Source: Haloquadratum walsbyi J07HQW1
Lineage (GTDB): Archaea > Halobacteriota > Halobacteria > Halobacteriales > Haloferacaceae
Length of the DNA: 64,000 nucleotides
Direction: 5' to 3'
NCBI GenBank assembly: GCA_000415965.1
Contig: KE356560.1
Location: forward strand, 3,218,201 to 3,282,200
Made by a program: the position numbers and the translations under genes. Of the stretch, positions 1-64,000 are shown piece after piece (position 1 is the stretch's first letter; each line of letters starts with the position of its first letter). The notes below the pieces were generated by a model, which saw only the letters and a list, made by a program, of their open reading frames with translations, did not search any database and was not told the DNA's origin.

Positions 1-98
1 CACAGAGAGGCGGAGGCGTCGAGTAGCCGTAGAAGGCACTGTTTGTCGTTTTCGGTCTATGACACGACCTCAACCTCGAAGGTGTTGACGCGTCTCAT
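1..98 (-). pseudogene. IS200/IS605-type tnpB, N-terminal remnant (runs off left edge)
   Basis: Reading leftward from an ATG at 98-96, the frame begins [13 protein letters not shown], then meets an in-frame TAG at 59-57, and continues as TENDKQCLLRLLDASASL. This is the usual beginning of a haloarchaeal TnpB, the RNA-guided nuclease carried by IS605-family elements. The ATG overlaps the stop codon of the tnpA remnant on the same strand, the standard tnpA-tnpB arrangement. The early stop makes it a pseudogene. Its remainder lies outside the window. Confidence 0.6.
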
Positions 99-217
99 TC
101 GTCACCACCCTCTTGTTCAGCGATGTACTGTTCGACAGCGCCCTTCGAGGTGCTTCCCGCCGTACCGACGTAGTACGAACGAGTCCACTTCACGCCGTTA
201 TACTTCGACGTGGATAC
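95..217 (-). pseudogene. IS200-type tnpA, C-terminal remnant
   Basis: The last 38 or so codons of a Y1 (HUH) transposase remain: the frame contains [20 protein letters not shown] and ends shortly after at a TGA at 97-95. The YYVGTAG...AVEQYI pattern is typical of the TnpA C-terminus. An in-frame stop at 220-218 blocks the frame upstream, and the catalytic HUH and Tyr region is missing. It is directly followed on the same strand by the tnpB remnant. The join with plus-strand tnpB debris at about 230 suggests two broken elements abut here. Confidence 0.65.
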
Positions 218-232
218 TCACACGGGTCGGAC

Positions 233-758
233 TGGTCACGCTATCGTGAACTCCCCGAAGATTGGTGACTTCCACTTGGACTCCCACCGACCACTCCCAA
301 ACAATGCAGACATCAACCGAAGTAATCCTCACAATGCAAAAAACAGACGACTGGACAGTGGTGTCGTGGTTGAGTGTGGTACCAAATATCCAGAGAGCTT
401 GCTAGTAAAGATATTGCGGTTGAGGATACAATTGGAATCGACCTTGGTATCACAAAGTCTGTCTGTAATTCCGAGAGCCGTACTTTCGCTCGGTTAGATG
501 AGGGAGCTGATCATAATCATACCGCATTGTTGGAAGCGCATCAGCGTGGTTTGAAGCGGTTGGGAGGAGAGTTCGAGCAAGCGGAGTGAGGGATGGAACA
601 GTCCGAACGAATGTCTGTGAATGTTGAAAGTGGCATCGCTGTGGATACGTCATCGAGACGCATTCCTTGCGGACACTGTCGTGGAAGCAGAAAGTCCAAT
701 GCGAGAGCACCGAAACCCCAATCCCACCCTCAAAGAGCCAGCAATCGCTGGCGAGTAG
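233..758 (+). pseudogene. Degenerate IS605-type tnpB (second copy)
   Basis: Pieces of a TnpB are spread over several frames. RYRELPEDW followed by a stop lies near 240. A stretch resembling the strand before RuvC (TMQKTDDWTVVS) lies near 330-370. At 395-590 an open part contains VEDTIGIDLGITKSV, with the first RuvC aspartate in DLGITK, and ends EAHQRGLKRLGGEFEQAE. In another frame, a proline-rich tail ending NPTLKEPAIAGE stops at 756-758. The middle of the protein, including the zinc finger, is deleted. Frameshifts and stops make it inactive. Confidence 0.65.
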
Positions 759-789
759 GCAGGGGTAGGGGGGCAGGGGCAGGGGTAGT
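757..789. repeat. Hexanucleotide tandem repeat (AGGGGY-type)
   Basis: An imperfect run with period 6 (GGGGTA, GGGGCA units) directly follows the tnpB remnant in non-coding DNA. It is one of several period-6 microsatellites in the window. Confidence 0.7.
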
Positions 790-984
790 TCACCTCGGAC
801 ACCTGAAACGTGTATAACCCGAGTTTGTGAGGTGCGATATCTGTATTCGGTGACCGCACTGAGCAGATCACTGTGCAGGGTGGTGAACCCCTTCCTGGTG
901 TTTCAATATTGATGAGATCCTAGAGGCATGTTTTAACAGAATAAAATCCCAGACGAACTCAGAGCAGTTCGCACAGATAGTGTC

Positions 985-993
985 TTATATATT
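985..993 (+). promoter_or_regulatory. TATA box for the dUTPase-like gene
   Basis: TTATATATT is centred about 24 bases before the ATG at 1013. That spacing fits an archaeal TATA box of a leaderless transcript, and no Shine-Dalgarno is seen. It supports the internal ATG at 1013 rather than start codons further upstream. Confidence 0.55.
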
Positions 994-1012
994 AACTGTG
1001 TTTACCATCTGT

Positions 1013-1486
1013 ATGTTTCGTGCTGGTGAGTTCACAGCAACACATGTTAGGCCAACAGATGCCGAACAGGTACAGCCAAATGGTGTTGACCTTCGTCTCG
1101 CAGATATTCTCACACAGCGAGCCCCTAGTCGGATTGAGATTGAAAATAAAACCATCGGAGCGCGCGAGTCACTCACTGCCCAGGAGGATGTATTTACTCT
1201 TGACCCGGGTGGCTACATCATAACATATGCTGAGCGAATCGCTATTCCTGACGGTCACGTTGGGTTTGTTTACCCACGCTCGTCGCTACTTCGAAACTCA
1301 TGTATGCTCAATACTGCTGTTTGGGATGCTGGATACGAGGGTCGTGGTGAGGGGCTTCTTCAGGTTCACCATCCAATTGAACTTGAGCGCGGGTCGCGGA
1401 TTGCACAATTTGTGCTTGCGGAGGCTGCGAATAATTCAACGTACAATGGAGGTTATCAGCACGAACGGATCGATAAGAGTAACTGA
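1013..1486 (+). CDS. dut: dUTPase / dCTP deaminase family protein
   Basis: A 157-residue protein of the trimeric dCTP-deaminase/dUTPase superfamily, which removes dUTP or dCTP to supply dUMP and keep uracil out of DNA. Visible signatures are the family start FRAGEF, QPNGVDLRL, the nucleotide-binding YPRSSLLRNS, then WDAGYEGRGEG and ERGSRIAQFVL. The sequence after GYEG departs from the classical deaminase motif (GFEGHITLE), so pure dUTPase activity is more likely than deamination; this is inference. The start at 1013 is chosen from the TATA box 24 bases upstream. It lies 75 bases before the PAN gene on the same strand but probably has its own promoter. Confidence 0.85.
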   Translation: MFRAGEFTATHVRPTDAEQVQPNGVDLRLADILTQRAPSRIEIENKTIGARESLTAQEDVFTLDPGGYIITYAERIAIPDGHVGFVYPRSSLLRNSCMLNTAVWDAGYEGRGEGLLQVHHPIELERGSRIAQFVLAEAANNSTYNGGYQHERIDKSN

Positions 1487-1561
1487 TACGTGCGCGATTC
1501 GCCCAGCGAATACGGTCGACCCAAAGGCACATGTATACGTGACTGCAAATAAAACTAACCG

Positions 1562-2794
1562 ATGTCACGGAGTCCTTCTCTCCCAGAGCGCCCGCGTCTT
1601 GACCTTGATCCTGAGATGTCAGACGCAGAACGACTTTCGGCAATCCGCAAGCATTATGAGCGGCTTCTCACCGTGAACGAAGAGCTTGATGAGCGACTGA
1701 CCGATGCAACTGAGACACAGTCTGAACTCCAATCAGAAGTAGACAAACTCAAACGGAGGAATGAAACGCTCAAAACATCTTCATTATACCTTGCAAGTGT
1801 CGAAGAACTTACTGATAATGGTGAGGTCGTAATTAAACAGCACGGAAACAATCAAGAAGTACTCACAGAGCTTTCATCGCGTCTCGATGGTGATCTTGAG
1901 GCTGGCGACCGTGTCGCGATTAATGATTCGTTCGCAATTCAGCAAGTGCTCGATGACGAGACTGATGCACGAGCACAAGCAATGGAAATCGATGCCTCAC
2001 CACAAGTTACATATACGGATATTGGTGGGATCGACAATCAGGTCCGTGAGGTTCGTGAAGCGGTTGAAGACCCACTGACGAATCCTGCGTTGTTCGAGGA
2101 AGTTGGCGTGGAGCCACCGTCGGGCGTGTTGTTGCACGGACCGCCAGGAACCGGCAAGACAATGCTTGCAAAGGCTGTCGCCAACGAGACAGATGCGACA
2201 TTCATCAAGATGGCTGGTTCAGAACTAGTCCGAAAATTCATCGGAGAGGGTTCACGTCTTGTTCGCGACCTCTTTGACCTCGCTGCTGAACGGGAACCTG
2301 CAGTCATCTTTATCGATGAGATTGATGCTGTTGCCTCGAAACGAACAGACTCGAAAACGTCTGGCGATGCTGAGGTGCAACGAACGATGATGCAGTTGCT
2401 CTCGGAGATGGACGGATTTGATGAGCGAGGAGAAATCCGGATTATCGCAGCAACGAACCGATTCGATATGCTTGATGAGGCAATCCTTCGCCCTGGGCGT
2501 TTTGATAGACTTATCGAAGTGCCAAAGCCAAATCACGAGGGTCGTGAACAGATTCTCGAAATTCATACTCGCGAGATGAATGTTGCCGATGATGTCGATT
2601 TCGGCGAACTTGTCTCAGATCTCGATGAGTACTCCGGAGCGGATCTCGCCTCACTCGCAACAGAAGCGGGAATGTTCGCTATTCGTGATGACCGTACTGA
2701 GGTTCGTCGGTGTGACTTTGACGATGCTCATGAGAAACTTGAAGATTCAGATGAGCAAACCACAATCCCAGGACCAACAACGTACCAATACTAA
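1562..2794 (+). CDS. pan: Proteasome-activating nucleotidase (PAN, AAA ATPase)
   Basis: A 410-residue ring ATPase that unfolds proteins and feeds them into the archaeal 20S proteasome in the cytoplasm. From the N-terminus it has a coiled coil (about residues 20-75), an OB-fold region (about 75-130) and a single AAA module. The AAA module has Walker A GPPGTGKT near residue 193, Walker B FIDEIDA near 249, and the second region of homology (AATNRFDMLDEAILRPGRFD). Length and layout match archaeal PAN. The C-terminus is TTYQY, so the penultimate residue is Gln rather than the Tyr of the canonical HbYX proteasome-docking motif. The start follows a TATA-like GTATAC near 1533. Confidence 0.95.
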   Translation: MSRSPSLPERPRLDLDPEMSDAERLSAIRKHYERLLTVNEELDERLTDATETQSELQSEVDKLKRRNETLKTSSLYLASVEELTDNGEVVIKQHGNNQEVLTELSSRLDGDLEAGDRVAINDSFAIQQVLDDETDARAQAMEIDASPQVTYTDIGGIDNQVREVREAVEDPLTNPALFEEVGVEPPSGVLLHGPPGTGKTMLAKAVANETDATFIKMAGSELVRKFIGEGSRLVRDLFDLAAEREPAVIFIDEIDAVASKRTDSKTSGDAEVQRTMMQLLSEMDGFDERGEIRIIAATNRFDMLDEAILRPGRFDRLIEVPKPNHEGREQILEIHTREMNVADDVDFGELVSDLDEYSGADLASLATEAGMFAIRDDRTEVRRCDFDDAHEKLEDSDEQTTIPGPTTYQY

Positions 2795-2956
2795 CCACAG
2801 TTACTACTCGGTCTGATTGTCAGCGTCGATTGAATCGTCTGCTCCTGGAGAGGGTTGGATTCGGTGTTAACTCCCGATTTGAGCAAGCGCTCATCAGAAA
2901 GGTTGAGCTTTTAATTAGGATATTTCCTCAAGATACTCTGTAAGAATCGTAATCCA

Positions 2957-2964
2957 TTATATAA
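2957..2964 (+). promoter_or_regulatory. TATA box for the arginine decarboxylase gene
   Basis: TTATATAA is centred about 25 bases before the GTG at 2985, as expected for a leaderless haloarchaeal transcript. It supports the GTG start, because no in-frame ATG is available before the conserved N-terminus. Confidence 0.55.
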
Positions 2965-2984
2965 CGTATCGTTGCTATTATTAT

Positions 2985-3458
2985 GTGAAGAGCATTTTTG
3001 TTGTTCGCGGCGCTGGACATGCGTCAACAGCAATGGCGTCATATGACGCTGCACTTGCTGCGGCGAATATTCACAATTACAATCTGACGACTATCTCTTC
3101 TGTAATTCCAGCCGAGGCGGTTGTTGAAGTCGTTGAAACTGCTCCAGATCTTGGTCCAACCGGAAATCAATTAACTGTTGTTGAAGCACGTATGACGACC
3201 GCTGAAGCCGGAGAAGTCGCTGCAGGACTTGGCTGGACAACTGGGACTGGTCCCGGATTATTTTATGAAGCGACCGGGACGGACCCCGAGATGGTCCGTC
3301 AAACAATCAATCGTGGTCTTTCGGCTGGTGCGGCACTTCGTGAGTGGTCATTCACTGATCGTCAGACAATGATTGAAACAGCAGAGGGAAATCCAGATGG
3401 TGGGTACACGACTGTGATTGTTGTTGCTGCATACGGAGAAAGTGAGTCATTATTTTGA
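2985..3458 (+). CDS. pdaD: Pyruvoyl-dependent arginine decarboxylase
   Basis: A 157-residue proenzyme that cleaves itself to make a pyruvoyl cofactor and then decarboxylates arginine to agmatine, the first step of archaeal polyamine and agmatidine synthesis. The self-cleavage site is visible as TISSVIPA, with Ser38-Ser39. Family features include the start FVVRGAGHASTAMASYDAAL and the later GLGWTTGTGPGLFYEATG. Length matches the family (about 155-165). Translation begins with GTG. Agmatine is needed in archaea to modify tRNA-Ile2, so the gene also links to the tRNA-modification theme of the window. Confidence 0.9.
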   Translation: MKSIFVVRGAGHASTAMASYDAALAAANIHNYNLTTISSVIPAEAVVEVVETAPDLGPTGNQLTVVEARMTTAEAGEVAAGLGWTTGTGPGLFYEATGTDPEMVRQTINRGLSAGAALREWSFTDRQTMIETAEGNPDGGYTTVIVVAAYGESESLF

Positions 3459-3480
3459 GATTCAGTAATCTGTCTCCGAT

Positions 3481-3633
3481 AGCAGTCGGTGAAAATATAA
3501 CCACTGTTTCTCTCCGAACCCACACCCACACCCACACTCAGACTGAGTTCATCTGGAACGCTCGTGTGCGCGTTCCGGTTCCGGTTCAACTTCAACTTCG
3601 AGTAACGAAACTCACAGTCCCAACAGCTGATAG
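3481..3633. repeat. Dispersed 120-bp repeat, copy A
   Basis: This copy begins AGCAGTCGGTG and carries CCACTGTTTCTCTCCGAACC, then a (CCCACA)3 microsatellite at 3519-3537. The core is GGAACGC...GCGTTCC, and the end is CAGTCCCAACAGCTGATAG. Matching copies lie at 8343, 33574, 38696, 48153, 58438 and 62400. It ends only a few bases before the TATA box of the next gene. Confidence 0.7.
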
Positions 3634-3637
3634 CGAG

Positions 3638-3647
3638 TAATATATTA
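3638..3647 (+). promoter_or_regulatory. TATA box for the flavoprotein gene
   Basis: TAATATATTA is centred about 29 bases before the ATG at 3672, immediately downstream of dispersed repeat copy A. Insertion of the repeat has therefore replaced whatever lay beyond the core promoter. Confidence 0.5.
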
Positions 3648-3671
3648 TGACGAAGCTGATAATAAGACACT

Positions 3672-4754
3672 ATGTATGACTTTGCGGTAGTCGGTGTTGG
3701 TCCAGCCGGAGCCCGCTTCGCTCGTGAGGCTGCCGCTGCGGGTTATGATGTCATCGCATTTGAACAAGGGACGGTTGGAACACCACTTGCCTGCTCTGGA
3801 CACGTAAGTACAGACATCTGGGAGTATGTGCCGGATGGCGCAGCCGCAGATCTCAGACAGAATAAGATCTATGGAGCTCGATTTCATGTTGGTGGTCCAC
3901 AGACTGATTCGCACCCATTTTATAAACGCGAGGCAGTATCGAATGTTATTGATCGCGTTGATCTTGATCAGGCACTTGCCACAGCAGCAAGAGATTGTGG
4001 AGCCGATATTCGAGAAGAGCACACTGTGACAGATATCGATGAGAGACATGATACGGTCACTCTCACCGTCTCTCACAGTGAAGGTGAAGAAGAATTCCAT
4101 GCACAGATGGTTGCTGGGTGCGATGGACCTGTCTCTCGTGTCCGCCGACAGGCGGGACTTCCTGAGCCGGATGAACTGTTACATGGTGTTCTTGCGTTCG
4201 ACTCGACACCTGATGATGCAGACTTTGTCGACGTTCATCTGACCGCCCCACAGTTCTTCGCATGGCGGATCCCTCGGGGAGAAGCAGGTGTCGAGTATGG
4301 ACTTGCAGCACCACCGAGTGAATCAGTCTCAGAGCTTTTCGAGCGGCTAACAGATGCATATGATGTTGAAACAGAACAATTTTGTTCAGGAGCAATCCCG
4401 ATTGGACCACCGAGTCGGGTTCACACCCGCCGTGTATTTCTAATTGGTGACGCTGCAGCACAGACAAAACCGTTCACTGGTGGCGGCATTCTATATGGAA
4501 TGACAGCGGCAGACGCCGCTGTTGCAACAATTGATCCGGATGACCCAGCGACACTTCGCGATTATGATCGAGCCTGGCGAGAAGAGTTAGCGAATGAGAT
4601 TACACTTGGACGGTGGATTCGACGAGCGTATTCACTTCCACCGATGGTTCAGCGAGCCGGTCTCTACGCGCTCTCTGGTGAGATTGCTGTGCATATGGAC
4701 CGACCGTCATCACTGTTTTCACGAGACCAACTTCGGGCACTCATCAGTAGGTAA
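3672..4754 (+). CDS. Geranylgeranyl reductase family flavoprotein
   Basis: A 360-residue FAD-dependent oxidoreductase of the geranylgeranyl reductase family, whose archaeal members saturate the isoprenoid chains of membrane lipids or other prenyl groups. The N-terminal Rossmann motif is VVGVGPAGARFAREAAAAGY, followed by the family's cysteine site LACSGHVS (about residues 39-46). Later come the catalytic-core match FFAWRIPRGEAGVEYGLA and the second FAD motif GDAAAQTKPFTGGGI. It is somewhat shorter than typical digeranylgeranylglycerophospholipid reductases (about 400), so it may be a paralogue with another prenyl substrate. It stands alone, between a repeat and a 430-base gap. Confidence 0.85.
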   Translation: MYDFAVVGVGPAGARFAREAAAAGYDVIAFEQGTVGTPLACSGHVSTDIWEYVPDGAAADLRQNKIYGARFHVGGPQTDSHPFYKREAVSNVIDRVDLDQALATAARDCGADIREEHTVTDIDERHDTVTLTVSHSEGEEEFHAQMVAGCDGPVSRVRRQAGLPEPDELLHGVLAFDSTPDDADFVDVHLTAPQFFAWRIPRGEAGVEYGLAAPPSESVSELFERLTDAYDVETEQFCSGAIPIGPPSRVHTRRVFLIGDAAAQTKPFTGGGILYGMTAADAAVATIDPDDPATLRDYDRAWREELANEITLGRWIRRAYSLPPMVQRAGLYALSGEIAVHMDRPSSLFSRDQLRALISR

Positions 4755-5188
4755 GCCACCTCCTCTCCCGGCAGATTGGAGAGTTTCAATGATATAGTAT
4801 CAGTTTGAGTACAATTGATCACGGCGATGACACAAGTACAGACATAAATGTGTGATAGGTTTCGATCGCACTCAAATGATTTCAGTAAGTCTCAACAAAA
4901 CTCCTCAGACACCGAGCAGCAGTCACTATGCCACCATATCGTCCTCACATGCTAGTTACGAATCGAGAGAGCGATGACAGAAATATGACCGAATCTCCGG
5001 TTCGCTTCACAGTGTTGGACCCCCCCAGGTACCATACTCTCTCAGAGCAGATAATAATCAGCAGATATCTACCCGCGTGATGTCTCTCAGAGGTTGATAC
5101 TGCGCCAACGGATCTGCGACGGCGACGGCGACGGCGACGGCTGAGGGAACTAACTTCGGTGGGTTCTTCAGACATGGATCCAAGCTGA
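4755..5188. other. Gene-free interval with a CGACGG microsatellite
   Basis: No convincing gene is seen between the two convergent genes. The only structure noted is a (CGACGG)4 hexamer run at about 5116-5140. Confidence 0.6.
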
Positions 5189-6313
5189 TTATCTATTTGT
5201 TTCAGCACTTGGCTCAGGATATGTTGGTATCCGAGCGGAGGTGGCACTTCCCTCAACAAATGGAAGCGTTGCTGGGGTTGCTTCGATAGCACGATCATCG
5301 TTTTGCTCAACGACTACGTTACTTTCATCGCTAAGCGTTGTTTTGAACTTAATGAGTGCCAACGCGATTGGCGTTTCAATTGATGGACTTTCGACAACAC
5401 TGGTAATTGTTCCGATAGTATCACCGTCTGCGGTGACTGTCGAGTCCGCCTCAACCATCTGATTCAATTGGAGACCAACAAGTTGCTTACTCGGTTGTCC
5501 ACGGTTTTCGACTTTTGAAACAATCTCCTGTCCGATATAGCACCCTTTCTCAAAATCGAGGGCATTCCGAATCCCAAGAACATTTGGAATTTGATCAGCG
5601 AGTTCCGTCTTGAAGCGTGGTGTTCCTGCCTCAACAGCGAGTGCATTCCATGTCTTGTACCCAAACGGGACACCGTTTAATCCATATGTCAATAATGTTT
5701 CAAGAATACGGTCAGCGACACCAGCACTACAGACAACCTGATAGCTTTCCTCACCAAGGGGATTATCACCAGCAATAACTGTGACACCCTCATCACCCAT
5801 CGACCCACGCACAAAAGTCAATGATGGCTCAGGAGCGCCAGCGCCATTAAGCACACTTGCAACTTTTTCAGTTGCCTGTGGACCGTGGACGCCGAAAACA
5901 GCGAACTCCTCAGAGGCGACGGTCACCTGAACATCTTTGATAAAGACTCGATCAGCCCATTGATCAGCAAGGTCTGCTGCGACATCCGGTGGTGTGAAAC
6001 AGAGGAGTCGCTCATCAGCATTATATACATAGATATCAGTTTTAATACGTCCATTTGGATCGAGCAAAAGTGCATATACGCCCCGCCCATCGGTCGTCGG
6101 AACGTGATTTGAGAGTGTATCATCGACAAACTCGATTCGGTCATCTCCCTCGACGGTAATGACGCCATATCCTCGTTCAATCACCCCAGCACCTTTACGG
6201 ACCGCAAGTGCTGTCCGAGCGGGTCGTCCATAATCGCGAACAACTTGTCGCCCGCCGCGTTGTTCAAAGGTCGCGCCGTGGTCATCATGTATTGCTGTTG
6301 CAACTGTCATCAT
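5189..6313 (-). CDS. YgfZ/GcvT-like folate-binding aminomethyltransferase-family protein
   Basis: A 374-residue protein of the GcvT superfamily. The signature KGCYIGQEIVSK in its C-terminal half marks the YgfZ/IBA57 branch, which helps assembly or repair of iron-sulfur clusters using a bound folate, rather than the glycine-cleavage T-protein. Consistent with this, no gcvP or gcvH gene is nearby. Of the possible starts, the ATG at 6313 (MMTVATAIHDDHGA) is chosen because a TATA-like TTTTCTAT lies about 25 bases upstream on this strand and earlier codons show no family similarity. Annotated in haloarchaea as aminomethyltransferase; the substrate is unproven. Confidence 0.8.
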   Translation of the reverse strand: MMTVATAIHDDHGATFEQRGGRQVVRDYGRPARTALAVRKGAGVIERGYGVITVEGDDRIEFVDDTLSNHVPTTDGRGVYALLLDPNGRIKTDIYVYNADERLLCFTPPDVAADLADQWADRVFIKDVQVTVASEEFAVFGVHGPQATEKVASVLNGAGAPEPSLTFVRGSMGDEGVTVIAGDNPLGEESYQVVCSAGVADRILETLLTYGLNGVPFGYKTWNALAVEAGTPRFKTELADQIPNVLGIRNALDFEKGCYIGQEIVSKVENRGQPSKQLVGLQLNQMVEADSTVTADGDTIGTITSVVESPSIETPIALALIKFKTTLSDESNVVVEQNDDRAIEATPATLPFVEGSATSARIPTYPEPSAETNR

Positions 6314-6450
6314 TAGATGGTTGTTCTGAACATAGAAAACATCCACTCGTCCATCTCCATGCGTCTCCCTCTCATTATACTCGATCTGCTGGTCAGAAAG
6401 TTATCACCGAAGAAGTGAGAGTAATAAGTTAAATCCACTCGCAGGGGAAA

Positions 6451-6750
6451 TTACAATCCAAGTCTCTCACGAAGCGTGTCGACGAAGCTCTTGTCTGTGT
6501 CAATCTCCGCGTCCGGGTCAGGAATGACGCGATCTGCAGCACGTATAACGACGCGATCATCGCCATCGTCAACCCGAATAAGATCATCTGATTTGAGCGC
6601 TGCAAGCGCATCTTCAATCGTGTCAATATCAGCCTCGACAGCTGCGCGGATTTCGAACACAGTCATCCCTTCATCAGCGCGGTCAACGAGTGCGTCGAGA
6701 ACAGCTACTTCCACATCTGGACGGTCTCTAAACTCGCGCCGCGCTCTCAT
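6451..6750 (-). CDS. Conserved haloarchaeal protein (DUF6432-like, winged-helix-type)
   Basis: A 99-residue acidic protein starting MRARREFRDRPDVEVAVLDA. The sequence has the helical pattern of a small winged-helix DNA-binding fold (residues about 11-60, including DEGMTVFEIRAAVEADIDTI), followed by a two-stranded wing (RVDDGDDRVVIRAADR) and a short amphipathic tail. From memory it resembles the haloarchaeal DUF6432 family, whose function is not known. The reading frame is open further upstream, but those codons look non-coding and the ATG at 6750 fits the conserved start. A regulator role is inference. Confidence 0.7.
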   Translation of the reverse strand: MRARREFRDRPDVEVAVLDALVDRADEGMTVFEIRAAVEADIDTIEDALAALKSDDLIRVDDGDDRVVIRAADRVIPDPDAEIDTDKSFVDTLRERLGL

Positions 6751-7265
6751 ATATGTATATTCAACGGCATCGGTTTTACACGTTTCGAGGTCTTCCGTGT
6801 ATCTAAGCGCAAGAAGAGTGCCACAAAACCTATATCTGGGTGAATATGGACTCGACAACTGTTGAATAAAGTTAACAACGCAATATGTTCCGATCAGAGA
6901 ATGCCGACAGAATGCTATCATCGTTCCCACGATTCTCCAACAGACGGGGACGAAAATATAGGCGAGGTGGCAGAAAGACTGGAATACGATCTGAACGCGC
7001 ATCACCAATCCAACTCGATTGTTGGCTTTAACGGAGAGATTATGAACTGGGAATGCCTCGGAGTCAAATCAAATTCCTGATCCCGAGACTTCAGGATGTC
7101 GGGTTCAGCACCACCCGCAGGCGAATTGAATTCTCTTGACCTCCCGCGTTGGCGAGTGGGTGGAATTCACATTCGAACCGTGAGGTCCGTGAGAGTCGTC
7201 AGAACGTCTGCCGCCCGTCAGACGGAGGCATAGATTTTTTGCGCTCAGCGTCGGAACGGCGAGTA
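6751..7265. other. Gene-free interval
   Basis: A 515-base gap between divergent genes. Short open frames here have no coding character that I can recognise. GC content rises around 7080-7260 just before the zinc-ribbon gene, but no motif is assignable. Confidence 0.5.
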
Positions 7266-8306
7266 ATGGGACTCACATGCCGGTTCCTTGGTCATACCTT
7301 TGGTGACTCTGAGATTGAGCATACCCGTGAAGAACGCGGGAACGAAGTTGTTGCCACGGTAAAAAAGACACGGACGTGTAAAAGGTGCAATATTGAACAA
7401 GTCATCAGTCAAAATAAGGAGGTTACCTCTGTCCGACCGACTGAAACTCCTGAGACCAATCTGTCGGATAATACTGAAACCGATGCGTCCTCCGATGGGT
7501 GGGAGAGTGCTCCGGACCACGAGCACGTTCGTGCCGATGACTCAGTCGAGACAACCCAGGATGATTCGCCGGTCAATGATGCCGTCATACTCAACAATGA
7601 ATCGACGGAGCAGGATGAAGCACAGTGGCCCACAGATATTGAGACACCTCCACACGATGCAGGAAAACCAACAGCGGGAGAGCAGACAGGAGAGTCCGTG
7701 CAGAAAAAACACGACGACACTGGTGCAGAAATACTTGACTCTGATACTGATACTAATACTGATCCTCATTCTGAGACAACTGAAGAGACGTCAGCAACGT
7801 CCAATGTGGAGATGGGTCAAGAGACGACCGCGAATAACAATCATAAGACATCACCAACCCGTACTCGAAAAGAATGGCCACCAAGCGGACGCGATACTGT
7901 CAATGGAGAAAGTCTGGCATCTGCGACATCGTGGCCAGACACATCAGACGAGGATGAAGGATATACTGCACGACCAGATACCGACAGCGTGTCAATCGAG
8001 TTTGGTGGTGAGGGGTTGACACCGCAAGTTGAGAACCGGCAAATGAACGACGAAACAGCGGTATCTGTCGATGAGAGTCTACATGCGCGTGAGAATACAC
8101 GCGAACAGACACAGAATGAGACAAAAAAACAACCATTCGTTCGTGCATCCGAAGCCAATAAGCCAGAGTCAACGGTTCCAGATTCTCATGTTGAACTGTA
8201 TTGTCCACACTGTGAGCATTCTCATCCGGCGGATATTTCATCAATGCGTGCCGGCGATATCTGTCCAGAATGTCAAAATGGATATATCGATGAGAGAAAG
8301 CGTTGA
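7266..8306 (+). CDS. Haloarchaeal zinc-ribbon protein with long acidic linker
   Basis: A 346-residue protein of unknown function. The start at 7266 gives MGLTCRFLGHTFG, a conserved haloarchaeal opening (DUF7093-like, from memory). Residues about 1-55 carry CxxC-type pairs (RTCKRCNIEQVI) suggesting a first zinc site. Residues about 60-310 form a long low-complexity region rich in Asp, Glu, Thr and Ser, including a run of DSDTDTNTDP repeats from a hexamer microsatellite. The last 40 residues form a second zinc ribbon (CPHCEHSH...ICPECQNGYI). The disordered middle between two metal sites suggests a scaffold or adaptor, but nothing shows the partner. Confidence 0.75.
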   Translation: MGLTCRFLGHTFGDSEIEHTREERGNEVVATVKKTRTCKRCNIEQVISQNKEVTSVRPTETPETNLSDNTETDASSDGWESAPDHEHVRADDSVETTQDDSPVNDAVILNNESTEQDEAQWPTDIETPPHDAGKPTAGEQTGESVQKKHDDTGAEILDSDTDTNTDPHSETTEETSATSNVEMGQETTANNNHKTSPTRTRKEWPPSGRDTVNGESLASATSWPDTSDEDEGYTARPDTDSVSIEFGGEGLTPQVENRQMNDETAVSVDESLHARENTREQTQNETKKQPFVRASEANKPESTVPDSHVELYCPHCEHSHPADISSMRAGDICPECQNGYIDERKR

Positions 8307-8342
8307 TTAACTTTCAGTGACCCTCGTCTTGGTCCTTAATGA

Positions 8343-8463
8343 TCGGTGACAATCTGACCAGTGTGTGTCCAAAAGCGACAGTGAGTTCAGTTGGAACACC
8401 CGGTGACGCGTTCGGTTGCAACTTCGGAGACAGAAATCACAGTCCCAACAACTGTTAATCGCA
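8343..8463. repeat. Dispersed 120-bp repeat, copy B
   Basis: This copy reads CGGTGACAATCTGACCAGTG at its left side, has the GGAACAC...GCGTTCG core near 8393-8415 and ends ACAGTCCCAACAACTGTTAA. It lies in the 498-base gap before the next gene. The rest of that gap (8464-8804) holds nothing recognisable. Confidence 0.7.
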
Positions 8464-8804
8464 TTTCCACTGAAGATCGAAATAAAAATAAGAATCGGTC
8501 GTTTCTCGAACTCCTGTACACGCTCTCATATCAACAGCGTCGTATGTTGCTACCCACTTGTGAGGTATGCTTCCGCGCACATAGCTGGGACGCTTCGGGG
8601 TTTCGACTGGTATGTGGCAGATGAGTATAATACAGTCGGTGTGGCTCTCAGCGTACCACGTAGCAACAGTGCGGACACTCACTTCGAGTTCCATCATAAC
8701 CGATGAGTCTGCGACACCGACTGCACCTTTATTTCGGACTCTTTGCATCTGGTTTCCAACATAATGACGAAACAAGTAAACCATCTCCTGTCGAATCGCG
8801 GTAT

Positions 8805-9185
8805 ATGAAGGAGTACAAGATGCGTCGAGGGGAAACGCTCGCTGATCGCATCCCGGAGATGAAATCAACAATCGAGTCATACTTCGGGTCAATCACCGAC
8901 ACTGAGTCATACAACGGAAGTGATCTGTATGTCGTCGATGAACCAGACAATCCGGTTTTCCAGCGAATCGTTGCTGGTGGTGTATCATACAGTAACAAGA
9001 AAGATACACTTGCTGTTGATTTCGTTGAGCGTGATCCAAGCGAACTTGACCCTGATGATCTCGCCGCTGCGGGTGATGCTGTCGATGCGAAAAATACGTT
9101 TTTGAAAGAAGCAACTGGACGGGACGCAAAATCCCGTCGTGAATCGATGAAGCGTGCTGTCGAGGACGATGCCCCTGATTATTGA
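8805..9185 (+). CDS. Conserved haloarchaeal protein (DUF5611-like)
   Basis: A 126-residue acidic soluble protein. The start at 8805 gives MKEYKMRRGETLADRIPEMK, the conserved opening of a haloarchaeal family that I recall as DUF5611. It has a mixed alpha/beta N-terminal part with an ESYFGSITDTESY segment and a central strand-rich GGVSYSNKKDTLAVDFVERD. A helical, charged C-terminus includes KNTFLKEATGRDAKSRRESM. No catalytic motif or membrane segment is seen. Upstream codons in the same frame lack family similarity. Function unknown. Confidence 0.75.
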   Translation: MKEYKMRRGETLADRIPEMKSTIESYFGSITDTESYNGSDLYVVDEPDNPVFQRIVAGGVSYSNKKDTLAVDFVERDPSELDPDDLAAAGDAVDAKNTFLKEATGRDAKSRRESMKRAVEDDAPDY

Positions 9186-9405
9186 TATCGATGGACAGTG
9201 AGTCTCGTGAGCGCATCCGTGACAGTATGATACAAACTATAATACAGTGGGTACTCATCAGAGTCAAATAAAACAGATGAAACAGCGGCAGCGGGTGAGT
9301 CTTCTCCTGTCTACTCATGAGGATAACTGATCAATCGGCATGGAACGGTATCTCAGTCAATCTGAATCCATCTAACTAAGTGATGGGACACCTCCACATC
9401 AAATA

Positions 9406-10374
9406 ATGTCCTACTACGTGGGCGTTGATCTTGGCGCGACCAACGTCCGTGCGGTCGTTGCTGGCGAGGACGGATCAATATATGGTCGCAGTGATGATAC
9501 GACGCCGAGTGGACCAACGGGGATTGCCGTTACAGAAGCAGTCCTTGGTGTCGTTCGTGAAGCATGCATTGGTGCAAATATTACCCCTGATTCAGTCTCA
9601 GCGGCTGGGATTGGTGCAATCGGTCCCCTTGATCTTGCTGCTGGTGCTGTCGAAAATCCTGCAAATCTCCCGGACACAATTGATCAGATTCCACTTACTG
9701 GTCCATTATCAGTATTATTGGGAACGGGACAGATATTCTTACATAATGACACAAACGCGGGGGTAATTGGCGAGCGGTTCTACGCTGATCGAAATCCAGA
9801 CGACATGGTGTATCTCACGATTTCATCAGGAATCGGAGCAGGGGTGTGTGTGGATGGAAGCGTTCTTACCGGATGGGACGGCAACGCCGGCGAGATTGGA
9901 CATATGACCGTTGATCCGCAGGGTCGATTAACCTGTGGTTGCGGACATGACGGTCACTGGGAAGCATACTGTTCGGGCAATAGCATTCCACGGTATGCAA
10001 AGCAGCTGTATGACACGAATCCAATTGAGACAGCCATTCCAATCGATGATCCAGCGCTCTCCGCAGCTGATGTTTTTAGACATGCACCAGATGATGAGTT
10101 CGCAACGTACGTGCTTGAACAACTCGCACACTGGAATGCAATGGGCGTCGCAAATATTGTTCATGCATACGCACCGCTGGTTATCTATGTTGGTGGCGCT
10201 GTTGCACTAAATAATCCTGACACGGTATTGCAACCGATCCGTGAGCGAATGGATGAGATGGTGATGTCAAATGTACCAGAAATAAAGCTGACAACGCTTG
10301 GAGATGAAGTCGTCGTTCGTGGTGCACTCGCGAGTGCATTGACTGCTGGCACTGGAGATCGCTCACAAATGTAG
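9406..10374 (+). CDS. ROK-family sugar kinase (glucokinase-like)
   Basis: A 322-residue actin-like ATPase fold protein of the ROK family, which phosphorylates glucose or related sugars in the cytoplasm. The phosphate-1 motif is GVDLGATNVRAVV (about residues 5-17). Sugar-binding HNDTNAGVIGER follows, then the adenosine-side ISSGIGAGVCVDG. The ROK zinc signature GHMTVDPQGRLTCGCG with HWEAYCSG lies near residues 165-192. All the expected parts are intact. Length is typical. Glucose as substrate is likely from the family but not shown. The gene stands alone. Confidence 0.85.
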   Translation: MSYYVGVDLGATNVRAVVAGEDGSIYGRSDDTTPSGPTGIAVTEAVLGVVREACIGANITPDSVSAAGIGAIGPLDLAAGAVENPANLPDTIDQIPLTGPLSVLLGTGQIFLHNDTNAGVIGERFYADRNPDDMVYLTISSGIGAGVCVDGSVLTGWDGNAGEIGHMTVDPQGRLTCGCGHDGHWEAYCSGNSIPRYAKQLYDTNPIETAIPIDDPALSAADVFRHAPDDEFATYVLEQLAHWNAMGVANIVHAYAPLVIYVGGAVALNNPDTVLQPIRERMDEMVMSNVPEIKLTTLGDEVVVRGALASALTAGTGDRSQM

Positions 10375-10572
10375 CTACTGGGTGCCTCCCAGAATCGAAA
10401 TCTCAACCTGGATTCCTGGTATTCCCACACAACGCCCCCGACAACTTGCCCAGATAAAGACGGACGTGACTCAATTTTGAGCAGGTAATCAATCATGATA
10501 TACTTTTCTACAGGGTCTTGTGGCGTGGGTCCAACCGCAAGTTTCCATATCCTCGCTCTCAAAATAGTAGTG

Positions 10573-10923
10573 ATGAGCGAATCTAATCAGACACAAACAC
10601 AAACTGAATCACTCCGTCACCGTATTGAAAATTGGATGGTTGGTCAAATGCCAATTATACAGATGCATGGTGGCGAAAGCGTTGTCCGAAAGGCTGATGC
10701 AGAGACTGGTGAGGTAGTCGTTGAACTGGGTGGCGCGTGTGCAGGTTGTGGGATATCAAACCTTACTGCTGAGAATATTAAATCAGATCTCATAATGGAT
10801 TTTGATTGTGTCGAAGACGTGCGGGTAAAAGTTCCAAGTTCCGGCGATCATGGTAATAGCACAGTTGAGGGTGGTCGGGGGGGAGAACTACAGTACGGCA
10901 GTGGTGAGACTGGACATTTCTGA
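10573..10923 (+). CDS. NifU C-terminal-domain protein (Fe-S scaffold/carrier)
   Basis: A 116-residue protein built on the NifU-like domain that carries iron-sulfur clusters. Residues about 12-95 match it: [34 protein letters not shown] with the CxxC cluster ligands, and [15 protein letters not shown] glycine-rich acidic tail follows. The ATG at 10573 gives [20 protein letters not shown]; codons before it in the frame are not similar to the family. It may serve the YgfZ-like Fe-S maturation protein encoded at 5.2-6.3 kb, though they are not an operon. Confidence 0.85.
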
Positions 10924-11181
10924 GATAATTCATACGTTTCTGAGGTGTATCTTAGCAGATTAGTATGTAACAACAACACGAAGACGGAAAGAGCAACAAT
11001 CACACAGAAAAAGACAAATAGACAAGTGACATTATTACCTACAGTTGACGACGGAATAAGACACTCAAAAAAGTAAAATCCGATATAATTCTGAGTGAGA
11101 TATACGCCTGCGTTGCCGTTATCAAGCAGTGCATACTTGAGCAGCTCAGTGATAACAAAACAGTAACTAGCATCAACCGAG

Positions 11182-12180
11182 GTGATGTCCCTTATCTCTC
11201 CACCACACGCGTCAAATCAAGAGGAATTCGCATTTGAACTTGCACTTTGCTCACATCTCGAGACGACAACAGAGTGGGTAATCAGTCGACAACTTGGCGC
11301 TGCTGTTGTGCATCCTGGTCGTCGCATTATCGATATCTGTGGCGTCATTCCGGGTTCCAGCTTTGATACCCGCTCGATGATCACTGATGAGCGAATCCCT
11401 GAACGAGCAATTGCAGGTCCAGCCGGAGTCGGAACATCTGTTCGCCGGTCTGATGCGATTGATGGGTCACCACAAACAACAGAAGCTGCCATCGAGCAGG
11501 CTCTTGCTGCGGATTTCTTTACTATTGAACATCAGAATGGACAGGAACACATTAGACAGACAACAAGATATCCCACAGGATGGTTTGATCAGATTATTGG
11601 GATTGAGAACAAACCGGATCTCAAGCGACCAGGAGAACTAACGCGTCAGTTACAGGTAGACATCTCACTTGGACTTTTTGACGCCGTGATTCTTGCAACA
11701 AAGACACATGTCACGCGCGCTCATCTCAATCGTATTCCCGACGCGGTCGGTGTCTGGCAATTCGATCCAGACACAGCTGACCGCACGATCATCAAACAAT
11801 CAACAGAGCTTGCAACGGGGACGCCTGGGATTGAGCTTGGCTCTGATCAATCAGATCATACTGAAATTCACCCTGTGAGCAGTGAGGAAAAAGCGCGTGC
11901 ACGTCGTCGAGTCGCTGAACGAGCGTACGGTAAGGGATGGCGAAATTATCCACTCCCGTCATGCGCACACGCTGAAACACAACCGGATGGGCGACCATAC
12001 TGCGCAGAGTTTAATTGTGTCATCAATCCTGCACAGAGTTGTGATACCGAGTGTCCAGCGTATACACATGCAGAACCGCCACGTTGCAATAGCGATGAAC
12101 TGCGTGATGAACGTTCACCATGGCATAGTGATCCCCCTGGCGTTCGACACAGGCAGTCGGGGCTTGATCGATTCAGATAA
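11182..12180 (+). CDS. Conserved haloarchaeal protein (DUF5787-like), possible PD-(D/E)XK nuclease fold
   Basis: A 332-residue protein recognised by its opening EEFAFELALCSHLE as a haloarchaeal family that I recall as DUF5787. Residues about 130-190 contain WFDQIIGIENKPDL followed by LQVDISLGLFDAVILATKTH. An E-x-K after a hydrophobic strand, followed by a helix and another strand, resembles the core of PD-(D/E)XK nucleases; this is inference. The C-terminal part has seven cysteines and histidines (CAHAET, CAEFNC, CDTECPAYTH) that could bind zinc or an Fe-S cluster. The start could also be the next ATG at 11185. Function unknown. Confidence 0.75.
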   Translation: MMSLISPPHASNQEEFAFELALCSHLETTTEWVISRQLGAAVVHPGRRIIDICGVIPGSSFDTRSMITDERIPERAIAGPAGVGTSVRRSDAIDGSPQTTEAAIEQALAADFFTIEHQNGQEHIRQTTRYPTGWFDQIIGIENKPDLKRPGELTRQLQVDISLGLFDAVILATKTHVTRAHLNRIPDAVGVWQFDPDTADRTIIKQSTELATGTPGIELGSDQSDHTEIHPVSSEEKARARRRVAERAYGKGWRNYPLPSCAHAETQPDGRPYCAEFNCVINPAQSCDTECPAYTHAEPPRCNSDELRDERSPWHSDPPGVRHRQSGLDRFR

Positions 12181-12194
12181 AACAGCTAAGATTG

Positions 12195-13019
12195 TTACAA
12201 TTCATACTCTTCGCCATCGATGGCGAGTGGATCTTCAAACGCTTCTTCAGCGGGGTAATAATGTCCAGTATGCACAAGTCTTGTCTTATCAGCATCAAGC
12301 GTCTCCGCAAGATCGCGTGCCCCTTCACGCGTCATATGCTTAGTTCCAAAAGTTCGGGGGACCCCATCCTCATTGTGATGTTTTCCACCGAGCGGATGAT
12401 GTTGGCACATTGAGGCAGGGACAATAGCATCTGCGAGAAACAAGTCCGGATTAGCTAGCGCATCCTGTGAATTAGAGGGAACCCCATAACTCGTATCACC
12501 AGAGAGAGACAGCTTTGTCTCGGTCACGGGGTCTTCGACGACAACTCCATAGCAGTACAGTGGGGGGTGGTCAACAGGAACGAGTTGAACATTGAGACCA
12601 CAGATTTCAAACACTTCAAACGGAGAGTGTGAGTCAATCGTCACCTGATCAAGATATTTATATTTCCGAGCAACGGTCTCAGCGACACTTTCGTTCGTTT
12701 GTGGGTCAGTTTCATTTGCTGCGTGTATCGGAAGGTCATCACAGAGCCGATACGCATTCCCAAGTCCATCAAGATGGTCAAAATGGATATGTGTGACAAT
12801 ACCAGCATTCGGAAAAGAGACATCACGCTGGAGAAACTGCTGTCGAAAATCCGGGCTGAAGTCAATAAGAATCGATTCATCACGGCGAGTGTTCTCAACG
12901 TGAACAGAAAATCGGGTCCGTTCGATGCCGCGCTGTCGAGCATGTTCACAGGTGTCGCAATCGCATCCAACAGTTGGCGTCCCGGTCGTATCCCCCGTTC
13001 CAAGTAATGTGACCCGCAT
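12195..13019 (-). CDS. MBL-fold metallo-hydrolase, PhnP-like
   Basis: A 274-residue metallo-beta-lactamase-fold phosphodiesterase-like enzyme. The start MRVTLLGTGDTTGTPTVGCD and the following CDTC are typical of the PhnP branch, which hydrolyses cyclic phosphodiesters. The metal motif is THIHFDHLDG (about residues 76-85), followed by the metal ligands in SLSGDTSYG and the final HTGHY. There is no phn operon nearby, so the substrate is open. It is convergent with the gene at 11182 (14 bases between) and 11 bases downstream of the AAA ATPase gene on the same strand, so the two are likely co-transcribed. Confidence 0.85.
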   Translation of the reverse strand: MRVTLLGTGDTTGTPTVGCDCDTCEHARQRGIERTRFSVHVENTRRDESILIDFSPDFRQQFLQRDVSFPNAGIVTHIHFDHLDGLGNAYRLCDDLPIHAANETDPQTNESVAETVARKYKYLDQVTIDSHSPFEVFEICGLNVQLVPVDHPPLYCYGVVVEDPVTETKLSLSGDTSYGVPSNSQDALANPDLFLADAIVPASMCQHHPLGGKHHNEDGVPRTFGTKHMTREGARDLAETLDADKTRLVHTGHYYPAEEAFEDPLAIDGEEYEL

Positions 13020-13030
13020 TATGAGTTAGA

Positions 13031-14500
13031 TCAGTGATCGTGGACATGGTCATGATCGTGATCGTGGTCGTGATCAGTCTCAGTTGTATCCGTTTTGCCA
13101 CTTCCATCACCTGCGACTAATTGATCACCATCAGACATCATATTCATGTTCTTTAGATTATCGCGTTCTTCGAAGTCCTCAACTGCATTAATGATATCAT
13201 TCTGCGTGAGAGTTGTTCGCTCTTCAGTAAGTGCCTCAAGCACAGCCTCACGGAGTACCATCCGAAGGTCTGACCCGGTGAGACCATCGGTCCGTTCTGC
13301 GATTGATGCCGGGTCAAATTCAGCGATGTCCATCCGATCGGTAATAATCTTGAGGATGTCCGCTCTCATGTCTCGGTCAGGTTTCGGGAAGTTAACAATC
13401 TCGTCAAATCGTCGCCACGCTGCTGCATCAAGTTGATCCGGATGGTTTGTCGCACCAATTAGGATGACCTCATCGCGAATTAAGGAGATATCATCGATAC
13501 TTTTCAGTAGCGTATTGACGGCACGCTTAAGCGCCGCATGTTCATCCGAACGACGTGTTTTTGCCACCGAGTCAAACTCATCGATAAACAAAATACACGG
13601 TGAGAGCCGTTTTGCGACTTCAAATGTTTTTTCAACATTCTTTGCCGTCTCACCAAGATACTGACTCGTAATCATCGAGAGTTTCACCTCAACAAATGGA
13701 AGCCCTAATTCGTGTGCAAGCGCTCGTGAAACGGTTGTCTTTCCGGTTCCCGGTGGTCCAACAAATAATATTTTTCCAATCTCACGCAGCCCAATATTCG
13801 CGAGATACTCGCGATGTTCGATTGCCTTCATCAATTTCTTGATTTCACCCTCTTGATCGCCAGTGAGCACAAGATCATTGAGTGTCATCTCAATTTCTTC
13901 AGGTGCTCTGACTTGGACAAGATCAAGCATCTCTGCGTCTTCATCCTCGTCATCATCAAAGTACTCCTCAAGTAGACTATCAATCCAGACACGATCAGCA
14001 TGAATTGGTCGGGTGTGTTCACGTGCCTCCGTATATGTAATCTCGACGTCGTCGCGGTCTTCAATAGCAGCAGCAATCGTTGCGTTTGTCTGGAGGCGTT
14101 CGTGGTCTGCTCGCTCTATATACCACTCAATTGCCATATCAGGTTGGGTCAATGAGATACGACCAGAGAAGTCCTCTCGTTGGGTGAACAAGAGGTCAGA
14201 GACTGCATCCCAAGGATGCTCAACGCCGGTCGCTTTTCGCGCAACGGTGTTTGTTACAACAAGCGGTCGTTCAATACCGACGGGCATGTCTGTAGCATTA
14301 TCAGGAGCGTTCGCAGATTGCTCTGAAGCTGAACCCGTAGTGGTGCCGGCATCGGAATCGCTGTCAGTGTCGTCACTTCGCTCCGTCCAGAACACTCTTC
14401 GGTACCGTGGGGGGAGATCGTTTTCATCTCGATCGCGGTCCTCGGTATAGAGATGCGCTGTAAGGAGAAACTCGATAATTTCGAGAGCCCGATCACTCAT
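13031..14500 (-). CDS. AAA ATPase (CDC48-type module) with His/Asp-rich tail
   Basis: A 489-residue AAA ATPase. The N-terminal 200 residues are family-specific and acidic. The AAA module follows, with Walker A GPPGTGKT near residue 248, Walker B CILFIDEFD near 304, sensor GATNHPDQLDAAAWRRFDEI and the lid to about residue 440. The last 17 or so residues are almost only His and Asp (DHDHDHDHDHVHDH), encoded by a hexamer repeat (CATGATCGTGATCGTG type) near 13030-13075. Such a tail could bind Ni, Zn or Co ions. It is upstream of the PhnP-like gene. Annotated in haloarchaea as an AAA-type ATPase of the CDC48 group; substrate unknown. Confidence 0.85.
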   Translation of the reverse strand: MSDRALEIIEFLLTAHLYTEDRDRDENDLPPRYRRVFWTERSDDTDSDSDAGTTTGSASEQSANAPDNATDMPVGIERPLVVTNTVARKATGVEHPWDAVSDLLFTQREDFSGRISLTQPDMAIEWYIERADHERLQTNATIAAAIEDRDDVEITYTEAREHTRPIHADRVWIDSLLEEYFDDDEDEDAEMLDLVQVRAPEEIEMTLNDLVLTGDQEGEIKKLMKAIEHREYLANIGLREIGKILFVGPPGTGKTTVSRALAHELGLPFVEVKLSMITSQYLGETAKNVEKTFEVAKRLSPCILFIDEFDSVAKTRRSDEHAALKRAVNTLLKSIDDISLIRDEVILIGATNHPDQLDAAAWRRFDEIVNFPKPDRDMRADILKIITDRMDIAEFDPASIAERTDGLTGSDLRMVLREAVLEALTEERTTLTQNDIINAVEDFEERDNLKNMNMMSDGDQLVAGDGSGKTDTTETDHDHDHDHDHVHDH

Positions 14501-14582
14501 CCCACTGAAGTAACCGTCACACTTGTATAAGCGCGTCGAAAGTCGGGATTGGACACACTCTTGTCTTCACAGACTCATAGTG

Positions 14583-14993
14583 ATGATGATGACGAGACGA
14601 CGCAATTTGCCGTCTACCTCAAATTCATCCACATCACATCCATCATCTGCTTCAATGGCGTCACAATCAGGCGCCGACACTGATATTGATACGACGAATA
14701 AGACCACCACTACCACTGCCACTACCGCTACTACTAGCGTTGATGCGAATCCTCACTCATCGACAGAGCAACCCCGAGACGCTGGATCACCGCCAAATCG
14801 AGGGCTCACAGTCGGCATAATATGTGTTCTGGCAGGTGGATTAGCTGTGATGTGGGTTGTTTCAAATATATCATTTCCACAACCTGCATTCGACACCATA
14901 CAGTGGTATGCTCTCTTGGGGTTTGTTATTCTCTACTGGGCAGTTGCCGTTCGATGGATCCGCACGCAAAATTTCAAATTAGAAAACAAGTAA
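14583..14993 (+). CDS. Small membrane protein with Thr-rich N-terminus
   Basis: A protein of about 136 residues with two predicted transmembrane segments near the C-terminus (GLTVGIICVLAGGLAVMWVV and WYALLGFVILYWAVAVRWI). They are preceded by a low-complexity N-terminal half that includes NKTTTTTATTATTS from a short tandem repeat. The start is uncertain: three ATGs follow one another at 14583, and ATG 14656 (MASQSGADTD) would give a 112-residue protein. Divergent from the AAA ATPase gene. Not recognised; similar small two-helix proteins are common in haloarchaea. Confidence 0.6.
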   Translation: MMMTRRRNLPSTSNSSTSHPSSASMASQSGADTDIDTTNKTTTTTATTATTSVDANPHSSTEQPRDAGSPPNRGLTVGIICVLAGGLAVMWVVSNISFPQPAFDTIQWYALLGFVILYWAVAVRWIRTQNFKLENK

Positions 14994-15065
14994 TCCGTCT
15001 TCTCATACGCGATTGCTTTGTGAGCTTGTATCACCAATGATATAGAGTGTATTCGCGGGTGTAGA

Positions 15066-16931
15066 TTATTTATCTGGATGGATGAACCGAATCGCATCTC
15101 TCACTTCGTCGCGACCACCAATGATAGTCACCTGATCGCCGTGTTCAAGTGTGAAGTCGGCCTCAGGAACACGAATATTCCCGTTTCGTTTGACTAACGC
15201 AATGAGTGAGTCTGGAGGGAGTTCTGGACCAACATCGCGAATTGGTCGTCCGATAAGTTCCTCAGATGTAACTTCGATCTCTTGGATATCTCCAGAGTAG
15301 CCAATCTCACCCATCCAGTCCATCATCGCTGGTCGTTCGATATAGTTATCCAATGCTTGTGCGGTTGCAAGTGAAGTCGAAATGTTCCGAACGCCCAGAT
15401 CTTCGAATGCTTCGGCATTATCGGGATTGTTTACCCGCGCAAGGATTGTCTCAGGATCAAACTTCGAGCGCGCGAGTTGTGAAACCAACAGATTAACGTC
15501 ATCATCACCGGTTGCACCTACGACAATTCGGGCACTATCACCGCCAGCCGATGTGAGTACATCAGTATCGGTCCCATCACCATGATGGACTGTAAAGCCC
15601 TCGTTTCGACCAATCTCAACGATTTCTTGCGACTGTTCGATAAGTACGACATTTTCCCCACGACTTTCAAGACGGTCAGCAAGCGCACGACCAACTGTCC
15701 CGCCTCCGATAACAAGGACACGCATTGGTATAATATCAAGATACTCTGCAATTTGTCTGGCGAAACCGCCCTCGGCAACAACTGTAATCAGAATGACTAA
15801 AAATACTGTCCCAACGAGTATATCCGCTGCCTGATTCATCCCCGCATTTCGAAGTTCAATCGCAAACAGGGTCGCAACTGATGCTGGGATGATTCCCCGT
15901 GGACCAACGAGACTCATGAATAATCGTTCACCTGCGGTAAACCGATTTCCACGTGTCGAGATGAACACAAGCAGTGGTCGTAAAATGAGAGCAACAATCA
16001 CAGTAATCCCAATCCCGCGAAGACCAATCGTCTGGAGAATCTCGAATTCTAAAAGTGCAGCAAGTGCAATAAAGACGAACGAGAGAACAATGAGGGTGAC
16101 ATCCCCTTTAAATGCTGAAATTTCCTCTTCGTATGGAATGTCTGTATTTCCGAGAATAATACCTGCGGTCGCGACGGCCGCAATCCCAGCCTCTGTTGCG
16201 ATGAAGTCTGCTGTTCCATATGCAACTAAAGCGCCCGCTAACACGAGCAATCGTGCATTTCGGGGAGCATTTCCGGGCGAGAGGTCAACATATTGAAGCC
16301 CATATATTAATAACGCAGCCACAACTGCGCCAATAAGTAATCCAATCCCAAGTCGCTCGATAAATAGCTGTAGCAACGCCCCTGGTTGTGTTACACCAGC
16401 AGTGATCGCTTCAAAGATAACAACAGCAAGAATCGCCGCTGTCACATCATTAACAATTCCCTCTGTCTCAAGAGCAGCCTCTACACGATCACGAACCGGC
16501 ACAACCTCTAGGATTGGTGTGACAACCGTTGGTCCAGTCGCAACTAATAGTGCACCAACGAGAAAGGCAACATTCCAGCTTGTTGAAAGAAGAAACCGGA
16601 CGGTCGCGGCTGTTCCGATAAGCGCGATACCCGCACCAATCGTGATGAGTTTGAGTGTCGCTGTTGGAGCTTCTCGGAGTTTCTGTATTCGGAGGTGAAA
16701 GGATCCCTCAAAGACGATAATCGCAACTGACAGACCGACGATAGCACTAAGTGCACTTCCAAATGAATCTGGTCCAACAACACCGAGCACCTCAGGTCCC
16801 AATAGAATCCCCGCCGCAATCAAAAAGACAACGCTTGGAACCTGAAATCGGTCTGAAAGGACCTGTGCAATAACTCCAATTCCGATAATCGCAGCCACAA
16901 CAGCAATCAGATTACCGCCAGCACCTGCCAT
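15066..16931 (-). CDS. Na+/H+ antiporter (CPA1/NhaP type) with TrkA-N and TrkA-C domains
   Basis: A 621-residue inner-membrane cation/proton antiporter. About 12-13 hydrophobic segments fill residues 1-395, with the exchanger-family motifs FEGSFHL, GPTVVTPIL and FIATEAGIAAVATAGI. At residue 403 a cytoplasmic regulatory part starts: a TrkA-N nucleotide-binding domain (MRVLVIGGGTVGRALADRLE) and a TrkA-C domain (about 535-621, ending RDAIRFIHPDK). This fusion gates transport by NAD(H) or similar ligands in related proteins. In a halophile it should expel sodium and regulate pH. The gene is monocistronic, between two unrelated genes. Confidence 0.9.
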   Translation of the reverse strand: MAGAGGNLIAVVAAIIGIGVIAQVLSDRFQVPSVVFLIAAGILLGPEVLGVVGPDSFGSALSAIVGLSVAIIVFEGSFHLRIQKLREAPTATLKLITIGAGIALIGTAATVRFLLSTSWNVAFLVGALLVATGPTVVTPILEVVPVRDRVEAALETEGIVNDVTAAILAVVIFEAITAGVTQPGALLQLFIERLGIGLLIGAVVAALLIYGLQYVDLSPGNAPRNARLLVLAGALVAYGTADFIATEAGIAAVATAGIILGNTDIPYEEEISAFKGDVTLIVLSFVFIALAALLEFEILQTIGLRGIGITVIVALILRPLLVFISTRGNRFTAGERLFMSLVGPRGIIPASVATLFAIELRNAGMNQAADILVGTVFLVILITVVAEGGFARQIAEYLDIIPMRVLVIGGGTVGRALADRLESRGENVVLIEQSQEIVEIGRNEGFTVHHGDGTDTDVLTSAGGDSARIVVGATGDDDVNLLVSQLARSKFDPETILARVNNPDNAEAFEDLGVRNISTSLATAQALDNYIERPAMMDWMGEIGYSGDIQEIEVTSEELIGRPIRDVGPELPPDSLIALVKRNGNIRVPEADFTLEHGDQVTIIGGRDEVRDAIRFIHPDK

Positions 16932-17076
16932 TACATCACCTTCATGTATCTAAATGAATTTTCCGGACGTTCATAAGCCCACATATGTCGTATTTGATGT
17001 TCTCAATATACCGCTGAATTCGAATGGGTCGTGTTTGATCTCGACTATCGCTCGGACGAATCAAACGATAATCGCA

Positions 17077-18366
17077 TTAATCAATTCGAAGCGTAGGTTT
17101 ATCAGTGACAGCCGCCGTCTCTGTCAATTCATCATCTCCAAGCAGTCCCCGAGTGGCTCGTTTGCCCCACTCGACGGCTGGTTGTGTAAATGTTGGTACT
17201 GACGCGAGTTCACCATAGCATATGCACGCCGCCTCAAACTCATAGAGTAATGCGCCAAGGCTCTGTGCATCAACAGCATCGATTTCGACGCGGATCGTCG
17301 GTATATCAGCGTCAACAAGGCTCGCTTCTGTTGCTTCGAACTCAGCGTCGAGAAGTGACCCAAGATCTGATCCACTCAGATATGAGAGTCCATCCAAATC
17401 AGTCGAGGGAATTGGGCATGGTGACCGGTGACGCGGTCGCATGAGGGTAATAACTTTATTATGTGGTCCTGCGCGGTAGAGTTGCAACTGCGAGTGCTGA
17501 TCGGTTGCACCAAGTGCTCGGACAGGAGTCTGCCCACGATGATCTTTCCCGAGACTCTCAGCCCATAATTGTGCAAACCACTCAGCAAATGTCTCAAGAT
17601 TCTCAGCATATGGCATCATCACATTCGTTCGCGCTCCCCGTGTCGCAAGTGCATATGTGGTTGCACCATACGCATATGCTGGTGTTTCAAATAATGACCC
17701 GCTCAGTTCGGCTGCAGCGTCTGTAGCACCGGTCATCAGATCAGTCAGTGCAATGCCCTGAAGCGCCGCAACGACGAGCCCAACAGTTGATAGCACAGAG
17801 AATCGCCCTGGAACCCCCTCCGGAACTGACAATGCAGGAAGAGACTCCGAATCAGCGAGCTGCCGGAGATTTCCGTCAGTGCCTGTCGTCACGATAGTTC
17901 GGTCTGTCCAGTCAACACCAGCTTCTGTCATCGCGTCACGAACAACGAGGAAATTTGCGAGTGTTTCGGCTGTCGTTCCTGACCGTGAGACAACATTAAC
18001 CACCGTCTCTGAGAGCGGTATTGATTCAAGTACACGTGAGATAGAAGCCGGGTCAACATTATCAAGTACGTACACTGGGGCGGTATCGTCACCAAGTGCA
18101 TTGACTAGTGTTGCGGCACCAAGGGCACTGCCACCAATCCCGATGATCAGAATAGCAGTTGGATCATCAAATGACGCGACGGCATCGTGAATTCTCGTTA
18201 TATCAACCGTGTCAGGGAGGTTCAATGCCGTATAACCGGGCTCATTATTTCGACGTCCCTGTTCAATCCGCTCGTGTGCTGTCGTAACTCGTTCATCAAG
18301 CCGTTCAAGTCCGTCCCGTGTCACACCAGGTGTCGCATCGAACACTGTCCCAAGATCAACTTGCAT
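17077..18366 (-). CDS. pgi: Glucose-6-phosphate isomerase
   Basis: A 429-residue cytoplasmic enzyme that interconverts glucose-6-phosphate and fructose-6-phosphate, serving gluconeogenesis and the haloarchaeal semi-phosphorylative pathway. The conserved blocks are GIGGSALGAATLVNALG, the phosphate-binding SRSGTTAETLANF, signature 1 EGVPGRFSVLSTVGL and the catalytic region GATDQHSQLQLYRAGPHNK. Size fits the bacterial-type Pgi of haloarchaea. The start MQVDLG has no alternative nearby. The gene stands alone, with 145 bases to the antiporter start. Confidence 0.95.
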   Translation of the reverse strand: MQVDLGTVFDATPGVTRDGLERLDERVTTAHERIEQGRRNNEPGYTALNLPDTVDITRIHDAVASFDDPTAILIIGIGGSALGAATLVNALGDDTAPVYVLDNVDPASISRVLESIPLSETVVNVVSRSGTTAETLANFLVVRDAMTEAGVDWTDRTIVTTGTDGNLRQLADSESLPALSVPEGVPGRFSVLSTVGLVVAALQGIALTDLMTGATDAAAELSGSLFETPAYAYGATTYALATRGARTNVMMPYAENLETFAEWFAQLWAESLGKDHRGQTPVRALGATDQHSQLQLYRAGPHNKVITLMRPRHRSPCPIPSTDLDGLSYLSGSDLGSLLDAEFEATEASLVDADIPTIRVEIDAVDAQSLGALLYEFEAACICYGELASVPTFTQPAVEWGKRATRGLLGDDELTETAAVTDKPTLRID

Positions 18367-18816
18367 ACCGAATTGAGTGGCGCCCGCTGAGAAAAAGGTA
18401 GGTATTATTACTCAGTCAGTTATTGATGATTAACTGGATTAGCACGAACGATGACTTTCTACCCACCCGACTTGCGCGCGGCTTAGGTCATTTACTCCTT
18501 GCGAGTAGCCAACATGTTTTAGAGACATTGAATCGGTGTCGATAGACATCGCCGTCTCCACAGCCATTGATTCGGGATAGCCCGTTATTCTACTTCTGTG
18601 AGTCATATGCTGGCAGAAAGCGAGAGTCACTCTCGAAGAGTTAAGATAATATTACTCCGCACAATATCGAGTAGTAGTAAAGATTTCTGTGAGGACGGAC
18701 TCGTTCGAACACACGGTCAATGCGAGCAGAATGGGAGAGATACCGAATAAGAGGAACAGAAGGAAAACGAAAACGAAGATGAAGATGAGACGACCAGTAG
18801 TATTTGATCAGATATA
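18367..18816. other. Gene-free interval, possible decayed DNA
   Basis: A 450-base gap between divergent genes. No frame shows a recognisable product. A period-6 run (GAAAAC GAAAAC GAAGAT GAAGAT) lies at about 18762-18788, close to the start of the next gene. Confidence 0.5.
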
Positions 18817-19356
18817 ATGACGACTGGATATGAGGGTATCCTCGGTGCATTCCCGTATGCGTTCCGCGCGAGCACATCGCGATTATTCAAACTGTATGTC
18901 CTCGTTAGTGGGGTCGCAACGACACTCATTGCACTTTTTATTGTCAGTGCGCTTGTCGTATTGATTGGACGGACAGCAAGTATTCAAGGAGGATCTCTCA
19001 CACTCTCACGAGCATTTTATGTTGTTCTTGGGTTGCTTATTATTCTCCCAGCCGTCGCACCGACACTTGCAATTGCTCGACGACACCGCCGTGGACTCAC
19101 TGCTTCAAGACGACTTGAGGCTGCTGTTGCTGTGGCTGGATTCATATTCTTACTCTCACTCTATCTTGGAGTTGTCGCCTCGATGCCAGCAACATTCAGT
19201 CTTGATGGCGAAACGGTCACTCGCCCACCGGCATCTGGAACCGGAGAATTCGAACCACTCATCGCTGGGCTGTATGCAATCCCATCTGGATTTTCCTGGA
19301 TTGTCCCGCTGGTTGGCGCAGGGTGCGTCGCAGGAACATATTGGCTATTTCGATAA
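18817..19356 (+). CDS. Haloarchaeal four-helix membrane protein
   Basis: A 179-residue integral membrane protein with four predicted transmembrane helices, at about residues 27-55, 67-93, 101-123 and 149-178. The loop after the second helix is basic (RRHRRGLTASRR), which would place it on the cytoplasmic side. Between helices 3 and 4 is a polar extracellular stretch of about 30 residues. No catalytic motif is visible and the family is not recognised. Start MTTGYEGILGAFPYAFRAST fits the first hydrophobic segment. It is followed by a 319-base gap without a gene (19357-19675). Confidence 0.65.
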   Translation: MTTGYEGILGAFPYAFRASTSRLFKLYVLVSGVATTLIALFIVSALVVLIGRTASIQGGSLTLSRAFYVVLGLLIILPAVAPTLAIARRHRRGLTASRRLEAAVAVAGFIFLLSLYLGVVASMPATFSLDGETVTRPPASGTGEFEPLIAGLYAIPSGFSWIVPLVGAGCVAGTYWLFR

Positions 19357-19675
19357 TGTGATCCAGATATACGCTCACAATCACAACGCTATTGATTGTT
19401 TTCAGACAGAAATGTTCGAAATGCACACGATACGAGCTCAAACGCTGAATCACGACGATGTCGATTGATTCATTATCCGGTCAAAGTTCAAACAATTACA
19501 TCGATTTATCTGATACTTATCACAGCGGAAAAACAAGGACGCTAATGGCTGGATTCTATCTGATGAGAGAGTGTCTATCCTCTCATGCTCGTTGGATTTC
19601 GACCCTCAGTGCTTGAGTTGTCACAGTTAGCGAAACCTCAAAACACCTTGCGAGTATACATATACATATACTATC

Positions 19676-20167
19676 ATGCCTGAGTCAGGTGAGGAAGATC
19701 CAATACGACATGACTCAACGTTTCTTGTGACAGCCAGAGATGGGTCATCAACTGTACTTAGAGATGTTGAATCTGGACAGATATATTCGCTCGCGACTGC
19801 TATCGATTTTGATCGATTAACTATCATTGATGGAACTGTTGAATCTGAGCCACCATTACACGTGGTATATGAACTCACAGGGATAACGACAGCGCGAACA
19901 GTTGATGTTGAAACAAGCTCAGAACCTCCGACAGCGAATACAAAACAAGTTGCCGCGAATCAGCCTCTCGGAGAAATGACACGCAAGCCTCGTGCTGGTA
20001 CTGGAGAGATTCATATTATTACAGTTCCTGATGATAATTCAACTGAGGCGGTTGCGGATATTCTTGATGACAAAATAACGCTGTGCGAGCGAGCGGCACG
20101 GTTAGGAATCAATCGCATTGAGATTCGGTCAGCCACGGGTGTTGTTGCTGTCCGGTATATGCCATGA
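19676..20167 (+). CDS. Conserved haloarchaeal protein (DUF5812-like)
   Basis: A 163-residue acidic soluble protein of unknown function, recognised only as a conserved haloarchaeal type (DUF5812, from memory). The N-terminal half is strand-rich (STFLVTARDGSSTVLRDVES, then HVVYELTGI). A variable linker follows, and the C-terminal half carries IHIITVPDDNSTEAVADIL and IEIRSATGVVAVRYMP, suggesting a second small alpha/beta unit. A TATA-like run (TATACATATACATATAC) ends about 10 bases before the ATG, closer than usual. No partners are apparent. Confidence 0.65.
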   Translation: MPESGEEDPIRHDSTFLVTARDGSSTVLRDVESGQIYSLATAIDFDRLTIIDGTVESEPPLHVVYELTGITTARTVDVETSSEPPTANTKQVAANQPLGEMTRKPRAGTGEIHIITVPDDNSTEAVADILDDKITLCERAARLGINRIEIRSATGVVAVRYMP

Positions 20168-20421
20168 CAATCCCGGCCGTCTTAGTTTCCGGAGCCCACC
20201 GGCGCCACATCCTGAAATCAGGATATTGAGATCCGTTCTTGCGGGCAAGACGATGCTTGCTGTTTGCAAACAAGGATGTCATTATTCATGGTAATGCTAT
20301 GATATTGTTGCTATCGCCATCAGTAGCCAATCCAAAACGATATTTTATCATACAGATGAGGTAGTGAGTCTTCTCTATTCTTCATAAAAAGGTTTATTCG
20401 GTGTGGCTCTCCACGGCAGAT

Positions 20422-21297
20422 ATGGCTGAATTCACTGTACCGGAGGTTGATTACACCCGGTACTCAAACTACCAGCTCGTCGCTGTCCCGCTTGCAATCT
20501 TGGCGATAGCGTTGCTCATCATCGCTGGCTGGTACGTGCTGACCGGATCTCCAGTAACACAGGGTATCGCGTTTACTGGTGGTACAGAAATCACAGTCGC
20601 AACGGATGATGCAACAACAACGCAGATTGTCGAAGCATTCAGCGTCGAACCAGAATCCGTACAGGCGGTGCCGACAGCAAACACATATATTGTCACGTTT
20701 CAATCCAGCGGAAATAGTGGCGTGACAGTGACGGATTTGACCCAACAAGCACAACAGGCAGGATTTGAGGTTCAGTCTGCGTATGAGGTGTCGCCAAGCT
20801 TCGGTGCTACGACACAGACGCTTGCACTTGGTGGTGTTGGTGTTGCCTTCCTCGGAATGAGTGTTCTTGTGTTTTTGATGTTTCGCGTATTCGTTCCTTC
20901 TATTGCGGTTGTTGTCTCTGCGTTTTCAGATATTGTTATTTCGGTCGCGCTGATGAACGTTCTTGGCATTGAGCTGTCGCTTGGAACTGTTGCAGCATTG
21001 TTGATGATAATCGGGTATTCTGTTGACTCAGATATTCTGTTGAACAATCATATTCTTCGACGCTCCGGTGAATTTTATGAATCGACATATCGTGCGATGC
21101 GGACTGGGGTGACGATGACCCTTACCTCAATTATCGCAATGGCAGTTATGGCGGCAGTTGCGACAGCGTTTGGTATTCAACTTCTTGCTGCTATTGGCAC
21201 CGTTCTCGTTTTTGGACTTATTGCTGATTTGATGAATACGTATTTATTGAACCTGAGCCTACTTCGTTGGTATAAATTTAAGGGGGTCGCCCGATGA
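20422..21297 (+). CDS. secF: Protein-export membrane protein SecF
   Basis: A 291-residue subunit of the SecDF complex, which uses the ion gradient to help pull secreted proteins across the membrane after SecYE. The first transmembrane helix lies at about residues 20-42, followed by a small extracellular domain opening with the conserved FTGGTEI. Five helices follow, with SFGATTQTLALGGVGVAFLG and the family motif IIGYSVDSDILLNNHILRR. The ATG at 20422 (MAEFTVPEVDYTRY) is preferred over an upstream GTG. It overlaps secD by 4 bases, so the two are translationally coupled in the archaeal order F-D. Confidence 0.95.
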   Translation: MAEFTVPEVDYTRYSNYQLVAVPLAILAIALLIIAGWYVLTGSPVTQGIAFTGGTEITVATDDATTTQIVEAFSVEPESVQAVPTANTYIVTFQSSGNSGVTVTDLTQQAQQAGFEVQSAYEVSPSFGATTQTLALGGVGVAFLGMSVLVFLMFRVFVPSIAVVVSAFSDIVISVALMNVLGIELSLGTVAALLMIIGYSVDSDILLNNHILRRSGEFYESTYRAMRTGVTMTLTSIIAMAVMAAVATAFGIQLLAAIGTVLVFGLIADLMNTYLLNLSLLRWYKFKGVAR

Positions 21298-22856
21298 TTG
21301 ATGTCAGAGAAAATTGGCGCATCATTCTACTCGTTGTGGTGGTTATTGCCTCACTTTTTACCCTCGTATCCCCCACACTCGCGAGCGGTGCTGATAGTAG
21401 CAGTGCCGTGGTGGAGCAGTCTTCGCAGACAAATTTACAGTATGGACTTGAACTCGCCGGCGGAACGCGAGTTCGTGCGCCACTTGTTGGAGTGACTGCT
21501 GAGGAGGTTGAATTTGAACCAGCAAACGCACGAGAAGTTGAGCAAAGAGTTGCCACTGCAATTGACGGTGCAGGTCCAGCAGACGTTATTGCTCGATCAG
21601 TCACAGAAACAACAGGGACTGTCGAGGTGACTGTCGAAGGCGTAAATACTACCGAACTTCAGTCTGCACTAGAGTCGACTGGATATTCTGCGACAACGGT
21701 TCGAACAGGCGTCACAGAGACCACACGGCAGGAAGTGGTCCGCATTCTTGAAAACAAAATCAACGAAGCAGGGCTTTCCGGCGGAACGGTTCAAGAGGTT
21801 ACCACCGCTGGCGGTGGTCATTTCATTCTTATTGAGGTTCCAAACGAAGATGCGGCGTCTGTTCGAAGTCTCGTCAGTGAACGAGGGACTGTTGTGGTGC
21901 AAGCGCACTACCCACAAGACGAGAGCTATACCCAACAGACTGTGTTACAGCAAGATAACTTCCAGAGTATCGGATCTGCACAGGAGGGACGGTCTGGAGG
22001 TGCATATGTCCCCGTCACGGTCCGTGAATCGGCTGCTGATGAATTTCAACAAGCAACTGTCGAGACCGGACTCGCGCGACCTGGTGGGACCCGATGCACA
22101 TACAGTCGAGACAAAAACAGCACTGAACCATGTTTACTGTTGGTCGTGAATGGTGAGGTCACGAATTCCTTCGGAATGGCTCCGAGACTTGCCGATAGCC
22201 TCCGAGGTGGATCGTGGGCGCAAGATCCAGTTTTCCAGCTCCAAACAGCAAATGTATCAGAAGCACAAGAAGTTGCAATTAATCTTCGTGCCGGTGCGCT
22301 ACCGGCAAAACTAGATTTTACCGGGGATGATGGCGGAACAACATCATTCATCTCACCAAGTCAGGGAGAGAATTTCCGGACTGACTCACTCTTGGCTGGT
22401 CTTGTTGCTGTCTTTGCTGTCAGTGGCGTCGTGTTCCTTCGTTACCGTGATGTTCGTGTGGCGTTACCGATGATTGTGACCGCGCTTTCTGAGGTATTAA
22501 TCCTCCTTGGGTTTGCCGCTGGGATTGGATATCCATTGGATCTTTCCGTCATTGCTGGATTTATTACGGTCATTGGGACCGGTGTTGACGATCTTGTGAT
22601 TATTGCTGATGAGGTACTCGCAGAGGGTGGGGTGTCCTCGCGTCGTGTCTTCCAGTCGCGATTCCGACGTGCCTTCTGGGTGATTGGTGCGGCTGCAGCA
22701 ACAACTATCATTGCAATGTCACCACTTGCAATTCTGTCACTCGGGGACTTACAAGGGTTCGCTATCTTCACCATTTTGGGAGTGCTCGTTGGTGTCCTCA
22801 TCACCCGACCCGCGTATGGTGATATTCTTCGAACACTCACCACAGGCAATTTATAA
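21294..22856 (+). CDS. secD: Protein-export membrane protein SecD
   Basis: A 520-residue partner of SecF. Helix 1 is at about residues 10-27. A large extracellular P1-type domain follows (about 28-365), starting with the conserved ELAGGTRVRAP and containing VRILENKINEAGLSGGTVQE. The C-terminal membrane part of five helices starts near RTDSLLAGLVAVFAVSGVVF and carries the conserved ITVIGTGVDDLVIIADEVL, the likely proton or sodium path. Start and stop are clean. It completes a two-gene operon with secF. Loss of SecDF slows export in bacteria; haloarchaea use Sec alongside a dominant Tat system. Confidence 0.95.
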   Translation: MIDVRENWRIILLVVVVIASLFTLVSPTLASGADSSSAVVEQSSQTNLQYGLELAGGTRVRAPLVGVTAEEVEFEPANAREVEQRVATAIDGAGPADVIARSVTETTGTVEVTVEGVNTTELQSALESTGYSATTVRTGVTETTRQEVVRILENKINEAGLSGGTVQEVTTAGGGHFILIEVPNEDAASVRSLVSERGTVVVQAHYPQDESYTQQTVLQQDNFQSIGSAQEGRSGGAYVPVTVRESAADEFQQATVETGLARPGGTRCTYSRDKNSTEPCLLLVVNGEVTNSFGMAPRLADSLRGGSWAQDPVFQLQTANVSEAQEVAINLRAGALPAKLDFTGDDGGTTSFISPSQGENFRTDSLLAGLVAVFAVSGVVFLRYRDVRVALPMIVTALSEVLILLGFAAGIGYPLDLSVIAGFITVIGTGVDDLVIIADEVLAEGGVSSRRVFQSRFRRAFWVIGAAAATTIIAMSPLAILSLGDLQGFAIFTILGVLVGVLITRPAYGDILRTLTTGNL

Positions 22857-23025
22857 GACTCAATTGAACTCTACGATATGAGCAGACGAAAGCATATATG
22901 AGCGCACATCACTGACGATGATATCGACCGCATAACTCTCGAATCCGTACTATTTTGATCAGCGTGCAAAAATTCAGTCAGCAGTCAGCAATTAGCAGTT
23001 ATCAGTGAGTGGTAAGTGCTAAATC

Positions 23026-23721
23026 TCAAAGATCAAAAAGGGATGATTGTTCAACCGATTCAAGAATATCATCTACCGTTGCCCACGACCGCCTTGCACA
23101 TGCCGGAATCTCTCCATTCGCGCGAATGTATCGCCGAAGAAACGATCGTGTTGTCTGATCACTTGGATACCCACTTCCGATTGGTCCGTATGTGTCATAT
23201 GTCTCAGCAAGCGTTGTCATCTGTTCATCTCGACGAACCTTCGCAATAACAGAAGCAGCAGCAACGAGTGGGTCATCTGTATCTGCGCCGTGTCGGGCTT
23301 CAATGCGCCATTGATCTCGGTTGCTAACTTCGATTGCCTCACACTCGTCGCTGAGTCCTGCTTCGAGACGTGTGCGAAAGCGTGACTCTGAGACATCACT
23401 CGCATCAGCGACAACTGTCCCACCGAATTCAGCAATCCCATCAATATCTGCAATAGCCGCAGCATGCCCATTGACCGTTATTGTGTTCATATCTGTCCGA
23501 GGATTGTCAATCTGGGCAACGGGGATGACTGCGGTCCCAATCTCGATGGCAGTGTGTGATTCAAGTGCTTCCTGGAGACGTTCGCGGGTCGAAGCACTCA
23601 GACGTTTTGAATCATCAATCCCATCTGGAAGAGCAGATGGTGACGCAGAGACCGCTGCACAGACCATCGGTCCAAGCACTGGTCCTTTTCCCGCCTCATC
23701 AGATCCGATGCGGGGGCTCAT
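23026..23721 (-). CDS. rnhB: Ribonuclease HII
   Basis: A 231-residue endonuclease that nicks the RNA strand of RNA-DNA hybrids and removes single ribonucleotides from DNA. The acidic catalytic motifs are all visible: GSDEAGKGPVLGPM near the start (Asp-Glu), VVADASD in the middle, and DDPLVAAASVIAKVRRD, with the conserved SGYPSD later. The ATG at 23721 (MSPRIGSDEAGKG) is chosen over a longer start at 23781, because the extra 20 residues are not family-like and this is where RNase HII begins. Standalone gene, convergent with secD. Confidence 0.95.
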   Translation of the reverse strand: MSPRIGSDEAGKGPVLGPMVCAAVSASPSALPDGIDDSKRLSASTRERLQEALESHTAIEIGTAVIPVAQIDNPRTDMNTITVNGHAAAIADIDGIAEFGGTVVADASDVSESRFRTRLEAGLSDECEAIEVSNRDQWRIEARHGADTDDPLVAAASVIAKVRRDEQMTTLAETYDTYGPIGSGYPSDQTTRSFLRRYIRANGEIPACARRSWATVDDILESVEQSSLFDL

Positions 23722-23925
23722 TCGACTAGCGGCATCCACGAAGTCAGTCGTATACGCATGTACATGGACATAGATATACACATAGATGATTGAATGTATG
23801 ATTACATCGATTCGACAAGACGTTCTATATCCCGATGGTGTATTTTTCTATCTCTCAGGCACATGATCAACTGCTCAATCCATCATCGAAAGATGGGTTC
23901 TTGCTCTGATGTCGACCCAGATTGG

Positions 23926-25236
23926 CTATGATGATGCGTCCACAGTTCGGAAATATGTGTCATCCTCAAACGACTCAGACTCGGATTCGGCATACACACC
24001 GAGGACATCGAGGTCAGTCACCGTCGCCCCGGTTTCGAGCAATCCCGCAAGACTTGGCTCAGTTCGACCATCGTCGCCAGAGATGAGTTCTTTCACATAC
24101 AGTCCACCAGCGCCGTGTATCTCGACGGTCGCGTGTGTTGGATCTTCAATTGTTCCATCAGCGTCGTATACCGTTCGAGTTCGGGTTATCGCGGCGCGAC
24201 GATGATCAACCCGATTCGGGGTATACTGTTCGATTGTTGCATCTGTGAGCGCTGTCAGTGCTGCATCGAAGTCAGTAACATCGACTGGGGTATCAAAAAC
24301 GATATCTGCACGGTATCGTTTCGACGCTTCCAGCTCTTTCACTCGCTCAACCATCTCATGATTCGTAACTCGAAGCTTCTCAACCTCAACTGCACCGTCT
24401 GCGAATGCGTTGATATCACCCTCAAGTCGGTCGGTGTCAATATTCCGACGTCGTGGTTCAAATACCTCAATCACAAACGGGCGACCGGTTCCAATCATCA
24501 ACGCATCGACATCCTCGCGACCAGCACCATGAAATGTCGCATCGGTTCCGTCCATCACATCACAGACAACAGGTGCGGTCAACTCCTCGACACTCTCATC
24601 ATATAGATATCCGGATCCTCCACAAGTCTCACAGGCAAGATTTCCTTGATACCCGGAGCCATCACAGGCGCTGCAGGGCCATTCTGTCTGCGGGATCCCA
24701 CGTTCGAGCTTGCGGTATCGACCATAAACAAACGCAGAGTGAATGTCGACATTAACGCTGTCAGCCGCAAGATCGATGGTAAATTGAATATCCGGTCGAC
24801 CGAATTCAACTGTTTTTTCTGTAATCTGACCGATACGTTTACCAACCTCGCGATTATGTTCCGATTTAAATAGTTCACCGGCGTCACTCTGGAGTCCGAT
24901 ACTTTCTCGAAGAAGTGTCTCATTCTCTTCAATCAGCGGCGGTGTTTTTGTGCCGACTTGGTATGTGTTGAATTCGGTGTCAGTCACCGCAGTCGCACAA
25001 CGCTGGGCCCATGAGTCGAATTGCTCTTCGGCGCAGGCACCCTCACAGACCCAGCATGCTGTTGTGTCGACTGGCTCATGCGGTGTATCATCTGCGAGTG
25101 AAACTGCAATGCGGAGGCTCTTACCACGTTCTGCATTTGTTAGTCCGAAGCTCTGGTTTGCGAAGACTCGCCCAAGACACGCATCACAGAGTGGTTCCTG
25201 TGCAGCAAGTGCGCGAGCGTTTTCAATAATACTCAT
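23926..25236 (-). CDS. pus10: tRNA pseudouridine(54/55) synthase Pus10
   Basis: A 436-residue archaeal Pus10, which isomerises uridines 54 and 55 in the tRNA T-loop. The N-terminal zinc-binding accessory domain has CDACLGR and CWVCEGAC, plus CSACDGSGYQGN and CETCGGSGYLYD further on. The catalytic region is GREDVDALMIGTGRPFVIEV (aspartate near residue 240). The end carries HGAGGLYVKELISGDDGRTEPSLAG. The ATG at 25236 begins the conserved MSIIENARALAAQEPLCDAC. Its product Psi54 is the substrate of TrmY encoded at 33.7 kb. Confidence 0.95.
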   Translation of the reverse strand: MSIIENARALAAQEPLCDACLGRVFANQSFGLTNAERGKSLRIAVSLADDTPHEPVDTTACWVCEGACAEEQFDSWAQRCATAVTDTEFNTYQVGTKTPPLIEENETLLRESIGLQSDAGELFKSEHNREVGKRIGQITEKTVEFGRPDIQFTIDLAADSVNVDIHSAFVYGRYRKLERGIPQTEWPCSACDGSGYQGNLACETCGGSGYLYDESVEELTAPVVCDVMDGTDATFHGAGREDVDALMIGTGRPFVIEVFEPRRRNIDTDRLEGDINAFADGAVEVEKLRVTNHEMVERVKELEASKRYRADIVFDTPVDVTDFDAALTALTDATIEQYTPNRVDHRRAAITRTRTVYDADGTIEDPTHATVEIHGAGGLYVKELISGDDGRTEPSLAGLLETGATVTDLDVLGVYAESESESFEDDTYFRTVDASS

Positions 25237-25597
25237 GAGTATATATGTTTCTCTCGTGGGAGGTGTTTTTTTCTTCTGTTGTTTCACAGTTTTACTTTGA
25301 TCCCGCGTAATTGAGTCAGTAGGTGTATATGTCTACCCATAAGGCTCGATGGCGATAGTTATCGCTCAACATGAGACCAATCACATGCCACCAATATGCA
25401 CCAACGAAGAATCCGTCTGAGAGTCAAGAGTCAAGTATCAAATAATAAAATGTTCTGTCTGTCCAGTTTGTTGATTGCATAATACATATGAGATGCATAC
25501 AGAGATGAGAATCGAGTATTAATCTGACACGATACTATCAGATAACGAAGAGTGAAGCGTGGGGACCGGATGAAAACGGGTATCAATATGAATTATC
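25237..25597. other. Gene-free interval
   Basis: An AT-rich stretch upstream of pus10 in which no gene, repeat or RNA was recognised. The pus10 promoter must lie in its first 40 bases (25237-25280). Confidence 0.5.
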
Positions 25598-26272
25598 ATA
25601 TCCTCCTCCGTGTGAACGCGGAGGAATCCCGAGCGGTGGGAGTTTCAGGTTTACAGTCCAACCGGCAGACTACTACACCCTTTGGGCGCGGAGTCGTCTC
25701 ACAGTCTTGATGTGGTGGACTACTGACCATGCCAAGCGATCGTTACCCCTATTTCACCGTCTATAGCGTCCCGGTATTGTTTTTGCTACAGGGATGTCAA
25801 CAGGCGTCAACAGACTCGGGGTTACCTTTGATTCGGTTTGAGCAGTCGGCACAGCCACACTCTTTTGAATATGCGATCGCCGACTGTCCTGTCGGATACT
25901 GCCTCGTTACGCGGGCGGACAGACCGTGCTTCGAAACTCTTCGATTTTTGTCATCACGAGAGAGCATCGTGATTCAACAAACTTCTGGGTGAACTGATTC
26001 ACTCATTCGATGCGAAAGAACTACTCCGACCGATGCATGTCTAATTAAGCACCCAGTTCTTCTGTGAACTACAAGCTCTCTCGAACGATCTCCAAAGGAC
26101 GGTTCCAAATCCGCTCCGTTCCGACCGGTTCCTACGCTAATGTAGTGTCGTCTGTCGATTAAACGTAATCATTGGAAACTCGGGCAAGCGTTTGAATGCT
26201 GATACGCTTCCCAGAGTGACGACGCGTATCCACGACCGAAAGACCGTGGCAGTGCGCCTGTTCTACAAATAA
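25598..26272 (-). mobile_element. Non-autonomous TnpB-derived element, copy 1
   Basis: The left end is TCATATCCTCCTCCG with a hairpin (CCTCCG...CGGAGG, about 25605-25625) and GAGGAATCCC. On the minus strand, near 25630-25690, the reading DCKPETPTAR is the usual end of a haloarchaeal TnpB. The right end at 26221-26272 (GCGTATCCAC...GCGCCTGTTCTACAAA) matches the right ends at 40071-40122 and 45851-45902. Inside lies one copy of a 107-bp direct repeat (25968-26074). The transposase body is gone. Boundaries are approximate. Confidence 0.55.
25968..26074. repeat. 107-bp direct repeat, copy 1
   Basis: The segment starting GTGATTCAACAAACTTCTGG and running through GATGCATGTCTAATTAAGCA to TTCTTCTGTGAACTAC recurs at 36285-36391 with only a few differences. 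It is non-coding and lies in transposon debris both times. Confidence 0.75.
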
Positions 26273-26285
26273 CTCAAGGCAAGTG

Positions 26286-26306
26286 CCTCGGGGCTTGATC
26301 CCGAGG
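26286..26306 (+). repeat. Subterminal hairpin, left side of tnpB element
   Basis: CCTCGGG-GCTTGAT-CCCGAGG forms a perfect 7-bp stem about 85 bases before the tnpB start. Such hairpins are recognised by TnpA at IS605-family ends. A matching hairpin lies after the gene at 27646-27666. Confidence 0.65.
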
Positions 26307-26389
26307 GTGAAGCCGACACTGGTTTCACTTTCACCCTGCATGTCATGAGCTTATGATCGATACAACTCTAACAAAGAGTGCCCCAGAAA

Positions 26390-27634
26390 ATGGACAACAA
26401 GACACTGGATTTCCAATTAGATATCCAGAGTGACAACGAGGGACTGCTGTATGACGCCACGCTTGAAGCCCGCCGAGTGTATAACGAAACCATCCGCCTC
26501 GCTAAGGAAGGCGTGGACTGGGACGCGATTTCTCCGCGCCTCGAAGACCATGCCGACCTGATGAAGAACACGACTCAACGCATCGCCGCCAAAGCACTCG
26601 ACGCAATGGATAACTACTACGAGTACGACGACTTCGGCAAACCCACCCACACTAAGAGCGGCCCGTACCCGCTTCGGGCGAACTTCACGGAGGGGTACAC
26701 CCTGTCCTCACCAGCGACGGCGACGTGGCGTTCGGTATCAGCGCGAAGCCCTACAATCACGTTAAGCGCATCCTCGAAGGAAGTGACGCCCACCTTGACC
26801 TCCTGACATCCGCGCTCACAGGCGACGAATGGAAGATCACGACCAGCGAAACCCTCTGGCGGGACGGTGACCCTGAACTCCACGTCAACATCCGCAACAC
26901 CGAGTAGACCGTCCGAGACAAGCAGGACTCACGAACTGTCATCGGCATGGATGTGAACGAGGATAATGTGGCTCCCACCGCTTTCTCCGAGAATGGCGTC
27001 GAGGACACGCTAATCATCGACTTTTCCGAAATCAAGTTCGAGCGCCATCGCTACTTCACGATGCGGAAGCGCGTGCAGAACGCGGAGAAGAACAGTATTC
27101 ACGATACTCTGGAAGGGCGGGAAGAACGGTTTGCCCGCGACCGACTCCACAGGGTGAGCCGTCATATCGTGGAGTGGAGCCGTCAGTTCGAGACGCCGTG
27201 CATCGTCTTTGAAGACCTCACAGAGATGCGCGACAGTATCGACTACGGTACGCGGATGAATCGGTGTTTGCATCAGCTTCCATTCCGCGCCCTCCAGTTC
27301 TATACGTCGTACAAGGCGTCATTCGAAGGAATCCCGACCGCGTGGATTGACCCTGCGTACACGAGTCAGCGGTGTCCGATGTGCGGACACACGGAGCGTG
27401 GTAATCGCAACAAGAAGCGGTTCAAGTGTCGCTCGTGCGGGCATCAAGCCCACAGCGACCGTGGTGCAAGTCAACATCGCCGTGAAAGGCATCGAGAAGC
27501 ATCAGAATTGGACTGTGTCTGCTCTCAACAGCCTTCCGCAGGTTCGGAAGGTGCGACGGCAGGCATCGGGGGCCGTGGACGCCCCGACCGTTCGGGGAAA
27601 CCTTGCCGATGGTCGGATGGGAGTGTCCGAGTAA
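26390..27634 (+). pseudogene. IS1341-type tnpB with two frameshifts and a nonsense codon
   Basis: A near full-length TnpB (about 410 codons) is readable only by changing frame. From ATG 26390 (MDNKTLDFQLDIQ) to about 26700 it is in one frame. A frameshift then moves to ISAKPYNHVKRILEGSDAHL, where a CAG-to-TAG change stops it at 26905-26907. After that the frame carries RuvC-I (VIGMDVNEDN), RuvC-II (CIVFEDL), the zinc finger CPMCGHTERG with KCRSCGHQAHSDRGAS (RuvC-III Asp), and a second frameshift near 27465 leads to VNIAVKGIEKHQNW and a stop at 27632. It has no companion tnpA. Damage looks recent because all motifs survive. Confidence 0.85.
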
Positions 27635-27645
27635 TCCACGGGAAG

Positions 27646-27666
27646 CCTCGGGGCTTTGACCCCGAG
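27646..27666 (+). repeat. Subterminal hairpin, right side of tnpB element
   Basis: CCTCGGGG-CTTTGA-CCCCGAG lies 12 bases after the tnpB stop. It pairs with the left hairpin at 26286-26306 and marks the right end, where the guide-bearing RNA of such elements would finish. Confidence 0.65.
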
Positions 27667-27680
27667 CGGTTCACCTGTAA

Positions 27681-28715
27681 TTAATCATCATCACTCGTGA
27701 TTGGATCAGTTTCTTTCTCACTGAATCCCTCAGACTGTTCGATCCGGCGACGAGCCTCAGGATCGAATTGTGTTTCAATATCCTGATATCGTGAGACGAA
27801 TGAGAGTTCATGATGACTTTCGGTTGGGTGATCAAGATATCGGTCCTCAAGATCAAACTGTCCACTCTCATCGTCCTCAGCCAATCGCTTGAAGTCTTCA
27901 TAGACAGCGTGTGCACCAGAGTGCAATCCAGCGAGTGTAATAAAGATGTAATTGTAGCCAAGATCGCCCAACTCTTCGAAGGTAAGTGGGTCATCTTCCT
28001 CAGACCACGCAAATGAAGATGAGTAATTAAACGCGAGCTTAAGCTCTGGGTGTGTTTCATGAATTGTCTCAGCGTAATTGACGGCATCTTCACGGCTTGG
28101 ATTGGGCATTTCAGGCCACACAAGATCAACGCCGGCATCTGCATACATCCGTCCACGTTCGAGATGTTCTTCCCAGTCACCATTCGCTGAACCATATGCG
28201 TCTGTTCGAGCAATAATAACTGTTTCCTCAGATTGTTTCGCATCGACGGCTGCACTGAAGCGCGCTTCAGCCTTTTCACGTGAGATGATCTGCTTACCGG
28301 CAATATGTCCACAGCGTTTCGGTGTCGTTTGATCTTCGATGTGAACAGCAGCCACGCCTGCTTTTTCATATTCACGAACCGCGCGGCGAACATTGTGGAT
28401 GCCGCCATATCCTGTGTCACAATCAGCAATGATTGGAAGATTCGTCGCCTCAGCCATGCGTTTTGCGTTCTCAACCATCTCGGTCATCGTAACCATCTCA
28501 AGATCGGGAAAGCCAAACTGTCCCAGCACCGTTGAGTATCCAGACATATACGCGGCATCGTGACCGGTCATCTCTGCGATTCGAGCGTCAAGCGCGTGAT
28601 ACATTCCAGGAGCGAAGACGAAATTCTGATTATCTAGCTGATTGCGGAATTTCTGACCCTGTGGGTTGTCGATATCGCGGCTCAACACATTATCCTCGAG
28701 TTCTGTTGGGTTCAT
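27681..28715 (-). CDS. aceA: Isocitrate lyase
   Basis: A 344-residue TIM-barrel enzyme of the isocitrate lyase/PEP mutase superfamily that splits isocitrate into glyoxylate and succinate. Key elements are [11 protein letters not shown] (magnesium site), [17 protein letters not shown] with the catalytic cysteine loop KRCGH, and [18 protein letters not shown]. The length is the compact haloarchaeal form. The Ser-rich substrate site is covered by [12 protein letters not shown]. The glyoxylate bypass also needs malate synthase, which is not adjacent here. The stop is 47 bases after the tnpB remnant. Translation has a Shine-Dalgarno sequence. Confidence 0.9.
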
Positions 28716-28722
28716 CGAATTA

Positions 28723-28729
28723 CCTCACC
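28723..28729 (-). promoter_or_regulatory. Shine-Dalgarno and upstream TATA of aceA
   Basis: On the minus strand GGTGAGG lies 7 bases before the aceA ATG and matches the 16S rRNA 3' end. A TATA-like GTATATC lies about 30 bases before the start (28745-28751). So aceA has a short leader, unlike most genes here, which look leaderless. Confidence 0.5.
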
Positions 28730-28985
28730 TTCATGATTTTGTATGATATACAAAAAGTTAATGAATTATAATGATAATATTCGTAATTCGGATAAGTTAG
28801 ATAATAACTCCTAAGTTGGTATGGTATCACGTAGCATGTATTTCATCGGTTGTCGAGGCAGATACCCCGGACGTATGAGGTCAGGAGAGGAAGCCGACAC
28901 CTGATGACACAAACAGCGTTCGATAGTAAACGAGATCCCAGACCCTCGATATCGGTTCACCCCATCTCTGCGGTCACTCTGAGGT

Positions 28986-29066
28986 ATGACGGTTGTTCGG
29001 AATATCCACCTCACACTCAACGTTCCCGAGGATGACCACGAAGTCCGTGCTGAGACGTTCGAGTAA
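28986..29066 (+). pseudogene. Possible tnpB N-terminal remnant
   Basis: ATG at 28986 gives MTVVRNIHLTLNVPEDDHEV followed by RAETFE and a stop at 29064. The reading goes on as FR, stop, TIYHVTEY. This resembles the N-terminus of a haloarchaeal TnpB with Gln codons changed to stops, but the piece is short. The rest of the 640-base gap (28730-29357) shows no gene. Confidence 0.35.
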
Positions 29067-29357
29067 TTCCGGTAAACAATCTACCACGTCACAGAGTACG
29101 AAAGATAACCTCTCCGAAATCACAGACGGTGAACGCAAACAGTTACTTTCGACTGACCGAGTTACCCGGAGAGAGCAGGAATCCACAGACCAGCCTCACG
29201 GTCATTCAGAAATCAGAGATCTCCATGATGACGAAACGCTCCGAGTCTCGAATCAGTTGATCCCAGGGCAATTGACACCCGTTTTTCTCTTATCAGGCTA
29301 AGTTTATTACTGGGTGGTTTCAACAGGCATTAATCGACGCAGGAACGGATTACATCC

Positions 29358-30311
29358 ATGCATTCTGCGATTGAGATTGACGCCCTTGAGAAGTCATATG
29401 GAGATGTCAAAGCATTATCTGGCGTCGATCTGACCGTCCCAGAAGGATCATTTTTCGGGCTGCTCGGTCCAAATGGGGCTGGAAAAACAACGTTCATCAA
29501 TATCCTCGTTGGCCTTGTTCGCGCCACAGGTGGCACCGCAGAGGTGTTTGGACATGATGTCGAGTCGGAATACCAGGCAGCCCGCGACTGCATTGGACTT
29601 GCTCCACAGGAATTCAATGTTGATCGGTTCTTTCCAATCCGAGAAGTGCTTGAACATAAAGCAGGCTACCATGGAATCTCTCAGGAGCGTGCACGTAGTC
29701 GAGCCACAGAGGTGCTCAAGCGTGTAGGTATTTATGAAAAGCGTAATACGCGATTTGACTGGCTCTCAGGGGGGATGAAGCGACGATTCGTGCTTGCCCG
29801 TGCACTTATCACTGACCCGGATTTGCTCATTCTTGATGAGCCAACTGCCGGTGTCGATGTACAACTTCGACGTGACCTGTGGGAAACAATCACCAAACTG
29901 AATGAGAGTGGAACAACAATACTGTTGACAACGCATTATATAGAGGAAGCTGAGCGTCTATGCGATGAGGTTGCGATTCTTGATTCTGGGCGTGTCGTTG
30001 ACGTCGCCAGTCCAGAGACATTGATGAACCGAGGAACAGATGATATTGTCGTCAAGCTTCGTAATTCGCCGACAACTATCCCGGATTTGACCAGTAATGA
30101 TGATCGTATCGTCACCGTCAGTCTTGATGGACGCCAGATAGTGATTACAGCACATCGTGGAGGGCTCGTTGCTCCCGAGATTGTAAAGAAACTTGATACA
30201 AATGGGCATGAAATTATCGATTTAGAGATTAAACGCACTTCACTTGAAGAAGTATTCGTTGAGATGACACGAAACGATGAGCGTGAATCACCGGAGGTGA
30301 CTGCTCCGTGA
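29358..30311 (+). CDS. ABC transporter ATP-binding protein
   Basis: A 317-residue ATPase subunit of an ABC-2 type exporter. Walker A is GPNGAGKTTF (about residues 36-45), the Q-loop lies in IGLAPQEFN, the signature is DWLSGGMKRRF, and Walker B is LLILDEPTAGVD followed by the H-loop TTHYIEEAERL. After residue 215 comes the extra C-terminal domain usual in NodI/DrrA-like ATPases. The stop overlaps the start of the permease gene by 4 bases. Likely cargo is a lipid or small hydrophobic compound; nothing in the sequence says which. Confidence 0.9.
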   Translation: MHSAIEIDALEKSYGDVKALSGVDLTVPEGSFFGLLGPNGAGKTTFINILVGLVRATGGTAEVFGHDVESEYQAARDCIGLAPQEFNVDRFFPIREVLEHKAGYHGISQERARSRATEVLKRVGIYEKRNTRFDWLSGGMKRRFVLARALITDPDLLILDEPTAGVDVQLRRDLWETITKLNESGTTILLTTHYIEEAERLCDEVAILDSGRVVDVASPETLMNRGTDDIVVKLRNSPTTIPDLTSNDDRIVTVSLDGRQIVITAHRGGLVAPEIVKKLDTNGHEIIDLEIKRTSLEEVFVEMTRNDERESPEVTAP

Positions 30312-31087
30312 GCACGTCGACAGACATTGATCTTACTGGGTTTATTACATTACTCCGCCGGGAGACGCTCCGATTTATTCGCCGACCACGAAATACATTC
30401 GTTCCACCATTTATTACAAATATACTGTATTTTTCAGTTTTCGGTGTTGTTCTTGGTGAGCGGATTAATCTGATTGCTGGTGTTCCCTATATTTTATTTA
30501 TTCTTCCTGGGTTAGTTGTTCTTGGTGCAATTTCAAACGCATTCGAGAACGCGTCATTTTCTATTTTTCATGGTCGCTGGAATCGATATATTGAGGAGGC
30601 AATCACGTCACCACTGTCATACCGAACGATGGTCGTTGCGTATGTCCTTTCGTCTGCTTTCCGTGGAGTGATTGTCGGAATACTTGTTGCAGTTATTGGT
30701 GCATTCTTTACCGCTGTTGGCGTTGCACGGCCGGTTTATCTCGCCGCATTCGGTATTGTCATTTCATTGCTCTTTGCTGCGTTAGGTGTCGCCGGAGGAT
30801 TATGGGCTGATGATTTTGATGATTTGACTATGATGAATCAATTTATTCTTCGGCCGTTGGTGTTCTTCGGTGGCGTTTTTTACTCACTTAATGAACTTCC
30901 ATTGATACTACAACAGGTATCTTTGCTGAATCCAATGATCTATATGGTCAATGGCGTCCGATTTGGCTTTCTTGGTGTGAGCGAAGTTGATCCAACGCAA
31001 TCATTAATCGTTCTTGTTGGATTAACGTGTTTTGTTGTTATTGGAGATATTGTTTTGTTTCGTCGTGGATATGGGCTCACAGAGTAA
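30308..31087 (+). CDS. ABC-2 type transporter permease
   Basis: A 259-residue membrane subunit with six predicted helices, the partner of the preceding ATPase. It starts with GTG within the ATPase stop (GTGA overlap), so it is translationally coupled. A cytoplasmic amphipathic N-terminus (LRRETLRFIRRPRNTFVPPF) leads into the first helix. The family signature near helices 5-6 is visible as FILRPLVFFGGVFYSLNELP. The protein closely follows the DrrB/NodJ pattern. The pair forms a complete exporter without a binding protein. Confidence 0.9.
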   Translation: MSTSTDIDLTGFITLLRRETLRFIRRPRNTFVPPFITNILYFSVFGVVLGERINLIAGVPYILFILPGLVVLGAISNAFENASFSIFHGRWNRYIEEAITSPLSYRTMVVAYVLSSAFRGVIVGILVAVIGAFFTAVGVARPVYLAAFGIVISLLFAALGVAGGLWADDFDDLTMMNQFILRPLVFFGGVFYSLNELPLILQQVSLLNPMIYMVNGVRFGFLGVSEVDPTQSLIVLVGLTCFVVIGDIVLFRRGYGLTE

Positions 31088-31276
31088 CTGCTGTGATTTT
31101 TTATGAGGAGTAGTGAGTCAATATCTCCACTTTCGCATCTGAACGCACAGTGATTTACAGAGAGCTGTTGTGATTCTCATCGAACAAGTGTCACTCTGCA
31201 TCTCAGCAAGTGTTGCAGACTCATTATCACTCCCCAGGATAATTTAAATGAATCACTATTGAGGAACGGACGTAGC

Positions 31277-32200
31277 ATGAGCCGTCATAATGACTCGTCT
31301 GCAGGGTCGACAAGGACGTTTTATATTGTCGCCATCGCTGCAGCCGTTGTGGTGAGTGCAGTTCTTGCCCCCGTTGCTTACGACTACGCGCAGTCCGCTC
31401 AGTCTGAGGGGACTGTTTCTGTCATTACAGTCTCCGGAGTAATCACCGGATCGAAGGTCGATAGTCTTTCTGAGGATCTTCGAGAAGCGCGAGTGAACGA
31501 CTCTGTCAAATCAGTCGTTCTGAAAGTTGATAGTGGCGGGGGCGCAGTTGCCCCGAGCGAACGATTATATCTTGAGGTACTTCGCACTGCAAAGCAGATG
31601 CCTGTGGTTGCCTCTGTCCAGGGAATTGGTGCTTCTGGAGCATACTACGGGATATTACCCGCGAATGAGACGGTTATGCTCTCATCTGGACAGGTCGGGA
31701 GTGTTGGGGTAATTGGTGTCGGTGGGACAACTCCTGTGCCGGACCGGATTATCCGGACAGGTCCTGATAAAGCACAACCGACAACCGAACAGCGGCGTCA
31801 GCAAATTGAATCACTCAAGCGTCAGTTCGTTGGTCGCGTGATTGAACATCGTGGTGAGGAGATTACACTTTCCCGAGAAGAAATAGCGAATGCAAAGACG
31901 TACCTCGGTCCCCGTGCTGTCGAAAACGGGTTTGTTGACCAACTTGGAACACTCACAACTGCGATTGATCGTGCGGCCGAAATGGCTGGGATGGAAGAGT
32001 ATGATATCGCACGAAAGGAGCCACCACGTGGTGGCATCATTTTCTTCGCAACAACTGTCGATGGACAAAAGATGATATACAAACAGCAGACATCAGACGA
32101 TGCAATACCGGTCCCGGTGACACAGCCGTTAGCAATCGATAAGATTCCATATCATGATCCTGGGATGGGAGCGGGGGTGAGCGCCAATGCAACTGCGTGA
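31277..32200 (+). CDS. sppA: Signal peptide peptidase SppA-type serine protease (S49)
   Basis: A 307-residue membrane-anchored protease that degrades cleaved signal peptides and membrane protein fragments. One N-terminal transmembrane anchor (about residues 16-37) precedes a single S49 domain. The oxyanion loop is VDSGGGAVAPSE, the nucleophile serine is in GIGASGAYYG, and the next block is SGQVGSVGVIG. The ATG at 31277 (MSRHNDSSAG) places the anchor correctly. The last 14 bases overlap the next gene. The C-terminal 60 residues are variable. Confidence 0.85.
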   Translation: MSRHNDSSAGSTRTFYIVAIAAAVVVSAVLAPVAYDYAQSAQSEGTVSVITVSGVITGSKVDSLSEDLREARVNDSVKSVVLKVDSGGGAVAPSERLYLEVLRTAKQMPVVASVQGIGASGAYYGILPANETVMLSSGQVGSVGVIGVGGTTPVPDRIIRTGPDKAQPTTEQRRQQIESLKRQFVGRVIEHRGEEITLSREEIANAKTYLGPRAVENGFVDQLGTLTTAIDRAAEMAGMEEYDIARKEPPRGGIIFFATTVDGQKMIYKQQTSDDAIPVPVTQPLAIDKIPYHDPGMGAGVSANATA

Positions 32201-33284
32201 ACTCACCGCCCCAGTTGCAATTTTTGCTCTCATCGTTGCAGTGGTTCTCATCGGCGCATTGGTCATACCATTTGTGAGTGGTGGGACAACGCCTGAGGTA
32301 ACGAATCTCGCTGCGGAACAGACGAACACGGACAGTGTTCAGATCACACCGAATACAGAAGAGGGGAATATCGACGTTGACCCGGGTCCGGGTGAGTCGA
32401 AAACCGTCCTGATTGATCAAGCACACTCGAATCGTCTTTCTGATGAGAAGGTCTCAACATTGACGAACGCCCTCGTTAAGAGTGGTCACACGGTTCAGAT
32501 TCTCTCCCGTGAGCAGGCTCGGGGACCAGCATGGAATGAATCACTTCGAAGTGCAGATGCAGTCGTTATTGCGAATCCAACGCAGCCTTACACATCGGGA
32601 CAGCTGGCTGGTCTTGAGAAGTTCGCAAACGCTGGTGGTCGCGTAACACTACTTGCAGATCCTGCGGCCGTTAGCGTTGGTGGTGGCTTGTTAGGGCTCT
32701 CAATTCAGGAGTCCTCTGCACAATACACTGGTCTTGCATCCAACTTTGGGTTTGCTGCACAGTCTGGATATCTGTATAACATGCATGAATATCAGAATAA
32801 TTTTAAAAGTATTTATGCAACTGCTCCAGCCGACAGCAGAAATCCTCTCTCTCAGGGAATTGATCGTGTCGTCCTCCGAGAAGCAGTTGCGATTTCGACA
32901 GCTTCCGCAGAACCAAAGACGGAGCCCGCACTTACCACGGTTGACCGGACAGTTCGCGAACCAACACGACGTGAGGCAGCCTACACGGTTGCAGCAACGT
33001 CAGGAAATGTCGCTATTGTCGGTGACACTGACTTTATGACACCGTCAAATGTGTATGTCGCAGATAATGAGGTGTTACTCGGTAATCTCGCGACATTCCT
33101 CGTGAGTGGAAATAAACGACCCGGTGCCCCCGCAACGCCGGGCTCTGAGAGGACACAGGGTGCTGGACCAAGCCCTGGTCCTGGCGGTGGTATCCCAACA
33201 GCACCGACTGCACCTGGACCTGAACCGTCACCAGATCCAGGTCCATCACCGACGCCAGAACCGACATCAACTCCGGCTGAGTAA
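32187..33284 (+). CDS. DUF4350-like membrane protein with Pro-rich tail
   Basis: A 365-residue protein with one N-terminal transmembrane helix (about residues 8-30), an extracellular alpha/beta domain, and a C-terminal tail of repeated Pro-Ser-Pro-Thr (GPEPSPDPGPSPTPEP). The domain, with TVLIDQAHSNRLSDEKVSTL and AVVIANPTQPYTSGQLAGLE, resembles the Rossmann-like DUF4350 fold, which is related to glutamine-amidotransferase folds without catalytic residues. It starts 14 bases inside sppA, so the two are coupled. The Pro-rich tail may span the surface layer; this is inference. Confidence 0.7.
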   Translation: MQLRELTAPVAIFALIVAVVLIGALVIPFVSGGTTPEVTNLAAEQTNTDSVQITPNTEEGNIDVDPGPGESKTVLIDQAHSNRLSDEKVSTLTNALVKSGHTVQILSREQARGPAWNESLRSADAVVIANPTQPYTSGQLAGLEKFANAGGRVTLLADPAAVSVGGGLLGLSIQESSAQYTGLASNFGFAAQSGYLYNMHEYQNNFKSIYATAPADSRNPLSQGIDRVVLREAVAISTASAEPKTEPALTTVDRTVREPTRREAAYTVAATSGNVAIVGDTDFMTPSNVYVADNEVLLGNLATFLVSGNKRPGAPATPGSERTQGAGPSPGPGGGIPTAPTAPGPEPSPDPGPSPTPEPTSTPAE

Positions 33285-33573
33285 ATTCATACACAGATGT
33301 ATTTGTCTTAACACCACCCGATATAAGCTATATTTATGCTAAGAACCGTTGAGAGTATATCGGTGTCCTTGACGTCTGCGTGAGCGGATGGACGTTCTGC
33401 TGTTTCAAATCTCAATATAACAACGATTGGCACTCTAAGCAGTGTGTGCACGAACACATGCTCATCAGACAGGAAGCGTGGAAGATCAATTTGTGCGTTT
33501 TGTTGCATTTCGCTGCATTCAATTCTGTTTCGGAGAACGAGACCACCGTATCAACAGTTAATCATCGTGCAGA

Positions 33574-33697
33574 TAACAGTCGGTGGCAATCTGACCACTG
33601 TGTCTCTCCGAACCCACACTCAGTTCGGCTGGGACGCCTAGTGACGCGTTCGGTTGGGACTTCGGAGACAGAAATCACAGTCCCAACAGCTGACAAA
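33574..33697. repeat. Dispersed 120-bp repeat, copy C
   Basis: This copy begins AACAGTCGGTGGCAATCTGA and runs through CACTGTGTCTCTCCGAACCC, the GGGACGC...GCGTTCG core and the end ACAGTCCCAACAGCTGACAA. It ends 40 bases before trmY. The remaining part of the gap (33285-33573) holds nothing recognisable. Confidence 0.75.
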
Positions 33698-33736
33698 CAG
33701 AGCCTTATTTGATGCCGATAAGAATATAAATGTAGT

Positions 33737-34333
33737 ATGCGACAATTTCTCATTGTCGGTCATGAGGCACCGACAACCCCGTCATTCTCCCTCGATGACC
33801 TTGCTGGCGGCGCAGGTCGGCTTGATATCCTTTGTCGATGCGTGACAAGTGCATTTGTTCGTTCACATGGTATTCGTGAGGATGTCCGCGTCCATCTTGT
33901 CCTCAATGATCAATTCACAATCCAGTTTGATGGTTCTAATCTCAAGCGACTCAACCCCGATGAACGAAGCACAGCAGCGTTAATACGCACCGCGCTTGAA
34001 AACCGTGAGAACGCGATTGGTCATATGCCGGCTGAAAGCACACCTGGTGTCTCAATTCGGCGAATGGGCTTTGCTGAGACAGTGGAAAAACTGAAAACTG
34101 AGACGACACCAATCCGATTACACGAAACAGGCACACCAATTGTTGATATTGACCCACCAGACGACCCCCTATTTGTGCTTTCAGATCATCACTCGTTTAC
34201 TAATGACGAGAGTGACCAACTCAATGATGTTACCGAACATCAGGTTCGGGTTGGACCGGTGATACTACATGCTGACCACGCAATTACCATCGCACATAAT
34301 TATTTAGATACGAGTGGGTATGAAAAATATTAA
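33737..34333 (+). CDS. trmY: tRNA (pseudouridine(54)-N1)-methyltransferase TrmY
   Basis: A 198-residue SPOUT-fold methyltransferase that uses S-adenosylmethionine to convert pseudouridine 54 of tRNA to N1-methylpseudouridine, which replaces ribothymidine in most archaea. Family blocks are MRQFLIVGHEAPTTPSFSL, RVHLVLNDQ, LHETGTPIVDI and the knot region FVLSDHHSF with VRVGPVILHADHAITIAHNY. Length matches TrmY. Its substrate is made by Pus10 (23.9-25.2 kb). The last 14 bases overlap the zinc-finger gene. The promoter region abuts dispersed repeat copy C. Confidence 0.95.
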   Translation: MRQFLIVGHEAPTTPSFSLDDLAGGAGRLDILCRCVTSAFVRSHGIREDVRVHLVLNDQFTIQFDGSNLKRLNPDERSTAALIRTALENRENAIGHMPAESTPGVSIRRMGFAETVEKLKTETTPIRLHETGTPIVDIDPPDDPLFVLSDHHSFTNDESDQLNDVTEHQVRVGPVILHADHAITIAHNYLDTSGYEKY

Positions 34334-34940
34334 TATAGATAACTCATCGTCACCACAACATTTGCCTGCAGCACACACGACAACGGGAAATCAGCAGACA
34401 AGTTCTTTCGCTCAGCCAGACGATCGGTTTTCGGTCACACTTTGTGGTGTCGGTGTTGACGCAGAGACGCGGTGTACACACTGGGCGGGTCCAAGCGATG
34501 TTATTGCGCTCCGATTTGGATGCTGTGAAGTCTTCTCGCCATGTTATTCATGTCATCTTGCGGTTGTTGCTCATGCACAGACAGCGCAAGTATCGCGCTC
34601 AGTGAGTTCGACGTCAGCTACAGCTACAACTACGGCGACTAGTAGCAAGAGCCGTTGTCATACAGAAAGCGCTGTGTCTGGGCACCAATCAATACGCGAA
34701 CAAACAGTGCAATCACAGATTGATCCTTGGCCAGCGGAGCGATTTGACGATCCCGCGGTATTGTGTGGTGTCTGTCGGACAACATTATCCGCACGAGCAT
34801 ATCTCAATACTGCAGCCATGTGCCCAGCCTGTGGAGCAGCATTTAATCCTGGGTGTCGTCAACATCATGGGCTGTACTTTGGAACAGATACCGAATGTGT
34901 CGGAGATAATGTGCACAAATCGAACACTGATTGTCGATAA
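34320..34940 (+). CDS. CHY zinc-finger protein
   Basis: A 206-residue cysteine- and histidine-rich protein. Residues about 40-95 match the CHY zinc finger: CGVGVDAETRCTHW, RFGCCEVFSPCYSCH. A Ser/Thr-rich linker follows. Residues about 140-200 bring more metal ligands: CGVCRTTLSARAYLN, CPACGAAFNPGCRQHH. The ATG at 34320 begins inside the trmY end, so the two are probably coupled. Bacterial and archaeal stand-alone CHY proteins are of unknown function; in eukaryotes the domain occurs in ubiquitin ligases. An RNA-related role is only suggested by the neighbour. Confidence 0.75.
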   Translation: MKNINIDNSSSPQHLPAAHTTTGNQQTSSFAQPDDRFSVTLCGVGVDAETRCTHWAGPSDVIALRFGCCEVFSPCYSCHLAVVAHAQTAQVSRSVSSTSATATTTATSSKSRCHTESAVSGHQSIREQTVQSQIDPWPAERFDDPAVLCGVCRTTLSARAYLNTAAMCPACGAAFNPGCRQHHGLYFGTDTECVGDNVHKSNTDCR

Positions 34941-35002
34941 GTGCGTAAGTCATTCCCCAACTGCGGGCACCCTTTGAGTGACCGATGAATGAGTACATAT
35001 TT

Positions 35003-36118
35003 TCACACTATAACGAAGAGAACCACAGTTGTATATGTGACTGCAGCAATAGTCAATGCACTCAGACTTGTGATAGCGGTTCTAAAAGAGCGATCAGCAG
35101 TAAGTATGCTAACAGCACGTCGAGAGCCAGGAACGTCTGATGACGTATTTGTGCTTTTTTCTGGGGATCTCGTTGTCGCAGTGATTCCACTCCATGCGCC
35201 GATAATAAGCGCAAATGGGACGATAGTGAAACCAAGTCGATGGGCATCAACCATCGTTGGCGGTGGAACGCTGAGTATCGTAAATGCATAGCCTGCTGCA
35301 ATTATCGCTCGTCGATCGACATATCCGCGAACCGATTGGTGTATCACTTGGGCAAACGCACCAAATCCAAGCCAAACAATCAGGACTTCGATACAAAGCA
35401 CACCAAGAAGATTCAGCGTCGGGTGGGACGCGAATGTGAAACGCGTGAACTCAATCTGCCATCCAATCAGCGATGTAATCGGGGCAAACAGCGGTGGTGG
35501 CGCAGCCATGAAAATATCTCCGAATGGGTGTGTGACCGTCCCAATCGCGGTTGCGACTCCAATCTGGTTTGATGTCAGCGTCGTCCGATGAAAAGTGATC
35601 ACGCCAAGAAACCCAACGACACTCATAAAGATAGCAGCAACGGCACCTGCGACCATACCAGCCGTCATATAAAATCCAATAACAGTACACCCCCCGACGA
35701 CACCAGCCAATATTAATGATCGCTCTCTGTAAATAAAGGGTATATATGCAATAAGATCAGTGCTCGTGCTATCGGTATCGCTCGTGGTTACTTTGGTATT
35801 GTGAGCTGAGTTCATCTGGGAGACGAAATTTGCACTTCCCCATGCAATCAGTGCTGCAGTAATACCAACCGGGAGTGAGTGGGTCACAGTCCGATGAACA
35901 GTATTTGCGACTTCCCAGAATGCATCCCATCCGATTGGCGCTCCCGATGCGACAGCAAAAGCGTATGTAATGATAGCATATCCGATATCAAGATCGGGAA
36001 GAAACGCCGCGACCGCAGCAAGGACCCCGAATGAAAGAATCTGCGTGTCTGTGACTTTCGTCTGCGATGAAAGAACAACAGCAAGTGCAAATGCGAGGAA
36101 CTCATGACCAACAAACAT
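35003..36118 (-). CDS. Membrane-bound metal-dependent hydrolase (YdjM/DUF457 type)
   Basis: A 371-residue membrane protein of the YdjM/LexA-regulated hydrolase family, with about eight hydrophobic segments. The signature residues are visible: H5 in MFVGHEFLAFA, the DLD motif of AAFLPDLDIGYA, and HRTVTHSLPVG (about residues 88-98), which together form the supposed zinc site. A second half contains HPFGDIFMAAPPPLFAP. Related proteins sit in the membrane with an unproven phospholipase-like activity. The gene is convergent with the zinc-finger gene and monocistronic. Confidence 0.8.
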   Translation of the reverse strand: MFVGHEFLAFALAVVLSSQTKVTDTQILSFGVLAAVAAFLPDLDIGYAIITYAFAVASGAPIGWDAFWEVANTVHRTVTHSLPVGITAALIAWGSANFVSQMNSAHNTKVTTSDTDSTSTDLIAYIPFIYRERSLILAGVVGGCTVIGFYMTAGMVAGAVAAIFMSVVGFLGVITFHRTTLTSNQIGVATAIGTVTHPFGDIFMAAPPPLFAPITSLIGWQIEFTRFTFASHPTLNLLGVLCIEVLIVWLGFGAFAQVIHQSVRGYVDRRAIIAAGYAFTILSVPPPTMVDAHRLGFTIVPFALIIGAWSGITATTRSPEKSTNTSSDVPGSRRAVSILTADRSFRTAITSLSALTIAAVTYTTVVLFVIV

Positions 36119-36284
36119 TACTCAGTTAGCGCGAGATGTGGCTGCGGCGGAAATATGTCTTCTTATCGTAAAAAAGATGATCTGTATCATTTTGTACGAT
36201 GATACTCTCATATGTCCATGAGAGGAGACCGCCCCGAAGTCACGGTCAGATTATAGAATACAAAGAGAATACCCGCGTCTTTAG

Positions 36285-36391
36285 TGATTCAACACACTTC
36301 TGGGTGAACTGATTCACTCATTCGATGCGAGAGAACTACCCTGACCGATGCATGTCTAATTAAGCACCCGGTTCTTCTGTGAACTACTACA
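36285..36391. repeat. 107-bp direct repeat, copy 2
   Basis: A near-identical copy of 25968-26074, here in the gap between the hydrolase and VOC genes. It is followed at 36402-36412 by GGGGATGTCA, the reverse complement of the TGACATCC end seen on TnpB-derived elements. So it is a fragment of the same element type. Confidence 0.75.
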
Positions 36392-36492
36392 GGCGCGGGG
36401 GGATGTCAAAAGCCACTCAGAGCACGTAGATTCAGGGATTATTTAATATATCAGCGGCTGATGTTTTTGCATATCGGACTCAAAATACCAGT

Positions 36493-36894
36493 ATGCACGG
36501 AACTGCCATTGATCATATAAAACAGTACATTCCGAGAGACGGACGAGCCGATGCACTCGGATTTTATCGTGATGGACTTGGGTTTGCGATTGAAGGAATG
36601 GCTGCATATGAATCAGATAAAAAGCCATTTTTCTCAGTGCGAATCAGTCCTGGATCGGTGTTACATCTCGAACCTGATCCAGAGTTTACTGAGCCAGATC
36701 GGACTGCCGCCGACCATGTCGCAATCCGTGTTGCGGAATCGATGGCGATGATTGAAACAACGCTTGCGGAAGCGAATATTGAGATTGACCGACGATTGAC
36801 TCCACGAGGGGCAACTGGGGTTGCACCCGCGGTCTATGTGACTGATCCGTTCGGATATCGAATTGAAATTAAATCTGAGCAGGAATCAGACTAA
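36493..36894 (+). CDS. VOC (glyoxalase/bleomycin resistance) family protein
   Basis: A 133-residue one-domain member of the vicinal oxygen chelate fold. Typical features are the beta-strand start AIDHIKQYIPRDG, LGFYRDGLGFAIEGM, the repeat DHVAIRVAESMAMIETTLA and the ending YVTDPFGYRIEIKSE. Candidate metal ligands are His8, a Glu in LHLEPDP, the His of DHVAIRV and the final Glu of YRIEI. Members range from glyoxalase I to dioxygenases and resistance proteins; the substrate cannot be told. Start MHGTAIDH fits the first strand. Confidence 0.8.
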   Translation: MHGTAIDHIKQYIPRDGRADALGFYRDGLGFAIEGMAAYESDKKPFFSVRISPGSVLHLEPDPEFTEPDRTAADHVAIRVAESMAMIETTLAEANIEIDRRLTPRGATGVAPAVYVTDPFGYRIEIKSEQESD

Positions 36895-36989
36895 GGGGTA
36901 TGCATTATCGAAATATCTCGATAAATACACATAAACCCGTGTGTGCATCGAACCGTTTTTTACCTCGTTCATCCGTCCTGTAACCATCC

Positions 36990-38306
36990 ATGCCCTCTGG
37001 ACGCTCACATTCATTTCTGTCACGGCTGATTTCATTGAGACGTCTCATCTCCGGACGCCGTCGGGGAATTGTGATTATATTAGTGGGAATCAGCATTTTC
37101 ACCGCCTCTGTTGTGCTTGCTGCTGCAGTGGCTCCTAATGTCGGTGTTGCAGCAGATGAACGTCGCATGACGATTGTTGGATCACAAGGAGGTGGTCCGG
37201 GACTCCACGATGATGGGTCAGTATATCAGTTGAACGGACGCTCAATCGCCTGGCAACTCGCTGATGCTGATAGTTATTTTGATGTCACAAAATTGCCTGA
37301 TGGAACCGTTCTTGCAGGATATATGAACGGTGAGACAACGCCGTGTGGACCGTATGATGAGCCATGTGCGCGGACAGGGTTCCGAGTTATCGATCCACCA
37401 AAGATGGGTGTCGATGAAGCACCGACTGTCACTGATGAGTATTCATTTCCCGTCCGGACTCGCGTGAACAGTGAAGTACATGATGTCGAGCGGCTCGGAC
37501 CCAATGAGTATGTGTTTACCGATATGGATGCCGAGCGAGTCGCGATTGTTGATAATGGAACGATAACATGGGAGTGGTATGCAAACACAACATACGATGC
37601 GCCCCCGGATCCGACGCGAGCAGACTGGTTACACATCAACGATATCGATGTCATCGACTCAGATCGGTTTCTCGTCTCCGTCCGAAATGCACATCAGCTT
37701 GTGATTATTGAGCGCGGGCAGGGCGTTGTCGAGGTGATCAACAAGGATGAATCTGGGAACGGGAAAGGAGACCCATCGGTGCTCCGCCAACAGCACAATC
37801 CACAATGGCTCGGCAATGGAACCGTTCTTGTTGCTGACAGTCATAATGATCGTATCGTCGAGCTTCATCGTGGGGCTGATGATAATTGGGAGGTTACATG
37901 GTCAATCACCGCAGCCGAGGGGGTTCCGTTTAGCTGGCCGCGAGATGCAGACCGACTATCGAACGGAAACACATTGATTACTGACTCGCTGAACAAGCGA
38001 ATCGTTGAAATCAATAGCAGCGGTGTTGCTATCTGGAGTTATCAAACACAGAATGTTCCGTATGAGGCTGATCGCCTTCCAGCCGGTGAGCGTGTTGGTG
38101 GGGTCACATACACGAATGCTGAAACTGTTGAGACGACAGCGAATACAGCAACAGGTCAGAATATTCCAGTGTTATCATTGCTATTAATCGGGATTCAAAC
38201 TGGCATCCAAACTCCATTCTGGTTTACTGAAATCCATGTTGCGACAGGAGTACTCGCGCTCATCAGCATCATACTCGGGACTGTATTGATAATAACTGAC
38301 CGGTAG
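36990..38306 (+). CDS. Arylsulfotransferase-like beta-propeller with membrane anchors at both ends
   Basis: A 438-residue protein with a basic start (SLRRLISGRRRG), a transmembrane helix at about residues 27-48, a large extracellular beta-propeller and a second helix at about 410-433. Repeated blade units are seen: YFDVTKLPDGTVLAGYM, HDVERLGPNEYVFTDMD, DIDVIDSDRFLVSVRN, NPQWLGNGTVLVADSHNDRI, RDADRLSNGNTLITDSLNKR. The pattern matches the Arylsulfotransf_2 group. The His residues that carry sulfate in true aryl-sulfotransferases are not certain here, so the activity is unproven. It may bind sugars or phenols at the cell surface. Confidence 0.75.
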   Translation: MPSGRSHSFLSRLISLRRLISGRRRGIVIILVGISIFTASVVLAAAVAPNVGVAADERRMTIVGSQGGGPGLHDDGSVYQLNGRSIAWQLADADSYFDVTKLPDGTVLAGYMNGETTPCGPYDEPCARTGFRVIDPPKMGVDEAPTVTDEYSFPVRTRVNSEVHDVERLGPNEYVFTDMDAERVAIVDNGTITWEWYANTTYDAPPDPTRADWLHINDIDVIDSDRFLVSVRNAHQLVIIERGQGVVEVINKDESGNGKGDPSVLRQQHNPQWLGNGTVLVADSHNDRIVELHRGADDNWEVTWSITAAEGVPFSWPRDADRLSNGNTLITDSLNKRIVEINSSGVAIWSYQTQNVPYEADRLPAGERVGGVTYTNAETVETTANTATGQNIPVLSLLLIGIQTGIQTPFWFTEIHVATGVLALISIILGTVLIITDR

Positions 38307-38507
38307 CTGAAAGCAGTGATGAGCTGTTTATCTTAAAGAGATATACACGGACGTTGATGACGGCGATTGGAGATGCGCGTTCGGAGTTTCAATAACAATT
38401 TCATTGAATCTCGATACGATTAATATCTACAAAGATAACTATTAGCTCTGCAGGTGAGACTACTGTGCCGGGTGTAGTGCTATCCGCATCTTCACAGGCG
38501 CTCAACT

Positions 38508-38535
38508 CCCGCCCCCGCCCCCGCCCCCGCCCCCG
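38508..38535. repeat. (CCCCCG)n hexanucleotide tract
   Basis: Between four and five CCCCCG units in a 713-base gap without a gene (38307-39019). The tract is extremely GC-rich compared with its surroundings and would form quadruplex-prone G-runs on the minus strand. Confidence 0.8.
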
Positions 38536-38695
38536 ACAGCGCGAGCGGTCGCAACCGTGAGCGAGTCATGAAGCGTATATATGAGAAGGTCACGGTGACA
38601 TACCTGTTCTAGTGATTGATAACCGACAGCAGACCATCCGCGGCACTTGAAAAGAGTGAGCAAAGCAAAGAACTGAGGAAAATAGTAGATAATAT

Positions 38696-38812
38696 TCGGT
38701 GGCGCTGACCACTGTTTTTTCCGAACCATACTCGTTCAACCTGGAACAGTTATTTGCGCGCTTCGTTCCGTTTCCGAATGACGACACTCACAGTCCCACC
38801 AAGTGTGAAGAT
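38696..38812. repeat. Dispersed 120-bp repeat, copy D
   Basis: This copy starts TCGGTGGCGCTGACCACTGT, runs through TCCGAACCATACTCG and CCTGGAACAG, and ends ACTCACAGTCCCACCAAGTG. It is more diverged in the core than other copies. Directly after it, at 38844-38870, is a degenerate hairpin (GTGCCTCGGGGCTTTGATCC) like those flanking the tnpB gene at 26.3 kb, a solo end. Confidence 0.65.
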
Positions 38813-39019
38813 GTTCAGTTCTATAAGCGGTTCAAGACGAGTGCCTCGGGGCTTTGATCCGACTCCGGGGAGTTCACTCTACTCCGTTGTTTTCCTCTTT
38901 TTCCCTCCCGATAAGTGTGAGTGTCGAGGAAAGAAGATGATATGATAGATAATTATAGTGAGATGAATATGATCGAACGTAATCTCATAACTCTTGAGGC
39001 TTCATGACTGAATATCACT

Positions 39020-39580
39020 GTGACAACTGAAGATTCGTCATCAGACACACTAGCGTGGCAGACAGAACAGAGTGAAATCGAGTATAGCTGCCCAGGATTT
39101 GAGGTCCGTCGGGATGACGTCATGCTCCCTGATGGAACAGCTACACAGTTCCATTCTGTCGAAGAACCACCAGCAGTGATTATCCTTCCATTTACCACGG
39201 GTAATGATGTTATCCTCATCGAAGAGTGGCGACAGGCTGTTGGGCGAGTGAATCGGGGGCTGCCAGCAGGGACAGTTGAACCCGGGGACACTGCATTATT
39301 GGATGCCGCTAAACGTGAATTGAGCGAAGAAACGGGATATGAAGCTGGTTCAATGTCGAAATTATTCCAGACTGAACCAGCGAATGGACTCCTTGATACT
39401 GTTCATCATTATTTCGTTGCACACGATTGTGAGCAAACGATGGATCAACAGCTTGATCAAAATGAGAGTATTCGTGTCAGCACAACTGAATATGAGACGT
39501 TCAGAGCTGCTGTTCGTCACGGGGAGATTCAAGATGGGCGAGCTGTCACAGCGGTCGGTCAGTACGAGCTTCAATCGTGA
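39020..39580 (+). CDS. Nudix hydrolase (ADP-ribose pyrophosphatase-like)
   Basis: A 186-residue Nudix enzyme that hydrolyses nucleoside diphosphates linked to another group, such as ADP-ribose. The Nudix box runs from GLPAGTVEPGDTALLDAAKR to ELSEETGYEAG (about residues 83-113). The first Glu of the box consensus is Asp here, while the REL-x-EE-x-G core is intact. The start is GTG at 39020 (VTTEDSSSDT); the nearby ATG at 39004 is in another frame and stops early. The preceding strands (FHSVEEPPAVIILPF, DVILIEEWRQAVG) are typical of the ADPRase subfamily. Confidence 0.85.
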   Translation: MTTEDSSSDTLAWQTEQSEIEYSCPGFEVRRDDVMLPDGTATQFHSVEEPPAVIILPFTTGNDVILIEEWRQAVGRVNRGLPAGTVEPGDTALLDAAKRELSEETGYEAGSMSKLFQTEPANGLLDTVHHYFVAHDCEQTMDQQLDQNESIRVSTTEYETFRAAVRHGEIQDGRAVTAVGQYELQS

Positions 39581-39636
39581 TACTCAGGTCACTGAGTAAT
39601 GGCGCGCTGTTGTATCAAGACGCAGTCGAGTGCAGT

Positions 39637-40125
39637 TGACATCCTCCTCCGGGTTCACGCAGAGGAATCCCACGGCACCGCACCGCTGCGTTGCGGAATT
39701 GATCAGGTTTCAGGTTGACAGACTACCAAGCCAACACACCGTTCGAATCGGTATGGGGCCGGTCGTGGGCAGTCTCTTGGGAGTGCCAAACCCCCGGTAC
39801 TCCTATCCTCAGTCGTGTTCGGACTCTCAAAGTTGTTTTTGCCTCAGGGAGTCCGGCAGGTTTTGACGGACACGGACTCGGAGTTACTTTGTGTGGTGTT
39901 CGCCCGGTGCTTGTTGTTTGGTTCCCGCATTGGGGCGCACCCTGTTTCCAGAGTGGGCGGACACTCGAACCGCCAGTTTCGGGCGCTCGACCACACTGGG
40001 TTCGTAACCAATGCGCCGACACTAGTATATGTGCCATCTTGTGATAAAAACGTGTGGGAATTGCCGCTGTGACGGTGCGTATCCACAGCCTCAGTGGGAT
40101 TGCACCTGCTCCAGATATAAACCGC
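39637..40125 (-). mobile_element. Non-autonomous TnpB-derived element, copy 2
   Basis: The left end is TGACATCCTCCTCCGG at 39637 and continues GAGGAATCCCACGGCACCGC. On the minus strand the tail of a TnpB is readable from about 39815 to 39712: EDRSTGGLALPRDC, PAPYRFERCVGLVVCQPET, stop. The right part (from GACGGACACGGACTCGGAG to GCACCTGCTCCAGATATAAA) matches copy 3 at 45374-45910 almost throughout. No transposase remains. Frames open across it are not recognisable proteins. Confidence 0.6.
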
Positions 40126-40199
40126 TGTGTGGTCATATTCAATACCCGTGGTAGTTGTCTACTCAGTATATGCATCACAGGGGAACTACTTTCATCTAC

Positions 40200-40390
40200 T
40201 CAGTCGGCCTCAGAGTAGTTTGCTTCCCCAAAGTGAAGTCCTGATTTACCAACAGTATCAGACAACACCTGACAGCCTGTGAGATGATGCTTTTTGAGCA
40301 TCTTTTGTATCTGTGGAAGAAATGGAGTATAGCACGTATCAAAGCAGATGAGTCCACTTTTATCACGTTTGAGATGTCGTTGTTGATATA
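40200..40390 (-). pseudogene. Possible gene remnant, product not recognised
   Basis: A minus-strand frame of about 60 codons ends at 40200 and looks protein-like: RDKSGLICFDTCYTPFLPQI, MLKKHHLTGCQVLSD, SGLHFGEANYSEAD. It lacks a convincing start and adjoins transposon debris. It could be the C-terminus of a decayed transposase or other gene. The identity is open. Confidence 0.3.
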
Positions 40391-40462
40391 TCGTGTCAGT
40401 CGGACAGTGGCTGATGTGCAATATCGGGGAAATGTTTTGATGCCAGCAGTATAATATATATT

Positions 40463-41278
40463 GTGACTTCATCGTCCGACCCAAGCCCGGCTGATGCAGA
40501 TGGGTTGACCGAGCCATCTGGCATTTCTGTGGCATTTGGGATACTCTGGTCGCTCATCGTTGCAGGTGGTGTCGCTGTTATCGGTATTGTCATTGGCGCT
40601 GTGCTTGTTGTTGCTGCAGCCAGGGGTCTACAGACGGCTGCAATCACAATCACACCGCTGTTACAGATTGTCCTCTCGCTCGCACTCGCGACTGGAGTCG
40701 GTTTTGGTGGTGTTGCTCTTGGATATCTGTGGTATCGTGGATCTGGGATTCGCTATGTCGGATTCCAGATTCCATCGCTTCGGGACATCGCGTTTTCATT
40801 CGGCGGATACATCGCTTCGCTGGCATTACTGATTACCGCGGTCGCAATCATCTCAACGATTGGTGCTGAGACAGCCCCAAACACCGCTGCCCAAGCCGGG
40901 ATGGAAAATCCAGAAATTCTGTTATTGCTTATTCCAGCATCATTCCTCCTCATTGCCCCTGGCGAGGAGCTATTATATCGTGGAATTGTACAGAATCGGC
41001 TTTGTGAGACGCTGCCGGTGCCGATTGCGATTATCCTTGCAAGTCTTATTTTCGCCTCAATTCATTATTTCTCGCTGGCTGGTGCACCACAGGCCCGACT
41101 CGTGAGTATTTCAATTCTTGTCCTTCCGACGCTTGTCTTTGGAACGGTGTATGAGCTGACAGATAATCTCGTTGTCCCGGTGTTAGTCCATGGTGCATAC
41201 AATGCAACGCTGTTTTCACTGCTCTATGTTACCATCGAATTCGGAGGTCGTCTTGCGCAGACACCAGGAATAGTGTAG
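40463..41278 (+). CDS. CPBP family intramembrane metalloprotease
   Basis: A 271-residue membrane protein of the CPBP (Abi/Rce1-like) family, with about seven to eight helices. The glutamate pair and downstream histidine motifs are visible: APGEELLYRGIVQNRL (about residues 168-183), LIFASIHYFSLAG, and NLVVPVLVHGAYNATLFS. Members cleave prenylated or other membrane substrates, or take part in bacteriocin self-immunity. It starts with GTG at 40463 (MTSSSDPSPADADG), just after TATA-like TATAATATATA. A second family member is at 51629. Confidence 0.85.
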   Translation: MTSSSDPSPADADGLTEPSGISVAFGILWSLIVAGGVAVIGIVIGAVLVVAAARGLQTAAITITPLLQIVLSLALATGVGFGGVALGYLWYRGSGIRYVGFQIPSLRDIAFSFGGYIASLALLITAVAIISTIGAETAPNTAAQAGMENPEILLLLIPASFLLIAPGEELLYRGIVQNRLCETLPVPIAIILASLIFASIHYFSLAGAPQARLVSISILVLPTLVFGTVYELTDNLVVPVLVHGAYNATLFSLLYVTIEFGGRLAQTPGIV

Positions 41279-41318
41279 CAGAAATTAAATAAATCAAGAC
41301 AATTGTATCCCTCGTATC

Positions 41319-41627
41319 ATGAAAGGTAATCCAACTCTCCTTCAATTCCCCTTTGAGGCGTTCGCTGGTGTTATAAGCGCTGTAAGCACGCTTATACTAC
41401 TCGGATTATTTATTGCTGCAGCCGGGTTTGTATATAAAACCGTTCGCGGTGATGGGATACGGTGGCCAAGTGATACCACAGACGGAGATGCACCTGCTGG
41501 TCAAGATACTGGAAGGTATTCGTGGGAGGATAATGAGATAACCACGGATGAGAACAAAAATCAAAAAGAGACAACCGAAGGGGTTTCTCGTAGCGACAGT
41601 GATGACGACGAGTGGAAGTATTATTAA
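41319..41627 (+). CDS. Small single-helix membrane protein
   Basis: A 102-residue protein with one strong transmembrane helix (about residues 12-38, AGVISAVSTLILLGLFIAAA) and an acidic hydrophilic tail rich in Asp, Glu, Lys and Thr ending DDDEWKYY. It lies 40 bases after the CPBP protease gene and may share its transcript. Not recognised as a named family; its charge pattern is typical of real haloarchaeal proteins. It may act with the protease, which is inference only. Confidence 0.65.
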   Translation: MKGNPTLLQFPFEAFAGVISAVSTLILLGLFIAAAGFVYKTVRGDGIRWPSDTTDGDAPAGQDTGRYSWEDNEITTDENKNQKETTEGVSRSDSDDDEWKYY

Positions 41628-41777
41628 CTGCAGTCACTGTGAGATTGATCAACGACGCATCGGTTGCATGATGTGCTTTTTCCAATTGTTTGTGTCGGCA
41701 GTATAGTAGCATTTAATTCAGTCGATAAAATACTGTATCAGAATAATTGTTAGCTATCAATCCACGATAGCAGGTAT

Positions 41778-43274
41778 ATGAGTAATTATTTTGAACGCCT
41801 TGCTGGTGACGCCGCCGGTCGGATTGGCGAAATTACCATCCCGCGGGCAAATATGACGATTGAAACACCAGCGTTGCTCCCCGTGATTAATCCAAATATT
41901 GAGACAGTTTCACCCGCCGATCTTCAGGCTAACTTTGGTGTAGATATTCTCATCACAAACGCATACATCATTTACACCAACGATGACCTTCGTGCCGAAG
42001 CAAAAGACCAGGGGGTTCACGAGTTATTAGATTTTGAGGGTGCAATTGTCACTGACTCTGGGTCTTTTCAACTGGCTGAATATGGCGATATTGACGTAAC
42101 AACACGTGATATTCTCTCATTCCAGCAGACTATTGGTGCGGATATTGCAACCCCGGTCGATATTCCAACACCACCAGATGTCACACGCGGACAGGCTGAG
42201 CAAGAACTCGCGCTGACTAAGAAGGCACTCGCGGACGCTGAGACGACTGATACTGGGTCGATGCTGGTGAACGCACCAATTCAAGGGTCAACATTTGTCG
42301 ATCTTCGTGAGACAGCCGGAAAACACGCTGTGACGACGGATCTTGATGTGTTTCCTATCGGGGGCGTTGTCCCATTATTAAACAATTATCAGTTTGCGAC
42401 AATGATTGATGTTGTCATTGCTGCAAAGCGTGGACTCGGTCCAGCTGCCCCGGTGCATTTATTTGGTGCTGGTCATCCGATGATGTTTGCTCTTGCTGTC
42501 GCTGCAGGATGTGACATGTTTGATTCAGCCGCATATGCAATCTACGCTCGCGACGATCGATATCTAACTGTTCGAGGGACAAAGCATCTTGATGAGCTTG
42601 AGCATTTACCTTGTTCATGTGCAGTTTGTGCGGGACATACACCGGCGGAATTCCAGTCGCTCAGGACATCAACACGAGAACAGCGGCTTGCAGAGCATAA
42701 TCTTGCGGTATCATACGCAGAATTGCGTCGAATTAAGCAGGCGATTCGAAGGGGGTCATTACTCGAACTCGTTGAGATACGCGCACGATCACACCCTGCA
42801 GTGTACGATGGGTACCGTGCACTATTGGATCATACCGCAGAACTCGAAGCGAGAGACCCTGTCCGAAAAGCGTCGCCGTTTATTGTCTCAGCGGCGTCTG
42901 CAGAGAGACCAGAGGTATATCGCCATCATGAGCGTCTCAGCAGGCTTCGCGTTCCTGATTCGGTATTACTCACCGAAGGAGGGGTGCCAACTGAACATGA
43001 GTATGACGCGGTCTGGCGAGTTGTTCCACCGTTTGGTCCGTTTCCGCGGGCACTGTCGGAGACATATCCGCTTACGGCTGAAATCCCAGAGCACTCGTCC
43101 ATTGCTGCACAACAGACTGCCGCGGCTGCTGTCTGCCGGCTTGTCGAAGCAAACCCGGATACCGAGTTTTCACTCGCACATAATAAGTGGGCTATGTCAG
43201 CAGTTGACGCGCTCCCCGAAAGGGTCACGGTTGAGTCACTCGGGGAGATATCTAATAGTAATGATAGTAAATGA
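41778..43274 (+). CDS. tgtA: Archaeosine tRNA-guanine transglycosylase
   Basis: A 498-residue enzyme that exchanges guanine 15 of tRNA for the precursor preQ0. Family features include [26 protein letters not shown] with the catalytic Asp, the nucleophile region [41 protein letters not shown] and the zinc site [11 protein letters not shown]. The C-terminal part (about 345-498) is divergent, and a classical PUA domain is not evident. The PUA domain is instead in the neighbouring ArcS, as usual in haloarchaea. ATG 41778 ([19 protein letters not shown]) is the clear start. It is followed after 266 bases by arcS, and the two act in sequence. Confidence 0.95.
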
Positions 43275-43540
43275 TCATCTTATAATTATCTACGAATAGA
43301 TCGTATGTAGAGAGAACTCAACTGTCTGCAGACACTTGGTCTCTCTTTACAGAGCATCAAAAGGATACAAGCACAATGGGGGAGTTCACGTTGATAGCAT
43401 CTGTGAGTTGACCGACTGTCATCGCGCAACGTGGGTTGGTCCAGTTTGATTTGATTTGATTTGGTATTATAGACTCCACACATCCAAATAAGAACGGCGA
43501 AAAGGGTGGTTTTTCGTCTCTCATATCACATGATTCGGAT

Positions 43541-45376
43541 ATGACTGAGTATTTTGAAATACACAGCCGAGATGGACCCGCTCGGTATGGCGAAGTCCGT
43601 CTCACTAACTCAATCGCAACGCCAGCCTGTGCTGACGATATCGTGGTTGATGCCGGGAGTCTCTGGACGCGTAATCGGTCGATTTCTGATATTGATATCG
43701 AGATGGACTCAGTCACAATTCTTCCTCACCGCGCGTTTCCAGCAGGAACAGATGAGCGGATACAAGAATCATTTGCCGTCACGGAGGCATCAAGTAACGT
43801 TGCGAGCAATCGTGACATTGATGTACCGACAGGCATCGTCATCACTCCAGAAACTGCGGGCGACCATGGTGCGGATGTATATATACTCTCAAATGCACAG
43901 GGATTTATTGGGCATGCATCTGAATTTTGTGAGAATATTATCAAAACAAGAAAATCAATTCCGACGGACACGGCATTGTATCTTGCGGGGGTTGCGACAC
44001 CGCGGAATGTCGCAACGCTAGTGTATGCTGGCGTCGACCTTGTTGATCTAAAGTGTGCCCGTGCTCGTGGGCTCCAAGGATTTTATTTAACGACTGAGGG
44101 TGAGTATTTTCTTGAGGATATCACCGAACTTCCGTGCTCGTGCCCTGTGTGTCGAACAGGACGAGCAGAGTTTGATCGCGAGGATTGCGCTGATCATAAT
44201 GTCACTGCGCTTCAAACGGCACTCACGACGACCCGGCGGCGTATCCGTCATGGACGTCTTCGCGATTATCTCGAAGCGCAGAGCCGCCATGACCAGTGGC
44301 TCACAGCAACACTCAGGACACTTGACCAGCAGTATGAATACAGTGAGACACGTGCTCCGATTATTCGTGATACCGAACTCACAGCGGCGAGTATGGACAC
44401 ACGATATCGCTCAGAGATCCAGCGGTTTGCTGACCGTGTGACGACACGATATCGGAATCGATTCTCAACGCCGTTAGTGTTAGTGCCATGCTCGGCGACA
44501 AAGCCATACAGTGAATCACAGAGTCATTCACGATTTCAGGAGGCTATACAGTACCGTGGGCATCTTGTTTCGATAAGCTCACCGATTGGTGTTGTCCCGA
44601 TGGAATTGGAACTGACCTATCCCGCTCAGCAGTATGATACAGTCACCACTGGACGATGGAGTAACGATGAGATATCATTCGTCACGCAGGTCCTGAAACA
44701 ATATCTGACGCGCAATGAGTATCCGCGTGTGATTGCACATGTGCCTGAGAGGGGATATGGCGAAATATGTAATCGTGTTGATAATGATACAGAGGTCCCC
44801 TTCGAGTACACTGTTGGTGATCATCCGACGACAACAGAGTCAATCGGAAATCTAATGTCAACACTTGAGGGTGAATCACGATACAGCAGATGTGAGCGGC
44901 AACATAATATTGTCAAAGCAATCGCTGATTATCAATTCGGTGTCCACGCTGGAGAGGCATTGTTCGAGAACATTGATCTCCGAACAACAAGTCGGTATCC
45001 GAAATTGCAGATTCGTGATGCAAATACACCTGAGAATAAAACCGCGGCCGAAACTGCGACCGCGACTGGAGAGGATCAGCAGTTAGCGACAATGGTCCCG
45101 CAGTATGGTGTAATTTCATTTACACTTGCAGGCGCACGAATGTGGGATGCATCTGATGTAGCGACAAAACATGTAAAAATTGATCAATTCGTGCCGCACG
45201 GAAATGTGCTTGCACCGGGTGTTGTTGACGCTGATACAGACATTCGAGTCGGTGATGAGGTAATCGTGGACGGACCACAGGCGTACGCTGTTGGTCGAGC
45301 GCAGATGTTTGGCGCTGAGATGATTGAATCAACACGTGGGGAAGCAGTAAAGATTCGCCATGTTGAGGAAACTTGA
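43541..45376 (+). CDS. arcS: Archaeosine synthase ArcS (TGT paralogue with PUA domain)
   Basis: A 611-residue protein that finishes archaeosine by converting preQ0-15 in tRNA into the formamidino form together with a partner. The N-terminal half is a TGT-like barrel without the catalytic aspartates, with a zinc site LPCSCPVCRTG (about 204-214). The ArcS-specific motif is VPCSATKPYSESQSH (about 311-325). The end is a PUA RNA-binding domain (about 535-608). The TGA stop at 45374-45376 is also the first three bases of the transposon-derived element that starts there, so the last residues may differ from the ancestral end. Confidence 0.95.
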   Translation: MTEYFEIHSRDGPARYGEVRLTNSIATPACADDIVVDAGSLWTRNRSISDIDIEMDSVTILPHRAFPAGTDERIQESFAVTEASSNVASNRDIDVPTGIVITPETAGDHGADVYILSNAQGFIGHASEFCENIIKTRKSIPTDTALYLAGVATPRNVATLVYAGVDLVDLKCARARGLQGFYLTTEGEYFLEDITELPCSCPVCRTGRAEFDREDCADHNVTALQTALTTTRRRIRHGRLRDYLEAQSRHDQWLTATLRTLDQQYEYSETRAPIIRDTELTAASMDTRYRSEIQRFADRVTTRYRNRFSTPLVLVPCSATKPYSESQSHSRFQEAIQYRGHLVSISSPIGVVPMELELTYPAQQYDTVTTGRWSNDEISFVTQVLKQYLTRNEYPRVIAHVPERGYGEICNRVDNDTEVPFEYTVGDHPTTTESIGNLMSTLEGESRYSRCERQHNIVKAIADYQFGVHAGEALFENIDLRTTSRYPKLQIRDANTPENKTAAETATATGEDQQLATMVPQYGVISFTLAGARMWDASDVATKHVKIDQFVPHGNVLAPGVVDADTDIRVGDEVIVDGPQAYAVGRAQMFGAEMIESTRGEAVKIRHVEET

Positions 45377-45910
45377 CATCCTCCTCCGCCTGAAGGCGGG
45401 AGGAATCCCACGGCACCGTACCGCTGGGTTGGGAATTTCAGGTTTGGGTTCGCAGACTCCCAAGCCACCACACCGTTCGAATCGGTGTGGGGCCGATCGA
45501 TGGGTAGTCTCCTGGGAGTGCCACATCTCAGCTCTAGCTTCAGCTTCCGCCCCCGGGACTCCTCTCGTTTGTCAGAGTCGGACGCCCACGCCCAGAGTTG
45601 GTTGTGCCTCGGGGCGCTCCGACAGACTCAGACTTCAGCGGACACGGACTCGGAGTTACTTTCACTGCGAGCTTCGCCCAGTGCTTGTTGTTTGATTCCC
45701 ACAGAGGGCACACCCTGTTTCCAAAGTGGGCGGACACTCATACTCGAACCGCCAGTTTCAGGCGCTCGGCTACACTGGGGTCGTAACCACTGCGCACATG
45801 ACATTCACATATGCGCTGTTTTTGGAGAAAACTGTGTGGAATTACCACTGTGACGGCGCGTATCCACGCCGTGCGTGGGATTGCGCCTGCTCCGCCTATA
45901 AATCCGCAAG
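45374..45910 (-). mobile_element. Non-autonomous TnpB-derived element, copy 3
   Basis: Begins TGACATCCTCC at 45374 with a hairpin (CCTCCGCC-TGAA-GGCGGGAGG, 45383-45403), then AATCCCACGGCACCG. TnpB-like tail codons are readable on the minus strand near 45430-45560. The right part matches copy 2 (39.6-40.1 kb) and ends GCGCCTGCTCCGCCTATAAA near 45902. Copies 1-3 all have the same orientation. The first bases supply the arcS stop. Confidence 0.6.
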
Positions 45911-45984
45911 CTAACTTAGTACTACCCAGAGGGAATGTGTCCTGACCACTGCGATTTTTGACCCCTGACATCTATCATTATACC

Positions 45985-46392
45985 ATGTCCGCAGATGACA
46001 CCACTACTGGCTCAATCGACCTTGGCGTCCCCCGGCAGATTCTTGAGACGCTTCCCGAGGATGGGCAGACAGCCGAAGCAGATATGCAACAGGCAGTTGA
46101 TGGGCTGGAGCGAAGTCTCCGAGCATCATTCGAGACCGCAGAGGACGACGCTGAGGCGGCTGCACATGCCGTCGATGCAATCGAACGGCTCGAAGAGCGT
46201 ATGGAAACATATGATGCATTCGTGCCCGAATTGCGAGCATGGGGTCAATCACCAATCTATGCAATCGCATGGCGGAATCTATATGCTGACCTCATCGCAC
46301 AGATTCATGATCACGAATGGCTCGCAACGCATATTGACCGCGAACGAAACTATCGACTCGTTGAGGATGGCATTCGGTTTGGTAAGCAGTAG
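45985..46392 (+). CDS. Conserved haloarchaeal protein, mostly helical
   Basis: A 135-residue very acidic protein, almost entirely helical by its pattern. MSADDTTTGSIDLGVPRQIL begins it, followed by long amphipathic helices (SFETAEDDAEAAAHAVDAIE, RLEERMETYDAFVPEL). It ends with IHDHEWLATHIDRERNYRL and GIRFGKQ. The ATG at 45985 is preferred over an upstream ATG at 45958 because the extra residues look non-coding. Not recognised as a named family; function unknown. The gap after it (46393-46814, 422 bases) holds no gene I can support. Confidence 0.7.
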   Translation: MSADDTTTGSIDLGVPRQILETLPEDGQTAEADMQQAVDGLERSLRASFETAEDDAEAAAHAVDAIERLEERMETYDAFVPELRAWGQSPIYAIAWRNLYADLIAQIHDHEWLATHIDRERNYRLVEDGIRFGKQ

Positions 46393-46814
46393 GAACTCGA
46401 TTATGGAGTATTTCAGAGACGGCTTGAGACGGATACCCTGAAGCTCAGAATCAGACAGGATAATACTGATATTTGATTCAATATGACAGCAAACCATGTA
46501 TCACTGTGTGCTCAGGACCGCCCAGTGAGGTCATAATTGGTGTTCAACGGCGGACGAAGTGCGGGGCACGATTTCTCTCGAGATCTGCTCCAGTAGAAAA
46601 GTAAATGACGAAGTTCGTCGACGCATGACCGACAAAAATAGGATTTGGGTCTGAACCTGAATTATGACACAGCCAAACCCGGTAAATCCCTCCTGAGAAG
46701 TTTTCCCATCACAGACAATCAGCTCTGACAACTGGGCAGGAGGTGGATCGTTCACTTCCGGAGGTACTTTACACAGTCAGGGGTGTTTTTAATGTTCGAC
46801 TCTGATAGACTAAT

Positions 46815-47249
46815 ATGACGCGTCAACGTGAACTTGCCCTTACACTCCGGTTTTTCGCTACCTTTCGCGATGCTGTTGGGACAAAAACGATTGACCGCGA
46901 ATATGACGCGACCACGGTTGGGGAGGTTCTAACAGCGATTGAGTCTGAATTTGATGACTTATCAGGTGAAATCATTGCCGACGATGCTGTTCGTCCACAG
47001 GTGAATGTCCTGCTCAATGGACGAGATATCGATCATGAATCAGGTATCGAAACGCCGGTTAATTCGAATGATACAGTGAGTATATTTCCACCGGTCGCAG
47101 GCGGAGCGCCGGCGTGTGTGTCTGCCCAGTCGAATATACAAACACAGACACAATTACAATTACAATTTCAATTTGATTTTGATCTCGTCACTGAGGGATT
47201 ACACGTTCGTCACAGTGAACAGAACATACATAATGGAGACAACCAATGA
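46815..47249 (+). CDS. MoaD/SAMP-type ubiquitin-like protein with C-terminal extension
   Basis: Residues about 8-97 are a beta-grasp MoaD/ThiS-type domain (LTLRFFATFRDAVGTKTIDR, VRPQVNVLLNGRDIDHESG) and reach FPPVAGG at 91-97. Sulfur carriers and haloarchaeal SAMP modifiers normally stop at that Gly-Gly so that it can be adenylated. Here the frame continues for 47 residues, including NIQTQTQLQLQFQFDFDL from a hexamer-like microsatellite (47145-47182). A 4-base overlap joins it to the next gene. Activity would need processing after Gly97; otherwise this copy may have lost carrier function. A sequencing artefact cannot be excluded. Confidence 0.75.
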   Translation: MTRQRELALTLRFFATFRDAVGTKTIDREYDATTVGEVLTAIESEFDDLSGEIIADDAVRPQVNVLLNGRDIDHESGIETPVNSNDTVSIFPPVAGGAPACVSAQSNIQTQTQLQLQFQFDFDLVTEGLHVRHSEQNIHNGDNQ

Positions 47250-47623
47250 GCGATGCACATTCAACTGATGATACTCGCACTGAGAGATCCGCTGACAACA
47301 CCGAGCGCGTCGGGACTGAGTCTAGTGCTGATGATGCCGACATGGATGCTGTGTCTGATATCGATATTGTCACAGTCGAACGCTCATATCGTGGGATTTC
47401 GGTACGACTTGCACGACACTATCTTGAGAAACTTGGTGGCGAGGTAGTTGATACAAATAATATTCAGGCTGAGTCATGGAGTGCGACACTTTCGGCTGAG
47501 ACGGTGGGTGTTGGTCCAACGCTTGAGCTGACAGAAGTGACGGTTGCATTCACAGGCAGCCAGGATGCATTGGACACACTCATTGATCGTTTCTCACAGA
47601 AGGCGATGCGAGCAGGTGGATAA
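47246..47623 (+). CDS. Small acidic protein ending in Gly-Gly (MoaD-related C-terminal-domain-like)
   Basis: A 125-residue protein with an acidic, Ser/Thr-rich N-terminal 45 residues. A compact domain follows (VERSYRGISVRLARHYLEKL, then WSATLSAETVGVGPTLELTE), and the end is RFSQKAMRAGG. The pattern resembles a domain that follows MoaD in some archaeal and bacterial proteins (DUF1952-like, from memory), here as a separate gene overlapping the MoaD-like one by 4 bases. The terminal Gly-Gly is what the preceding protein lacks. Whether it is a modifier itself is untested. Confidence 0.65.
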   Translation: MSDAHSTDDTRTERSADNTERVGTESSADDADMDAVSDIDIVTVERSYRGISVRLARHYLEKLGGEVVDTNNIQAESWSATLSAETVGVGPTLELTEVTVAFTGSQDALDTLIDRFSQKAMRAGG

Positions 47624-47626
47624 ATT

Positions 47627-48028
47627 GTGACGCCGGCATCAGATTCTGAGTCAATCACTATTCCGCTTGACCAGAGCGCAATCGTATATGCGAGTGCAAC
47701 GGGGAGTATCCAACCTGCTCGGATCGGACCACTTCTTCGTCAAGCGCAAGCATACCTATGCCAGTTATATGATGAGTATCAACGGCAGTATGAGTGTACT
47801 ATTGAAACGGATGGTCGAGCAATCTTTCTCGTTCCTGCTGGGCACTGGACGACGCTGGCGGACGAAATCGGGTGTTCCTCACGAGCCATCGATGCAATCG
47901 CACGTGCTCATGCCGAACAACTTCGTCGCCTTGGTCGACAGACAGACAGACGTGATGAATTTGAAACAGCGCTGGAGATTCGAGACGCAATCGTGATTGG
48001 GACGGACACATTAGATAATAACCCGTAA
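47627..48028 (+). CDS. Conserved haloarchaeal protein of unknown function
   Basis: A 133-residue soluble acidic protein beginning at GTG 47627 (MTPASDSESITIPLDQSAIV), 3 bases after the preceding stop, so it is the third gene of an operon with the MoaD-like pair. It has a helix-rich middle (PLLRQAQAYLCQLYDEYQRQ) and helix pairs at the end (AIDAIARAHAEQLRRLGRQT). No motif was recognised. Context suggests a link to sulfur transfer or ubiquitin-like modification. Confidence 0.6.
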   Translation: MTPASDSESITIPLDQSAIVYASATGSIQPARIGPLLRQAQAYLCQLYDEYQRQYECTIETDGRAIFLVPAGHWTTLADEIGCSSRAIDAIARAHAEQLRRLGRQTDRRDEFETALEIRDAIVIGTDTLDNNP

Positions 48029-48070
48029 TCTGTAGTCCGTGCTCCGTACTCATCGGCTGTCAGTATCTGA

Positions 48071-48259
48071 TGACATCCTCCTCAGTGTAGACACGGAGGA
48101 ATTCTGACCGTGACCGTGACCGGGACCGGTGAAGATTGCAGGTTTGCAGTCCCACCGAACCCATATGTAGACTCAGTTCATCTGGAACGCTTGTATGTGC
48201 GTTCCGCTTCGGATACAGAAGTCACAGCATCAATAACTGTTAGACGCGGGAGGATGTCA
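48071..48259. mobile_element. 189-bp MITE-like element with TGACATCCTCC inverted ends
   Basis: The left end TGACATCCTCC (48071-48081) and right end GGAGGATGTCA (48249-48259) are perfect inverted repeats. Inside are a hairpin (CCTCC...GGAGG, 48077-48099), a short GACCGT hexamer repeat near 48105-48118, and dispersed repeat copy E (48153-48245). The right end lies 3 bases before the azlC start. The core promoter of azlC must therefore be inside the element. Confidence 0.6.
48153..48245. repeat. Dispersed 120-bp repeat, copy E (nested)
   Basis: A shortened copy: ACCGAACCCATATGTAGACT, TTCATCTGGAACGC, GTGCGTTCCGCTTCGGA, ending CAATAACTGTTAGACGCG. It is nested within the inverted-repeat element before azlC. 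Confidence 0.65.
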
Positions 48260-48262
48260 AGT

Positions 48263-49045
48263 ATGGATACATCGGTACCGGTATACCATCCCCACACAAA
48301 CCAAGTGTCCGTGTCCACTCGTCGCCTTCCCGCTGAAATTGCTCGCGGGTTGCGAGATGTTGCTCCACTCCTCATTGGTATCATCCCATTTGGTCTTGTT
48401 GCTGGAGCTGCTGCAGTAGAATCCGGATTGCGCCCATCACAGGCAGTTGGACTCTCGGTTATCGTCTTCGCCGGCGCTTCTCAACTTGCTGTGATTGATC
48501 TGCTCGGACAGAATGCCACTCTGAGCATCGCTGTCATTACCGGGGTTGTAATCAATCTTCGAATCCTCATGTATTCGGCATCAATTGCCCCCTCATTTCA
48601 GTCATTTCGTCCTCGCTGGAAAGCAATCGCTGCATATGTTCTCACTGATCAGGCATACGCACTCTCAATCTCGCGATACGCAGAGAAAGAACTCTCAAGA
48701 ACGGAACGGCGTCGATATTACCTTACTGTTGCATTTACCTTATGGATTGTATGGCAGATTTGTACCATCGCCGGTGTTGTCATCGGTGCCCAGGTCCCTG
48801 ACGAATGGGGACTTGGGTTTGCCGTCCCGCTCGTATTTCTTTCATTACTTATTCCTGCTGCGGCCTCCCGTCCAGCAATCGCAGCAGCAGTTGTTGGTGG
48901 GACTGTTGGGACTGTTGGAACTGTCTATAATTTTCCTTTTAATCTCGGACTTATTACTGGTGGTGCAGCAGGTGTGATTGCTGGTGTTGTCGTTGATAGT
49001 TATACTGAAACATCAGATGAATCATCTCCGGAGGATAATCATTGA
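48263..49045 (+). CDS. azlC: AzlC family branched-chain amino acid exporter subunit
   Basis: A 260-residue membrane protein, the large subunit of an AzlCD exporter of leucine, isoleucine and valine or their analogues. Family features are ARGLRDVAPLLIGIIPFGLV near the start, AVGLSVIVFAGASQLAVIDL, VITGVVINLRILMYSASIAP and YVLTDQAYALSI. About seven helices. The ATG at 48263 is chosen; the longer open frame from 48110 lies within the inserted element and is not family-like. It overlaps azlD by 4 bases. Confidence 0.9.
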   Translation: MDTSVPVYHPHTNQVSVSTRRLPAEIARGLRDVAPLLIGIIPFGLVAGAAAVESGLRPSQAVGLSVIVFAGASQLAVIDLLGQNATLSIAVITGVVINLRILMYSASIAPSFQSFRPRWKAIAAYVLTDQAYALSISRYAEKELSRTERRRYYLTVAFTLWIVWQICTIAGVVIGAQVPDEWGLGFAVPLVFLSLLIPAAASRPAIAAAVVGGTVGTVGTVYNFPFNLGLITGGAAGVIAGVVVDSYTETSDESSPEDNH

Positions 49046-49380
49046 TGCCGAGTGAGTACGCTCCCACTGCGGTTTGGGTTGTTATCTTTATTTTAGGCGT
49101 AGCAACGTTCACAATCCGCGTCTCATTCATTTCGCTGTTTGGGGTAGTTGAGAACATCCCTGATCGGGTCACTCATGCATTACAATTCGTTCCACCAGCG
49201 GTCTTCGCTGCATTGGCTGTTCCTGCATTCATCGCACCAAGCGGGAGTATTGAATTTATTGGGAACGAACGACTCATTGCTGGTGTTATTGCGACTGCTA
49301 TCGCATGGTACATTGACGATGTATTTATTACGATTATTGCGGGGATGCTAACACTATGGATACTGAGATTCGGTATTTAA
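49042..49380 (+). CDS. azlD: AzlD family branched-chain amino acid exporter subunit
   Basis: A 112-residue membrane protein with three to four helices, the small partner of AzlC. The family motif RVSFISLFGVVENIPDRVTH followed by ALQFVPPAVFAALAVPAF is clear. The start overlaps the azlC stop (ATGA), so the two are translationally coupled. Typical length is 105-115. Nothing in the sequence shows how the pair is regulated. Confidence 0.9.
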   Translation: MMPSEYAPTAVWVVIFILGVATFTIRVSFISLFGVVENIPDRVTHALQFVPPAVFAALAVPAFIAPSGSIEFIGNERLIAGVIATAIAWYIDDVFITIIAGMLTLWILRFGI

Positions 49381-49529
49381 CATCTAATCACAAATCTTGG
49401 CTGTATCTGAATCCTTGCTGTCTTTTATTAACGGGATTCTACCGCGATCTGCTGGGTACAATGTCTGACATCGGGAGGGGTCAAAGAGAACTGCTTGAGA
49501 GTCGAACATGGTCTGCGTCGTGTCTGAGA

Positions 49530-49640
49530 ATTGATATTCTTCCGCGCCTGAAGACGCCCCCAGAAATCGGCGATTTCTGGTGTGCGAACGATACCCTCGG
49601 TCTCGTCAACGCGGGAATCCCACGGCACCGCACCGCTGGG
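49530..49640 (-). other. Right end of the tnpB element (hairpin and conserved end)
   Basis: Downstream of the tnpB stop (lower coordinates) lie ATTCTTCCGCGCCTGAAGAC and AATCCCACGGCACCGCACCG, related to the ends of the non-autonomous elements at 39637 and 45374. In active elements this region forms the 3' part of the guide RNA, and the guide would be the flanking DNA just beyond it. The exact boundary is not determinable here. Confidence 0.4.
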
Positions 49641-49648
49641 TTGGGGTA

Positions 49649-51053
49649 TTACGGTTTGCAGTCTCCCACCTCTGTCCGAGGTTGGAATCCTCGGGAGAGG
49701 TCATGAAGGGAGACTCCAGGCTGTGCCAACCAGCCGGGACTCCTATCTTCACCCAAACTGGGCGAAGACTCAGAGTTACTTTCTGTGTTATTGATGTCGA
49801 GACGGATGTTCTCGGCCCCATTCACGTCAGCGTTGAACGCATCCCCGTCGCCGTCGCCGTGCCGTGTTCCTCACACACGTACAAGCCGCGTTCAACACGC
49901 TGACTGTCGTCTTCCCTACCGCAGACGCAACACGTTTTACTCGTGTCGCGCTCTGACACTTCTCCGACTTCGATGCCCTCAACCTTCGCTTTATATTCGA
50001 GGATGTTCGTGAATCGGTTGAATGCCCACCCGTGCAGGTCGAGGTTGCCGTTGCGACCCCAGTTCTTCGACTCACCGTTACCGTTATTATCTTCGCGGAC
50101 ATCAGCGAGTTTTCCGATGTTGATGCGCCCAACACCGTTCTCTATACATCGCTCAACGATGTGTGTCGCCAAGGAGTGGAAGAAGTGGGTTCGGCGCTCC
50201 GACCACTTCGCATGGAGCCGAGTGGCCCTTTCACCACCTGAATCATCGCAGTTGGCGATTTCTTTCGGGAAGCAGTAGCCGTCCTGCTTCAGGCGATTGC
50301 CGGGGTAAAGGTCGGCTTGCTCGGTGCTGTACGCAACAGCGACAGCGGCGAAGTTACAGATGCCGAACCGAGGTCGATGCCAGCCGTCTCGGTGCCGGGT
50401 GCGGTGGGTGTCTCGATTTCGTCTTTGCAGACGAGGTGTAGTTCCCATCGTCCCCTTTTGTTGTTGTAGACTACTCTGACCTGTTGCAGGTTCTCGACGG
50501 TAACGCCGGGGCGCATCTCGTATTCGACAAGGATATATTCCCATGCTTTGGGGTGTTCGTTGTGGTTCGCGCCTTCTGAGAGTCGAACGCGGTTGTTCTT
50601 GGTGTCATGTTTGATGCCGTTCTGCTTCCACGTCACGGTTGAACGCGGGTGTTCTTCGTGGACGCGACGCCCCTGTTGGTCGAAGTAGTTTTTCTTGCGG
50701 TAGCCGGGCGGATTCGCTCGACTGTCAGACTTCCTCGTTTCGTCCCACGAGTTGAAGGCTTCAGCGAGTTCCGCAAGAACGCGCTGACTGGACTGGCTGT
50801 GCAGTCCCTTGTACTTAGGGTGAATCTTCAACTCATCTTTGAGGTCGCCGTGGTCGGGAATCTTGTCCGTTTTCTCCCAGACTTGTCGGGAGTGATAGTT
50901 GGTGATGTCGTGGGACTATGTCTCACGGGCTCTCAGACGGAGTCTGAGAACGTTCCAGAGTTTGCTGGCTGACCATCCGTGCCGGTCGGGCGGGTCCTCT
51001 ACCTGTCCGTGGTTGCGGATTTTCGCTCGGTGGGTGCGATGGACTTTCAGCAT
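49649..51053 (-). pseudogene. IS1341-type tnpB with several frameshifts
   Basis: Starting at ATG 51053 (MLKVHRTHRAKIRNHGQVED, SASKLWNV), the frame is soon lost. It resumes as HSRQVWEKTDKIPDHGDLKD and IHPKYKGLHSQSSQRVLAEL through the DNA-recognition half, with a further break near AGIDLG at about 50335. RuvC-I (AGIDLGICNFAAVAV), RINIGKLADVRED, and the zinc finger with RuvC-III (CCVCGREDDSQRVERGLYVC, then ADVNGAENIRLD) are readable in shifted frames, as is the tail PRTEVGDCKP and stop at 49651-49649. No tnpA accompanies it. A relic of a TnpB type different from the one at 26.4 kb. Confidence 0.85.
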
Positions 51054-51168
51054 TCGAAATAGTTGTATAACTATTTATACTTGCGTTATTGTAAGGGTTC
51101 GGTTTGAGAGCGGTGAAATATCCGGCCTTACCACCGACGGTGGATTGTAGAGGGGTTGTCGGATTCAT

Positions 51169-51188
51169 CCCGCGCCTAAAGGCGCGGG
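51169..51188. repeat. Perfect subterminal hairpin at the left end of the tnpB element
   Basis: CCCGCGCC-TAAA-GGCGCGGG: an 8-bp stem with a 4-base loop about 115 bases upstream of the tnpB start. It is the typical IS605-family end recognised by TnpA. Confidence 0.7.
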
Positions 51189-51518
51189 TATTCTCCTTGA
51201 TTCTGTATAAGTTGGCGTCAAACACCATTGACATCAGAGATATAGATATACATATATCAGGATAATATCAGATTCATATAGCACAGATAGCAGTGGCAGT
51301 CATGCGTAGCGTGATTCAGATCGAGAGGACCTTTGTCATGAGTTATCCCCGGGAAAACTCGAACCTTCGGGTCCAGAAATTGAGTGTTCTCTCATCTGAG
51401 AGTGGTAGATGAGGAATGTATCTCAGTTTGATCATTGGGGGAGTCGATGTAATATATTAAACATTTGATACTGTTCTGAACTCAATTTCGACAGGTGGTC
51501 CCGAATGATTGTAATTGT

Positions 51519-51548
51519 ATTGTAATTGTAATTGTAATTGTAATTGTA
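51519..51548. repeat. (TGTAAT)n hexanucleotide tract
   Basis: Four or more TGTAAT units in the gap before the second CPBP gene, about 80 bases upstream of its start. The rest of the gap (51189-51628) shows no gene. Confidence 0.8.
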
Positions 51549-51628
51549 TACCACGATGATGCGGGGATCGTCTCAGGATCGACAGATGGCAACTGATATT
51601 CGAGTTGATACGCAATAATTCATAAGAG

Positions 51629-52378
51629 ATGTCATCAGTATCGTCGTCGCTTGATAACCCATACGTCCATCTCAAAGCATTTGGCGGCGCGTTCGTCATT
51701 ATTGCACTCATCTTTGTTGCAGCTGCGGTTGCCGTCTCTCTCGGTGGTGCTGCGGTTAGCGTCATCGGTATTGGACGCGATACTGCACTTGGGCTTGCGC
51801 TGATGAGTGCATTTCAATTCATTGGCTTTGGTATCGTTGGAATTGGATATGCGTATCTCACTGATCAACTGCATCGAATTGGATTAACCCGACCAACGAG
51901 TCGCGATCTTGTATGGATAATTGGTGGGCTCCTGGCGCTAATTGGATTATTCGCTGGGATTAACGCACTCTTTGGTCTCCTCGGGATCGAAAGTGCTGAT
52001 AGTGCCATTATCGATCAGGGTCAAGACAACCCGGTGTATTTCTTGTATCTGATTCCGGTAACTATTTTCTTAGTTGGACCTGCAGAGGAACTGATTTTTC
52101 GAGGTCTGATTCAGACTCAATTTCGCGATGCATATGGATCCACATTTGCTGTTGTTGCAGCAAGTACCGTCTTTGCGGCAGTTCATTTCAGTTCATACAG
52201 TGGTGGTGACATATCCGCATTGCTTGCGACGCTTATGACCATTCTCGTACTTGGTGCGACGCTTGGAGTATTGTATGAGCGAACGCAGACGCTTTTAGTT
52301 CCTGCTGTTGTCCATGGTCTGTTCAATACGATTCAATTTGCAATGGCCTACATTTCAATCGCCAGCGGTAGTATCTGA
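51629..52378 (+). CDS. CPBP family intramembrane metalloprotease (second copy)
   Basis: A 249-residue membrane protein related to the protein at 40463. The CPBP motifs are AEELIFRGLIQTQFRDAYGS (about residues 152-171), STVFAAVHFSSYSGG and QTLLVPAVVHGLFNTIQF. It has about seven to eight helices and starts at ATG 51629 (MSSVSSSLDNPYVHLKAFGG). The two copies are alike in layout but differ in sequence, so they are old paralogues or separate acquisitions. Monocistronic. Confidence 0.85.
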   Translation: MSSVSSSLDNPYVHLKAFGGAFVIIALIFVAAAVAVSLGGAAVSVIGIGRDTALGLALMSAFQFIGFGIVGIGYAYLTDQLHRIGLTRPTSRDLVWIIGGLLALIGLFAGINALFGLLGIESADSAIIDQGQDNPVYFLYLIPVTIFLVGPAEELIFRGLIQTQFRDAYGSTFAVVAASTVFAAVHFSSYSGGDISALLATLMTILVLGATLGVLYERTQTLLVPAVVHGLFNTIQFAMAYISIASGSI

Positions 52379-52460
52379 AAGTTTACAACTGAGACAACGG
52401 GGATAACGCACACTAAGACAGAACAAAACAAAAGCAACATTCATTTGTTGAGTTGCAACG

Positions 52461-52860
52461 TATGATATCCTTCCGGTCGGAGGCGGCGGAGCTTCCCACG
52501 ACCGAAGGCCTGTTGGGTTGCGGGATTGACGGGTTTACACTCCGGAAAAGAATGCGAGCAGTACAGCGCTCCCGTTCCCTTTACCCTACACCCGATCCAC
52601 CGTTGAGAGACAGGACGGGGGTTCGGAGGTATCTTGTGCTTGTGCCTGTGCTTTCGCTTCCTGCGCACTCTTCGCCTGATGGGTGGCTTCCACGACGAAT
52701 GGGGCAATTCCGAGACCATCTCACTAGCGCGGAGAAACCGCCTCGATGAGCGTTAGTGTGAGCAGTCAGGACGACCGGGATTGGGGATTCAAACTACGTG
52801 TACGTGCGGGTGCTGTCTCCCGGCGCTGGGGCGCGAGGTGTGAGCGCCCGCGTCTGTAGT
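52461..52860. other. GC-rich transposon-end debris
   Basis: A stretch clearly richer in GC than its surroundings. It starts TATGATATCCTTCCGGTCGG and continues AGCTTCCCACG, a decayed version of the TGACATCC...GAGGAATCCC element end. No readable transposase follows. From 52861 to 53511 the sequence is AT-rich and no gene is supported. Confidence 0.4.
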
Positions 52861-53511
52861 TCACAAACGATACTTCACAGTCAATAATGAATTGGAATTG
52901 TCATTACTCTCGGTGTAAGCTGTGGCGATAAAAATATGAAAATGACACTAATCCAGTATATCTAATATTTGCCCACATATCACAAAGAGGGTTCTAATTG
53001 CGGGAAGGTGATGGAGTCACTCAATGACATGATAAAATGAGAGCGTCAACAAACCCGATGACGGTAGCAGACGATATCTAAAGTCCTGTGAGGAAAACCA
53101 TCATCGACAATTAAATCGAATTAGCAACGATCAATTCGAAGCCTCCGTCCTCACGAACTGGGTGCTGCGAGTGAGTATGCCAGGGGAGTTCGCAGGAAGA
53201 ACAACGACAAGGATGTCCAAATTCACGCCTGCAAAATCTGACTCCGTCGTGCCGATGACGGATATATGAATATAGAAACAGAAAATAAAAATGAATTCTC
53301 AGTAAGACCGTCAGAGCAGTCAAAAAAGTGGCTTATCGTGTGCTATTCGCTGTTCGGGTTGTGCCAAATCCGAGTTACCGTACACCAGCGAGTTCTGATT
53401 GTATTGTTGTGTTATGTTATATTGGACTGTGCTGGGGTTGGGATTGATATGCTGATATCTGCTTGTGGTAGCAGCACGGCGATATTGCTTGTGCGTGCTT
53501 CACTGGAGTGA

Positions 53512-53970
53512 TTACGCGGGATTCTTTCGTGCGAGTTCGGAACCACAGATTGGACACCGCTCACGGTTTTCCTCGAACTCTCGCCCGCATCCCTGGCATT
53601 GATATGTCCAGTTACGAGCTTCCTTGATACCATCTCGCGCAATGATATTGACAGTGACATCAACGTGATCAGCAACATTCTGCATCGCATAATCATCGGT
53701 GACAAGGACAGCGTCAAGTTCGAACGCAGTTGCGAGGAGTCGGACATCAGTGTCTGAGAGAGTCTCAGCATCTCCTGTTTCACGTGCTGCGCGCTTGATA
53801 GTGTCGACAGTGCCGCCTGCGGGGATATGAATATGCATCCCTGACCCCTCATCGGCATCGAATCGATAAGCTGCTTCGTCTTCAAGCTCCTCGCGAACCA
53901 TTGGGATTGATGCGGTGTCGTCTGTCGTATGATACTCGTGGATGAACGCCGAAGAATCAAGAACCTGCAT
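53512..53970 (-). CDS. nob1: Endoribonuclease Nob1 (PIN domain plus zinc ribbon)
   Basis: A 152-residue endonuclease that makes the final cut at the 3' end of 16S rRNA in pre-30S subunits. The PIN domain (residues 1-115) starts MQVLDSSAFIHEY with the first catalytic Asp, and continues with EELEDEAAYRF and LSDTDVRLLATAFEL then VLVTDDYAMQNVA. The zinc ribbon at the end is YQCQGCGREF...CPICGSEL. All acidic sites are present. It lies 20 bases downstream of a PRC-barrel gene, with aIF5B divergent, a grouping I recall from other haloarchaea that links rRNA maturation and translation initiation. Confidence 0.95.
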   Translation of the reverse strand: MQVLDSSAFIHEYHTTDDTASIPMVREELEDEAAYRFDADEGSGMHIHIPAGGTVDTIKRAARETGDAETLSDTDVRLLATAFELDAVLVTDDYAMQNVADHVDVTVNIIARDGIKEARNWTYQCQGCGREFEENRERCPICGSELARKNPA

Positions 53971-53990
53971 CGGAAAGCGCCTATATTGAA

Positions 53991-54236
53991 TTACCGCTGG
54001 ACAACGATGTAGTCTTCGACAGATTGAACCAGGTTGACCGGCACTCGAATTCGCCCCTGGTCATCAACGTCGAATTGAAGCTGGTCAGTGAGGATTTCAC
54101 TATGTGGTGACACTAACAGGTCATTCAACGCGCCTGAGTTTAGATCCATCTCAACATTGTACAGCGACCCGAGCTGAGTCCCATCAGAACCCATGACAGC
54201 CTTTCCTGAGAGGTTCTTAGCCAATTGTTCGCTCAT
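53991..54236 (-). CDS. PRC-barrel domain protein
   Basis: An 81-residue single-domain protein of the PRC-barrel type. MSEQLAKNLSGKAVMGSDGT and QLGSLYNVEMDLNSGALNDL are the strand pattern of the fold, and it ends VNLVQSVEDYIVVQR. PRC barrels occur in RimM (16S processing) and photosynthetic reaction centres. Archaeal stand-alone copies lie near translation genes, and one has been linked to cell division. It is upstream of nob1 on the same strand and divergent from infB, so a role in ribosome maturation is plausible but unproven. Confidence 0.85.
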   Translation of the reverse strand: MSEQLAKNLSGKAVMGSDGTQLGSLYNVEMDLNSGALNDLLVSPHSEILTDQLQFDVDDQGRIRVPVNLVQSVEDYIVVQR

Positions 54237-54344
54237 GTTCGCTCATATCGCGCCACATCATATAAACCTCAGGGGTTGACTCTGACGATGAGCGCTTTGC
54301 ACTCGAATCGAATGACGATGGACTTAATTATAATCCAAGGAGTA

Positions 54345-54372
54345 GTATATATATACCATTTCTCGGGGTGAT
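54345..54372 (+). promoter_or_regulatory. infB promoter: TATA box and Shine-Dalgarno
   Basis: TATATATA (about 54345-54352) lies about 26-33 bases before the ATG at 54378, and GGGGTGATT (54365-54373) matches the end of 16S rRNA with a spacer of about 5. The Shine-Dalgarno decides the start at ATG 54378 rather than the upstream TTG at 54372. Confidence 0.5.
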
Positions 54373-54377
54373 TGTTT

Positions 54378-56240
54378 ATGTCTGATACCGACGCTGACGC
54401 CGATACGGATGCTGTTTCGACCGCTGAGACAAGTATGAATGCAGATGCAAATGCAAGTGCGGATGGAGACACTCTTCGAACGCCAATCGTTGCTGTGCTT
54501 GGACATGTCGATCACGGCAAGACCACGCTGCTTGATACGGTTCGTGGCTCGGCTGTAAGTGAAGGTGAAGCAGGGGCGATTACGCAGCATATCGGTGCAA
54601 CAGCGGTCCCACTTGAGACAGTCTCAGAGATGGCTGGTGAGCTTGTTGACCCGACCGATTTTGATCTTCCTGGGCTCTTATTCATTGATACACCTGGGCA
54701 TCACTCCTTCACCACGCTTCGATCGCGCGGGGGCGCACTCGCAGATATTGCAGTCGTTGTTGTTGATGTCAATGATGGATTTCAACCACAAACGATTGAG
54801 GCCTTAGATATTCTCCAGCGAACGGGCACCCCATTTGTTGTTGCGGCAAATAAGATTGATACGACCCCAGGATGGACTCCGACAGATGGGTCACCAATCC
54901 AGCCGACATACGAGTCACAGCCGAGTGCGGCCCGTGATCGGCTTGATGAACAATTGTATGAACTGATTGGTGATCTCTCTGATGAGGGGTTCTCAGGCGA
55001 CCTCTACTGGCGTGTGCAAAACTTCACGAAGAATGTCGGTGTGGTTCCATTATCAGCAATCACAAGTGAGGGAGTCCCGGATCTGCTGGCAGTATTAATG
55101 GGACTCTCACAGCGGTACATGCGTGAGCAGATGGCTATTGATGTGACTGGACCTGGTGCTGGGACTATTCTCGAGGTAAAAGACGAGCGTGGATTTGGAG
55201 CGACTGTTGATGTCGTCCTATATGATGGGAGTGTTCGACCGGATGATATCATTGCCGTTGGTGGGACCGATGGTCCAATTGTGACTGATGTTCGTGCATT
55301 ATTACAGCCACGACCAAACGCCGAAATTCGCACTGAGGATCGATTTGATCGCGTTGATATAGCACAGGCTGCGGCTGGAGTCAAGATTGCAGCTCCAGAT
55401 CTTGACAATGCAATGGCAGGGGCTCCACTTCGTGTTGTCCGCGACCGAGACCGAGCGAGCGTCGTGAGTGAGGTCGAGGCTGAACTTGCGGATATCGCGG
55501 TTGAGACTGCTGATGAGGGTGTGGTCGTCAAAGCCGATACGCTTGGGAGTCTTGAGGCAATGGCGAACGCGCTGAAAGAGGCTGATGTTCCAATTCTTCG
55601 TGCGGAGGTTGGCGACGTTGCTCCCCGAGATGTTGCTGTTGCATCGACGGCGAATGAAGAACGAAATCAAGCCATTCTTGGATTTAGCGTTGATGTCCTC
55701 TCAAATGCGAGTGATGAACTTGAAGAAAGTAATGTTCGTCTCTTTGCTGATGACGTTATTTATCAACTTGTCGAGAATTATGAGTCATATGTTGATGAAC
55801 AGGAACGCGCGCAACAAGAGACTGTCTTAGACAAAATTGTGCGTCCTTGTCGGTTTCGGATACTTGAGGATCACGTATTCAGACAATCAAGCCCTGCCGT
55901 TGTTGGTGTCGAAGTGCTCTCAGGAACGTTAAAAAATAACCAGTATATCGTTAAATGGAACCGGAATGAGCCAACGCGTGTCGGTGAGCTCTCTGGAATT
56001 CAAGAACAGGGAGAGGATGTCTCCTCAGCGCGGGCAGGCACTCGCGTTTCTGTGGCGATGGACGGTCCGACTGTTGGACGCCAGATTGAGGAAGGCGATG
56101 AACTGTGGGTTGAGTTGCCTGAGAAGCACGCCAAAATCCTTGAACAGGAACTCACCGATGAGATTCCGGCAGATGAACTTGAGGCGCTGACGAGCTATCT
56201 TGATTCCCACCGCAAACGCGATCCGTTTTGGGGAAAATAA
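54378..56240 (+). CDS. infB: Translation initiation factor aIF5B (IF-2 homologue)
   Basis: A 620-residue GTPase that joins the ribosomal subunits at initiation. A short Asp/Ala-rich leader (residues 1-33) precedes the G domain, with G1 GHVDHGKTT at 42-50, G3 FIDTPGHHSF and G4 AANKIDTTPGW. Domain II (about 235-340), domain III (VKADTLGSLEAMANALKEAD) and domain IV complete the archaeal layout, to KRDPFWGK at the end. The leader's DADADTDA is encoded by a short repeat. No intein is present. It is the only gene here with a strong plus-strand Shine-Dalgarno. Confidence 0.95.
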   Translation: MSDTDADADTDAVSTAETSMNADANASADGDTLRTPIVAVLGHVDHGKTTLLDTVRGSAVSEGEAGAITQHIGATAVPLETVSEMAGELVDPTDFDLPGLLFIDTPGHHSFTTLRSRGGALADIAVVVVDVNDGFQPQTIEALDILQRTGTPFVVAANKIDTTPGWTPTDGSPIQPTYESQPSAARDRLDEQLYELIGDLSDEGFSGDLYWRVQNFTKNVGVVPLSAITSEGVPDLLAVLMGLSQRYMREQMAIDVTGPGAGTILEVKDERGFGATVDVVLYDGSVRPDDIIAVGGTDGPIVTDVRALLQPRPNAEIRTEDRFDRVDIAQAAAGVKIAAPDLDNAMAGAPLRVVRDRDRASVVSEVEAELADIAVETADEGVVVKADTLGSLEAMANALKEADVPILRAEVGDVAPRDVAVASTANEERNQAILGFSVDVLSNASDELEESNVRLFADDVIYQLVENYESYVDEQERAQQETVLDKIVRPCRFRILEDHVFRQSSPAVVGVEVLSGTLKNNQYIVKWNRNEPTRVGELSGIQEQGEDVSSARAGTRVSVAMDGPTVGRQIEEGDELWVELPEKHAKILEQELTDEIPADELEALTSYLDSHRKRDPFWGK

Positions 56241-57003
56241 ACCGACCCGCAACTGCCAATCCTATGGTCATCCTCAGATTCGGAAGAATTATTCTAAATT
56301 GTCTGTGAACCGTCTTGAGGTTCGGTCACGGTCACGGTCACATTCATATTCATGTACACAGTGCAATACAATTTTTATTCTGTCCGTGTGTTCTGTCTTT
56401 GCGCTGCGGGGAGCGATCAAATATCAGAATTAATCCGCGATTCTGAAGACGGTGATTTGGAGTGTCTCGCTCATAACTACTGCAAACCGCGAGCAAAGAT
56501 GTTCTTCGACACATTCAGCTCACGGTCTGTATGACCGCATGCTAGACACGATCGCCTCGTCCCGCCTATACACCTGAGAGAGCCCTAGGGAGAGAAACAA
56601 CTGACTCAGAACGTCTGTGGGTAATCATGGATATTTCTTATAACGAGAGATTATTATCGTGACCTGAATACACTCAGTTACAGATACAGGATGACAGTTT
56701 CCGGACCGTCCTCGCGAATCCTGACTCATCAATTGATTGCATGACAGTCAGTACACTGACAACCTGTATCAGTATATCATTATAAGGAGAATTATAAATT
56801 TATCTGTTTTATTAAAATCATCTTATTATTTCGTTCATCGAGAATCATCGGTAACACTGGAATAAATTACTGATAATAAAAGAAAATAACTAAGTTAGGA
56901 GTATTGTGCAATATTGAATTATTATAATAGCACATGTCGACCAGAAACTGTCCGTAAGATTTAGTATGAAATCATGAGTACGTTAAACTGGAGGAAATAG
57001 TCT
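56241..57003. other. Gene-free interval, very AT-rich on the right
   Basis: Contains a GGTCAC hexamer run (about 56324-56342) and a short open frame near 56352-56534 without recognisable similarity. The last 380 bases (about 56620-57000) are extremely AT-rich. Confidence 0.5.
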
Positions 57004-57219
57004 ATGAGTACAAGAGAACCAATAGACGATATTGCGTTTGATTGTCTCATTAGATCACGATATGATCTTCTTTTGTTTCTTCTCCCAATTCCACTTATCA
57101 TTGGCATACTCACATCAGTTATCACAGCGGTGCCATTCTCTGTCGGAGTAAGTACTGGAGGGGTCCCTTCAGTGGTATTACTTGGATATGGACTCTTCAT
57201 TGATGACCCGAGTCGCTAA
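57004..57219 (+). CDS. Small two-helix membrane protein
   Basis: A 71-residue protein (MSTREPIDDIAFDCLIRSRY) with two predicted transmembrane helices (LLLFLLPIPLIIGILTSVI and VGVSTGGVPSVVLLGYGLFI) and the ending DDPSR. It resembles a small membrane protein type frequent in haloarchaea, but I cannot name a family. It lies alone between two stretches of over 650 bases without genes. After it, 57220-57889 holds no gene that I can support. Confidence 0.55.
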   Translation: MSTREPIDDIAFDCLIRSRYDLLLFLLPIPLIIGILTSVITAVPFSVGVSTGGVPSVVLLGYGLFIDDPSR

Positions 57220-57889
57220 TTTTTTGAGGCAGTGGTAGCTTCAGTCTTGGCTTTACACAGAGTGTATCTTACCTTCTGATGGCTGGAACGGCGGAGAGAG
57301 AACTCTCTCACGGGTATTCAGGAGTTGACCGCACGTCAATTTACTTCAATAGAGCCACGACCGATACTGAACTCAGCGTAATGAAGACAGATTCACTGCT
57401 CTGGTGATTCGTGGAATAGATGAAAAGAACGCTTCTTGAGGCTCTTTCGACAAAGGCACATACCAGTATCCCAATATTCAAAATCGGGTCATTCGTAGTT
57501 ACTATAATATAATTGTCACATAATGCGGTCATACAAGATGAAGTTGGCAGATCCCACTGTGAGATAGTGAGCCATTCCACCCTTCTTAGCCGCTGACGCG
57601 GTTCCGTCTACAATATCTGATGCACCGGAAGAACTAGTCTCACTTCTCATTCATCGGGCTGGTCTCAGGTGAAATGATAATGAGGACGGTCAATTGATAC
57701 TAATGTCATTCTCATCGCTGTCGAGTGAAGATGAGGACTCAGAGTGACACTGTCCGCTAAAATTGTCCGGGTTAACACCTGATTATATCGATCGTACGGT
57801 CTCAGTCAATGCAAGCCTGCGAACATTAATTCACAGTAACTTAGGAGGAGACAGGCATCTAAAATAGGTATAATATTCTCTCGTAACTT

Positions 57890-58270
57890 TTAGCGAGCGG
57901 TTGGTGTGATGTCATCGCCAACGGTGTTCATCACTTGGAATGCGGCTGATGCAGCAAGTCCACGAGCAACCTCATCACGGTCCTCATCTGTGAGTCCAGA
58001 CTCAAGATCATCCTCATCAGGAGTGAAGCCTGCACTCACTGGGCGACCCGCAGGTGGCTGAACAGCGACCGTGGCCTGTGGACCGTCTGTCCCATATGAT
58101 AACTCCGATCCAACAGCGTAGCCTTCCGGGAGATACATTTCGGTTTGAGCGACGATTCCCGCAACAGCACGCCGAAGCGTCCGTACCTGCGACATTGAGA
58201 TATCAAAATCTGTTGGTTGACCTGCGTCAACAACACCCGGCGCACCGGCATACGGGTTGTTTCCATTCAT
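57890..58270 (-). CDS. Conserved haloarchaeal protein (DUF5811-like)
   Basis: A 126-residue acidic protein with the conserved start MNGNNPYAGAPGVVDAGQPT and, in the middle, EMYLPEGYAVGSELSYGTDG and QATVAVQPPAGRPVSAGFTP. The last third is a helix beginning LTDEDRDEVARGLAASAAFQ. I recall the family as DUF5811; no function is known. ATG 58270 is chosen because it begins the conserved part, although the frame is open to 58417. No metal or catalytic motif. Confidence 0.75.
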   Translation of the reverse strand: MNGNNPYAGAPGVVDAGQPTDFDISMSQVRTLRRAVAGIVAQTEMYLPEGYAVGSELSYGTDGPQATVAVQPPAGRPVSAGFTPDEDDLESGLTDEDRDEVARGLAASAAFQVMNTVGDDITPTAR

Positions 58271-58437
58271 CGATGTATTAGCAAATGTATGAAGAGCCGA
58301 TTCATAAAGTCGTCGCCATATGTAACCATTGCCAATAAGAGTGTAATATATTACGTTTTTATTCCGACTGAAGCGGAACACGCACACAGGCGTTTCAACC
58401 AAACTGAGTCTGCGCATGGGTTCGGAGAGACGCGGTG

Positions 58438-58568
58438 TTTAGCAGTCGTTGGCAATCTGAGCACTGTTTCTATCCGAAACCACACTGGGTTCAATTGGAA
58501 CGCCTGGTCACGCTTCCGCTTCGGATAAAAAATCCAAATTACCAACAATTGTTAGAGTGCCACCGATA
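58438..58568. repeat. Dispersed 120-bp repeat, copy F
   Basis: Begins TAGCAGTCGTTGGCAATCTG, with core GGAACGCCTGGTCACGCTTCC and end CCAACAATTGTTAGAGTGCCACCGA. The CGTTGGCA start and TGCCACCG end form a partial terminal inverted repeat (complement of CGGTGGCA), also visible in copy C's start. It lies upstream of the DUF5811-like gene. Confidence 0.75.
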
Positions 58569-58734
58569 ATAAACACGCGGGACCGGTTAGAGGCAGAACT
58601 GTCACCCCGAACATGCGACAGGAGCGACCACCGGTGGTCGAACTATCTTGAGCGGCAACCTGTGACGCTGACCACGCGAAAGCGTACTTGAACCGCCGAG
58701 GAAACGCGCAACCGTCATATCCCCACAGGGAATT

Positions 58735-58762
58735 CCACGGCTTTAGCCGTGTGGAGGAGGTC
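58735..58762. repeat. Solo IS605-type end hairpin
   Basis: CCACGGC-TTTA-GCCGTGTGG, followed by AGGAGGTCA, resembles the ends of TnpB-derived elements (GGAGGATGTCA). There is no transposase gene near it. It lies 30 bases after the uvrA stop. Confidence 0.55.
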
Positions 58763-58794
58763 AAGGCACGAAAAGTCACTTTGACACGCCGTCA

Positions 58795-61700
58795 TTAATC
58801 ATCATTCGCAGTCGGGGTTGGTCCTTCGCCATCAGAGTTAGATTGTGACTTGGAGTTAGAGCCAGAGCCGGCTGTATTCTGATCTGTATTTGTCTCGGTA
58901 GCTGAATGACCTACCGTAGTATGATTCTGGTCTGCTCGCGGACCTGTCATATCCACATCTGGAAGGTGATCTCGAAGATATTGTCCGGTGTATGAGACAT
59001 CGGTTCGTGCGACTGATTCAGGCGTTCCAACCGCGACAATGTCGCCGCCATTTTCCCCACCCTCAGGTCCGAGGTCAACGATATTATCAGCATTTTTTAT
59101 CAAGTCAAGCTCATGTTCAACAACAATGACAGTATTGCCATTATCTGTTAGCCGCTGCAATACTGAAATGAGCTTTCGCTCATCCTCTTTGTGAAGTCCA
59201 GTTGTCGGTTCATCAAGTAAGTATAGCGTATCACCTGTTTGTCGTTTTCCGAGTTCCTCTGCAAGCTTAACCCGTTGCGCTTCACCGCCTGAGAGCGTCG
59301 TTGATGGCTGCCCAAGTGTCATATAGCCGAGTCCAACGTCTTCAAGTAACTGAAGTCGGCGGCGAATCTGGTTATTCGCTGAGAAGAATTCGAGTGCTTC
59401 AGAAACCTCCATGTCGAGAACATCAGCAATCGTTTTGTTCTTATACGTGACATCAAGCGTTTTATCATTATATCGTGCACCATCACATGTCTCACAGGGA
59501 ACATACACATCTGAAAGAAAATTCATATCGATTTTCACCGTTCCCTGCCCACCACAGGTCTCACACCGACCGCCTTTGACATTGAATGAGAACCTGCCTT
59601 TTGCATATCCCCGCTGTTTTGATAATTTGGTTTCTGCAAATAGCTCACGTACATAATCAAAGACTCCAGTGTACGTTGCTGGATTCGATCGCGGTGTCCG
59701 CCCGATTGGCGATTGATCAATAAGTCGGACTGTTTCGATTTGATCTGTCCCCTCGATTACATCGTGTTCTCCAGGGTCAACTGAGGTATTATCATTCATC
59801 TCGCGAGCAAGACCCTTATACAGGATATCATGCATGAGTGTCGATTTTCCGGATCCTGAAACACCCGTAATTGCTGTGAACTGCCCGATTGGTAACCGCA
59901 CGTCGATATTTTTGAGATTGTGTTGACGAGCACCGCGGATGATTAATGCAGTATCTGACTCGCGTCGTCCCTCTGGAACAGGGATTTGACGTCGACCAGC
60001 AAGATAATCACCGGTGATTGAGTCCTCAGCCTCACACACCGTCTCAAAGTCACCATGGACAACAACCTCACCGCCTTGTTTACCAGGACCGGGACCCATA
60101 TCAATAATTGAGTCCGCACGCCGCATCGTTTCCTCATCATGTTCAACGACAAGAAGCGTGTTTCCGAGATCACGAAGTCCCTCAAGTGTATTCAAGAGTC
60201 GATCATTATCGCGTTGATGCAGTCCAATCGACGGTTCATCAAGCACGTATAATACACCGACAAGTCCGGACCCAACCTGTGTTGCAAGACGGATTCGCTG
60301 GCTCTCACCACCAGAGAGTGTTGATGCCTCACGATCAAGGGTGAGATACTCTAATCCAACTTCTTGCATAAATCCAAGACGAGCACGAATTTCTTTGAGG
60401 ATCTCTGATGCAATTGTCTCTTCGCGCTCACTCAGTTCTGATTCAAGCCCTTCAAAATGCGTCAGTGCATCGCCAATGCTCATTTGATTGACCTCAGTAA
60501 TTGCCGTCTCACCAACGAGAACATGTCGTGACTGCTTTTTGAGGCGTGTTCCATCACAAGCGGGACAGGTTGTCACCGCCATGTACTCCTCGATATGTTC
60601 TCGGGTGGAATCAGAGTCCGTCTCAACGTGTCTGCGTTCAAGATTCGGAATGACACCCTCGAAGCGTTTTGTTTTCCGACGGGTCCCATTTCGTGTCTGA
60701 CGCTCGAAGACGACTTCCTCGTCGGTCCCATAGAGAAACTGTCGTTGGATATCTGAGTCAAGTTCAACAAATGGTGTCTTAACGCTCACATCAAAATGAG
60801 AGGCAACAGCATCAATCCGGGTCCGATAATATGAGCGGTCATAAGACCATGCCTCGAAGACATCCGTGAGCGGCTTTGATTTGTCGCGAACAACAAGATT
60901 CTCATCAACCTCCTTTGTTTGACCAAGCCCCTCACATTCCGGACATGCCCCATGCGGACTATTAAATGAGAATGACCGTGTTTCGATCTCGGCAAACTGG
61001 ATATCAGAGTTTGGGTTTCCCAGTTCCTCAGAGAATTCAACGATAAGCCGGTCATCGCTGTCGCCACCAAGTGCTCCCGTCGAGCGCGCGTTCGAGGCAA
61101 ACGGCACGTCAGTAGGAGGATCGGGAATGATTATTTTCAGGACCCCACCAGCCTCAGTGAGCGCTGTCTCAACTGAGTCAGTAATTCGGGCTGCTGCCTC
61201 CGGGTCGATCTTTATTCGGTCAACAATAACGTCGATTGTGTGGTCGTAGTTTTTGTCAAGCGACGGTGTCTCTCTGGTGAGATCATACATTTCACCGTCG
61301 ACTTCGACTCGGGCGTATCCATCAGCGACGAGTTCATCAAATCGGTCTGCGAATGTGCCCTTCTCATCACGGGCAATCGGTGCAGCGACTTTCGCACGTG
61401 TGCCAGTTGGTAAAGCCATGAGTTGTTCAACCATCTCCTGTGCAGATTGCTCACCGACCACTTCACCAGTGAGAGGATCATGCTGTGTTCCCACGCGGGC
61501 GTATAATAACCGGAGATAATCATGAAGTTCAGTGACCGTCCCAACAGTTGACCGCGGATTATTGGCTGCGTTTTTTTGATCAATCGAAATTGCTGGTGAT
61601 AATCCCTCGACAGACTCGACCTGTGGTTTGTCCATTTGCCCAAGGAAGTTCCGAGCATATGCGGACAATGACTCGATATATCGTCGCTGACCCTCTGCGT

Positions 61701-61842
61701 ATACTGTCTCAAAAGCAAGAGACGACTTTCCTGAACCGGAAAGACCAGTGACGACAGTGAATGACTCCCGTGGAATCTGGACGTCGAGGTCGTCGAGATT
61801 ATGTTCCTCAGCCCCGCGAACCTCGATAAAGTCCGTGCTCAT
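58795..61842 (-). CDS. uvrA: Excinuclease ABC subunit A
   Basis: A 1015-residue ATPase that finds bulky DNA damage for UvrBC nucleotide excision repair. The first Walker A is GLSGSGKS (33-40), with [13 protein letters not shown] and [12 protein letters not shown] metal-binding parts. The first ABC signature [16 protein letters not shown] is followed by the second Walker [17 protein letters not shown], the zinc module [16 protein letters not shown] with [11 protein letters not shown], and the second signature [19 protein letters not shown] disordered acidic tail of about 60 residues, rich in Asn, Ser and Asp, ends the protein. uvrB and uvrC are not in the window. The gene is monocistronic. Confidence 0.97.
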
Positions 61843-61954
61843 CTATGCGCCGCTATGACGAGCGCAGGGGAAAGCGTGTCGGGTAATGTCAAAGCACAAA
61901 GAGCACGAGGAGCCAGTGGGGAACACTTCGGAGTGAAAACGTATAGAAACTCGA

Positions 61955-62190
61955 GGAGAATACCTTGTGGGTTCGTGCCGAGGATTTCAAACCGCAGGGG
62001 AAAACAATCCCAGTGTGTCCAGTGTGGGTTCCAAGATCAAGATCAAGATCACGTAAATCGAAAAGCGTCATTGCTGATTACTGCGAGAGCGGAATGGAAG
62101 TTGAGCCAAACTGTGCCTGCTCTCAGCGGTCCTCACATTGTGAGTATTGATGCCACGGCGACGAGTTGGGTGAATCAGCCGACCACGATC
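61955..62190 (+). pseudogene. tnpB C-terminal remnant
   Basis: The plus-strand frame reads NSRRIPCGFVPRISNRRGKQ, then QCVQCGFQDQDQDHVNRKAS and LLITARAEWKLSQTVPAL. That is the zinc finger and RuvC-III part of a TnpB (normally CxxCGF...CxxCGF.DHADRKAS). The first Cys pair is reduced and a GATCAA hexamer run (about 62034-62053) expanded the QDQDQD stretch, changing the active Asp region. Upstream the frame runs into the uvrA start, so the N-terminal part is missing. Confidence 0.55.
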
Positions 62191-62399
62191 TTATTTCATC
62201 CGTTCGAGGTTATGAGACCGGTGATAAAATAGGGAGTGTGAGGGATAATCCGTGGCAAGAAGGCTCGGAGTCATACGGAAGAGAAAATCTTTTACGGTGA
62301 CAAGAGAGCTTCGCTCTCTCGAACCACTCAACCCCAAAACAGTTCACTCGATCATCACTGGTGAGTTGGATCAAACTGGCTTAATAGTTCTTGATCCTG

Positions 62400-62512
62400 T
62401 GAGTGTCGGATCCGAACGTGCAATGGAACGCATAGATGGGCGTTCCAGATAGAATGAGTCTGCATGTGATTTCAGAGAAAAGTAGCGTTCAGGGTGCCAA
62501 CAATCGTTAATG
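62400..62512. repeat. Dispersed 120-bp repeat, copy G (diverged)
   Basis: GTGAGTGTCGGATCCGAACG, core GGAACGCATAGATGGGCGTTCC, and an end GGGTGCCAACAATCGTTAAT match the core and end of copies A-F at lower similarity. The rest of the long gap (61843-63033) contains nothing else I can support apart from the tnpB remnant. Confidence 0.5.
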
Positions 62513-63033
62513 CAACAATCTGTGAAGGACAAGCGGATACTTAATCACATCACCTGGTTTTTCAAGATCCGACACATGACTCACAAACTATCGTTGAGAT
62601 TCCAAGGGTCTCAGTCAGGGTACCTCTGGGGCACGACCAATGTGCTGTCCCATATGACCAGACCACGATCACAATCACGACCACGAAGGAATCCTCGCCG
62701 TTTCGAGCAGGAAAATATCAATCTGCTTCAGCTACACTGGCGGCCGAGTATTAGTACTACTACCAGCACCGGCACCAGATTGAGTATTGATATGACCCCG
62801 AGGCGGTTCAGTGATGACGCGATAGTTCTTACACACGGTTGAGATGTATCGTCATGATCAGCACGATCTGTTGACAAGCGGAAAAATGGAATTATCGGTA
62901 TGTACATGTCTTGTGATCTATAAGTCATACTGACTGAGAAGATAATTGGATATCATTCTGTATCGAAGAGGGTAATGGCAGTAATACTACTCAGCGAATC
63001 AGGTTCTATCCGGCGTATCGGTATCTAATTGAA

Positions 63034-63381
63034 TTATATTTTCTGCCGGGAAATAGCAACGCCAGTGGGTGCAATAATTAGCTGATCATCACCTTTCTGA
63101 ACCATATCACCGTCAACCTCTTCGATCACTCGACGGAGATCGTCGACAATCCGCTCCATTGTATTATCAGTCGTTGTATGTCGTGTAATATCGGCAATAA
63201 CGAGATCACCATCGTATACGGCGTCTTTGATATCGATAATATCTTGTTGCCCACCAATCGTTGCAAATCGAACCCGAACATCAGCGTCACCCCGGACTGT
63301 TTCGAAGTCATCAAGATCGAGTTCAACATATTCATTCGGCGTGTCGGTCTCTCCACCGATGATCTTGTTCATGATTCCCAT
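63034..63381 (-). CDS. sepF: Archaeal cell-division protein SepF
   Basis: A 115-residue protein of the SepF family (DUF552). In archaea such as Haloferax it anchors FtsZ to the membrane. The start MGIMNKIIGGETDTPNEYVE includes the amphipathic membrane-binding N-terminus. The core has ELDLDDFETVRGDADVRVRF, GQQDIIDIKDAVYDGDLVIA and DGDMVQKGDDQLIIAPTGVA. ATG 63381 is chosen over the upstream ATG at 63426, because MGIM is the conserved beginning. It lies downstream of a HerA-type gene on the same strand, with 183 bases between. Confidence 0.9.
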   Translation of the reverse strand: MGIMNKIIGGETDTPNEYVELDLDDFETVRGDADVRVRFATIGGQQDIIDIKDAVYDGDLVIADITRHTTTDNTMERIVDDLRRVIEEVDGDMVQKGDDQLIIAPTGVAISRQKI

Positions 63382-63564
63382 GTCTGGTACAAGCAAAACA
63401 ATGCTGTTAGTTCTTGCGTCAGACACATTTCAGTTTGCTTGCAAAATATTCATCTCATATGTCTGATGAAGAAGGGGCAGACAAGCAATGTCAGATGCGA
63501 TTTGTACACGTGCAAAGATGAGTTATCTTAGAATATGTATTTCGAAGTTGACACACGGTCACAC

Positions 63565-64000
63565 TCAGTCACCATGACGTGTCAAGCAATGTCTCAGCCC
63601 TTGGATTTCGACTGGTTCAGAGTTATCTGGCGAGTAAATGACTTGCTGACCTTTCTTCATATATGGGACCTTATTTTCCAATGCCGCGGGGATATTGACG
63701 CTGTTAATCGCATCTTCATCACCAAGATTAAGAATTAATTTCGTATTTATCTGTTTAAACACTGATTCTGCGATATCCTGTGGATCTTGCGTAATTAAGA
63801 ATAATCCAAGTCGTTCTTTGCGACCCTGCTTTGCTGCTTCGGTGAATTTACCGATTACTTTCCGCGCTTGGACTGTGTCTGCGTCGGTTAAGAAGTTATG
63901 TGCTTCATCCATCCCAACCAGCAGTGGTGTCTCGTTAATTCGATCAGAATGTGGATTATTCGATAGCTTGTCATCAACAAGGAGACTCGATACTGCAAGG
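63565..64000 (-). CDS. HerA-type ATPase, C-terminal part (runs off right edge)
   Basis: The last 145 or so codons of a hexameric HerA/FtsK-superfamily ATPase, open to the window edge. It contains the Walker-B-like MDEAHNFLTDADTVQARKVI, followed by KERLGLFLITQDPQDIAESV (sensor) and KLILNLGDEDAINSVNIPAA, with the typical end KVPYMKKGQQVIYSPDNSEP. In archaea HerA works with NurA in DNA end resection, but NurA is not seen in the window. Other HerA-like proteins (DUF87) have other roles, so the gene symbol is withheld. The Walker A part is outside. Confidence 0.8.
   Translation of the reverse strand, partial: LAVSSLLVDDKLSNNPHSDRINETPLLVGMDEAHNFLTDADTVQARKVIGKFTEAAKQGRKERLGLFLITQDPQDIAESVFKQINTKLILNLGDEDAINSVNIPAALENKVPYMKKGQQVIYSPDNSEPVEIQGLRHCLTRHGD

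Follow-up and report, generated by a model that had tools for sequence, protein, structure and literature searches.

The SAMPs described in the literature that we searched have a free diglycine end. HVO_2177 of Haloferax volcanii, the protein now called SAMP3 (PMC4500146), is clean-ended and is conjugated via its terminal Gly (PMC7305310, PMC4500146), and in Haloferax it is dispensable for DMSO reductase activity (PMC4443979). Residues beyond the diglycine are found where MoaD is fused to MoaE, and these fusions are cut: HvJAMM1 cleaves a SAMP1-MoaE linear fusion exactly after Gly-Gly and thereby restores molybdopterin (MPT) synthase in vivo (PMC4443979), MoaX needs a cut after Gly82 (PMC4326299), and DRJAMM cuts MoaD-MoaE (PMC8832034). 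A second kind of diglycine protein, arCOG06308, is described in the accessible part of a 2010 paper by Makarova and Koonin (PMC2948915) as a protein with a TBP-like fold and a C-terminal GG that occurs only in Halobacteria, and whose gene adjoins a MoaD gene and two small ones, and it is proposed there to be ubiquitin-like in action and non-beta-grasp in fold. Our literature search returned no mention of arCOG06308 outside PMC2948915.

The window analyzed here, a stretch of 64,000 nucleotides from Haloquadratum walsbyi J07HQW1, carries two overlapping genes that recall both descriptions. Gene 1 (46815-47249, + strand) encodes 144 amino acids and has a TGA stop. Its MoaD/ThiS beta-grasp domain (46815..47105, +) runs to FPPVAGG at residues 91-97, and this motif marks the family's end, since the matches to Pfam ThiS PF02597 (residues 12-97, E=9e-16) and NCBIfam SAMP1 (residues 10-97, E=4e-26) both stop at residue 97. 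A tail of 47 residues and the TGA follow (47106..47249, +), leaving the translation without a free C-terminal Gly-Gly. The original prediction had described just this, a ubiquitin-like domain that continues past FPPVAGG for 47 low-complexity residues, together with a next gene that overlaps by 4 bases and ends in MRAGG, and both observations were borne out: the start/stop overlap is an ATGA (47246..47249, +), and the 125 amino acids of gene 2 (47246-47623, +) end in KAMRAGG. Judged by sequence, gene 1 is an orthologue of Haloferax SAMP3. Its best PDB match is 2m19 (E=2.5e-25, 92.4 bits), which the PDB names as HVO_2177, and the match to the SAMP1 structure 3po0 is weaker (E=2.6e-5, 27.7 bits). 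Because of the 47 residues beyond Gly97, we file gene 1 as a tailed orthologue and candidate precursor, not as a mature SAMP. Two further proteins of this type are encoded in the genome. One is a clean-ended SAMP-like paralogue of 103 amino acids with FPPVTGG (L002:1477-1788, +), which has a TETEAEAKAETELATD insertion inside its domain that resembles a hexamer-repeat expansion. The other is a third ThiS-like protein of 131 amino acids (L158:1477-1872, -, equal to G000:C1:1224379-1224771) that runs past its Gly-Gly, FPAMRGG being followed by SGHTITKCL. Its two nearest relatives have similar tails of 9-10 residues (SDHTVTRYD and SGCTVTKYDS), so the tail of this protein is itself conserved.

Among relatives, it is common for the diglycine to be covered, and even for the two proteins to be fused. 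Among distinct loci with gene 2 adjacent, MoaD was tailed in 41, clean-ended in 32 and fused to gene 2 in one frame in 9; where gene 2 lay about 1 kilobase away, MoaD was clean in 27 of 29 loci and tailed in 2. An overlapping start was found in 34/41 tailed but only 3/32 clean adjacent pairs (Fisher p=1e-10, relatedness ignored, as in all of our sequence counts across relatives, which carry no phylogenetic correction), and some tailed copies (7 of the 41 adjacent ones) do not overlap the next gene. FPPVAGG was invariant in 126 of 126 scorable MoaD sequences, tailed and fused ones included, in a collection for which the motif was not required (128 were scanned, and in the 2 unscorable ones the frame from the match start stopped after three residues). 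If covering the diglycine had abolished its use, some tailed or fused lineages would be expected to have lost FPPVAGG, and this invariance is our main argument for processing. On this sequence evidence, the diglycine of gene 1 seems to be still under selection. Against processing, FPPVAGG could be retained for folding or docking and not as a free terminus.

The reading that we favor, with a probability of roughly 0.6, is that gene 1 is made as a translationally coupled, tailed precursor whose tail is cut off by a JAMM protease before E1 activation. The gene 1 product would be a SAMP3-type ubiquitin-like precursor with its Gly-Gly covered, and the tail would be the consequence of a stop codon placed further downstream, where it overlaps gene 2's start. 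In-frame repeat expansion, in a genome low in GC and rich in hexamers, would have lengthened the tail. A JAMM/MPN+ metalloprotease would cut after Gly97, and the freed diglycine would be adenylated by a UbaA-type E1 for sulfur transfer or conjugation. The gene 2 product would be a standing partner of TBP-like type that carries an invariant C-terminal AGG of its own and corresponds to the second domain in the MoaD-TBP-like single chain of Thermus 1V8C and some haloarchaea. The genome encodes one clear ThiF/E1 (E=9e-82), a MoaE and two JAMM proteins that carry HSHPNGxLxPSxxD motifs. No protease gene lies beside the MoaD/TBP-like pair, which counts against this reading. Of the three explanations originally offered for the covered diglycine, removal of the tail by a protease appears the best supported, favored as it is by the invariance of FPPVAGG in tailed and fused forms, the two JAMM genes and the HvJAMM1 precedent (PMC4443979). 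Trimming by a JAMM protease would be the likeliest explanation of why the motif is kept in these forms. We infer the JAMM cutting of the window's tail from the described fusions; the translational coupling, the identity of the cutting protease and what the partner does biochemically are likewise predicted.

Gene 2 has its domain at about 47375-47620, after a variable N-terminal linker. It matched no Pfam or NCBIfam family above the cut-off, the matches to DUF5376 and PI4K_N being below it and without support from the fold. A search of PDB sequences with the gene 2 profile found nothing, and the relation to Thermus 1V8C came only from structure and profile comparison. The AF2 model, built with 26 aligned relatives, has a pLDDT of 93.8, and its best Foldseek match in the PDB was 1v8c (prob 1.00, TMq 0.81, E=1.6e-4), two chains of which were the sole significant matches (the next had E=0.06). 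The profile of gene 2 aligns end to end with the C-terminal domain of 1V8C, last Gly-Gly included (P=2e-5). The PF09189 (DUF1952) profile, positive on the Thermus control, had no match in the window's genome. On structure and profile alignment, gene 2 is thus homologous to DUF1952 yet lies outside the Pfam family as defined, and its modeled fold fits a TBP-like protein of the arCOG06308 type. Matches to gene 2 were found in 61 of 394 genomes of the phylum, all within the window's order, and most loci have a MoaD neighbor.

In 119 of 119 distinct sequences, the C-terminus of gene 2 is KA[MVI]RAGG followed by a stop. The original prediction had suggested that the carrier function moved from gene 1 to this second protein, and we reject this, as the terminal AGG is equally invariant beside MoaDs with a free, clean-ended Gly-Gly and is therefore no replacement for a lost one. 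A different possibility, compatible with precursor trimming and to be held only tentatively, is that the TBP-like protein is a second, non-beta-grasp carrier or modifier that is E1-activated like a SAMP, making two diglycine tags. It draws on the strict conservation of the C-terminus, on the Gly-Gly-Gly end of the Thermus homologue (the one sequence from which a terminal Gly-Gly of bacterial DUF1952 proteins is known here) and on the proposal for arCOG06308, made on similar grounds in the accessible part of PMC2948915. However, the whole case is one of sequence conservation, the conserved residues lie where a long helix ends and might serve for interaction, as a tail that fits into the pocket of an enzyme, and our literature search found no conjugate reported for an arCOG06308-type TBP-like protein. 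The partner probably binds SAMP3 or the target of SAMP3, and we predict that its terminal AGG works as an insertion tail or else as a second end that is activated.

The SAMP3-type gene and its TBP-like partner occur together or not at all among 60 genomes: all 41 genomes with gene 2 have a close MoaD (E<=1e-19 in 40, and 2e-14 for a split copy in the other), and in the 19 that lack gene 2 no MoaD scores better than 4e-15. Natural MoaD-TBP-like fusions are present at nine haloarchaeal loci. The sequence of 1V8C, checked residue by residue in the PDB chain, has a MoaD part to FPPVAGG followed by a second domain ending in SRGGG, and the haloarchaeal fusions are thus built like the Thermus protein. 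A model of a haloarchaeal fusion matched 1V8C over the full length (34% over 168 columns). Its pTM of 0.51 leaves the domain arrangement uncertain, and the pLDDT falls below 50 only at the internal Gly-Gly (residues 90-92), which in this model is consistent with an exposed linker. In one haloarchaeal fusion (L054, genome G047), the linker is only a few residues long (VAGGCEDVVERSFRG), near the Thermus layout VAGGGFERTFG. No function was reported for the Thermus 1V8C protein in the literature searched, and the plasmid collection held no 1V8C-like two-domain protein.

The strict co-occurrence and the occasional fusion would also fit a tail that stays on, with the tailed protein acting noncovalently with its TBP-like partner, as in the fusions, while other SAMPs, such as the FPPVTGG paralogue, do the covalent or sulfur carrier work. 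The genome does have this clean-ended paralogue of 103 amino acids, and Haloferax SAMP3 is unnecessary for DMSO reductase activity (PMC4443979). We nonetheless find this rather unlikely: FPPVAGG is invariant in the tailed and fused forms, conjugation of the clean-ended Haloferax SAMP3 uses its terminal Gly (PMC7305310, PMC4500146), and the partner also adjoins clean-ended SAMP3. Less probable still, in our view, is that a two-domain precursor with a diglycine per domain was ancestral to SAMP3 and the TBP-like protein, with JAMM cutting at the inner Gly-Gly and E1 activating both products, which would make a modifier or sulfur carrier pair, one member of it not ubiquitin-like in fold, common to Thermus and haloarchaea.

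The tail itself has counterparts in the Halobellus-type relatives, which belong to the same GTDB genus as the window genome. MoaD is tailed in 12 of the 12 whose locus was read, by 4-27 residues (AGNA, TRAGA, APGRAR, ARGGVP, TRGDAR and two of 27 residues), and in Halobellus relatives the stop of MoaD and the start of the next gene overlap in an ATGA or GTGA. Of what the original prediction wanted from orthologues, the presence of a tail was found in these relatives, but not the conservation of its sequence. At the DNA level, the tail edges read GGA GCG CCG ... CAATGAGCGATGC in the window and GGC GCT CCG ... CGATGAGCGACGC in one relative (G010); the window retains the two edges, with about 41 added codons between them. 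The added part contains an array of the hexamer ACAATT (47150..47173, +), and the repeat recurs inverted at 51519-51550, 4 kb from the tail array. The window holds 8 exact tracts of period 6 that span at least 18 nt, against a mean of 0.0 in 10 Markov simulations. To judge by sequence, the window's tail looks like an in-frame hexamer-repeat expansion of a short Halobellus tail with the ATGA overlap retained. Such an expansion preserves both frame and overlap, so the low-complexity sequence can be explained without any function of the tail.

Two small genes flank the pair, one upstream (45985..46392, +), present in the flank of 61/80 named relatives, and one downstream with a GTG start (47627..48028, +), present in 73/80 and, in the listed loci, immediately following gene 2. 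They are likely arCOG06307 and arCOG06309, one each, matched by description. A direct repeat of 45 nt (45402-45446 and 49614-49658, 87% identical) flanks the module and possibly represents mobile element remnants, and broken-looking pieces of an IS605-type OrfB/TnpB transposase in overlapping frames lie at 49822-50831 on the - strand (OrfB_IS605 E=4e-19, Cas12f1-like TNB domain). In G012 and G009, Haloquadratum-type relatives that are the window's two nearest complete relatives, the module between arcS and azlC is absent, and it is hence dispensable in this lineage; its loss as a block supports a joint function. What is left in G012 is a shortened arcS together with fragments of the downstream gene. 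At this locus (L208, 8501 bases), on a Haloquadratum walsbyi-like chromosome, arcS matches over its first 90 residues only, with a stop in frame, and the archaeosine synthase may be broken.

The loss of the module from these two relatives, with its remnants in one of them, and the partly hexamer-repeat tail allow the reading that a recent stop loss and repeat expansion inactivated the window's SAMP3 copy and that the module is heading for loss. The long, repeat-derived tail might indeed mean that this copy is in a recent decaying state, an argument against processing here. We regard inactivation as improbable. Tails are shared with Halobellus, and the window retains intact reading frames, the ATGA overlap and every residue that is invariant in the family. 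The identity between the window and Halobellus is 66-73% for the MoaD domain and 62-70% for domain 2, similar to the 65-70% of the neighboring arcS, and so gives no sign of relaxed selection or decay. The earlier proposal that a stop loss kept the coupling at the cost of activity therefore holds for its first half, in that tails go with overlaps, but not for its second, as there is neither motif erosion nor faster divergence. MoaDs that stop right at Gly-Gly, which the original prediction had set, with a frameshift, against a genuine extension, do exist in many other genera, but the Halobellus-type relatives whose locus was read are all tailed and no error is needed. That an assembly or sequencing error produced the tail is extremely improbable, despite an assembly completeness of 89.6% and simple repeats in the region: that independent genomes have tails at this position, and that the tail ends exactly at an ATGA overlap which relatives share, both argue against such an error or frameshift as its origin, and domain, tail and next gene join without a frameshift.

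If it is true that many haloarchaea make a tailed or fused SAMP3, precursor processing like that of eukaryotic ubiquitin is part of how the haloarchaeal system works, and an unstudied protein, itself ending in an invariant Gly-Gly, is the standing partner of SAMP3. Judging by close relatives, the partner gene is expected directly downstream of samp3 in Haloferax volcanii, and both points are testable there.

Compared with the known systems, SAMP3 of Haloferax volcanii (HVO_2177; 2M19) is the closest characterized protein to gene 1 by sequence and has the identical FPPVAGG, but it ends at Gly-Gly, whereas the window protein is 47 residues longer; the 97-99% identical copies of Haloferax SAMP3 within its genus (L160-L172) also have the TBP-like gene directly downstream. 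MoaX and the other JAMM-cut MoaD-MoaE fusions share with gene 1 the residues beyond the MoaD diglycine, and in those proteins removal after Gly-Gly is required for activity. Extra residues after the diglycine and JAMM genes in the genome are the features of a JAMM-processed MoaD precursor that are present here. What follows the diglycine is MoaE there, but in gene 1 it is a tail and in the haloarchaeal fusions it is a TBP-like domain. Gene 2 fits every point given for arCOG06308 in the accessible part of PMC2948915, its membership being matched by description, but that part of the paper makes no mention of tails on the MoaD partner or of MoaD-TBP-like fusions. The MoaD-related protein 1V8C of Thermus thermophilus (PF09189, DUF1952 C-terminal domain) is the top structural match of both gene 2 and a haloarchaeal fusion and likewise joins a MoaD part with FPPVAGG to a TBP-like domain with a GG end; it is one polypeptide, whereas the window has two genes, and gene 2 is too distant for the PF09189 profile. 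The MoaD/TBP-like pair forms a module that is widely conserved and in places naturally fused, and a Thermus protein whose structure has been solved is its counterpart. The individual parts of the module were already known; what is new is the form with a buried diglycine, along with the fusions and the strictness of the pairing.
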